Shown here piece after piece: positions 1-35,964 of a stretch of 35,964 nucleotides of DNA (within the stretch, counting starts at the first letter, position 1; every line of letters starts with the position of its first letter). The notes under the pieces were generated by a model that did not search any database, had not been told where the DNA came from, and was given only the letters and a program-made list of their open reading frames with translations. The stretch spans positions 1 to 35,964 of the forward strand of contig CAMEET010000010.1 in assembly GCA_945915085.1 (NCBI GenBank). Reading direction: 5' to 3'. The stretch is from an uncultured Treponema sp. (GTDB lineage: Bacteria > Spirochaetota > Spirochaetia > Treponematales > Treponemataceae). Both the position numbers and the translations under genes were made by a program.

Positions 1-1159
1 AACTTCTTTGAAGCATTTTGGGATTTTCCTGTTTTAAATTTCCGCCAAAACTTTCCACAAGTTGAGAAACTGCAAAAATCAAATCTACAAGAATATATGA
101 AGAAAAAACTTTACTTTGCGATGTATTATTTCTGATAAGCTCCAAAGATTCTTCAACAATCGCAGAAATGTCAGATTTTCCAGCATATTTTATGCGCTCT
201 ACTAAAGGATTATTCTGATTTATATTTAAAAACTCAATGTCTTTTTCATCAACATCATCAGAACTAAGAATGACGCTTTTGTTTTCAAATCTTGTAGCAT
301 TTAAAATCTTTTTTGCATCTTCATAAGACGAAGGAATTTCTGAAAGCGAAAAAACAGTTTTTCCAATTGCTGTCACGACCGAACAGTTTTGATTTTTCGT
401 AACTATGTGTTCAATCGTTTCTGCAATGTGATAAGTATTTTCTTCAAGTTCTGCAAGTTCATCCGCTTTGACAATTGTTATAAGCCTATCAGTTTTATAG
501 AAAAAATTGAGTGTATGAGTCCAAACGGAAGAATAAGAATTCACAAGAGAACATGCCTTTTGAAAATCAGTTTTATCATCATCATTTTGACTTTCAATTC
601 TGCTGATTATAATTCTGTAAAGCAAAGCTGAAATTTCAATGCCGCTTTGTCTGGCTTTTTCATCAATTTCATCATGATTTATTACACCGTGAATCAAATC
701 TATCAAAAATTCTTTTTGGATAATTTTGTTTTTTGACTCCAATTCCTGTTTCATTTTTGTGATGTCCGAAAGCTGCGCCCGTTCTCTGTCGATTTGGAGA
801 GAAACTTTTTTCAAGCTTTCAATCACTTCGTTGGCTGTAAAAGGTTTTAAAAGATAATCTTCCACTCCAATAGAAATAGCTTTTTTTGCATAATCAAATT
901 CGTCATGCCCCGAAAGAATGATAATTTTTATCCATGGTTGGATTTTTTTGATGGCACTGGAAAGTTCAAGTCCGTCCATAAAAGGCATTTTTACATCTGT
1001 AATCAAAATGTCTGGCTTAATTTCCTGCATCATAGAAAGTGCAATCTCGCCATCAGTTGCTTCGCCCACAAAATTTAATCCGATAGATTCCCAGTCTATT
1101 TTAGACCTGATACCTTCAAGAAGGATAGGTTCATCATCTACCAAAAAAACACTGTACAT
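1..1159 (-). CDS. YesN-type response regulator (receiver domain; C-terminal AraC-type HTH expected beyond window edge), partial
   Basis: Reverse-strand translation from ATG at 1159: MYSVFLVDDEPILLEGIRSKIDWESIGLNFVGEATDGEIALSMMQEIKPDILITDVKMPFMDGLELSS...IIILSGHDEFDYAKKAISIGVEDYLLKPF. Open to the window edge; RBS AAGGCGG upstream. Missing from the ORF track because it runs off the edge. Confidence 0.93.
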   Translation of the reverse strand, partial: MYSVFLVDDEPILLEGIRSKIDWESIGLNFVGEATDGEIALSMMQEIKPDILITDVKMPFMDGLELSSAIKKIQPWIKIIILSGHDEFDYAKKAISIGVEDYLLKPFTANEVIESLKKVSLQIDRERAQLSDITKMKQELESKNKIIQKEFLIDLIHGVINHDEIDEKARQSGIEISALLYRIIISRIESQNDDDKTDFQKACSLVNSYSSVWTHTLNFFYKTDRLITIVKADELAELEENTYHIAETIEHIVTKNQNCSVVTAIGKTVFSLSEIPSSYEDAKKILNATRFENKSVILSSDDVDEKDIEFLNINQNNPLVERIKYAGKSDISAIVEESLELIRNNTSQSKVFSSYILVDLIFAVSQLVESFGGNLKQENPKMLQRS

Positions 1160-1269
1160 TTTTCCGCCTTATTAATCACTAAAATAATTCTTCAGGTTTG
1201 GATTTTATTCGCGCCAACGTCAGTTGAATACCAAAACCAAAACAGATCAATTCCTACTCAGCTTGAATT

Positions 1270-1452
1270 AATTAGGTTCAATTTCGAGTATTTGATTTTC
1301 AAACCGTGGCAAGGATTGTAAGGGCTGGCGAAGCCAGTTCCGAAGCGGAGCGAAGGAATGAAGCGATAGCGTAACCCTGAAAAGCCTGATTTTTGCGAAG
1401 CAAAAAGCCACCCTAAAAATAAAAAATTCAAAACTCGACATTTGTCCTAATT
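1270..1452. repeat. Interspersed MITE-like repeat, family A copy 1 (full, with GC-rich hairpin block)
   Basis: Ends AATTAGGTTCAATTTCGAGT...ACTCGACATTTGTCCTAATT form imperfect TIRs (14/18 over TTAGG..GAGT). Both arms match the reverse complement of 21783-21890. Confidence 0.75.
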
Positions 1453-1465
1453 ATAATCTAAAAAA

Positions 1466-2938
1466 TCAATTTTTAAAACATGGAATTGAAAACGAAATTG
1501 AAGTTCCTTCACCTTTGTTTGAAACAATTTCAATGCCCTGTGTATTTTCACCATAATACAATTTTAATTTTTTGTGAACATTATAAAGCCCATAAACAGA
1601 ATTTAATTTTTCAGAATTATCAGAACCTTCTGTCAGTTCTTTTTGCACCTGCAAAAGTCTTTCTTCTGTAAATCCAGCGCCATCATCTTTTACAGTAAAC
1701 CTGATGGATTTTTTCTGCTCATCTGCAAAATCTCCATAAACTAAAAGATAACCTCGACCTCGTTTATTTTTAATTCCATGATAAATTGCATTTTCTACAA
1801 GCGGTTGCAAAACAAGTTTGATGATTTTAAATTCCAGAATTTCAGGATTCACCATAATTTTATAATTCAAAATATCAGCATAGCGAATTTTTTGAATTGT
1901 CAAATAATTTGTAATGTGTTCCACTTCCTGAAAAACTGTAATCCATTCATGACCACGACTGAGTGAAATTCTCAAAAAATCAGAAAAAGCTTTTGTTATT
2001 TTCACAACATCATCAGTCTTACCTTCTTCTGCAAGCCACAAAATCGTATCAAAAGTATTATACAAAAAATGCGGCGTAATTTGAGCCTGTAAAGCTTTCA
2101 TTTCCGCTTTCTGGAAATTTTTTTCCTCTTCAATATTTTTTTTGATAAGCAAATCGATTTGACTTGCCATTTTGTTCATATTTTTGGCAAGCGGTTTAAG
2201 TTCTATAAAATCAGGTTCTGTCGTTCGCGCCAAAAGATTTCCTTCCGCAATCTGATTGGAAAAATTTTCCATATCAAGAAGCGAAGAATTAATATTTGAT
2301 GAAACAGAAATAAAACTTGATAAAGCAACAAAAATCGAAAACAAAACGATGATAAATTGCAAAACAGTCAAGATAATAGAAGATTTTTTAATAGAATTGT
2401 TCGTTTCATTTGCAATTTTTATTTCCGTCATGATAAAATCCTGCATTATTTCAGAAAAAAGTATTGTGATTGTCCTGATATCATCCAAAAATGCTTCATT
2501 TTCTTTTACAGAACTGCCATTTTTCATCTGTTCTTCCAATTTCTGAATATTTTTTGAAAGAGTCAAACAAGTTCGTGAAGCAACTTCAAGTTTTTCCTGA
2601 CTTGTGGAATCTAAAATATTGTTTTTCATTTCATTTATGCCAGTGGAAATGGTAGCTAGCAGATGATATTGACGGCCTTGTGAAAATTCCTTTCTTCCAC
2701 AGACAATATCCCAAAGTTCACTTGGAATTTCTTCTTTTGCAATCAGATTAATGTCATTTGCGGAACTTACGTTTGAAATAATTGAATCATATTTTCTTGT
2801 GTGAATATTCAATACCACAATCGAATAAATCGCAGGAATAATCATCAGAAAAATCAAAAATAAATAAGAATACTGCATTATTTTTTTTAAACTGATTTTA
2901 TTTGAAAACAGTTTTTCCTTAATAAAATGCATTTTCAA
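1466..2938 (-). CDS. Sensor histidine kinase, YesM/LytS type (HisKA-like pfam06580 + HATPase)
   Basis: 490 aa; two N-terminal TM segments, HAMP-like region, ALQAQITPHFLYNTFDTILWLAEEG motif, HATPase N-box LQPLVENAIYHGI and G-box DDGAGF. Probable TTG start with upstream GGAG. Confidence 0.93.
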   Translation of the reverse strand: MKMHFIKEKLFSNKISLKKIMQYSYLFLIFLMIIPAIYSIVVLNIHTRKYDSIISNVSSANDINLIAKEEIPSELWDIVCGRKEFSQGRQYHLLATISTGINEMKNNILDSTSQEKLEVASRTCLTLSKNIQKLEEQMKNGSSVKENEAFLDDIRTITILFSEIMQDFIMTEIKIANETNNSIKKSSIILTVLQFIIVLFSIFVALSSFISVSSNINSSLLDMENFSNQIAEGNLLARTTEPDFIELKPLAKNMNKMASQIDLLIKKNIEEEKNFQKAEMKALQAQITPHFLYNTFDTILWLAEEGKTDDVVKITKAFSDFLRISLSRGHEWITVFQEVEHITNYLTIQKIRYADILNYKIMVNPEILEFKIIKLVLQPLVENAIYHGIKNKRGRGYLLVYGDFADEQKKSIRFTVKDDGAGFTEERLLQVQKELTEGSDNSEKLNSVYGLYNVHKKLKLYYGENTQGIEIVSNKGEGTSISFSIPCFKN

Positions 2939-2982
2939 TGTTCAACTCCATCTTTTTTTTAAGCAGATTCTCAAAATTAAAC

Positions 2983-3996
2983 CTAATATCCTCTTGGAAT
3001 GTATGAAGAAAAATCATCGTTTTCCGTAAAAACTTTTTCTTCCATATAAGTTACCCTTGGAATTTCTTTTTTTGCAGCAACTGCTTCCACAAGTTCCATC
3101 AAAACAGGTCCCAAATTAGGATTACATTCCACAACGCAGTTAATTTTTCCATTTACAAGAGCATCAATACACTCCTGCTCAGCATCAATCGAAATAATAA
3201 TCGGATAATCAGAAATATTGTTTTTTTCAAAAGATTCAAGAAGTCCAAGCGTCATAGGATCATTGTGAGAAAAAATTACATCAATAGGTTCACCATCCAA
3301 AAAAAGTCCATTATTCATTCCAAGAATTCTATCCATAATTTCTTTTCCCCTGGAACGCAGAAAATCACCGTCTTCTGAATGAATGATATTCAGTCTGCTG
3401 TCTTTTTGAATCATTTCCCGAAATCCACCTGCCCGCTCAATTGCAATTGAAGAATTTTCAGTGCCAGACAGTTCCAGAATATTAATTTTTTGTTTTTTCA
3501 TATTCTCAGTTTTTTGCAAAAGAAATTTTCCAGCAGCTTTTCCTTCTTCATATCCGTTTTCACCCAGAAAACCAGCGTAAAGCGAAGAATCCACATCAAT
3601 CTGACGGTCAATCACAATAACTGGAATGCCGGCTTCTTTTGCTTCCTGCAAAACATTATCCCAACCGTCACTCACAATCGGCACAAAAACTATGACATCA
3701 ACCTGATAAACAATAAACGACCGGATGGCTTTTAACTGATTACTCTGTTTCTGTTTTGCATCATCAAATAAAATTTTTATATTTTTCTCAGCCGCTGCTT
3801 CAAAAATTGATTCTGAATTCCTTATGCGCCAGGAGCTTTCCGTTCCAATCTGCGAAAAACCAACAATCAGGTTTTCTTTTTCAGGGATTTCTTCAATTCC
3901 TGCAGAAAGATTTTTATAAGTCAACAAAATGGAAATCAAAGCTGCAAGCACAACGAAACTGCACAAAACAATAAAAAATATTTTGATTCTTTTCAT
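2983..3996 (-). CDS. Periplasmic sugar-binding protein (YtfQ/ribose-binding-like, type I PBP fold)
   Basis: ORF trimmed to MKRIKIFFIVLCSF... (ATG at 3996, GGGAG upstream). Motifs LIVGFSQIGTESSWR, VDVIVFVPIVSDGWDNVLQEAKEAGIPVIVIDR, DVIFSHNDPMTLGLLESF. Confidence 0.88.
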   Translation of the reverse strand: MKRIKIFFIVLCSFVVLAALISILLTYKNLSAGIEEIPEKENLIVGFSQIGTESSWRIRNSESIFEAAAEKNIKILFDDAKQKQSNQLKAIRSFIVYQVDVIVFVPIVSDGWDNVLQEAKEAGIPVIVIDRQIDVDSSLYAGFLGENGYEEGKAAGKFLLQKTENMKKQKINILELSGTENSSIAIERAGGFREMIQKDSRLNIIHSEDGDFLRSRGKEIMDRILGMNNGLFLDGEPIDVIFSHNDPMTLGLLESFEKNNISDYPIIISIDAEQECIDALVNGKINCVVECNPNLGPVLMELVEAVAAKKEIPRVTYMEEKVFTENDDFSSYIPRGY

Positions 3997-4072
3997 AAAA
4001 CTCCCATAAAAAACTTCGCGTTTTCGACACACCTTGAATGGTAAACCAAGTTTTTAAACTTTCAAACTGATT

Positions 4073-4522
4073 TCAAATCAGTTTTTCCAACAAGGCAGTA
4101 CAACCTTCAAGAACATCATGATAAGTCTGCCCAAAATTGCCAGTATACCACGGATCAGCTATATCCCTCGATTTTCCAGCAAATTCAAGAAGCAGTTTTA
4201 TTTTGTCCGCAGGATCATTATCCCATTTTCTTTTCATATAATAGACATTTTCTTCGTCCATTGCGATTAAAAAGTCGTAAAAACTATAATCATCTTTTGT
4301 AATCTGTCTCGCATGCCTTTTTGAAAAAGGAATGTTATTTTGAATTAAAATCTGTCTTGTGCCATAATGAATGTCATTTCCGATTTCTTCAGTACTAGTC
4401 GCCGCAGATTCAATCAAAAAATCATTTTCTTTTCCAGCTTTTTTCACCAGTGCTTTCATCACAAATTCAGCCATAGGTGAGCGACAAATATTTCCATGAC
4501 ATACAAATAAAATTTTTACCAA
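4073..4522 (-). CDS. Low molecular weight protein-tyrosine phosphatase
   Basis: 149 aa; N-terminal P-loop VCHGNICRSPMAEF (CX5R(S)) and C-terminal DPWYTGNF. TTG start. Confidence 0.93.
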   Translation of the reverse strand: MVKILFVCHGNICRSPMAEFVMKALVKKAGKENDFLIESAATSTEEIGNDIHYGTRQILIQNNIPFSKRHARQITKDDYSFYDFLIAMDEENVYYMKRKWDNDPADKIKLLLEFAGKSRDIADPWYTGNFGQTYHDVLEGCTALLEKLI

Positions 4523-4601
4523 TTTTTTCTCCCTTTTTACCCCAAAAAATCTTCCATAAATAAAAGTGATTCATCCGCGACAAGCAGACAGAAAAATAAA
4601 G

Positions 4602-4620
4602 GAGTTTTTCTAGAAACTCC
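4602..4620 (-). terminator. Hairpin + T-rich tract (terminator or leader attenuator) upstream of the phosphatase
   Basis: GGAGTTT-TTCTAG-AAACTCC stem; minus-strand read-out followed by TTTATTTTT. Confidence 0.4.
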
Positions 4621-4682
4621 AAATTCATTCAAAATTATTATAGTATAAAATTTTCCAATTCGCAAATTTTGATTTTGTAAGC

Positions 4683-4826
4683 AAGGTCTATCCCTCTTTT
4701 TATAGCTTTTTTTCAAGGAGGGGAAAGCCTTCCCCTCGCTCCAGCCACAAGTCGCTTCACTTCGTTTCGCTTTGTTGTGTCTTCCGCTACCCCTTCTCCT
4801 GGGGGAGACTCCCCCAAACCCCCCAT
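4683..4826. repeat. GC-rich intergenic repeat, family B copy 1
   Basis: AAGGTCTATCCCTC followed by a GC-rich block with GAGGGGAA-AGCC-TTCCCCTC (4718-4737) and GGGGGAG-A-CTCCCCC (4801-4815) palindromes. Confidence 0.6.
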
Positions 4827-4897
4827 TTTTTTTGTCACCACTGATTATGCTGCTAAAAATTTTCCACCATTTTTTTTCAGAATTTCATTTTTTTTTA

Positions 4898-4925
4898 TTA
4901 CAAATCCTAAATTATATGTTATAAT
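4898..4925 (+). promoter_or_regulatory. Candidate sigma70-type promoter for the chemotaxis protein
   Basis: TTACAA - 16 bp - TATAAT, 128 bp upstream of the MCP start. Confidence 0.5.
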
Positions 4926-4931
4926 TAATCA

Positions 4932-4955
4932 TTATATTGTTGAAAGACAATATAA
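4932..4955. repeat. Perfect inverted repeat in MCP leader (operator or 5'UTR hairpin candidate)
   Basis: TTATATTGT-TGAAAG-ACAATATAA, 9-bp perfect arms just downstream of the candidate -10. Confidence 0.6.
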
Positions 4956-5052
4956 GAAAAGTTTGCCTAGCGGACTTATTCTGTTTTGTGGTTTTCACAA
5001 ATACCGTAAAAGATTTTAGTCAAAATGATTATCATCTTTAAAGGGAGTTTTT

Positions 5053-6930
5053 ATGCAGCAGGATGTAAAAACTAATAAAACTTTATCTTGGTATGTTTAT
5101 TTTACTCTTGTAATGATTTTTATTTCACCAATTTTGCTTTATGAATTACTTGGCATTGCTACAGGCATGGTTACTCGTGGTGAATATATGGAAGTATTAA
5201 AACAACCTTTAAATTTGGTTGTTTTCCTTTTAGCTATTGCTGTTTCTGTTTTCGCATGTTTATTTTTGAAAAAATTGGTTGCAAATTATAATAATAATGA
5301 AGTTTCTGTCGCTGACGCAAATAGGAAATTCAGAATATTTGCTAATATAAATATCATCACAGCTTTGATTCTTGGAATTTTGCAGGGTTTAGTAAACTGC
5401 GTTGCAATATTAAAAGGTGCTGTTGAGTTTTCAGCATTTGAAGGTGAAACACCTTTTGTTGCAGTATTCTGTTATTCTCTTGCAGTTGTATTTTGTTTTT
5501 CTCTTTTATTTTATGTTTTAAACATCAGATTTATGGAAAAACAACTCAGTTACATTCCATTTTCAAAAGAAGAAATCACTATGAGTGTTACAAAACGTAA
5601 TATTCTGACGCTTCTTTTTGCTTTATCTGGTGTTCTTCTTTTGTTGATTTGTATTATTCTTGTTCCAAGAAATCTGGAAAATGGAGTTGCAAGCCTCACT
5701 AGAAAATTCTATCCGCTTTCTATTTATGCTATTGTATACTTTGCAATAATTGAATTATCTTTGGTTACTGATGTAAAGGACTGTTTGAATAATATAGAGG
5801 AACTTTCAGATTCGTTAACAAAAAAAGATTATTCAATCAGTAACGGATTGCCTACAAACAGAAGTGAACTTGGTGTTATTATTCAGGAAATGAATTTTCT
5901 TAAACAGGAAACTGCTGATGTTCTTAATATGATTAATAAATCAACCCTTTCAACTGTAAAACAGTCTGAAGACCTTGTTGCAAACATGGCTACTACAAAA
6001 AACAATGTTTCCAATATTGCACAGGCTTTGGAAAATGTCAGACAGGAAATGAAAAACCAGTCTGAAGGCGTGCAGGAATCAAGTTCATCAGCTGAACAGA
6101 TTATGGGAAATATCCGTTCTTTGAATGCGGCTATTGAAACTCAGGCAACTGGCGTTACAGAATCTTCTGCTGCTGTAGAAGAAATGGTTGCAAATATCGC
6201 AAGTGTTACCCAGATTCTTGAAAAAAATAATGAAGCAGTTTCTTTACTTACTGAAGCTGCTGATCAGGGACAAAAACAGGTTCAGGCTGCTGTTGCAACT
6301 GCTGACAGTGTATTAAAACAATCTGCCGGAATTTTGCAGGCTTCAAGTGTAATTCAAAACATTTCAAGTCAGACAAACCTTCTGGCTATGAACGCTGCAA
6401 TCGAATCTGCTCATGCTGGTGAAGCAGGAAAAGGTTTTGCGGTTGTTGCTGAAGAAATTCGTAAACTTGCAGAACAGTCTGGAGCTCAAAGTAAAGCAAT
6501 TGATTTGAATCTCAAAGAACTTTCTGAAGCCATTTCAAAAATCACTTCAGATATTAAACAGGTTCAGTCTGCATTTACAAACATCTACGAACTTTCTCAA
6601 AAAGTTCACAGTCAGGAAACTGTCATTTCAAATGCAATGGAAGAACAAAATGCTGGAAATCAGCAGGTTTTGGAAGCTATGCGTGCCATCAGTGATTCTA
6701 CTTCGGCAGTAAAATCTGGTTCAACTGATATGTTAACTGGCGGTTGGAAAGTTGTAAAAGAAATGAAAAAACTTACTGAAATTACAGACAAAATCAACAG
6801 CAGTATGGCCGAAATTCAAAATTATTCTTCAAGTATTTCTGATGCAATCACTATTACAACTGCATCTACAAATAATACAAAAGAAAGTCTTGAAAAATTG
6901 ATGAAAGAAATCTCTGCTTTCAAACTCTAA
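5053..6930 (+). CDS. Methyl-accepting chemotaxis protein with multi-pass membrane N-terminus
   Basis: 625 aa; tip motif [53 protein letters not shown]. Confidence 0.96.
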
Positions 6931-6951
6931 TTTCATTCTTTGATTATTTTC

Positions 6952-6985
6952 AGCACGGTGTTTTTATGCATCGTGCTTTTTTTTA
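6952..6985 (+). terminator. Rho-independent terminator after the MCP gene
   Basis: AGCACGGTG-TTTTTATG-CATCGTGCT followed by TTTTTTT. Confidence 0.85.
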
Positions 6986-7018
6986 CAAAATTGATGTTTT
7001 TTTTGGGAGGTTTTGCGC

Positions 7019-7071
7019 ACTTCGCCGATTAACTACGGTGAACTCCAATCCTTGCCACAATTTAAACCTGA
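7019..7071. repeat. Partial family A core (opposite strand to copy 1)
   Basis: CTTCGCC...CAATCCTTGCCACaaTTTaAA resembles the reverse complement of copy 1 (TTTGAA-type arm, GTGGCAAGGATTG...GGCGAAG). Confidence 0.45.
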
Positions 7072-7093
7072 TTTTTTCTGAAAGAGGTATAAA

Positions 7094-10000
7094 ATGGCCG
7101 ATTATCATGAATTTCCGTCTGCTCTAGAAGGTACTCCTGTTGCTAACTTTGTACACCTGCATGTTCATTCTGACTATTCTCTTTTGGACAGCTGTGCAAC
7201 TTTGGATAAACTTGTTGCAAAAGCCAAAAGTTTAAACATGCCGGCTTTGGCTCTAACAGACCATGGAAATATGTTTGGAGCATTAAATTTTGAAAAACTC
7301 TGTCATGTAAACGGCATAAATCCTATTGTTGGAGAAGAATTTTATGTTGCCTATGGAAGTCATTACGAAAAAAATGATGTTCCTTACAGTCACAAAGGCG
7401 AAGAAGGCGACCGTCATGCACATTATTTCCACCTGATTTTATTGTGCGAAAATCAAAAAGGTTATGAAAATATGTGCTGGCTCAGTAGCCGTGCTTTTTG
7501 TGATGAAAATGCGCTTTATTACGGAAAACCTCGAATCGATTTTGAACTTTTGGAGCAGTATCACGAAGGATTAATCTGCTGTTCTGCCTGCATTCAAGGT
7601 GAACTTCCACAGATGCTTTTAGCTGGAATGGATAAAGAAGCCCGCGAACTAGCTCTAAAATACAAAAATCTTTTTGGTCCGGATCATTATTATATTGAAA
7701 TCCAGGATCACGGTATTCCCGAACAGAAAATTGTTGCTCAAAAACTTATTGATTTGGCACACGAACTTGATATTCCGCTTGTTGCAACAAACGATGTTCA
7801 TTATGTTGAAAAAGAAGATGCAATCGCTCAGGATGCACTGCGCTGTATAGGTTTTAAAAATCTTCTTCATGACAAACATGCAAAAATGGGCGGTGAACAG
7901 GATTTGGACAGCTGGTATTTAAAAACTGAACAGGAAATGCGAGCTCTTTTTCCGCAGTGTCCTGAAGCTTTTGATAATACAATAAAGATTGCCAATATGT
8001 GTAATCTGACAATCAAACAGTACTCAACTCCAGAATTAAAGGAATGTCTACCCCGCTTTGAGTTGCCAGAAGAATTCCGTACTCATGGAGATGATTATCA
8101 GGCAGACCAGAATGATTATGTTCGTTATATCGTAGAAGAAGGATTAAAAAAACGATACAAGGAAATTACACCTGAAATTAGAGCAAGAGCTGACTATGAA
8201 ATGAACACAATTTTTTCCATGGGGTTTTCCGGTTACTTTTTGATAGTTTGGGAATTCATCAACTGGGCAAAATCTACTTACGACCCCGTTCACAAATGTC
8301 CGAAACATTACATTCCGATTGGACCTGGACGTGGTTCTGGTGCTGGTTCGCTTGTTGCCTATGCCATGACAATCACAGATATTGACCCATTTAGATTTGG
8401 TCTGATTTTTGAAAGATTTTTGAATCCAGAACGTGTTTCCATGCCCGATTTTGACGTTGATATGGATTTCGATTATCGACAGGAGATTATTCAGCACACA
8501 CGAGATTTGTATGGTGATGCAAACGTCGGTCATATCGTAACTTTTGGTACACTCAAACCAAAAAACTGTATTGCAGATGTTGGTCGAATCTTGGGAATTC
8601 CTCTTTCGGAAGTGGCAATGCTCAAAAAATGCATTCCAGACAGTCCAAAAGCAAAACTAAAAGATGCTTTTTCTCCACCAACAGAAAAATTTCCAGATGG
8701 TGGGCAGCTTATTCCATATAAAGATGATCCGCGTTACACAGAACTTTTTGATTTGGCATTCCGTTTGGAAGGTGTAAAAAGAAATACAGGTCTTCATGCT
8801 TCAGGAATGGTGATTGGTTTGACTCCACTCCCTGCATGGGCTCCAGTTTTTAAAGATCCTAAAACTGGCGAAGTTGGTGTACAGTATACAATGGACATTA
8901 TTGAACCATGCGGACTTGTAAAATTTGACTATCTTGGATTAAAAACTCTTTCTCTGATTCGTTATGCCGAAGATATCATCAATAAACATAGAAAAGAAGA
9001 TGAACCAATGTTTAACACAGCCGATGTTTCAGAAACTGACAAAGAAACATTTGACCTTTTTAAACGCGGTGATTCCGTTGCAATTTTCCAGTTTGAAAGT
9101 CCTGGAATGCAGAAAATTCTTCGAGAATTCCAGCCTGAAAAACTTGAAGACCTTGTTGCCTTAAATGCGCTTTATCGGCCAGGTCCTATGGATTATATTC
9201 CAAAATATATGGAAGGAAAATGGCATCCAGAATCCATCGAATATCCTGACCCTTGTCTTGAAGGAATTTTAAAAGAAACTTATGGCGTTATGGTTTATCA
9301 GGAACAGGTAATGCAGGTTTCTCAAAAAATTGCAGGTTTTTCACTTGGTGGAGCGGATATGCTTCGTCGTGCTATGGGAAAGAAAAAACCTGAAGTTTTG
9401 ATGGGCAAGAAAAAAGAATTTATTGAAGGTGCTATCAAACAGGGATTTACAGAACAACATGCCGATGAAATTTTTGAGATTATGGTTCCATTCGCAGGTT
9501 ATGGATTCAATAAATCTCATGCAGCAGCTTATTCTGTTTTGGCATATCGAACAGGCTGGCTTAAAGCTCATTATCCTGCTGAATTTATGGCTGCAAACTT
9601 AACAAACGAGATCACTTCTACTGACGGACTTCCTTTTTATATTGAAGAAGCACGTTCTATCGGAATTCCAGTCGATCCTCCTGATGTAAACAGGTCAGAT
9701 GTTATTTTTGATGTTGTTGAAGGCAGAATTGTTTTCGGTTTGAAAGGCATCAAAGGAATGGGTGAAAATGCAGCACAGGCTATCGTGAAAGAACGTGAAA
9801 AAAATGGGCTGTATACTACATTTATGGATTTTATCACAAGAACTGGTGCACTTGTTGACAAAGATGAGGATGGCAGAGAAAAAACAATTATTAATAAAAA
9901 AGCGATTGAAGTTTTGATTAAAACAGGAGCTTTTGATAATCTGACAGAAAAAGATGGTACAAAACTAAACAGAGCGACACTTCTTGCAAATATGGAAAGT

Positions 10001-10822
10001 GCAATGGATTATGTTTCAGGCATTCTTGATGATAAAAGAAACGGACAAGGTGATTTATTCGAAGATTTTTCCGAAGAAGAAAAAGGCTTTGTCGATTTTA
10101 AATATACAATTATTGATGACATTCCATATATGGAAATCTTGAATATGGAAAAAGAATGTATTGGTTGCTATGTGAGTGGACATCCTTTAGATATATATAA
10201 AAAGGCAATCAATAAAGCGGTTACAGTTCGTGCAGGCAATATAGAAAGAATTGCACAAGAAGAAAAAGCTGAAAAGGATGCAATGATTTCTAGCGGTGCA
10301 AAACCATGGCAATTAAAAGATTCTGGAAAATCTTATATTGCTTTGGGAATGATAAACGGCATTCGTGAAATCACAACAAAAAAAGGTGATAGAATGGCTT
10401 TTGCTAAACTGAATGATTATGATGGCCAGATAGATTTAACTTTTTTTCCAAAAATTTGGGAAACATTGAAAATGCAAATTCAAGATGGTGAAGTATATGC
10501 GTTCAAAGGAAAAGTTGATGGTTCAAGAGATACTCCTTCTTTGATTGTTGATAGCATTGAAAATCCAGATGATTTGGAAAATCACAGTGCTACATCAGTG
10601 CATATAAAACTTTCCTCTGCGTTCACCAGCGAACAGGACATTTTTGAATTGAAAGATTTTCTTTTCGAAAGAATGGGAAAATGCGGTATCTTTTTCCATT
10701 TGGGAACGAACAAATCACCTTACGTTGTCAAAGTAAATAATCAAATCACAATTGATGCCGGTGAAGAAACTATTTCCCAGCTTAAAAAAATCGCTTTTGT
10801 TGAAGAAGTCTGGACGGAATAG
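7094..10822 (+). CDS. dnaE: DNA polymerase III subunit alpha
   Basis: 1242 aa; PHP motif FVHLHVHSDYSLLD, catalytic MPDFDVDMDF, PGRGSGAGSLVAYA, C-terminal OB-fold region. Confidence 0.97.
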   Translation: MADYHEFPSALEGTPVANFVHLHVHSDYSLLDSCATLDKLVAKAKSLNMPALALTDHGNMFGALNFEKLCHVNGINPIVGEEFYVAYGSHYEKNDVPYSHKGEEGDRHAHYFHLILLCENQKGYENMCWLSSRAFCDENALYYGKPRIDFELLEQYHEGLICCSACIQGELPQMLLAGMDKEARELALKYKNLFGPDHYYIEIQDHGIPEQKIVAQKLIDLAHELDIPLVATNDVHYVEKEDAIAQDALRCIGFKNLLHDKHAKMGGEQDLDSWYLKTEQEMRALFPQCPEAFDNTIKIANMCNLTIKQYSTPELKECLPRFELPEEFRTHGDDYQADQNDYVRYIVEEGLKKRYKEITPEIRARADYEMNTIFSMGFSGYFLIVWEFINWAKSTYDPVHKCPKHYIPIGPGRGSGAGSLVAYAMTITDIDPFRFGLIFERFLNPERVSMPDFDVDMDFDYRQEIIQHTRDLYGDANVGHIVTFGTLKPKNCIADVGRILGIPLSEVAMLKKCIPDSPKAKLKDAFSPPTEKFPDGGQLIPYKDDPRYTELFDLAFRLEGVKRNTGLHASGMVIGLTPLPAWAPVFKDPKTGEVGVQYTMDIIEPCGLVKFDYLGLKTLSLIRYAEDIINKHRKEDEPMFNTADVSETDKETFDLFKRGDSVAIFQFESPGMQKILREFQPEKLEDLVALNALYRPGPMDYIPKYMEGKWHPESIEYPDPCLEGILKETYGVMVYQEQVMQVSQKIAGFSLGGADMLRRAMGKKKPEVLMGKKKEFIEGAIKQGFTEQHADEIFEIMVPFAGYGFNKSHAAAYSVLAYRTGWLKAHYPAEFMAANLTNEITSTDGLPFYIEEARSIGIPVDPPDVNRSDVIFDVVEGRIVFGLKGIKGMGENAAQAIVKEREKNGLYTTFMDFITRTGALVDKDEDGREKTIINKKAIEVLIKTGAFDNLTEKDGTKLNRATLLANMESAMDYVSGILDDKRNGQGDLFEDFSEEEKGFVDFKYTIIDDIPYMEILNMEKECIGCYVSGHPLDIYKKAINKAVTVRAGNIERIAQEEKAEKDAMISSGAKPWQLKDSGKSYIALGMINGIREITTKKGDRMAFAKLNDYDGQIDLTFFPKIWETLKMQIQDGEVYAFKGKVDGSRDTPSLIVDSIENPDDLENHSATSVHIKLSSAFTSEQDIFELKDFLFERMGKCGIFFHLGTNKSPYVVKVNNQITIDAGEETISQLKKIAFVEEVWTE

Positions 10823-10934
10823 TTTTTTTGCATGGGATTTACATTTTTGTAATTAAAGACAGCTTTTAAAATATTTTTTCGGTTTTTTCTTGCAAAAATG
10901 CAGATTTCTTCTTATTTTTATGATGAGGTATTTG

Positions 10935-11531
10935 ATGAGCGTAATTCTTTCATTATTATCAGCAGTTTTAACGGTATATACAGTTTTGTGTTTTATAAAC
11001 ATCATTATGTCATGGTTACCTGGTGTAAAATTTACAACATTCGGAAAATTTATTTCGTCTGTCACAGATCCATATCTTACTTTTTTTTCAAAATGGCGCT
11101 TTTTGACAATCGGTCACATTGATTTTTCACCAATCATTTCAATTGGATTGCTGTCCCTCGCCTCGAGCATTTTATCGGGTATTCAAAGTACCGGCCGGAT
11201 TTATTTTGGTGGAATTCTTGCAACTGTAATCTACATGTTGTGGAACATTATTTCATCGATTTTATCAATCTTCCTGTTATTTGTTATAATCAGATGGATA
11301 ATGCTTTTAGTCAGTAAAGGAAGTTCTTCTTACAATTCACCATGGAATCAGATTGATGCGTTTTTGCAGAACATTTCTTATAAGGTGGCAGGAACTTTTT
11401 CCAAAAATACTTTTTCTATGACTTACAAAAAATCACTTTTGATTACATGGATTACATTGCTGATGATTTTGCTGCTTGGAAATTTTTTAATCAGAATTCT
11501 TGTAGGACTTTGTTATAGAATGCCATTTTAA
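10935..11531 (+). CDS. YggT family membrane protein
   Basis: Start placed at MSVILSLLSAVLTVYTVLCFINIIMSWLP; two YggT-like repeats (VLCFINIIMSWLP / LLFVIIRWIML), strongly hydrophobic. Confidence 0.8.
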   Translation: MSVILSLLSAVLTVYTVLCFINIIMSWLPGVKFTTFGKFISSVTDPYLTFFSKWRFLTIGHIDFSPIISIGLLSLASSILSGIQSTGRIYFGGILATVIYMLWNIISSILSIFLLFVIIRWIMLLVSKGSSSYNSPWNQIDAFLQNISYKVAGTFSKNTFSMTYKKSLLITWITLLMILLLGNFLIRILVGLCYRMPF

Positions 11532-11548
11532 AGGCATATTTTGAAAAG

Positions 11549-13696
11549 GTGAAAGTTTCGCAGATAAAAAATCCGGTTTCTTCTATTTCTGGAATCGGAC
11601 CGCAGCTTACAAAATGTCTCGCAAAGCTGAATGTTTTTACAGTCGGCGATTTGCTTGAATATTATCCCCGCGATTATGATGACAGAACGAAACGTATTTT
11701 TCTTAAAGATTTTGCCAGCCACCAGAAAGTTCACACAGTTGCAAAAGTTGTTTCTCATCAATGGTTTGGTTATGGCAATATGAAAACGTTGAAAATCATC
11801 ATCAATGATTCTTCTGCCACAGCTGAACTTATCTGTTTTAACCGTCAGTTTTTGGAAAAAGTACTGGTTCCAGGTTCAATCATAACTGTGACCGGTCAAT
11901 TCTATGTAAAATATAATTCTTTGCAAAGTTCATCTTTTGAAGCTATCAAAATGAATGTTGATCCAAATTCTGACATTTCAGTTTTATCTCCTTCGGATAA
12001 TCGCGTTGTTCCAGTTTATCCGCTTACAGAAGGTCTAACACAAAAAGCTCTGCAAAAAGCAATTTCTCAAGCAATTTCTCAATATTCGCTTGGAATTGAA
12101 AATGAAATCCCTGTTGATTTGATAGAAAAATATGGACTTCTGCAGAAACAACAAGCTATCCGTTATATTCACGAACCACAGACGATGCAGCAAGTTATTT
12201 TGGCTAGAAAAACATTAAGTTATGAAGAATTGTATCTATTTCAATCAACTCTGCTTAAAAGAATGGTTGAACGAAAAGGATTAACAAAAGTAAAAAACGA
12301 AGATGATTTAAATCCTTTTGAAAGTGATAAAAAAGAAATCCAGATTGAAGATTTTGCCGACTCACTTTCTCCGCTGCAAAAACAATTTTTTGATTCGCTT
12401 CCATTTGAACTGACTTCTGACCAAAAAAAAGTGATTTTTGAAATTAATCAGGAAATTGATAAAAGTTACCAGGAACGCGAAAGGCTTTTAAATCAGCTTG
12501 ATCGTGGTTTTCCGCCACCGCTTCGAAATCCGTTTTCTATGGCACGTCTTGTACAAGGTGATGTTGGCTCTGGAAAAACACTTGTTTCCCTTTTTGCATG
12601 CCTGCGGACAATCAGCTGGAAAGGTCAATGTGCTTTTATGGCACCAACTGAAATTCTTGCAAGACAGCACGCAGAAACCATGGCAAAACTTTTTACGAAT
12701 CTTGGAATCAGGATAGCTTTTTTGACAGGAAATGTAAAATCAAAAGGAAGGACACAAATTCTGAAAGCTATGAAGCAAGGAGAACTTGATATAATTGTAG
12801 GAACGCATGCACTTTTTTCACCCCAAGTTGTTTACAAAGATTTAAGACTTTCTGTAATTGATGAACAACACAGGTTTGGTGTTTTACAGCGGCAATCAAT
12901 TATTAATAAAGGAAGATTTTTTGAGCATGGAGTAAATTTTGAACAAAACCTGTTAATGATGAGTGCAACACCAATTCCTCAAAGTCTTGCTTTAACAATG
13001 TTTGGTGATTTGGATATTTCAACCATTTATGCAAAACCACAGGGACGGAAAGAAATCCAGACATTTCTTGTAAAAGAAGGCAACGAATTTAATGCTTATG
13101 AAGCAGTTCGTAAAGAATTGCAGAAAGGAAAACAGGCATATTTTGTTTATCCTGCAATCGATAGTGATGAAAACATAAAATCAGCACAGCGGGCTTTTGA
13201 TTTTCTTTGTCAAAAAGTGTATCCTCAGCATAAATGTGCACTTTTGCACAGTAAAATTCCACTAGAAGAGCAGGAAACTATTTTACAGCAATTTTATGAT
13301 GGAACGATACAGGTTTTGGCTGCAACTACAGTTATTGAAGTCGGAGTTGATGTTCCAAATGCTACTTGCATTGTCATAGAGCAGGCAGATCATTTTGGCA
13401 TGGCACAACTACATCAACTTAGAGGTCGAGTTGGACGGGGAAACGAACAGTCTTATTGTTATTTGATTTACAGCAAAAACATTACAGAAACTGGAATTGA
13501 AAGAATGAAAGCACTACGCCAGAGTACAGATGGATTTTACATTGCACAAAAAGATCTGGAAACTCGTGGACCTGGAGAATTAAACGGAACACTTCAAGCT
13601 GGAGAACTTACTTTCAAGATTGCAGATTTAAGCCGTGACATGCAGATTATGCAGACAGCACGAAAAGATGCAATGAAAAGACTTTCATCAGATTAA
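11549..13696 (+). CDS. recG: ATP-dependent DNA helicase RecG
   Basis: 715 aa; wedge/OB domain, ARLVQGDVGSGKTLVS Walker A, DEQHRFGVLQR, MMSATPIPQSLALT, QLRGRVGRG. Confidence 0.97.
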   Translation: MKVSQIKNPVSSISGIGPQLTKCLAKLNVFTVGDLLEYYPRDYDDRTKRIFLKDFASHQKVHTVAKVVSHQWFGYGNMKTLKIIINDSSATAELICFNRQFLEKVLVPGSIITVTGQFYVKYNSLQSSSFEAIKMNVDPNSDISVLSPSDNRVVPVYPLTEGLTQKALQKAISQAISQYSLGIENEIPVDLIEKYGLLQKQQAIRYIHEPQTMQQVILARKTLSYEELYLFQSTLLKRMVERKGLTKVKNEDDLNPFESDKKEIQIEDFADSLSPLQKQFFDSLPFELTSDQKKVIFEINQEIDKSYQERERLLNQLDRGFPPPLRNPFSMARLVQGDVGSGKTLVSLFACLRTISWKGQCAFMAPTEILARQHAETMAKLFTNLGIRIAFLTGNVKSKGRTQILKAMKQGELDIIVGTHALFSPQVVYKDLRLSVIDEQHRFGVLQRQSIINKGRFFEHGVNFEQNLLMMSATPIPQSLALTMFGDLDISTIYAKPQGRKEIQTFLVKEGNEFNAYEAVRKELQKGKQAYFVYPAIDSDENIKSAQRAFDFLCQKVYPQHKCALLHSKIPLEEQETILQQFYDGTIQVLAATTVIEVGVDVPNATCIVIEQADHFGMAQLHQLRGRVGRGNEQSYCYLIYSKNITETGIERMKALRQSTDGFYIAQKDLETRGPGELNGTLQAGELTFKIADLSRDMQIMQTARKDAMKRLSSD

Positions 13697-14316
13697 TTTA
13701 TTTTTCCGTTAATTATTTCCACCCATGACCTCGAATCTTTTTTCAGTGGATCCAGATTTAATGCCTTTACAAACTGTGTAAGGCCTGCTTTTATATCTTT
13801 TGCAGAACCATCCGTATCAGTCACCTCAATTTCAACATATTTTAATTCGTTGACAATTTCAAGCTCCAGATGAAAAGTAACTCCCTCAAACAAACTGAAC
13901 GTACAGTAAACACCACAAGCTTTTTTTTCTTTAGAAAACCATCTGGAATAACCAGAAAGCGCAAAAAAATCTCTCAGAACATCAGCATCTTCGATAAAAG
14001 TTTCATCTTCTTTATTCACTTCAATGCCGTCTTCCACCACCTTTCGTTTAATTGTAAAATACGAACGCCTGTCATTTTCAAAATCCTGAGTTCTGATGCG
14101 GATTACCTGCGGTTCATTATTTTCTCTTCGCTCAATTTCTTTTTTATACTTTGAAAAATATTCATCCTTTTTCAGAAAAAATTTTCTTTCACAAGGATTT
14201 TTATCATCACCGAGAATTTTAATTCCATCAATAGATTTTTTTAAACATAAAAAATCATAAATTCTGTCAAATTCCTCAGAAGTCAAAGGAATTTTAATCT
14301 CAATTTCACGCCCCAT
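13693..14316 (-). CDS. CYTH-domain protein (class IV adenylate cyclase / thiamine-triphosphatase superfamily)
   Basis: 207 aa; N-terminal MGREIEIKIPL (ExExK), alternating charged beta-strand motifs IRIRTQ, YFTIKRK, HLELEIV, YVEIEV. Confidence 0.8.
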   Translation of the reverse strand: MGREIEIKIPLTSEEFDRIYDFLCLKKSIDGIKILGDDKNPCERKFFLKKDEYFSKYKKEIERRENNEPQVIRIRTQDFENDRRSYFTIKRKVVEDGIEVNKEDETFIEDADVLRDFFALSGYSRWFSKEKKACGVYCTFSLFEGVTFHLELEIVNELKYVEIEVTDTDGSAKDIKAGLTQFVKALNLDPLKKDSRSWVEIINGKIN

Positions 14317-14330
14317 AAATTACCATAAAA

Positions 14331-14756
14331 TCAATGACAGTTTTCATCTGTTTTTAAATATTTCACAAAATCCTCATGCATTTTTGGATAAGCCTTTTTA
14401 AGCATAACAGGATTACCATCTTTATCAAAAAAACAATGAGAACTTGAAGCAGTAAACACAACTTCCTGATTCACTGTAAAAATGTACCCAAACACAGTCT
14501 TAAAAGCAGAAAGTTTTTCCACAAAAACTTCAATATGAATTTCATCAGGGAAAGTTGTTGTTTTTTTATAGTTACAGGAAATGGAAATCACAGGAGAAGA
14601 AATTCCCTCTTCTTCAAGCTTATCAAAACTCCAGCCAAGCTCATCAAGAAAATAAAGACGTGCCTCCTCCATATATCGAACATAATTTGAATGATGAGTG
14701 ATGCCCATTTTATCCGTTTCATAATAATTTACTTTTCTAATGTATGGTTTCATACT
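14331..14756 (-). CDS. Acyl-CoA thioesterase, YbgC/4-hydroxybenzoyl-CoA thioesterase family
   Basis: MKPYIRKVNYYETDKMGITHHSNYVRYMEEARLYFLDELG hot-dog active-site motif; start trimmed to internal Met. Confidence 0.88.
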   Translation of the reverse strand, partial: SMKPYIRKVNYYETDKMGITHHSNYVRYMEEARLYFLDELGWSFDKLEEEGISSPVISISCNYKKTTTFPDEIHIEVFVEKLSAFKTVFGYIFTVNQEVVFTASSSHCFFDKDGNPVMLKKAYPKMHEDFVKYLKTDENCH

Positions 14757-14859
14757 ATAATTATTACTAAATTTGCAAAAAATTGTCAACACAAAATGTT
14801 GTACATCGTGGAAAAAGATAATTTCACAAAATTCAAGTTTTATCCTTTTTTATCAGCAA

Positions 14860-15018
14860 AGTGCAGACAGTCAGTCGCCTTCCGCCACTACGCTGTCGCT
14901 CCGGTCTTTCAGACCCGCCAAAGGCGGTGGCTCCACGCTCGGTACGCTGCTTAGTTTACAATCTGCGCCAAACATTTCAAACTGGCGGAATGTAACTGAT
15001 AAAATCAGGGACAGACCT
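14860..15018. repeat. GC-rich intergenic repeat, family B copy 2 (inverted)
   Basis: Ends CAGGGACAGACCT (reverse complement AGGTCTGTCCCTG). Block contains GGTCT-TTC-AGACC and CCGCC-AAA-GGCGG hairpins; reverse complement has GAGCCACCGC...GCGTAGTGG as in copy 3. Confidence 0.6.
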
Positions 15019-15047
15019 AATTTCACCTTATACTAATTTCACCTTAT
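15017..15047. repeat. 16-bp-period tandem duplication
   Basis: CTAATTTCACCTTAT-A-CTAATTTCACCTTAT. Confidence 0.9.
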
Positions 15048-15200
15048 CGCTTCCCTGCTATCAAAATGTAAATAAAACTTTACCATTTTATCATTTACTT
15101 AAAAAAAAGTTAATGCAAAATAATTTTTAATATGTTATATTTAAAATTAATTAAAAAAAGGAAGCAAATTCCAAAAAAACAAACTAAACGAGGGCGTAAA

Positions 15201-17411
15201 ATGATTTTTTTTGACAAAGCACAGCAGACATTTCGATTGGAAACTCCAAATTCTTCATATTGCATTTGCATAACACAAAAAGGCTACGTTTCACACGCAT
15301 ATTATGGAGCAAAAATTGGCAGTGACGATATTTCTTATCTCACACGACAATTTGAATACGGTTTCAGTACCAATGAAATCTTTAGGGAAAAACATTCTCT
15401 TCTTGACTTTCTGCCGATGGAATACCCTTTTGATGGTGTCGGAGATTTTCGAAAATCAGCTATTGCAGTAACAAATCAAAATGGCAATAATGCCGTTGAA
15501 CTAAAATACAAAGATTACAAAATAATCGAAGGAACTGTTCAACTAGACGGGCTTCCATGTGTTTTTGGTGAAAAATCTTCCTGCCAAACTCTTGAAATTA
15601 TTACAGAGGACGAAGTTTTAGGTCTGGAAGTTATTCTTTTTTATACCGTTTTTGATGATAATGATGCGATTGTTCGTTCTGCAAAAATCATCAACAACAA
15701 TAAACATGGCGAAACAGTCTTGATAAAAAAAGCACTTTCTCTTTCTTTTGATATGGATGATGACGATTATGACATGATAACTCTGCATGGCTCATGGGCA
15801 CGGGAACGCCATATCGACAGACGACCTGTTCACATGGGATTGCAGGGAACAGAAAGTATCCGCGGAGAAACAAGTCATCAGGAACATCCGTTTATGGCAA
15901 TCTTGAATCACAATGCAGATAACGACAGTGGAAATATTTATGGTGTTAATTTCATATATTCTGGAAACTTTATTGCCAGCGTACAGAAAAATCAGTTTGG
16001 TTCCATCAGAACGCAAATCGGTATCAATCCAGAAAATTTTACATGGCAGCTTGAAGCCGGACAGTGTTTTGAAACTCCACAGGCAGTTCTTGTGTTCAGT
16101 TCAGAAGGATTAAATGGTATGAGTCACATTTTTCATGATTTATATCGTGAACATTTGATTCGAAGTCCTTACAAAAAAACTATGCGTCCAATTTTAATAA
16201 ACAACTGGGAAGCAACTTATTTTAATTTTGATGAAGAAAAACTTCTTGATATTGCAAGAGAAGCTCACAAAGATGGAATCGAAATGCTTGTAATGGACGA
16301 TGGCTGGTTTGGACACAGAAATTCTGATGATTCAAGTCTTGGAGACTGGTTTGTAAATGAAAATAAACTTAAAGGCGGATTAAAAAATCTTGTTGACAAG
16401 GTAAACAAAACAGGCATGAAATTTGGAATCTGGTTTGAACCGGAAATGATTTCCCCTGATTCTACCCTTTTTAAAAACCATCCGGATTATGCCATTCAAA
16501 TTCCAGGACGTGAACCAGGAATGAGCCGTCAGCAGCTTGTTCTTGACATCACAAGAAAAGAAGTTCGTGAATGTATTTACAATCAAATTTCAAAAATCCT
16601 TCACAGCGCAAATATTGAATACGTCAAATGGGATATGAATCGACAACTTTCTGATATCGGTTCTCTTGATTTGCATGGAACTAAAAATGGCGAGTTTTTC
16701 CATCGTTATGTTCTTGCTGTCTATGAAATGCAGGAAAAACTTATCACCGAGTTTCCAAACCTTCTTTTAGAAAACTGTTCAGGCGGTGGTGCAAGGTTTG
16801 ACCCTGGCATGCTTTATTACAGTCCTCAGATTTGGTGTTCAGATGACACAGACGCAATCGAACGTCTTGAAATTCAAGAGGGGACAGCCCTAATGTATCC
16901 GCTTTCTTCGATGGGAGCACATGTTTCTGTATGTCCAAATCATACAGTTGGAAGAAATACTCCATTCAAAACTCGCGGTTATGTTGCACTTGCAGGAACT
17001 TTTGGGTACGAACTTGACATTACAAAACTAAGTGAAGAAGAAAGAAAAATAATTCCACATCAGATTGAACTTTATAAAAAATACAGCGATATTGTAAGAA
17101 ACGGTGATTACTGGAGAATTGCAAGTTACAGTGAAAATCACGAATTTGACTGCTGGGCCTGCATTTCAAAAGACAAAAACAAGGCACTTATAACTTTTGT
17201 GCAAGTTTTGAATCATCCGAATTTTAAAAAGCGTTTTATAAAAATCAAAGGAATTTGTGCAGAAAGCAATTATCTTGTTCATTATCTTGATGATGAACAA
17301 AATTCCAAGCCGCTGGAACTAAAAGGAAGCACAATTATAAATGCCGGCATTCCAGTTTCCCGCGATTGGGGTGATTTCCAGGGAAAACTTATTTATTTAG
17401 AAAAAAAATAA
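15201..17411 (+). CDS. Alpha-galactosidase, GH36
   Basis: Start placed at MIFFDKAQQTFRLET (RBS GAGGG). Motifs LVMDDGWFGHRNSD, GIWFEPEMISPDS, EYVKWDMNR, LLLENCSGGGARFDPGMLYY, SDDTD. Confidence 0.94.
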   Translation: MIFFDKAQQTFRLETPNSSYCICITQKGYVSHAYYGAKIGSDDISYLTRQFEYGFSTNEIFREKHSLLDFLPMEYPFDGVGDFRKSAIAVTNQNGNNAVELKYKDYKIIEGTVQLDGLPCVFGEKSSCQTLEIITEDEVLGLEVILFYTVFDDNDAIVRSAKIINNNKHGETVLIKKALSLSFDMDDDDYDMITLHGSWARERHIDRRPVHMGLQGTESIRGETSHQEHPFMAILNHNADNDSGNIYGVNFIYSGNFIASVQKNQFGSIRTQIGINPENFTWQLEAGQCFETPQAVLVFSSEGLNGMSHIFHDLYREHLIRSPYKKTMRPILINNWEATYFNFDEEKLLDIAREAHKDGIEMLVMDDGWFGHRNSDDSSLGDWFVNENKLKGGLKNLVDKVNKTGMKFGIWFEPEMISPDSTLFKNHPDYAIQIPGREPGMSRQQLVLDITRKEVRECIYNQISKILHSANIEYVKWDMNRQLSDIGSLDLHGTKNGEFFHRYVLAVYEMQEKLITEFPNLLLENCSGGGARFDPGMLYYSPQIWCSDDTDAIERLEIQEGTALMYPLSSMGAHVSVCPNHTVGRNTPFKTRGYVALAGTFGYELDITKLSEEERKIIPHQIELYKKYSDIVRNGDYWRIASYSENHEFDCWACISKDKNKALITFVQVLNHPNFKKRFIKIKGICAESNYLVHYLDDEQNSKPLELKGSTIINAGIPVSRDWGDFQGKLIYLEKK

Positions 17412-17611
17412 TAGTTTAAATCAAAAGGCTAAAATAGAGACATTTGATTTAACTTAAGGTTTCTACAAAAACTCTGAGTCAAACTGTTCTCTTGGTGCAA
17501 ATGAATCATAAATTCTCGAAAGTAAAAAACTTTTTCTTCAAGTTTATGTTTTTTTGAATTTTTTTCTGATTTGACTTCCATAAATTGTATAGTTAGGGCT
17601 TATTTATATAT

Positions 17612-18526
17612 ATGAGCTTTTATACAAAAAAAAATTGGTTTTTGGGAATTCTTCAATTCTTTCTTTGGATAGCTATAGGTTGTAGCTTTAACAATCAATC
17701 TTCGATAAAAGAAGAAATAAATGTAATTTTGCCTCAATGGCCTCCTAAAGATTGTCTGATGAATGAATATCCCAAGTTGTCACGTTGGGAAGTTTCTGTT
17801 TGCAGTTCTACTACTCAGAAATTTTTTTATCTACAAGATAATGATTTTTCCATAACGGTAAATAAAAATGAGCCTGTTAGTATTCTAGTAGTTCCAATTA
17901 CTATTTTTCAAAATAACGATGAGTACTACGAAACTGACTTTTTCTATCCAGCTGGAGGAATCTATCCTTTTTCAAAAGTGAATAATGATTCATTAACTTT
18001 AGATTGGAAAAATGGTTTTTGCGCAAAATGTCTTCAATCCATTCTTTTGAGTAAAAATGAAACTTTTATTTCTGAGGAATCTCTTATCAGTTTTTCTGGA
18101 AAATTCAACTGGAAAAAATTAATTGAAGAAATTGAATCTGAAATCCAACTTTCTTTGCAACAGGAAGATTCTGCGTTCTATAATCCATGGTTAATTGATT
18201 TTCATAAGTTGATGACTAGTTTAAGTGAAAAAAAATTTTCTAAAACCTTGATTTCACTGAACAACTGTACTCAAATAGATTTAAACAATAACGATTATTA
18301 TTTATATGAAAGGAAAAATGGTGAACAAGAGAGTGAAATAAATTTATTTTCCAGATTTGTTCCTGAAAATGAATTTTTGTCTCAAAAAAAGAAAACTTTC
18401 ATACGAAAAGAATCAACTTGTTTACTAGCTACAGAAAATGAATTTGGAATTTTATTTTCATGTGATAGTCAAAAAAAAGTTTCAAAAGAAGTTGTTTTAT
18501 TGCCGATATATTGTGAAAGGTTATGA
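17612..18526 (+). CDS. Uncharacterised lipoprotein
   Basis: 304 aa; signal-like N-terminus with lipobox-like WIAIGC. Confidence 0.7.
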   Translation: MSFYTKKNWFLGILQFFLWIAIGCSFNNQSSIKEEINVILPQWPPKDCLMNEYPKLSRWEVSVCSSTTQKFFYLQDNDFSITVNKNEPVSILVVPITIFQNNDEYYETDFFYPAGGIYPFSKVNNDSLTLDWKNGFCAKCLQSILLSKNETFISEESLISFSGKFNWKKLIEEIESEIQLSLQQEDSAFYNPWLIDFHKLMTSLSEKKFSKTLISLNNCTQIDLNNNDYYLYERKNGEQESEINLFSRFVPENEFLSQKKKTFIRKESTCLLATENEFGILFSCDSQKKVSKEVVLLPIYCERL

Positions 18527-19674
18527 AAAAAAATTTCTTTGTATTATTTGTAAGTTTATTTGTTTCTCTATTTTTTATTAGTTGTGAAAAAAAAGTTTCT
18601 GAACAGATTATTGAAATAACACAAAATGAAGATGTAAAGAAAAGTCATCATAAATGGTTTTATTTTACTAATACTGGATACGAGCAGACTGACAAAATTC
18701 AGAATGTTCCACAAGTGTTATTTGAACCTTGGACAGAAGCAAAAAGAATTTCATCTGCCAATTGTGTGTCAAATACGGCTTTTGGAATTGTAAACAGGCT
18801 TGGTGTAATATGTTTCGAAAATGAATATTTTTATCTATCAAAAGACGAAAACTTATTCTCAAACAGAACGGCAGGAAATCTTGTTTTTCTAAACGAAACT
18901 CCAATTTTTTCTGTGTATAAAAGTTCTTTTTTTAATGACACTATATCAAATCAAAATGTAAACAAAACAAAAGACAGTCACCTTTTTCTCATTCAGTTTG
19001 ATAATGAAGCAAAAATTTCCTACCCATTAATCAACTGTGAAAACATATGCCTAGAACCGAATTCTGAGATTACAGATTTTGTATGGGACGGTTTAAACTG
19101 GATTTGCAGTGCAAAATCTATATCACAAACAAAAAATTCTTTTACATATCTATCTTTTGCACCAACAGTTTCATTAATCACACTTTCACCTGCTACAGCA
19201 AAAGGAAATTTAAGTATTCAACCTATTTCAGTTGAACAATTTCGGGATGCAAAAAAGCAATTTAATTATTCAGAAGTACCGGAACGTGTAAAAAAAATCC
19301 TGTCATCATTTTCTACTGATATTCCATTCAATATTGAAGTAAAAACTTGTGGAGGAAATTCTCCAAAAGAGTATATAAATCGTCCGAATGAACAACTTCC
19401 ATTGAAAGCTACTGCTATTCTAGCAGAAAGTTGGAGTGCTGCTTTATTCGAGGATGGAACTTTATTTATTGAAGGTGCATTGGAAGGAAAACATATTCTG
19501 AGAAATGGAAGACCAGTTGTAATTCGCCTTCCTGTTCTCCCAGAAAACTTTGTTTATTCTGATTTTGTTATCACAGGTACAAGTCTATACGCTGCGTGGG
19601 AAGAAACTTCTTTTTACAAAATAGGAAGGAGCGGATTTCTTTATGTAGATTTGGAAAACACTTTATATAGATAA
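18523..19674 (+). CDS. Uncharacterised lipoprotein, translationally coupled to the preceding gene
   Basis: 383 aa; MKKNFFVLFVSLFVSLFFISCEKK lipobox; ATGA overlap with upstream stop. Confidence 0.75.
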   Translation: MKKNFFVLFVSLFVSLFFISCEKKVSEQIIEITQNEDVKKSHHKWFYFTNTGYEQTDKIQNVPQVLFEPWTEAKRISSANCVSNTAFGIVNRLGVICFENEYFYLSKDENLFSNRTAGNLVFLNETPIFSVYKSSFFNDTISNQNVNKTKDSHLFLIQFDNEAKISYPLINCENICLEPNSEITDFVWDGLNWICSAKSISQTKNSFTYLSFAPTVSLITLSPATAKGNLSIQPISVEQFRDAKKQFNYSEVPERVKKILSSFSTDIPFNIEVKTCGGNSPKEYINRPNEQLPLKATAILAESWSAALFEDGTLFIEGALEGKHILRNGRPVVIRLPVLPENFVYSDFVITGTSLYAAWEETSFYKIGRSGFLYVDLENTLYR

Positions 19675-19724
19675 ATTAAACTGTTTTAACTTTATCAGTT
19701 TTGACAGTTTGACATCTAAATTGA

Positions 19725-19749
19725 ACATGTGCCGAAAATTGGCACATGT
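19725..19749. terminator. Inverted repeat between convergent genes; candidate bidirectional terminator
   Basis: ACATGTGCC-GAAAATT-GGCACATGT perfect 9-bp stem; weak T tract on both sides. Confidence 0.5.
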
Positions 19750-19781
19750 CATTTAACAAAATAATCTTAATTTCAAAAAAA

Positions 19782-20567
19782 TCAATTAATCTCAAGCTGC
19801 CCGATATTTATTTCGATATCCATTTTTTTGGAAGTATTTCTTTTCTGCGTCATTTTTTTGCCATAGCTGTTTCTGTTGATTTTGATTTCGCCTAAATCTG
19901 CTTTGAGGTTTGCATTAAAATCATCAAAATCTTTGAAATCTTCTATTTTAAAATCGCCGATGTTTACTTCGCCATCCAGATTATCAAATTTTACGGAATC
20001 TAATTCGATTTCGCCGATATTTACATTTGTATCAAGATTTTTTACAGTCAAATCCGAAATTTCAATTTCACCAATGTTTACTTTTACATTTGCTTTTGCA
20101 AGTTCTGTATTTGCTGGAACTGTGATAAGCAAATCGCATTTTTTGGAACCAGCCAGATGTTTTACCTGACTTTTTTGACCAACATGCAAAACACCGTCTT
20201 TATTTGTAAATTCTGGTTTCAACTGCTTATGTGAATAACTGCATTCAATCAGCCATGTGTCACCTTCTTTTATCTGAATACTCATGATATTGCCATCGAC
20301 ATCCAGCTTAGAAAATTCTTCCAGATTTGTTTTAAACTCTTTTCCACTGGAATAATCATAATCATCAGAATCAGCGTAGTCATCAGAATTCCAGTCATTA
20401 TTCTTGAAGTTGAACTTAAAATCAAAACTTTCTTCAAGTTCATCAGTGATATCATTCCAAACTTTAGCAAACACTCCTTTTGTTCTGATAAATGTGAAAG
20501 TTGCAGAACAAACTATCACACACAAAGTAATACTCCAAATCAAAATTAAATAAGTTTTACGTTTCAT
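19782..20567 (-). CDS. DUF4097-like repetitive beta-strand protein, membrane anchored
   Basis: 261 aa; N-terminal TM, then repeated VNIGEIEI / VNIGEIEL / VNIGDFKI / ADLGEIKI / INIGQLEI strands. Confidence 0.75.
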   Translation of the reverse strand: MKRKTYLILIWSITLCVIVCSATFTFIRTKGVFAKVWNDITDELEESFDFKFNFKNNDWNSDDYADSDDYDYSSGKEFKTNLEEFSKLDVDGNIMSIQIKEGDTWLIECSYSHKQLKPEFTNKDGVLHVGQKSQVKHLAGSKKCDLLITVPANTELAKANVKVNIGEIEISDLTVKNLDTNVNIGEIELDSVKFDNLDGEVNIGDFKIEDFKDFDDFNANLKADLGEIKINRNSYGKKMTQKRNTSKKMDIEINIGQLEIN

Positions 20568-20597
20568 TTTACTTCCTTATAAAATCACCTGAAAAAA

Positions 20598-21599
20598 CTA
20601 TTCTTCATCAGAAAAAATTACTTTGAGTAATGTGAATGCAACAGCTGCAATTGGCCATAAAAGCCATGAAATATCCCAGCGGTGAGTGACAAAACTTACT
20701 ACAAGGTAAATACATGTTACAGATTGCCAGTAAACGCTATTTATTTTCTGAAATTTCTTATTTTTAGGTTCAGTTTCCTGTGGAATATAATTTTCTTCCA
20801 GTGAAAGAAGTTTTTTATAGCTGTTTTGAATGACATTTGCATAAATAATAAGAAAAACACCGGCAGCAACAAAAACAAAAAGCAACGCAGCACCAACATC
20901 TGAATTATATTTTAAGAACATTGTTGGGAAAATGCTGAGTGTGCATAACAAAACTCCAATTGCAATCATAATTTGAAAAACTTTGAGATTTTCACGCTTT
21001 TTCTGTTTTACAGATTGCTTAACTTCTTCATCAAGAGAACATGGTTCATTTTTCAAAAATGCCAGATCTTCCATCTGAAAATTTGAAAAAATGCAAAGCA
21101 AAACGCCAACAGCAATAAAAAGGAACATGCAGAATACGCCAGCCACTTCACTGATTCCAAAAGCATCGCTCAAAATTGGACCGCAAACACACAAAATAAA
21201 AAGTGCAACGCCTGTCGAAAGCATAATTCCAACTTTTTTACGAGCCTGAATAAAAGATTCAACAATCTCGGCAGTGATTTTTCTTTTTTCCACTGGTTTT
21301 GCCTGTTTTGCAGATTCATACTGCGAAGCAAAATTAAATGCATTTTCTTTTTTTGCATTTTCAGTAGTTCCATTTGAATTAAGTAAATCCACAATTCCTA
21401 AATCAACAGCAACTTTCTGCAAATCATTGAATTCGGAAATAACAAGTGAAACAGATTCATTTTCAGATTTTCCACTTCGCACATATTCGTTGAATCTGTT
21501 TTCCATTTTCTGCAAAAGCTCGTTTTTTGCCTGATTCACACGTTCATTCTGAGGCAAATCTTTGAACATAAACTCAATGTAATTTTTAAAAACGTCCAT
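20598..21599 (-). CDS. HAAS/permease-prefix-domain-like membrane protein
   Basis: 333 aa; N-terminal FMFKDLPQNERVNQAKNELLQKMENRFNEYVRSGKSENESVSLVISEFND, followed by about six TM helices. Confidence 0.65.
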   Translation of the reverse strand: MDVFKNYIEFMFKDLPQNERVNQAKNELLQKMENRFNEYVRSGKSENESVSLVISEFNDLQKVAVDLGIVDLLNSNGTTENAKKENAFNFASQYESAKQAKPVEKRKITAEIVESFIQARKKVGIMLSTGVALFILCVCGPILSDAFGISEVAGVFCMFLFIAVGVLLCIFSNFQMEDLAFLKNEPCSLDEEVKQSVKQKKRENLKVFQIMIAIGVLLCTLSIFPTMFLKYNSDVGAALLFVFVAAGVFLIIYANVIQNSYKKLLSLEENYIPQETEPKNKKFQKINSVYWQSVTCIYLVVSFVTHRWDISWLLWPIAAVAFTLLKVIFSDEE

Positions 21600-21782
21600 T
21601 TTCTTCTCCTATAAAAACTTCGCGTTAGTGATTGCGCAGGAGGCGCAAAATCCAAGTTTATGAAGTGTAACGCACGCAATAAACTTGGGTGATAAAAATT
21701 ATACGGATGTAATTTTTATCACATCTCCCATAAAGCACAACATTAATGTCGAGCTATTGATGACAAAACTGCATCAAAAGGA

Positions 21783-21890
21783 TTAGGTTAAATGTCGAGT
21801 ATTAATTTTTTTTAATTTGGGTGGCTTTTTGATTCTCCAGCACTTACTACCTTGCTACGGTTTAAAATCGAGAACTCGAAATAGAACCTA
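21783..21890. repeat. Interspersed MITE-like repeat, family A copy 2 (inverted, lacks the GC-rich hairpin block)
   Basis: TTAGGTTAAATGTCGAGT...ACTCGAAATAGAACCTAT; shares AAAAAGCCACCC, AAACCGTRGCAAGG and TCGAGT arms with 1270-1452 in reverse orientation. Confidence 0.75.
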
Positions 21891-21987
21891 TTATATATTA
21901 TAACACTTAATTCAAACATTTCTGTTACTTTTTATTGCTTTTTTATCAAAATATTGAAAAATTCTTTGCAAAGTCTTAAAATAAAGT

Positions 21988-23148
21988 ATGATAGTTTCAA
22001 ATAGAATAAAAAATTTACATCCTTATGTTCCGGGCGAACAGCCAAAAGACCGTGTTTATATTAAATTAAATGCGAATGAAAATCCTTACAAACCAAGTCC
22101 GAAAGTTTGCAAGGCTGTTATTGATTTTGTGCAGAATTCTCCAGAAAAACTTGGACTCTACCCAGATCCAGATTCAAATAAACTTCATCAAAAAATTGCT
22201 GATATGTTGAATGCGAGCGGAGGTGTTCTTTGCCGTGCAAATGTTGGCGAAAATAACAAAGTAACTCCTTCAGAAACTGATAAAATTCCTTTTACTGTAA
22301 CTCCTGACATGATTTACACGGGAAACGGTTCTGATGAAGTTTTGTCTTTTGTTTTTTATGCTTTTTTTGATTCGGGAAAAAAGTTTGTAATGCCACAATT
22401 TACTTACAGTTTTTATCCTGTTTATGCTGGTTTTTACAACATTCCGATGGATTGCGTTCCTTTGCTTCCTGATTGGAAACTGGATGTGGAAACTATGCTT
22501 TCTCATGCAAAACAGAATGACGGCGGAATAATTTTTGCAAATCCAAATGCTCCGACGGGAATAAGTCTTTCGCGTGATGAAGTAAGGAAAATGATTCAGA
22601 ATGCTTCCCCAGACCAGATTTTTATTGTTGATGAAGCTTATGTTGATTTTGGCGGCGAATCTTGTATTCCTTTGTTGAGTGAGTTTAAAAATCTTTTGAT
22701 AGTGCGCACTTTTTCAAAAAGTTTGTGCGGTGCAGGTCAAAGACTTGGTTACATCGTTGCGAATCCTGAACTTATAAACATTGTGACTACAGTAAAAAAT
22801 AGTGTAAATCATTTTCCGATTGATGCTGTTGCGCAGATTTGCGGTGAAGCAGCCTGCGACGATACTGCATATTATGTTGAAACTTCGAGAAAAATTGCAG
22901 AGGAACGGGAAAAATTTTCTGCTTTTTTGAAAGCAAAAGGTTTTGAAGTGCTTCCGAGTAAAACGAATTTTGTTTTTGCAAGAAAAAAAGGAATTTCTGG
23001 AAAAGAAATTTATGAAAAAATTAAAGGACAGGGAATTTTAATCAGGCATTTTGCAACACCTGGAATTGAAGATTTTGTGCGGATTTCTATTGGTGATGAA
23101 ATTCAGATGAAAAAACTCTGCGATGCTTTTGAAGTTATTATGAATTAA
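21988..23148 (+). CDS. hisC: Histidinol-phosphate aminotransferase
   Basis: 386 aa; LNANENPYKPSPKV, YTGNGSDEVL, FANPNAPTG, VDEAYVDFGG, RTFSKSLCGAGQRLGY PLP-lysine motif. Confidence 0.93.
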   Translation: MIVSNRIKNLHPYVPGEQPKDRVYIKLNANENPYKPSPKVCKAVIDFVQNSPEKLGLYPDPDSNKLHQKIADMLNASGGVLCRANVGENNKVTPSETDKIPFTVTPDMIYTGNGSDEVLSFVFYAFFDSGKKFVMPQFTYSFYPVYAGFYNIPMDCVPLLPDWKLDVETMLSHAKQNDGGIIFANPNAPTGISLSRDEVRKMIQNASPDQIFIVDEAYVDFGGESCIPLLSEFKNLLIVRTFSKSLCGAGQRLGYIVANPELINIVTTVKNSVNHFPIDAVAQICGEAACDDTAYYVETSRKIAEEREKFSAFLKAKGFEVLPSKTNFVFARKKGISGKEIYEKIKGQGILIRHFATPGIEDFVRISIGDEIQMKKLCDAFEVIMN

Positions 23149-23162
23149 GCAAAGTTTTAAAC

Positions 23163-23322
23163 AAGGTCTGTCCCTGTTTAAAAAAATTTAAAAAATGGAA
23201 AACTGCGCCAGGCTATGGAGCAGGCACGCGAAGCGTGAGCCACCGCAACGAACGAAACGTAGTGGAGTGAAGTGAGGAGGCCGAGCGTTAGTGAGCTGCG
23301 GAACAGCCGCCCGGGCGCCCTG
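23163..23322. repeat. GC-rich intergenic repeat, family B copy 3
   Basis: AAGGTCTGTCCCTG then a GC-rich block with CACGC-GAA-GCGTG (23225-23237) and the CGCCCGGGCG palindrome (23308-23317). Confidence 0.6.
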
Positions 23323-23346
23323 ATTATTATTTTGAATGAGGTTATT

Positions 23347-24039
23347 ATGAAAATTTTGATTTTGAGTGATTTGCATGCGCACAACGATGTTTTAGATAAA
23401 ATGGATGATATTTTTGCAAAGGCGGATGCGGTTTTGTTTGCCGGTGATTTTGCGGAATGTTTTAAGCCTGAAACTGGGAAGGAAGCGTTGCTGCAGCTCT
23501 GTAAAAAGCATGACACGATTTTTGCTGTTCTTGGTAACTGTGATAATGAGGATTTTTTGGAAGATTTGGAAGAGCAGGATGTTTGTGTTGAAAAAACTCT
23601 TGTGTATCATCAGGGGCTTGCGATTGCTGGTGCTGGTGGCGGAACTTATTTTACTGGAAAAACGGAATTTGAGCGCGACGAACAGGACATTATCGCGGAT
23701 TTTAATATTGTAAAGAATTGTGTTGAAGAAACTGGTGATAAATCTCTGTGGAAAAACTTGATTTTGATTTGTCACAATCCGCCAAAAGGCAAAACTGTTG
23801 ACGCTGTGAATGTAAATCTTCACGCTGGAAGTGAACTTTTTACTAATTATATAGAAGAAAATCAACCGCTCGCTGTAATTTGCGGTCACATTCACGAAGG
23901 TGCTGGTATGGAAAAAATCGGGGAAACGCTGGTGATTAATCCTGGCAGTCTTGGCGAAGCTGGTTCTTATGCTCTGATGGAAATTGTGAAGGAAGGCGAT
24001 TTCTGGCAGATTAAGGATGCAAAGATTTGTAAATTGTAG
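23347..24039 (+). CDS. YfcE/MJ0936-like metallophosphoesterase
   Basis: MKILILSDLHAHND (DxH), LFAGDFAE (GD), AVLGNCDNED (GNCD), VICGHIHEGAG, NPGSLGE. Start moved downstream of the GC-rich repeat. Confidence 0.88.
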   Translation: MKILILSDLHAHNDVLDKMDDIFAKADAVLFAGDFAECFKPETGKEALLQLCKKHDTIFAVLGNCDNEDFLEDLEEQDVCVEKTLVYHQGLAIAGAGGGTYFTGKTEFERDEQDIIADFNIVKNCVEETGDKSLWKNLILICHNPPKGKTVDAVNVNLHAGSELFTNYIEENQPLAVICGHIHEGAGMEKIGETLVINPGSLGEAGSYALMEIVKEGDFWQIKDAKICKL

Positions 24040-24059
24040 ATTTACAGGTTGCCGTAACG

Positions 24060-24089
24060 TCTGTTTCTGTTATATCTGTTTCTTTTATA
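24060..24089. repeat. 15-bp tandem duplication
   Basis: TCTGTTTCTGTTATA / TCTGTTTCTTTTATA (14/15). Confidence 0.8.
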
Positions 24090-24125
24090 GATGAATTATT
24101 TTAAATTTCTCAAGTTTTTATTTTC

Positions 24126-24154
24126 TTGAATCTGTTGATTTGAAAAAGTATATC
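24126..24154 (+). promoter_or_regulatory. Candidate sigma70-type promoter
   Basis: TTGAAT - 17 bp - TATATC upstream of the 24221 gene. Confidence 0.4.
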
Positions 24155-24220
24155 TAAACTGGACTGAAAATAATCCGATAATCAAAGCAGATTATTGTTA
24201 ATTATTGAAAAGAGGAAAAA

Positions 24221-26131
24221 ATGGCGACAACAGCAAACTTAAGTTCTATAATCCGATATTATGCCGAAAAACAGAATTCTGGTTTCATAGATTTGCGTGA
24301 GTTTTGTGCATATATCAAAAAATACGCTGAACATCATGTTGAAGAACAGGGTGAACTTGTAAAATATCTTGGTGATCCTACAAGCACTGTTGTTGCCGAG
24401 CTTCAGGGACTTTCTGAAAAAAAACTTGCAACTGTAATTTCAAATAATAATAAAAAAACGATTATTTCCATCACTTATTTTTCTTCTAAATATACAAACC
24501 AATATCAGCAGATGCTGAAAAACGATGCTGTGCTTTTTCCTATTATTTCAGATTTGCCAAAACAGTTTCCAAATTCTTTTCTGGAAAGGAAAATTGCAAA
24601 TCAGTATTTGCAGTCGCTGATTAACAAAGAACCTTCAAAATCTCCTTTGCTTTATATTCTTGAATTCACAAGAGATATTACTCCGCTAATTTTGCCGGCT
24701 TGCATTCCGCTCAAAGCTTTGGTCGATATTTCTCAACAAAAAGTCAGGAAAATTCTTAAAAAAGAAGAATTTCATGATTATTTTTTGAAAAAACTTAGAA
24801 GCACAAATCCTACTAAAGAAATTTCTATAAAAAGTTTTTTCCAGCATTTTGTGGATACTGAAAATTATCAGTTTACTGATTTTTCTGACGGTGATGATTA
24901 TTACATCTGGAATCAGACTTTATATTATGTTCGCCAGGATTTCGAAAAAATTCAGGACAGAACTGTGGAAGATACAAATATTCTGCAAGCATGTCAGATT
25001 TTGGAAATATACAGCACTTGTCTGAAAGAACGTTTTCAAAATGAAAAAAAACGAAGCGAAGCTCTAAAGGAACTTGAAAATCATCTTGCACGCGCTCCCT
25101 ATTTCTATTCAATGAATCAGATTCTAAAATTTCAAGATCAAAACGGAAGGATGCTTTACGGTCAATATACTGAAGATGATTTAAAGGAATTTTTGCAGAG
25201 AATGACTACAGAAGGTGAAGCAAACGAATTGCCACCTTTGTTGATTTTCAAAGTCGCTTCAGGAACCCGTTATTATGTTTACAAAAAGAAAGTTCTTCAA
25301 GTTGTTGTTCGTCTTTGCAACGAAGCACATGGATCTATCGAAAAAGAACTAGAAAACAGCTGGTACAAATGTCTACTGGATTATGAGCGTCTTCCTGAAA
25401 TGACTAATCAAAATGAATTTGAGTTGTGTCTTCAGGAACTTGTTGAAAAAAAATCGCCGGTTTTGTTCTCACTTTTAAATGCAAATTTTATGCATCTTCT
25501 GGCTTATGAAAAAAATGACGAAGAACTTACGGAAGGATTTCATTTATTTGTAAACGGAAGGATTTTGCCTTATGCCGATTTATTGATGCTCAAAAACAAT
25601 AAAATTCTTGCAAATGCAAAGTCACGTCTGCCTTTCTACTACACAATTCCTATTTTATCATGGATTGCAAGCCTTTTTAACGGAAAAAAGAAAAAGAAAT
25701 CTAAAAAAACACAGCAAAAACAGATTACAGCTGCGGAAATTCTGGAACAGGATGAAGATGATTCTGTTTCTAAAGCAAAAAAAATGACTAAAACTGAAAG
25801 TCTTGCTGCTGCTGCCAATGAAATTACAAAAGAATTGATTCCAGAAGGCTCATCTTTGGACCGTGAACTGGATTATCTTGCACGCCAGTGGAACAAAATG
25901 ATTTCAAAAGAAGCTTATCGAAATCTCACAGATGATGTAAACTGCCTTATCCGTGATTATACAAGGCGAGTTGTCAAAACATTGTCCGGAACATCATTTA
26001 CTAAGGAACGTGTAGAAAATCTTGCTAAAACACTTGTAAATACACCGAATATGAAAAAGATCAAAGAAGAAAAAGCTCTTACAGAATATGTAATTCTTTA
26101 TATTCTGCGACTGGTAAGTAATTTTCAGTAA
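24221..26131 (+). CDS. Conserved-looking protein of unknown function (636 aa)
   Basis: Long ORF with RBS (GAGG); no recognised domain. Hydrophobic segment LPFYYTIPILSWIASLF followed by NGKKKKKSKKTQQK basic tract. Confidence 0.85.
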   Translation: MATTANLSSIIRYYAEKQNSGFIDLREFCAYIKKYAEHHVEEQGELVKYLGDPTSTVVAELQGLSEKKLATVISNNNKKTIISITYFSSKYTNQYQQMLKNDAVLFPIISDLPKQFPNSFLERKIANQYLQSLINKEPSKSPLLYILEFTRDITPLILPACIPLKALVDISQQKVRKILKKEEFHDYFLKKLRSTNPTKEISIKSFFQHFVDTENYQFTDFSDGDDYYIWNQTLYYVRQDFEKIQDRTVEDTNILQACQILEIYSTCLKERFQNEKKRSEALKELENHLARAPYFYSMNQILKFQDQNGRMLYGQYTEDDLKEFLQRMTTEGEANELPPLLIFKVASGTRYYVYKKKVLQVVVRLCNEAHGSIEKELENSWYKCLLDYERLPEMTNQNEFELCLQELVEKKSPVLFSLLNANFMHLLAYEKNDEELTEGFHLFVNGRILPYADLLMLKNNKILANAKSRLPFYYTIPILSWIASLFNGKKKKKSKKTQQKQITAAEILEQDEDDSVSKAKKMTKTESLAAAANEITKELIPEGSSLDRELDYLARQWNKMISKEAYRNLTDDVNCLIRDYTRRVVKTLSGTSFTKERVENLAKTLVNTPNMKKIKEEKALTEYVILYILRLVSNFQ

Positions 26132-26173
26132 ATCTTAGTAATTTTCATTAAAATCTACAGAGATTTGAAATAA

Positions 26174-27712
26174 TTATAACGAAGTCGCTTTTTCAAGGAG
26201 TGAAATAAGAGGTGCATAGTTCTTTCTAATTGTTTTTCTGTGGGCATCCTGGATAAAATCCAATTCTATTCTAAACAATTTATCTTTTGCAGAAACTGGC
26301 ATATATTTCACATTTGATTGAGTATAATAATGTTCTATGCAGCCTTTTGGTAAAATATAAACACGAGCGGCTTCACAGGCCGCCAGAATCAATGAGAACA
26401 AATTTTTTACTAATGGAAGATTTTTTGCCGTTGAATCTGTCAGAACCTGTGATATTTCATTTTCCTGCTGATTTACGACCTGCATTACAACTGTTTTGTA
26501 TGTATCCACATTTTTCGCATTCTCATACTTTGAATCTAATTGTTTAATTTTTGAAACGAAAAATGATAATTTTTCAGGTATACCTTTGTGTTCCAATTGT
26601 TTTTCAAAATCATTTCCAATCGAAACCAGATATTTTTCCAATCTGTTAATTAACTTTTCAAGAGTTATTTTTTGCATCATTTCCTTTTTAGTAAATATGC
26701 TTTTATAAAATGAAATCTGCTTTTCATATTGTTTTTCAAGCCACATATTTACCCGTTCATCATTTGAAACGACATCTCTTAATTTTCCACTGAATAAGGA
26801 ATCTAAATCTGTGATAAATCTGCTATTCGTTCCAATTAACTGACAAATTTTACAAAAAACACCAAGCTCATCTTTTCCACCAACATCAATAATCCCTGTT
26901 CCAACAACATTTACATCATTTTCCATAAAAGATAATAACCATGTGAACATCTGCTGATCTGTGTATCCTTCAACAAAAATCTGATTATCTGAAAAAAAGA
27001 ATTGTTTGTGGTACGTGTTAAATCTTGGCAGAAATCTACGGAATAGATTTTCATCTTCGGAAGTAAGACTATCAATACTTGAAGGTGCTTTATTTATATG
27101 ACATGCAATTACGCCTGTTAAATCTTCAGGTGTACGCAAATCTATAAAAAAAGGTGAATGTGAAATCAAGAAAAACATACGTCTGGAACTATTCTTTGCT
27201 TCTTTTCTGATTTCATTCATAAAAAAAGTTTGAAGTTGAGGATGCAAATGCAATTCAGGTTCGTCAAAAAAAATGCAGTCGCTTGAATCTTTATTATAAA
27301 GACAGATTAACAATGAAATAATTTCCCTCAATCCGTGACATTCTGCGTCATCAAGCAGATATTCAACATTCCACGCTTTATTTTTGACAATCGGTATCAA
27401 AAGTCCATCATAATCTTCTACAAAAATTATCGATTTACCGAACATATTTGAAAGAACTTTTTCTATTTTCTCCTTGACTCTGACGTTTTCATGTAAAATA
27501 TGAATCTGATCCTGATAATTTCTGTCTACTTTAATAAATTTTGAAGTATAGCCTTCATTTTCCAATTGTTTTGCAAGTTCCTGTGCAAGCAAAGTTTTCC
27601 CAGAACCATTAGGTCCCACAATAAGATTAATCTGTGACCAATTTGATTTTTTAAACACAGATTTTCCCCAGAGAAATGGAATTTTTACTTTCGCTTCAAA
27701 ATTAATCATCAT
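26174..27712 (-). CDS. ABC-type AAA ATPase with C-terminal TOPRIM-like region (OLD-family nuclease-like)
   Basis: 512 aa; Walker A VGPNGSGKT, Walker B DCIFFDEPELHLHPQ, H-motif LISHSPFF, then IFVEGYTDQQMF...GTGIIDVGGKDEL...FITDLDS (TOPRIM E...DxD pattern). Confidence 0.82.
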   Translation of the reverse strand: MMINFEAKVKIPFLWGKSVFKKSNWSQINLIVGPNGSGKTLLAQELAKQLENEGYTSKFIKVDRNYQDQIHILHENVRVKEKIEKVLSNMFGKSIIFVEDYDGLLIPIVKNKAWNVEYLLDDAECHGLREIISLLICLYNKDSSDCIFFDEPELHLHPQLQTFFMNEIRKEAKNSSRRMFFLISHSPFFIDLRTPEDLTGVIACHINKAPSSIDSLTSEDENLFRRFLPRFNTYHKQFFFSDNQIFVEGYTDQQMFTWLLSFMENDVNVVGTGIIDVGGKDELGVFCKICQLIGTNSRFITDLDSLFSGKLRDVVSNDERVNMWLEKQYEKQISFYKSIFTKKEMMQKITLEKLINRLEKYLVSIGNDFEKQLEHKGIPEKLSFFVSKIKQLDSKYENAKNVDTYKTVVMQVVNQQENEISQVLTDSTAKNLPLVKNLFSLILAACEAARVYILPKGCIEHYYTQSNVKYMPVSAKDKLFRIELDFIQDAHRKTIRKNYAPLISLLEKATSL

Positions 27713-27846
27713 TTATAGTATATCACGTTTTTTTTGTTTTTCTAGTATTTTAATTTTTTTTCTTTTACTCGCAATTTTCAATTTTCAAGTTTTTTTGTAT
27801 TATGAATGACTTTAATTTTCCCGTTTTTTATGATATTATTTTGATT

Positions 27847-30108
27847 ATGGTAGAATTATTAGCCCCTGCGGGAAACATTGAATCACTCGAAGCTGCAATT
27901 GGCGAAGGTGCAGATGCTGTTTATCTTGGTTTAAAAAGTTTTAATGCCAGATTAAGAACTACGAATTTTGCTTGGAATCAATTTGAAGCAGCTGTAGAAA
28001 GTCTTCACAGGCAGCACAAAAAAATTTATGTCACTGTAAATACAGTTTGCGAAGAAAGAGAAACAGAAAGATTATATAGATTTTTGTCATATTTAAATGA
28101 TGTTGGACCAGATGGATTAATAGTACAAGATTTTTCTGTTATGCGCATGGCACAAGAATTTTTCCCGAATCTTGAACTTCATGCTTCCACTCAAATGAAT
28201 GTTGAAAGTTCCAATGCTGTAAAACTTTTACAAAACAACGGAATAAAACGAATGGTTCTTGCTCGTGAACTTGGACTTGATGAAATCACAAAAATCAAAA
28301 ACGAAACAGGTGCTGAACTAGAAGTTTTTGTTCATGGTGCCCTTTGTGTCAGCGAAAGCGGACTTTGCCTTTTTTCAAGTTTTCTGGGTGGAAAATCAGC
28401 TAACCGCGGAATGTGTACACAGGCTTGCCGTCGTTTTTACAAAGCAGAAGTTCCTGGTGGTGAAAAAAGCGGTTATTATTTTTCTCCATGTGACTTGCAA
28501 TTGATTGACCAGATTCCATCGTTAATCGAAGCTGGTGTTGATTCATTTAAAATCGAAGGGCGCATGAAAAGTGCAGAATACGTTGGCAGCGTAGTTGCAG
28601 CATATAGATATGTTATTGACCATTACAAAGAAGATAAAAAAGGCGCAATAGCAACTGGAAAACGAATTCTTTCTTCTGATTTTGCCCGTTCGAAAACTAC
28701 TTATTGGTACGGTTTTAATTCTTTGGATGAAGGTGTTTCAAATGCAGCTCAAAAAATCTTAAATCCAGACCAGGCAGGCGGAACTGGAATCTATCTTGGA
28801 AAGATTGCTTCAATTAAATCTCCTTCAAAAGAACTTTCTATTGCAATTCGTGAAACTCTTCCAGATGATGCTTCCATCGAACAAAAAAATTTCAAACTTG
28901 CCACTCTCAAAGGTGGTAGTTATGAACCAGACCCTGGAGATTCAATCAGAATTCACCGTCAGGATGATACAGGACGCTCAAGTCATAAAATCAAAACCGT
29001 AGAAATTGATGAAGAAAACAACAAACGATGGATTGACATTCCGGACGGTTTTAAAGTCGATGACGAAGTTTACCTTTTGCAGATTAAAGCAGTTTCAAAA
29101 CGCTATAATCGTGTTCTTCCAAACGATATCAGCAGATACAGAAAACAGCCAAAAGATGAAATTTTGCCGATTCTTGATTTAACTCCTGTAAAAGAAAAGG
29201 AACTGTCTTATTTTCCAGAAGGTATTTACGCACAAGTTTCCTCAATTTCAGATGTATTTGCCGTTCAGGGACTTAATCCTGTAAGACTAATTCTCGAATA
29301 TAATTCAGAAACTTCATACGACCTTTTGAATCATAAGACAGTACTGCCTTTTTCTAAAAAGCAGATTTTCATTTCTTTAGATCCATTTTGTTCTGCAGCC
29401 CAAGAAGACCAGCTGATTAACGAACTTGAAACATTAATTCAAGATGGCTACAAAAACTTCGTAGTAAACAATCTTGCTCACATCCAGATTCTCAAGAATA
29501 AAAAAGTGAATATGATAGGCGGACCTTATCTATATACTTTCAATCGCTGGGCAGTAAGTTGGCTCGAAAACCAGAATATCGGAGCATTTATCATGCCATA
29601 CGAAAATTCACGCCGCAATCTCGAATCCACTTACGAACAGAATGTCCGAAGCAGAGTTCTAGTTCCAGTCTTTGCTTATCCAGCTCTTTTCAGAATGAGA
29701 TTTAAACTTCCATCAACTTACGACTTTACTTTCTTTCAGGACAAAGAAGGTTCTATCTTTAAAGTAAATTCCACAAAAGACGGTTCATTCGTAATGCCAG
29801 AAGAACCATTCTCAATTCTTGACAAAATCGAACACATTTCATCATCAGGTTTTAAACGCTTCTTAATTGATTTTTCAAAGACAAAAGTTTCTAAAAACCA
29901 GATAAAAGCCATTAATACCTCGATGTCAAAATCGCTTCCTTTGCCAGATGTTTCCCGTTTCAATTGGAAAGACGGTTTTTATTCTCCACAACAAATAGAA
30001 GAATACAAACTCCAGAACGAAAGAGCAAAATCAAACAGTTCATCTCCAAAATCAAACAAAAACAACTCAAAGAAACCAAATAAACAAAACAAACGCAAAC
30101 AAAAATAA
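27847..30108 (+). CDS. Peptidase U32 family protein (RlhA/YdcP-like 23S rRNA hydroxylation family)
   Basis: Start at MVELLAPAGNIESLEAAIGEGADAVYLGL; CVSESGLCLFSSFLGGKSANRGMCTQACRRFY cysteine motif; FKIEGRMKSAEYV. Lys/Asn/Ser-rich C-terminus. Confidence 0.88.
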   Translation: MVELLAPAGNIESLEAAIGEGADAVYLGLKSFNARLRTTNFAWNQFEAAVESLHRQHKKIYVTVNTVCEERETERLYRFLSYLNDVGPDGLIVQDFSVMRMAQEFFPNLELHASTQMNVESSNAVKLLQNNGIKRMVLARELGLDEITKIKNETGAELEVFVHGALCVSESGLCLFSSFLGGKSANRGMCTQACRRFYKAEVPGGEKSGYYFSPCDLQLIDQIPSLIEAGVDSFKIEGRMKSAEYVGSVVAAYRYVIDHYKEDKKGAIATGKRILSSDFARSKTTYWYGFNSLDEGVSNAAQKILNPDQAGGTGIYLGKIASIKSPSKELSIAIRETLPDDASIEQKNFKLATLKGGSYEPDPGDSIRIHRQDDTGRSSHKIKTVEIDEENNKRWIDIPDGFKVDDEVYLLQIKAVSKRYNRVLPNDISRYRKQPKDEILPILDLTPVKEKELSYFPEGIYAQVSSISDVFAVQGLNPVRLILEYNSETSYDLLNHKTVLPFSKKQIFISLDPFCSAAQEDQLINELETLIQDGYKNFVVNNLAHIQILKNKKVNMIGGPYLYTFNRWAVSWLENQNIGAFIMPYENSRRNLESTYEQNVRSRVLVPVFAYPALFRMRFKLPSTYDFTFFQDKEGSIFKVNSTKDGSFVMPEEPFSILDKIEHISSSGFKRFLIDFSKTKVSKNQIKAINTSMSKSLPLPDVSRFNWKDGFYSPQQIEEYKLQNERAKSNSSSPKSNKNNSKKPNKQNKRKQK

Positions 30109-30119
30109 ATCCAGGCAGA

Positions 30120-30548
30120 CTAGAATACAGTTTCTTCAACAGGAACTGGTTCTTTTTCTGCTTCCACACAAACAACCGCTTCTTTTTCAGTTCTATCTGA
30201 AGAAGAAGCAGATTTATTTGACACAGGTTTGTATTCAATGTGCTCTGCAATAACAAAAACTCTACTTTGAGATTTTCCTGAACTGTCTTTCCAAGAATCC
30301 TGTTTCAAACGACCGACCACTCTTAAGCCACGTCCTTTTACAGCCTTTTTATGACAGTACTCTGCACTTTTGCCAAAACATTCTACATCAAAAAACGAAA
30401 CTTCTTCAGTAGCCTGATCATTTTTATTTTTGTAGAACCGGTTTACCGCAATGCTTAATTTACATACTTTAAAACCTTCAGAAGGTTCCAAAAGAACTGC
30501 ATCCCTGACAACATTTCCTTCAAGGATAATTGAATTCAACTGATTCAT
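30120..30548 (-). CDS. ssb: Single-stranded DNA-binding protein
   Basis: 142 aa; NSIILEGNVVRDAVLL..., SFFDVECFGKSAEYC, KGRGLRVVGRLKQDSW; OB-fold SSB signature. Confidence 0.9.
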   Translation of the reverse strand: MNQLNSIILEGNVVRDAVLLEPSEGFKVCKLSIAVNRFYKNKNDQATEEVSFFDVECFGKSAEYCHKKAVKGRGLRVVGRLKQDSWKDSSGKSQSRVFVIAEHIEYKPVSNKSASSSDRTEKEAVVCVEAEKEPVPVEETVF

Positions 30549-30712
30549 AATCTACCTCACAAATATTTTTGATGCTGGCCAGCAATCAATTAAACATAAA
30601 AAACTATGTATAATAATATTTGTTTTAACTATGCAAAAAAAGGAAATAAAAACAAAAAAAAATTCAATTTTTTTGAAATTTTTTAATATTTCCACTTTAC
30701 ATTTGTTTGGTT

Positions 30713-30799
30713 AAAAAAAAGCAAGGGCTGCCTAATAGTCAAATTCACAAAATCATTCCGAATTTATTTCAGTATGACAGAACTTGTTAGACAGCCCTT
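30713..30799 (-). terminator. Long compound hairpin with T tract downstream of the SDR gene
   Basis: AAGGGCTGCCTAA...TTAGACAGCCCTT (30723-30735/30787-30799) with an inner TCATTCCGAA/TTCAGTATGA stem; minus-strand read-out ends GCTTTTTTTT. Confidence 0.65.
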
Positions 30800-30827
30800 T
30801 ATAAAATCTGATATTTTGAATTCTAAA

Positions 30828-31571
30828 TTATGTCCTTGCAGCACCATCTACACGCAAAACATCACCTGTAATATAAGAAGCCATATCACTTGCAAGGAAA
30901 ACAAATGCGTTTGCAATATCTGTTGGAGTACCAATTCTTCCAAGTGGAATTGTTTTGATAAGAGGTTCAATCATGTTTTTAGGCAAAGCACTTACCATTT
31001 CAGTTTCTGTGATTCCAGGTGCAACTGCATTCACACGAATTCCCAACGGAGCCAATTCACGAGAAAGCGACTGTGTGATTCCATTAACTGCATATTTTGA
31101 AGCAGGATACATAAATCCCGATGGCTGACCATCGCGACTTACCATTGAACTTGTGTTTAAAATAACACCTTTTGTTTCAGTAAGATAAGGGACAGCAACT
31201 TTTGAACAAACAAATACAGATTTTATATTTAAGTCAGCAATTTTATCATATTCATCTTCTGAAAAATCCAAAAGCTTTGTATGAGATGAAATTCCTGCAT
31301 TGTTGATTAAAACATCAATCTTACCAAATTCATTTTTTACAGAATCAAAAGCAGATTTAACTTCTACTTCAGAAGTTAATTTTGGATAAAGCCCAATCAC
31401 TGCAAAGCCTGAATTTTCTTCCTTAAGTTTTGCAATAGCGACATCAACAGTTTCTTTGCGACTTCCAAAAAGTGCAACTTTAGCTCCCTGAAGCAAAAAC
31501 TGTCTTACAGTTTCATATCCAATTCCTCGTGTACCACCTGTAACAATGGCAACTTTTCCTTCTAATAGCAT
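30828..31571 (-). CDS. fabG: 3-oxoacyl-ACP reductase-like short-chain dehydrogenase
   Basis: 247 aa; TGGTRGIG, NNAGIS, YPASKYAV, catalytic S-Y-K pattern. Substrate not determinable. Confidence 0.85.
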   Translation of the reverse strand: MLLEGKVAIVTGGTRGIGYETVRQFLLQGAKVALFGSRKETVDVAIAKLKEENSGFAVIGLYPKLTSEVEVKSAFDSVKNEFGKIDVLINNAGISSHTKLLDFSEDEYDKIADLNIKSVFVCSKVAVPYLTETKGVILNTSSMVSRDGQPSGFMYPASKYAVNGITQSLSRELAPLGIRVNAVAPGITETEMVSALPKNMIEPLIKTIPLGRIGTPTDIANAFVFLASDMASYITGDVLRVDGAART

Positions 31572-31621
31572 TTTTTCCTCCTTTTACAAAGTTTGCATTG
31601 CAAACAATAAACTTGAATCAT

Positions 31622-31650
31622 AAAAAAAGCCGCACCAAAAAGTGCAGCCC
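31622..31650 (-). terminator. Rho-independent terminator after rpsU
   Basis: Minus strand GGGCTGCAC-TTTTTG-GTGCGGC-TTTTTTT. Confidence 0.85.
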
Positions 31651-31657
31651 TCAAAAA

Positions 31658-31864
31658 CTAGTAATCTTTTTTTTCTGATTTACGACGTTTATTTAAAAGT
31701 TTTCTTTCCAAAGTTGTTTTTTTCTGATGAAGAAGAGCAGATGGTTTTTCGAAATATTCACGTCTTTTGAATTCGCGAATGATACCTTCTTTTTCAACCA
31801 TGCGTTTAAAACGTTTGATTGCTTTTTCAAGGTTTTCTGTTTCGTCAACGTTGATTGTAGCCAT
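31658..31864 (-). CDS. rpsU: 30S ribosomal protein S21
   Basis: [42 protein letters not shown]; start trimmed to the ATG at 31864 preceded by GGAGGTGAC. Confidence 0.93.
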
Positions 31865-31970
31865 TATTTTGTCACCTCCTCTTTTTCGGTAATTCCGTAA
31901 AAACACAACTATTATATATTATCTACCATTTTTTTTCAATAGAAAAAGAAGACAATATCAAAAAAAACTT

Positions 31971-32519
31971 TTAGAATTTAAACACAACCCCTGCTTTACT
32001 ACTTGGAACTCCAAATTCAACATTTACACCAAAAGAATCAGATAAAAACCATGATGCACCAATATTATATCCCCAATCAGGATTAAATCTGATTCCATTA
32101 TCATACTGATTTGAAATATCAAATTTTGCTCCGATTTTCAAACCTGAATACAAATCAAGATTTTTTGGAGGCATTCTAACATGATAAGTTGCACTTCCAC
32201 CAGCCAAAACTGCTGTATGAGAAAAATCTTTATTTCCCCAAAAACTAACACCAGCATACCCACCAAAAGTAAATGGAAGTTTCCAAATAGGAGTAGCAAT
32301 TTCTAAATCAGCAATAACATGAGGAACAGCCCACCCATTTGCATTGATGATATCAAAGAAATCCCAAGGAAGAGCTGCATCAACAGAAAGAAGCATATCT
32401 CCTTTTTCAATTCCTGCACCATAATTACACCAGCACTGAGACCAATCAAAATCACTGGCAAAAACTGGAGCAGAAAAACTCAAAACTAAACCAATTAATA
32501 AAGCTTTAATTTTTTTCAT
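31971..32519 (-). CDS. Small outer-membrane beta-barrel protein
   Basis: 182 aa; signal peptide ending VFA-SDF, amphipathic strands, C-terminal ...AGVVFKF (terminal Phe). Confidence 0.7.
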   Translation of the reverse strand: MKKIKALLIGLVLSFSAPVFASDFDWSQCWCNYGAGIEKGDMLLSVDAALPWDFFDIINANGWAVPHVIADLEIATPIWKLPFTFGGYAGVSFWGNKDFSHTAVLAGGSATYHVRMPPKNLDLYSGLKIGAKFDISNQYDNGIRFNPDWGYNIGASWFLSDSFGVNVEFGVPSSKAGVVFKF

Positions 32520-32650
32520 AATCTTATCCTTTTTGGTAACAAATTCTTAGGAATAATAAAGATAAAATAATTAATAAAATTCAAAAAGGCAAGAGAAAAA
32601 ATGGAAAATCTAAAATTTTTCTTAAATCAATCTCACAATATGATTAGAAT

Positions 32651-34075
32651 CTAGTCCAGCTGATATTCTTTTTCGTATTCAATGATTTCAACATTATCAA
32701 AACCAGCCTGACTCAGATGTTTTTTAAATCCTTCCTGCTGATCTTTTTCACCATGAATCAAAAAGATTTTTTTCAACCGACTAGTATCAATTCCTTTGAG
32801 CCATTCAATCATTTCTGTATAATCAGCATGAGCACTAAAACCATTGCAACGTTCAACTTTTGCCTTTACCTGATACATATCACCAAGAATTTTCACCTCT
32901 TTTTGACCATCAAAAATGCGCCTGCCTAATGTATTTTCAGCCATATAACCAACAATCATAATTGTATTTTTCGGATCAGAAATTCCGTTTGCAAGATGAT
33001 ACAAAACTCGTCCAGCTTCACACATTCCATCTGCTGAAATAATAATCATAGGACCTTCTTTTTTATTAAGTTCCTTGGAATCTTCAACATTTGTCGTAAA
33101 AGTAAGTGAATTAAAACCAAAAGGATTTTTATGATGTTTCAAAAATGCTTCGTTAACAGACTCATCATAACATTCAGGATGAACTCTGAAAACAGAAGTA
33201 GCATTACTTGCCATCGGAGAATCAACATAAATCGGAATAACAGGAATTTTTTTCTGGTCGGTAAGAAGATGTAAATAATAAACAAGTTCCTGAGCCCTTT
33301 CAATTGCAAAAGACGGAATGATTATTTTTCCTTTTTTTGCACAAGCTTCGCGGACAATTCTTTCAAGTTCATGCATTGCAAATTCATGATTATCGTGCAG
33401 CTTATTTCCATAAGTTGATTCCAGAAAAATGTAATCTGGTGCAGGCATATTCAACGCCGGGTTTCTGATAATCGGTTTACAATTTCTGCCAATATCACCA
33501 GTATATAGAAGACGAATTTCATTTTCAGGATTTTTGGGATTTGGATTGATTGTAATATTTGCAAAAGCCGAACCTAAAATGTGACCTGCATCAAAAAATT
33601 CCAACTGAACATCAGGGGCAATAAACATTTTTCTGTTATATGAAAGTGAAACAATCTGATTTGCAGCTTTTACACAATCGTTTTCATCATAAAGAGGTTT
33701 CCAGTGAAATTTTTCGCCTTTTTTTGCAGCCTGTTTTGCAAGAAATTCCGCATCATGAGCCTGAATTCTTGCACTATCCATCATCACAAGATTTGCAATA
33801 TCACGAGTTGCAGGAGTTGCATAAATATTTCCCTCATACCCAAGTTTTGAAAGCAGCGGCAAAAGTCCACAATGATCAAGATGACCGTGTGTCAGAATGA
33901 CCGATTCTAGACGTTCCGTATCTATCTTAAAATTTCTGTTTTTTTCGTCCGATTCTCTTCTTTTACCTTGAAACGAACCACAGTCAATCATAAACATTCT
34001 GTCATCGATTGAAAAAATATGTTTAGAACCAGTAACTTCCTGAGCAGCACCCAAAGAAAAACATTTTACAGCCAT
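32651..34075 (-). CDS. MBL-fold/beta-CASP RNase-like metallohydrolase
   Basis: 474 aa; LTHGHLDHCGLLP, YTGDIGR, FLESTYGNKLH, SADGMCEAGRVLYHL, NGFSAHADYTEM. Confidence 0.93.
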   Translation of the reverse strand: MAVKCFSLGAAQEVTGSKHIFSIDDRMFMIDCGSFQGKRRESDEKNRNFKIDTERLESVILTHGHLDHCGLLPLLSKLGYEGNIYATPATRDIANLVMMDSARIQAHDAEFLAKQAAKKGEKFHWKPLYDENDCVKAANQIVSLSYNRKMFIAPDVQLEFFDAGHILGSAFANITINPNPKNPENEIRLLYTGDIGRNCKPIIRNPALNMPAPDYIFLESTYGNKLHDNHEFAMHELERIVREACAKKGKIIIPSFAIERAQELVYYLHLLTDQKKIPVIPIYVDSPMASNATSVFRVHPECYDESVNEAFLKHHKNPFGFNSLTFTTNVEDSKELNKKEGPMIIISADGMCEAGRVLYHLANGISDPKNTIMIVGYMAENTLGRRIFDGQKEVKILGDMYQVKAKVERCNGFSAHADYTEMIEWLKGIDTSRLKKIFLIHGEKDQQEGFKKHLSQAGFDNVEIIEYEKEYQLD

Positions 34076-34217
34076 TTGCCACCTCGAATATTTTGTATCA
34101 AATCTAATTATAAATCACAAATGCAAAAAAGCAAGTTTAACATAACAGATTAACGTGAAGTTTTTCACAAATATCACTGAGGTAGCAAATCTTAATATTC
34201 AGATTCAGTTTATTTTA

Positions 34218-35780
34218 TCAATACCATGTTTCAAAAGTGTCCTTTATGCTGTAGAAAACAGGTTTCGGCTGAAAATCTTTGTCAAATAGTCTGGAATTTG
34301 TTTTGTCATTTCCGTACAAAGTATATCCATCCATTACACCAAAAAATGAAACACATGTAATGTTGGCATTTCCGCCGCCGTTTGTATCAAGTTGCTTAAG
34401 TAAACGGAAAACTGAAGCGTAACGTTCAGCCTGTTCATTAAATCCTTTTTCAGTCTCTTCTCTTGCAGGAATAGACCATTCTGTCAGCTGAATTTCAACA
34501 TCAAGCGAAGCATACAGTTCAATTGCATTTTTGATATCTGCAAGCGAAGGATTTTTAACATCCCAGTAGCCCTGCATGCCCACTCCATCAATCAAACCTT
34601 TATCTTTTAAGTTTTTACAAAGATTATAGATGCATTCACGTTTTCTTTTATCAACAGTTCCATAATCATTATAGAAAAGTTTTACTCCATCAGCAGCATA
34701 TTTTCTTGCAATTGTAAATGCCACTTCAGGATAATCGTTTCCGATTGTATAATACCAATAATTATCTGTATTATCATTTTCTATTCTACACAAAAAGTCT
34801 GTAGAACTGTCCCCTTTTGCAGGATCAACAGCTTCGTTTACAACATCCCAACAATACACTACACCTGGAAAATTAGTCTGCACATAATCCATATATTGTT
34901 TTGTAAAACTGTCAAGTCGTTTTATCATCACATCACGAGAAACATAATCTTTTGATGAATCATAATCTTCGCAGAAAAACCACAAAGGTGTCTGAGTGTG
35001 CCAAACAAGTGTGTGACCGCGCATTTGAACGTTGTTTTCCTGACACCATTTTAAAGTTTCTTCTATTATGTCAAAATTCAAAGCAGGTTCGTCATTTCCT
35101 TTTTTTATATTGCTTCGCGATTTTTTTTCATTCAAAATGTAAACGGGTTTCATAAGATTTGTCAAAGTGCAGCTGTTAAAATGCTTTTTGCCCACTTCCA
35201 TATATTCAGGCAGATTTATGGAATTTGTCTGTTTATTATATCCGTAAATTCCAAAACCAAGTTTGAAATAATCACTGCACAAATCTTTTAAAGAAGGTTC
35301 GGTAAGGGCTTTTGTCAAATCAAAATCTTCAGATTCATAAACATCATTTTGATTTTTTTTCTTCTGTGATTTTTTATTTTTTGGTGACTGCGAAAAACTT
35401 AAATCAATAGGCAATGTTGCATTTTTAGAAAAAACAAAACTGCCTTTTTTTGTACCTTTATCTGTAATAATATCACAATCAAAAGATAAATAAGTATTGT
35501 TTTCTGTAACATTTTTGTACTTTATTTTTTTGATTGATTCAGAATTTCCAATAAAACTTGCGGCATTCTCTGAAAAACTTTGCAGACTGTTGATAACTTT
35601 AAAATTATCATCAATTCTGGAATAAGCAGCTTCGTATTTTTTTTCTACCAGCAGGTTGCAAATTCCAGACGCAATTGTAAATTGTTTTAAATCAGAATTT
35701 TGATTTTTTGAACATGAAAACTGCATGAAAATCAAAAAAGTCAAAAGCAATGATTCGAATTTAAAAAAATGTTTTTTCAT
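34218..35780 (-). CDS. Endo-1,4-beta-xylanase, GH10, lipoprotein with extra N-terminal domain
   Basis: 520 aa; lipobox LIFMQFSC, MRGHTLVWHTQTPLWF, YCWDVVNEAVD (acid/base Glu), GVGMQGYWD, VEIQLTEWSIP (nucleophile Glu). Confidence 0.93.
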   Translation of the reverse strand: MKKHFFKFESLLLTFLIFMQFSCSKNQNSDLKQFTIASGICNLLVEKKYEAAYSRIDDNFKVINSLQSFSENAASFIGNSESIKKIKYKNVTENNTYLSFDCDIITDKGTKKGSFVFSKNATLPIDLSFSQSPKNKKSQKKKNQNDVYESEDFDLTKALTEPSLKDLCSDYFKLGFGIYGYNKQTNSINLPEYMEVGKKHFNSCTLTNLMKPVYILNEKKSRSNIKKGNDEPALNFDIIEETLKWCQENNVQMRGHTLVWHTQTPLWFFCEDYDSSKDYVSRDVMIKRLDSFTKQYMDYVQTNFPGVVYCWDVVNEAVDPAKGDSSTDFLCRIENDNTDNYWYYTIGNDYPEVAFTIARKYAADGVKLFYNDYGTVDKRKRECIYNLCKNLKDKGLIDGVGMQGYWDVKNPSLADIKNAIELYASLDVEIQLTEWSIPAREETEKGFNEQAERYASVFRLLKQLDTNGGGNANITCVSFFGVMDGYTLYGNDKTNSRLFDKDFQPKPVFYSIKDTFETWY

Positions 35781-35861
35781 TCTTGTACTCCAGATAGTTT
35801 TTTTTCGTGTATTATTTTCAATATGTTTTTATTATACCACTAATATACTAGAGTACAAGAA
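35780..35861. repeat. 11-bp perfect inverted repeat flanking a divergent intergenic region
   Basis: TTCTTGTACTC (35780-35790) ... GAGTACAAGAA (35851-35861). Confidence 0.7.
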
Positions 35862-35873
35862 GGGTTTTTCCTT

Positions 35874-35964
35874 ATGTTTTATTTTGCTACGAGAATTCCT
35901 GTGATGTTGCAGAATTTTCCATTTCTGTCTGCAGCTGCCCTTTTTGAACACATTATGTGGACTG
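35874..35964 (+). CDS. Possible start of a divergent gene running off the window
   Basis: ATG then 30 open codons MFYFATRIPVMLQNFPFLSAAALFEHIMWT; weak RBS AAGGG. Confidence 0.35.
   Translation, partial: MFYFATRIPVMLQNFPFLSAAALFEHIMWT

Follow-up and report, generated by a model that had tools for sequence, protein, structure and literature searches.

A dispersed Treponema repeat, a branch of the Flavo-1 family, has a conserved cloverleaf core that looks shaped as folded single-stranded DNA

The window, a stretch of 35,964 nucleotides from one contig of an uncultured Treponema sp., contains two copies of a short intergenic repeat, both flanked by ordinary genes. Copy 1 (1275–1447, + strand) is full-length, measures 173 nt from arm to arm, has TA at either flank, and sits between a histidine kinase gene on one side and a response-regulator gene on the other. 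Its left arm, GGTTCAATTTCGAGT (1275–1289, +), is found in only a minority of genomic copies, and its right arm, ACTCGACATTTGTCC (1433–1447, +), is inverted relative to the left arm. Copy 2 (21786–21888, – strand) lies between two divergent genes, one for an aminotransferase and the other, of 333 aa, with no confident family assignment; it is internally deleted to 103 nt, with intact arms and a core remnant at 21816–21866. In both copies, one arm is an imperfect inverted repeat of the other. Exact matches to AGGTTCWATTTCGAGT occur at 1274–1289 (+) and 21874–21889 (–), and those to ACTCGACATTTNNCCTAAT at 1433–1451 (+) and 21782–21800 (–). Neither match count was attained in 100 dinucleotide shuffles of the window, and the two intergenic copies with inverted arms described in the initial annotation are correctly positioned and beyond chance. 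We noted that copy 2 was not recovered by blastn with copy 1 as the query, and that it matched the core model at E = 0.157; it is a decayed copy from which most of the interior has gone.

The core of copy 1 is a cloverleaf that extends from P1 to P1′ (1306–1411, +; covariance model R1 match at 1298–1416, E = 9e-33) and is supported by covariation. The 5′ strand of P1, GTGGC (1306–1310), pairs with its 3′ strand, GCCAC (1407–1411), and P1 encloses P2, an internal loop, P3, and the hairpins P4–P6, with P7 between P2 and P1. On the 5′ side, P2, the internal loop and P3 occupy 1312–1324 (AGGATTGTAAGGG), and their 3′ strands occupy 1375–1387 (CCCTGAAAAGCCT); the loop positions are conserved and their flanks covary. 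P4 (1325–1337) is the hairpin CTGGC-GAA-GCCAG with a C(GNA)G triloop, the P5 and P6 hairpin region (1338–1374) is exchanged between subfamilies (GCGATAGC, GGCGCTTTGACGCC, GTAGCACGAAGTGCGTAC), and P7 (1390–1406) is the hairpin TTTTTGC-GAA-GCAAAAA, all on the + strand. This core of ~100–130 nt is the constant part of the element and is common to all copies. Its internal loop has the conserved sequence GGATWGTA / GAAWAGCC. P1 reads GTGGC/GCCAC in the host and GCGTT/AACGC, GCGGC/GCCGC or other sequences elsewhere, and core hairpins are swapped for other hairpins with pairing kept.

In a genus-wide alignment of 69 copies, 98.2% of core cells pair, a percentage that leans upward given that the core alignments were fitted to the structure, although slid controls still fail clearly. 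Two-sided changes were found at 25 of the 26 core pairs, 410 cells being changed on both sides, and no core pair is invariant. Both controls for covariation, by shuffling and by sliding the partners, were passed, with values far below those of the real core. In several host copies, a far longer insert takes the place of P7, with its ends still paired (TTTTTTGGTTGG...CCAACCAAAAA; L025 1396–1604, L053 1005–1169, L060 76–236, L061 3001–3174, and L068 3001–3225).

A blastn search with copy 1 returned 44 matches in the host genome, and a covariance model built from 22 copies returned 111 at E ≤ 1 and 98 at E ≤ 1e-3. The two segments are members of a family whose hairpin clusters number about 100 and lie scattered over this Treponema genome; the repeat is therefore dispersed, as first described, at ~100 core copies rather than the two then listed, and the idea of a non-coding, non-autonomous-looking repeat is borne out by both kinds of host genome search. 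Copies are almost all intergenic, beside diverse genes. The same 22-copy model found matches in 32 of 36 genomes of the genus and in 0 of 24 genomes from other families of the order, and with a broader model 60 of 298 genomes of the phylum were positive, mostly within the same family. A hand-made element consensus had no blastn match in a plasmid collection or a phage collection, and a plasmid or phage origin was rejected on this ground. We found no open-access literature on these Treponema repeats. In the relative G003, a different hairpin repeat (CGTCATTGCGAGGAGCGAAGCGACGAAGCAATC; L155) lies upstream of the orthologue of the 508-aa gene of L054.

Joined flanks of the copies in genome G204 showed that most of these sites are filled in three sister species. 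At seven sites, orthologous element copies differed by 3.5% substitutions and 16 gap columns, against 7.2% substitutions and 331 gap columns in the near flanks and 8.3% substitutions in the far flanks. Orthologous copies hence change half as fast as their flanks; gene conversion could be an alternative cause of the slowed change. Two-sided changes and one whole-hairpin exchange were seen between orthologues. The check for target-site duplications and empty sites that the initial annotation had proposed could demonstrate no duplication and gave two element-less sites, both imprecise and both in one sister species; most copies are inherited in place. We also observed that an element and its downstream gene may form one conserved block between species, with both outer flanks differing (L098/L099 3009–3948; L105/L119, upstream of a 552-aa gene). 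At the far end of the two shared blocks we saw no element, and the idea of a gene cassette was rejected.

Next, we compared the element with the Flavo-1 family (Rfam RF01705). A degenerate pattern derived from Treponema copies had many matches in Bacteroidota, and a Treponema-only model (R2) found Bacteroidota loci at E values down to 5e-10. A contig binned as Bacteroidales also held a Treponema-type copy (L184 3537–3656, E = 3e-23), a probable misbinning or else a transfer. Matches to R2 and to RF01705 coincide in coordinates, on the same strand, at 7 loci. The Bacteroidota homologues found by the Treponema model scored 48–68 bits with RF01705, above its gathering cut-off of 42 bits, whereas the best Treponema copy scored 33.4 bits (E = 5e-5), below the cut-off; the RF01705 model recovered no window or host copy and also missed most of the Treponema copies scanned. 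The Treponema core is homologous to RF01705 in the central helix and the internal loop. Both phyla conserve the outer P1/P7 part, which lies outside the Rfam model; in Bacteroidota, 99% of P1 cells pair, with two-sided changes at all five pairs. The element is thus a previously unrecognised Spirochaetota branch of Flavo-1 and supplies a fuller structure of the known family. Both forms share the central P2/internal loop/P3 (AGCGG...GCGGAWAGC) and are dispersed, with copy numbers per genome from tens to more than a hundred (for Flavo-1, up to 150 or more in Flavobacteriia). They differ in that the Treponema form has the outer P1/P7 junction, the Rfam model being the inner part only, in that it has three hairpins where Flavo-1 has one, and in that the evidence presented here favours a DNA over an RNA fold.

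This evidence comes from the pairs, the loops, and the folding parameters. G-U pairs make up 1.3–1.5% of pairs in Treponema and 2.8% in Bacteroidota in the model alignment, and 0.5–1.9% in the element with MAFFT and RNAalifold, as opposed to 9.6% in identically treated RNase P of this genus. Triloops of the C(GNA)G or another closed GNA type accounted for 100 of the 149 hairpins in the host and 77 of the 204 elsewhere in Treponema, compared with 53 of 864 background triloops and 2 of 111 hairpins in RNase P, whose most frequent named loop is GNRA. In DNA form, GAA mini-hairpins of this kind have an exceptional stability (CGCGAAGCG, Tm 88.5 °C; PMC10527192). In all three sets of copies, minimum-free-energy folds recovered 0.70–0.75 of the comparative pairs with DNA parameters versus 0.46–0.59 with RNA parameters; for RNase P the order was reversed, DNA parameters recovering pairs worse than RNA parameters. 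Comparative structures of both kinds were derived with RNA parameters, which biases the comparison away from DNA. Under DNA parameters, each of the three sets also gave better folds for the + strand than for the – strand (p ≤ 1e-8). Loop type, scarcity of G-U pairs and the fit of DNA parameters are related to one another and are not independent lines of evidence. Bacteroidota copies showed no C(GNA)G preference, and by a model-based count their C-A mismatches are rarer than G-U pairs. Collectively, the base-pairing appears adapted to a single-stranded DNA fold and not to an RNA fold.

A conventional structured RNA, transcribed from the + strand as a small RNA or a 5′-UTR element, is how Rfam files Flavo-1, and Weinberg et al. 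rated the family probably an RNA (PMC2864571). The multi-helix fold with strong covariation would suit this explanation, as would the position of Treponema copies, often 20–100 nt upstream of start codons. Between tandem genes, called with a simple purpose-made ORF finder, 64 Treponema copies are co-directional and 32 opposed (p = 0.001, raw counts), a bias that could reflect transcription. One third of these tandem copies are nevertheless antisense, and Bacteroidota copies lack an orientation bias (13 co-directional, 11 opposed). Moreover, G-U pairs occur in the element at a 5–7 times lower frequency than in the RNase P of this genus, the fold is recovered less fully with RNA parameters, and the genes downstream have no common theme; a riboswitch-like regulon was likewise rejected, the downstream genes being unrelated. 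In the RNA-seq study of F. psychrophilum, Flavo-1 hits occurred in sense or antisense indistinctly, many of them outside transcribed regions, and no clear function emerged (PMC9723704). On balance, we regard a structured RNA as unlikely.

The initial annotation read the repeat as MITE-like, with imperfect terminal inverted repeats. An ordinary MITE would have a DDE transposase that recognises the arms and a TA target duplication, and a young host subfamily does fit such a picture, with near-identical arms GGTTCAATTTCGAGT...ACTCGACATTTGTCC, TA or TT at the left, and TA at the right. By contrast, among 72 host copies examined by pattern, the left (5′) arm was present in 17, the right (3′) arm in 14, and both in 9, with both arms also in a few near-identical host copies outside the 72. 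Only ~20 host copies are clear arm carriers. Other species of the genus have the same core, generally without the palindromic arms, and the relative G009 has one copy with a decayed version of them. Exact or near-exact left arms adjoin a core, except in the internally deleted copy 2. The core, not the terminal arms, defines the element, and the arms were apparently acquired late, in a single lineage. The search for an arm-flanked transposase gene that the initial annotation had suggested covered ~0.8 Mb (34%) of the host genome and encountered neither a gene enclosed by two arms nor a transposase bearing them. Like MITEs, the element is short, non-coding and dispersed, with one host subfamily that has terminal inverted arms and TA flanks; unlike them, it is armless in most copies, conserved in an internal structured core under strong constraint that does not extend to the ends, and without a partner transposase in the part of the genome searched. 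On these observations and the imprecise element-less sites, an ordinary MITE seems quite improbable. Less probable still is that a RAYT (Y1_Tnp) enzyme moves the element as a REP/REPIN. REPINs, too, are intergenic, non-autonomous, high-copy dispersed elements that form single-stranded DNA hairpins with compensatory changes (PMC3116915), the host has one Y1_Tnp gene, and most Bacteroidota genomes checked have some. However, element-rich genomes of the genus, among them G004, G019, G020 and G021, have no detected Y1_Tnp gene, and 33 Y1_Tnp loci contained 2 element matches, near background density. The element does not flank the Y1_Tnp loci of Treponema and Bacteroidota, including the sole host gene (G000:C2:28315-28650, L126), and RAYT was rejected as the mover; nor does the larger two-junction fold, without an adjacent RAYT, resemble a REPIN. 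Separately, Y1_Tnp genes of two Aquimarina genomes adjoin group II intron pieces (L310 2117–2232; L317 2544–2662).

Integron attC sites recombine in folded single-stranded form and conserve little of their sequence, a behaviour that the proposed folding of the element would resemble. The element's copies are dispersed singly instead of in cassette arrays, and the host P1, GTGGC/GCCAC, is without GTT/AAC cores; attC was rejected for reasons of arrangement and not with an attC-specific model.

We favour, with moderate confidence, a reading in which the element is the Spirochaetota branch of Flavo-1, a dispersed intergenic repeat with a conserved cloverleaf core that probably acts as single-stranded DNA. 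When exposed, the + strand would fold into a cluster of very stable mini-hairpins around the internal loop, whose sequence is conserved. This loop would be recognised by a DNA-processing protein acting in trans, which would spread the element as a non-autonomous unit. The analysis established the copy number and distribution, the homology to Flavo-1, the covariation of the core helices, the scarcity of G-U pairs, the C(GNA)G loops of Treponema, the better recovery of pairs by DNA parameters, and the conservation of orthologues above their flanks; the single-stranded state, the recognising protein, and the copying step are inferred. Against this reading, no mover was found, the element does not flank RAYT genes, and the copies show no replication-strand bias (30 of 58 co-leading in two genomes, with the origin set near position 1 from a weak GC skew) of the kind that an IS608-like lagging-strand route might give. 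More tentatively still, but quite conceivably, Flavo-1 may be a superfamily of dispersed elements selected for single-stranded DNA folding in Bacteroidota and Spirochaetota, independently of RAYT.

These results extend a repeat family of so far unassigned function to a second phylum, add an outer structural domain missing from the public Rfam model, and give testable grounds for seeing a DNA structure in what is catalogued as an 'RNA'. Should this hold, it would point to a system for processing single-stranded DNA that is present in both of these major phyla, and the failure of transcriptome work to assign Flavo-1 a strand or a function would be accounted for. Lastly, we noted sub-threshold matches to the TD-1 and TD-2 RNAs in G204 (L410 10191–10300), a few hundred bases from an element copy.
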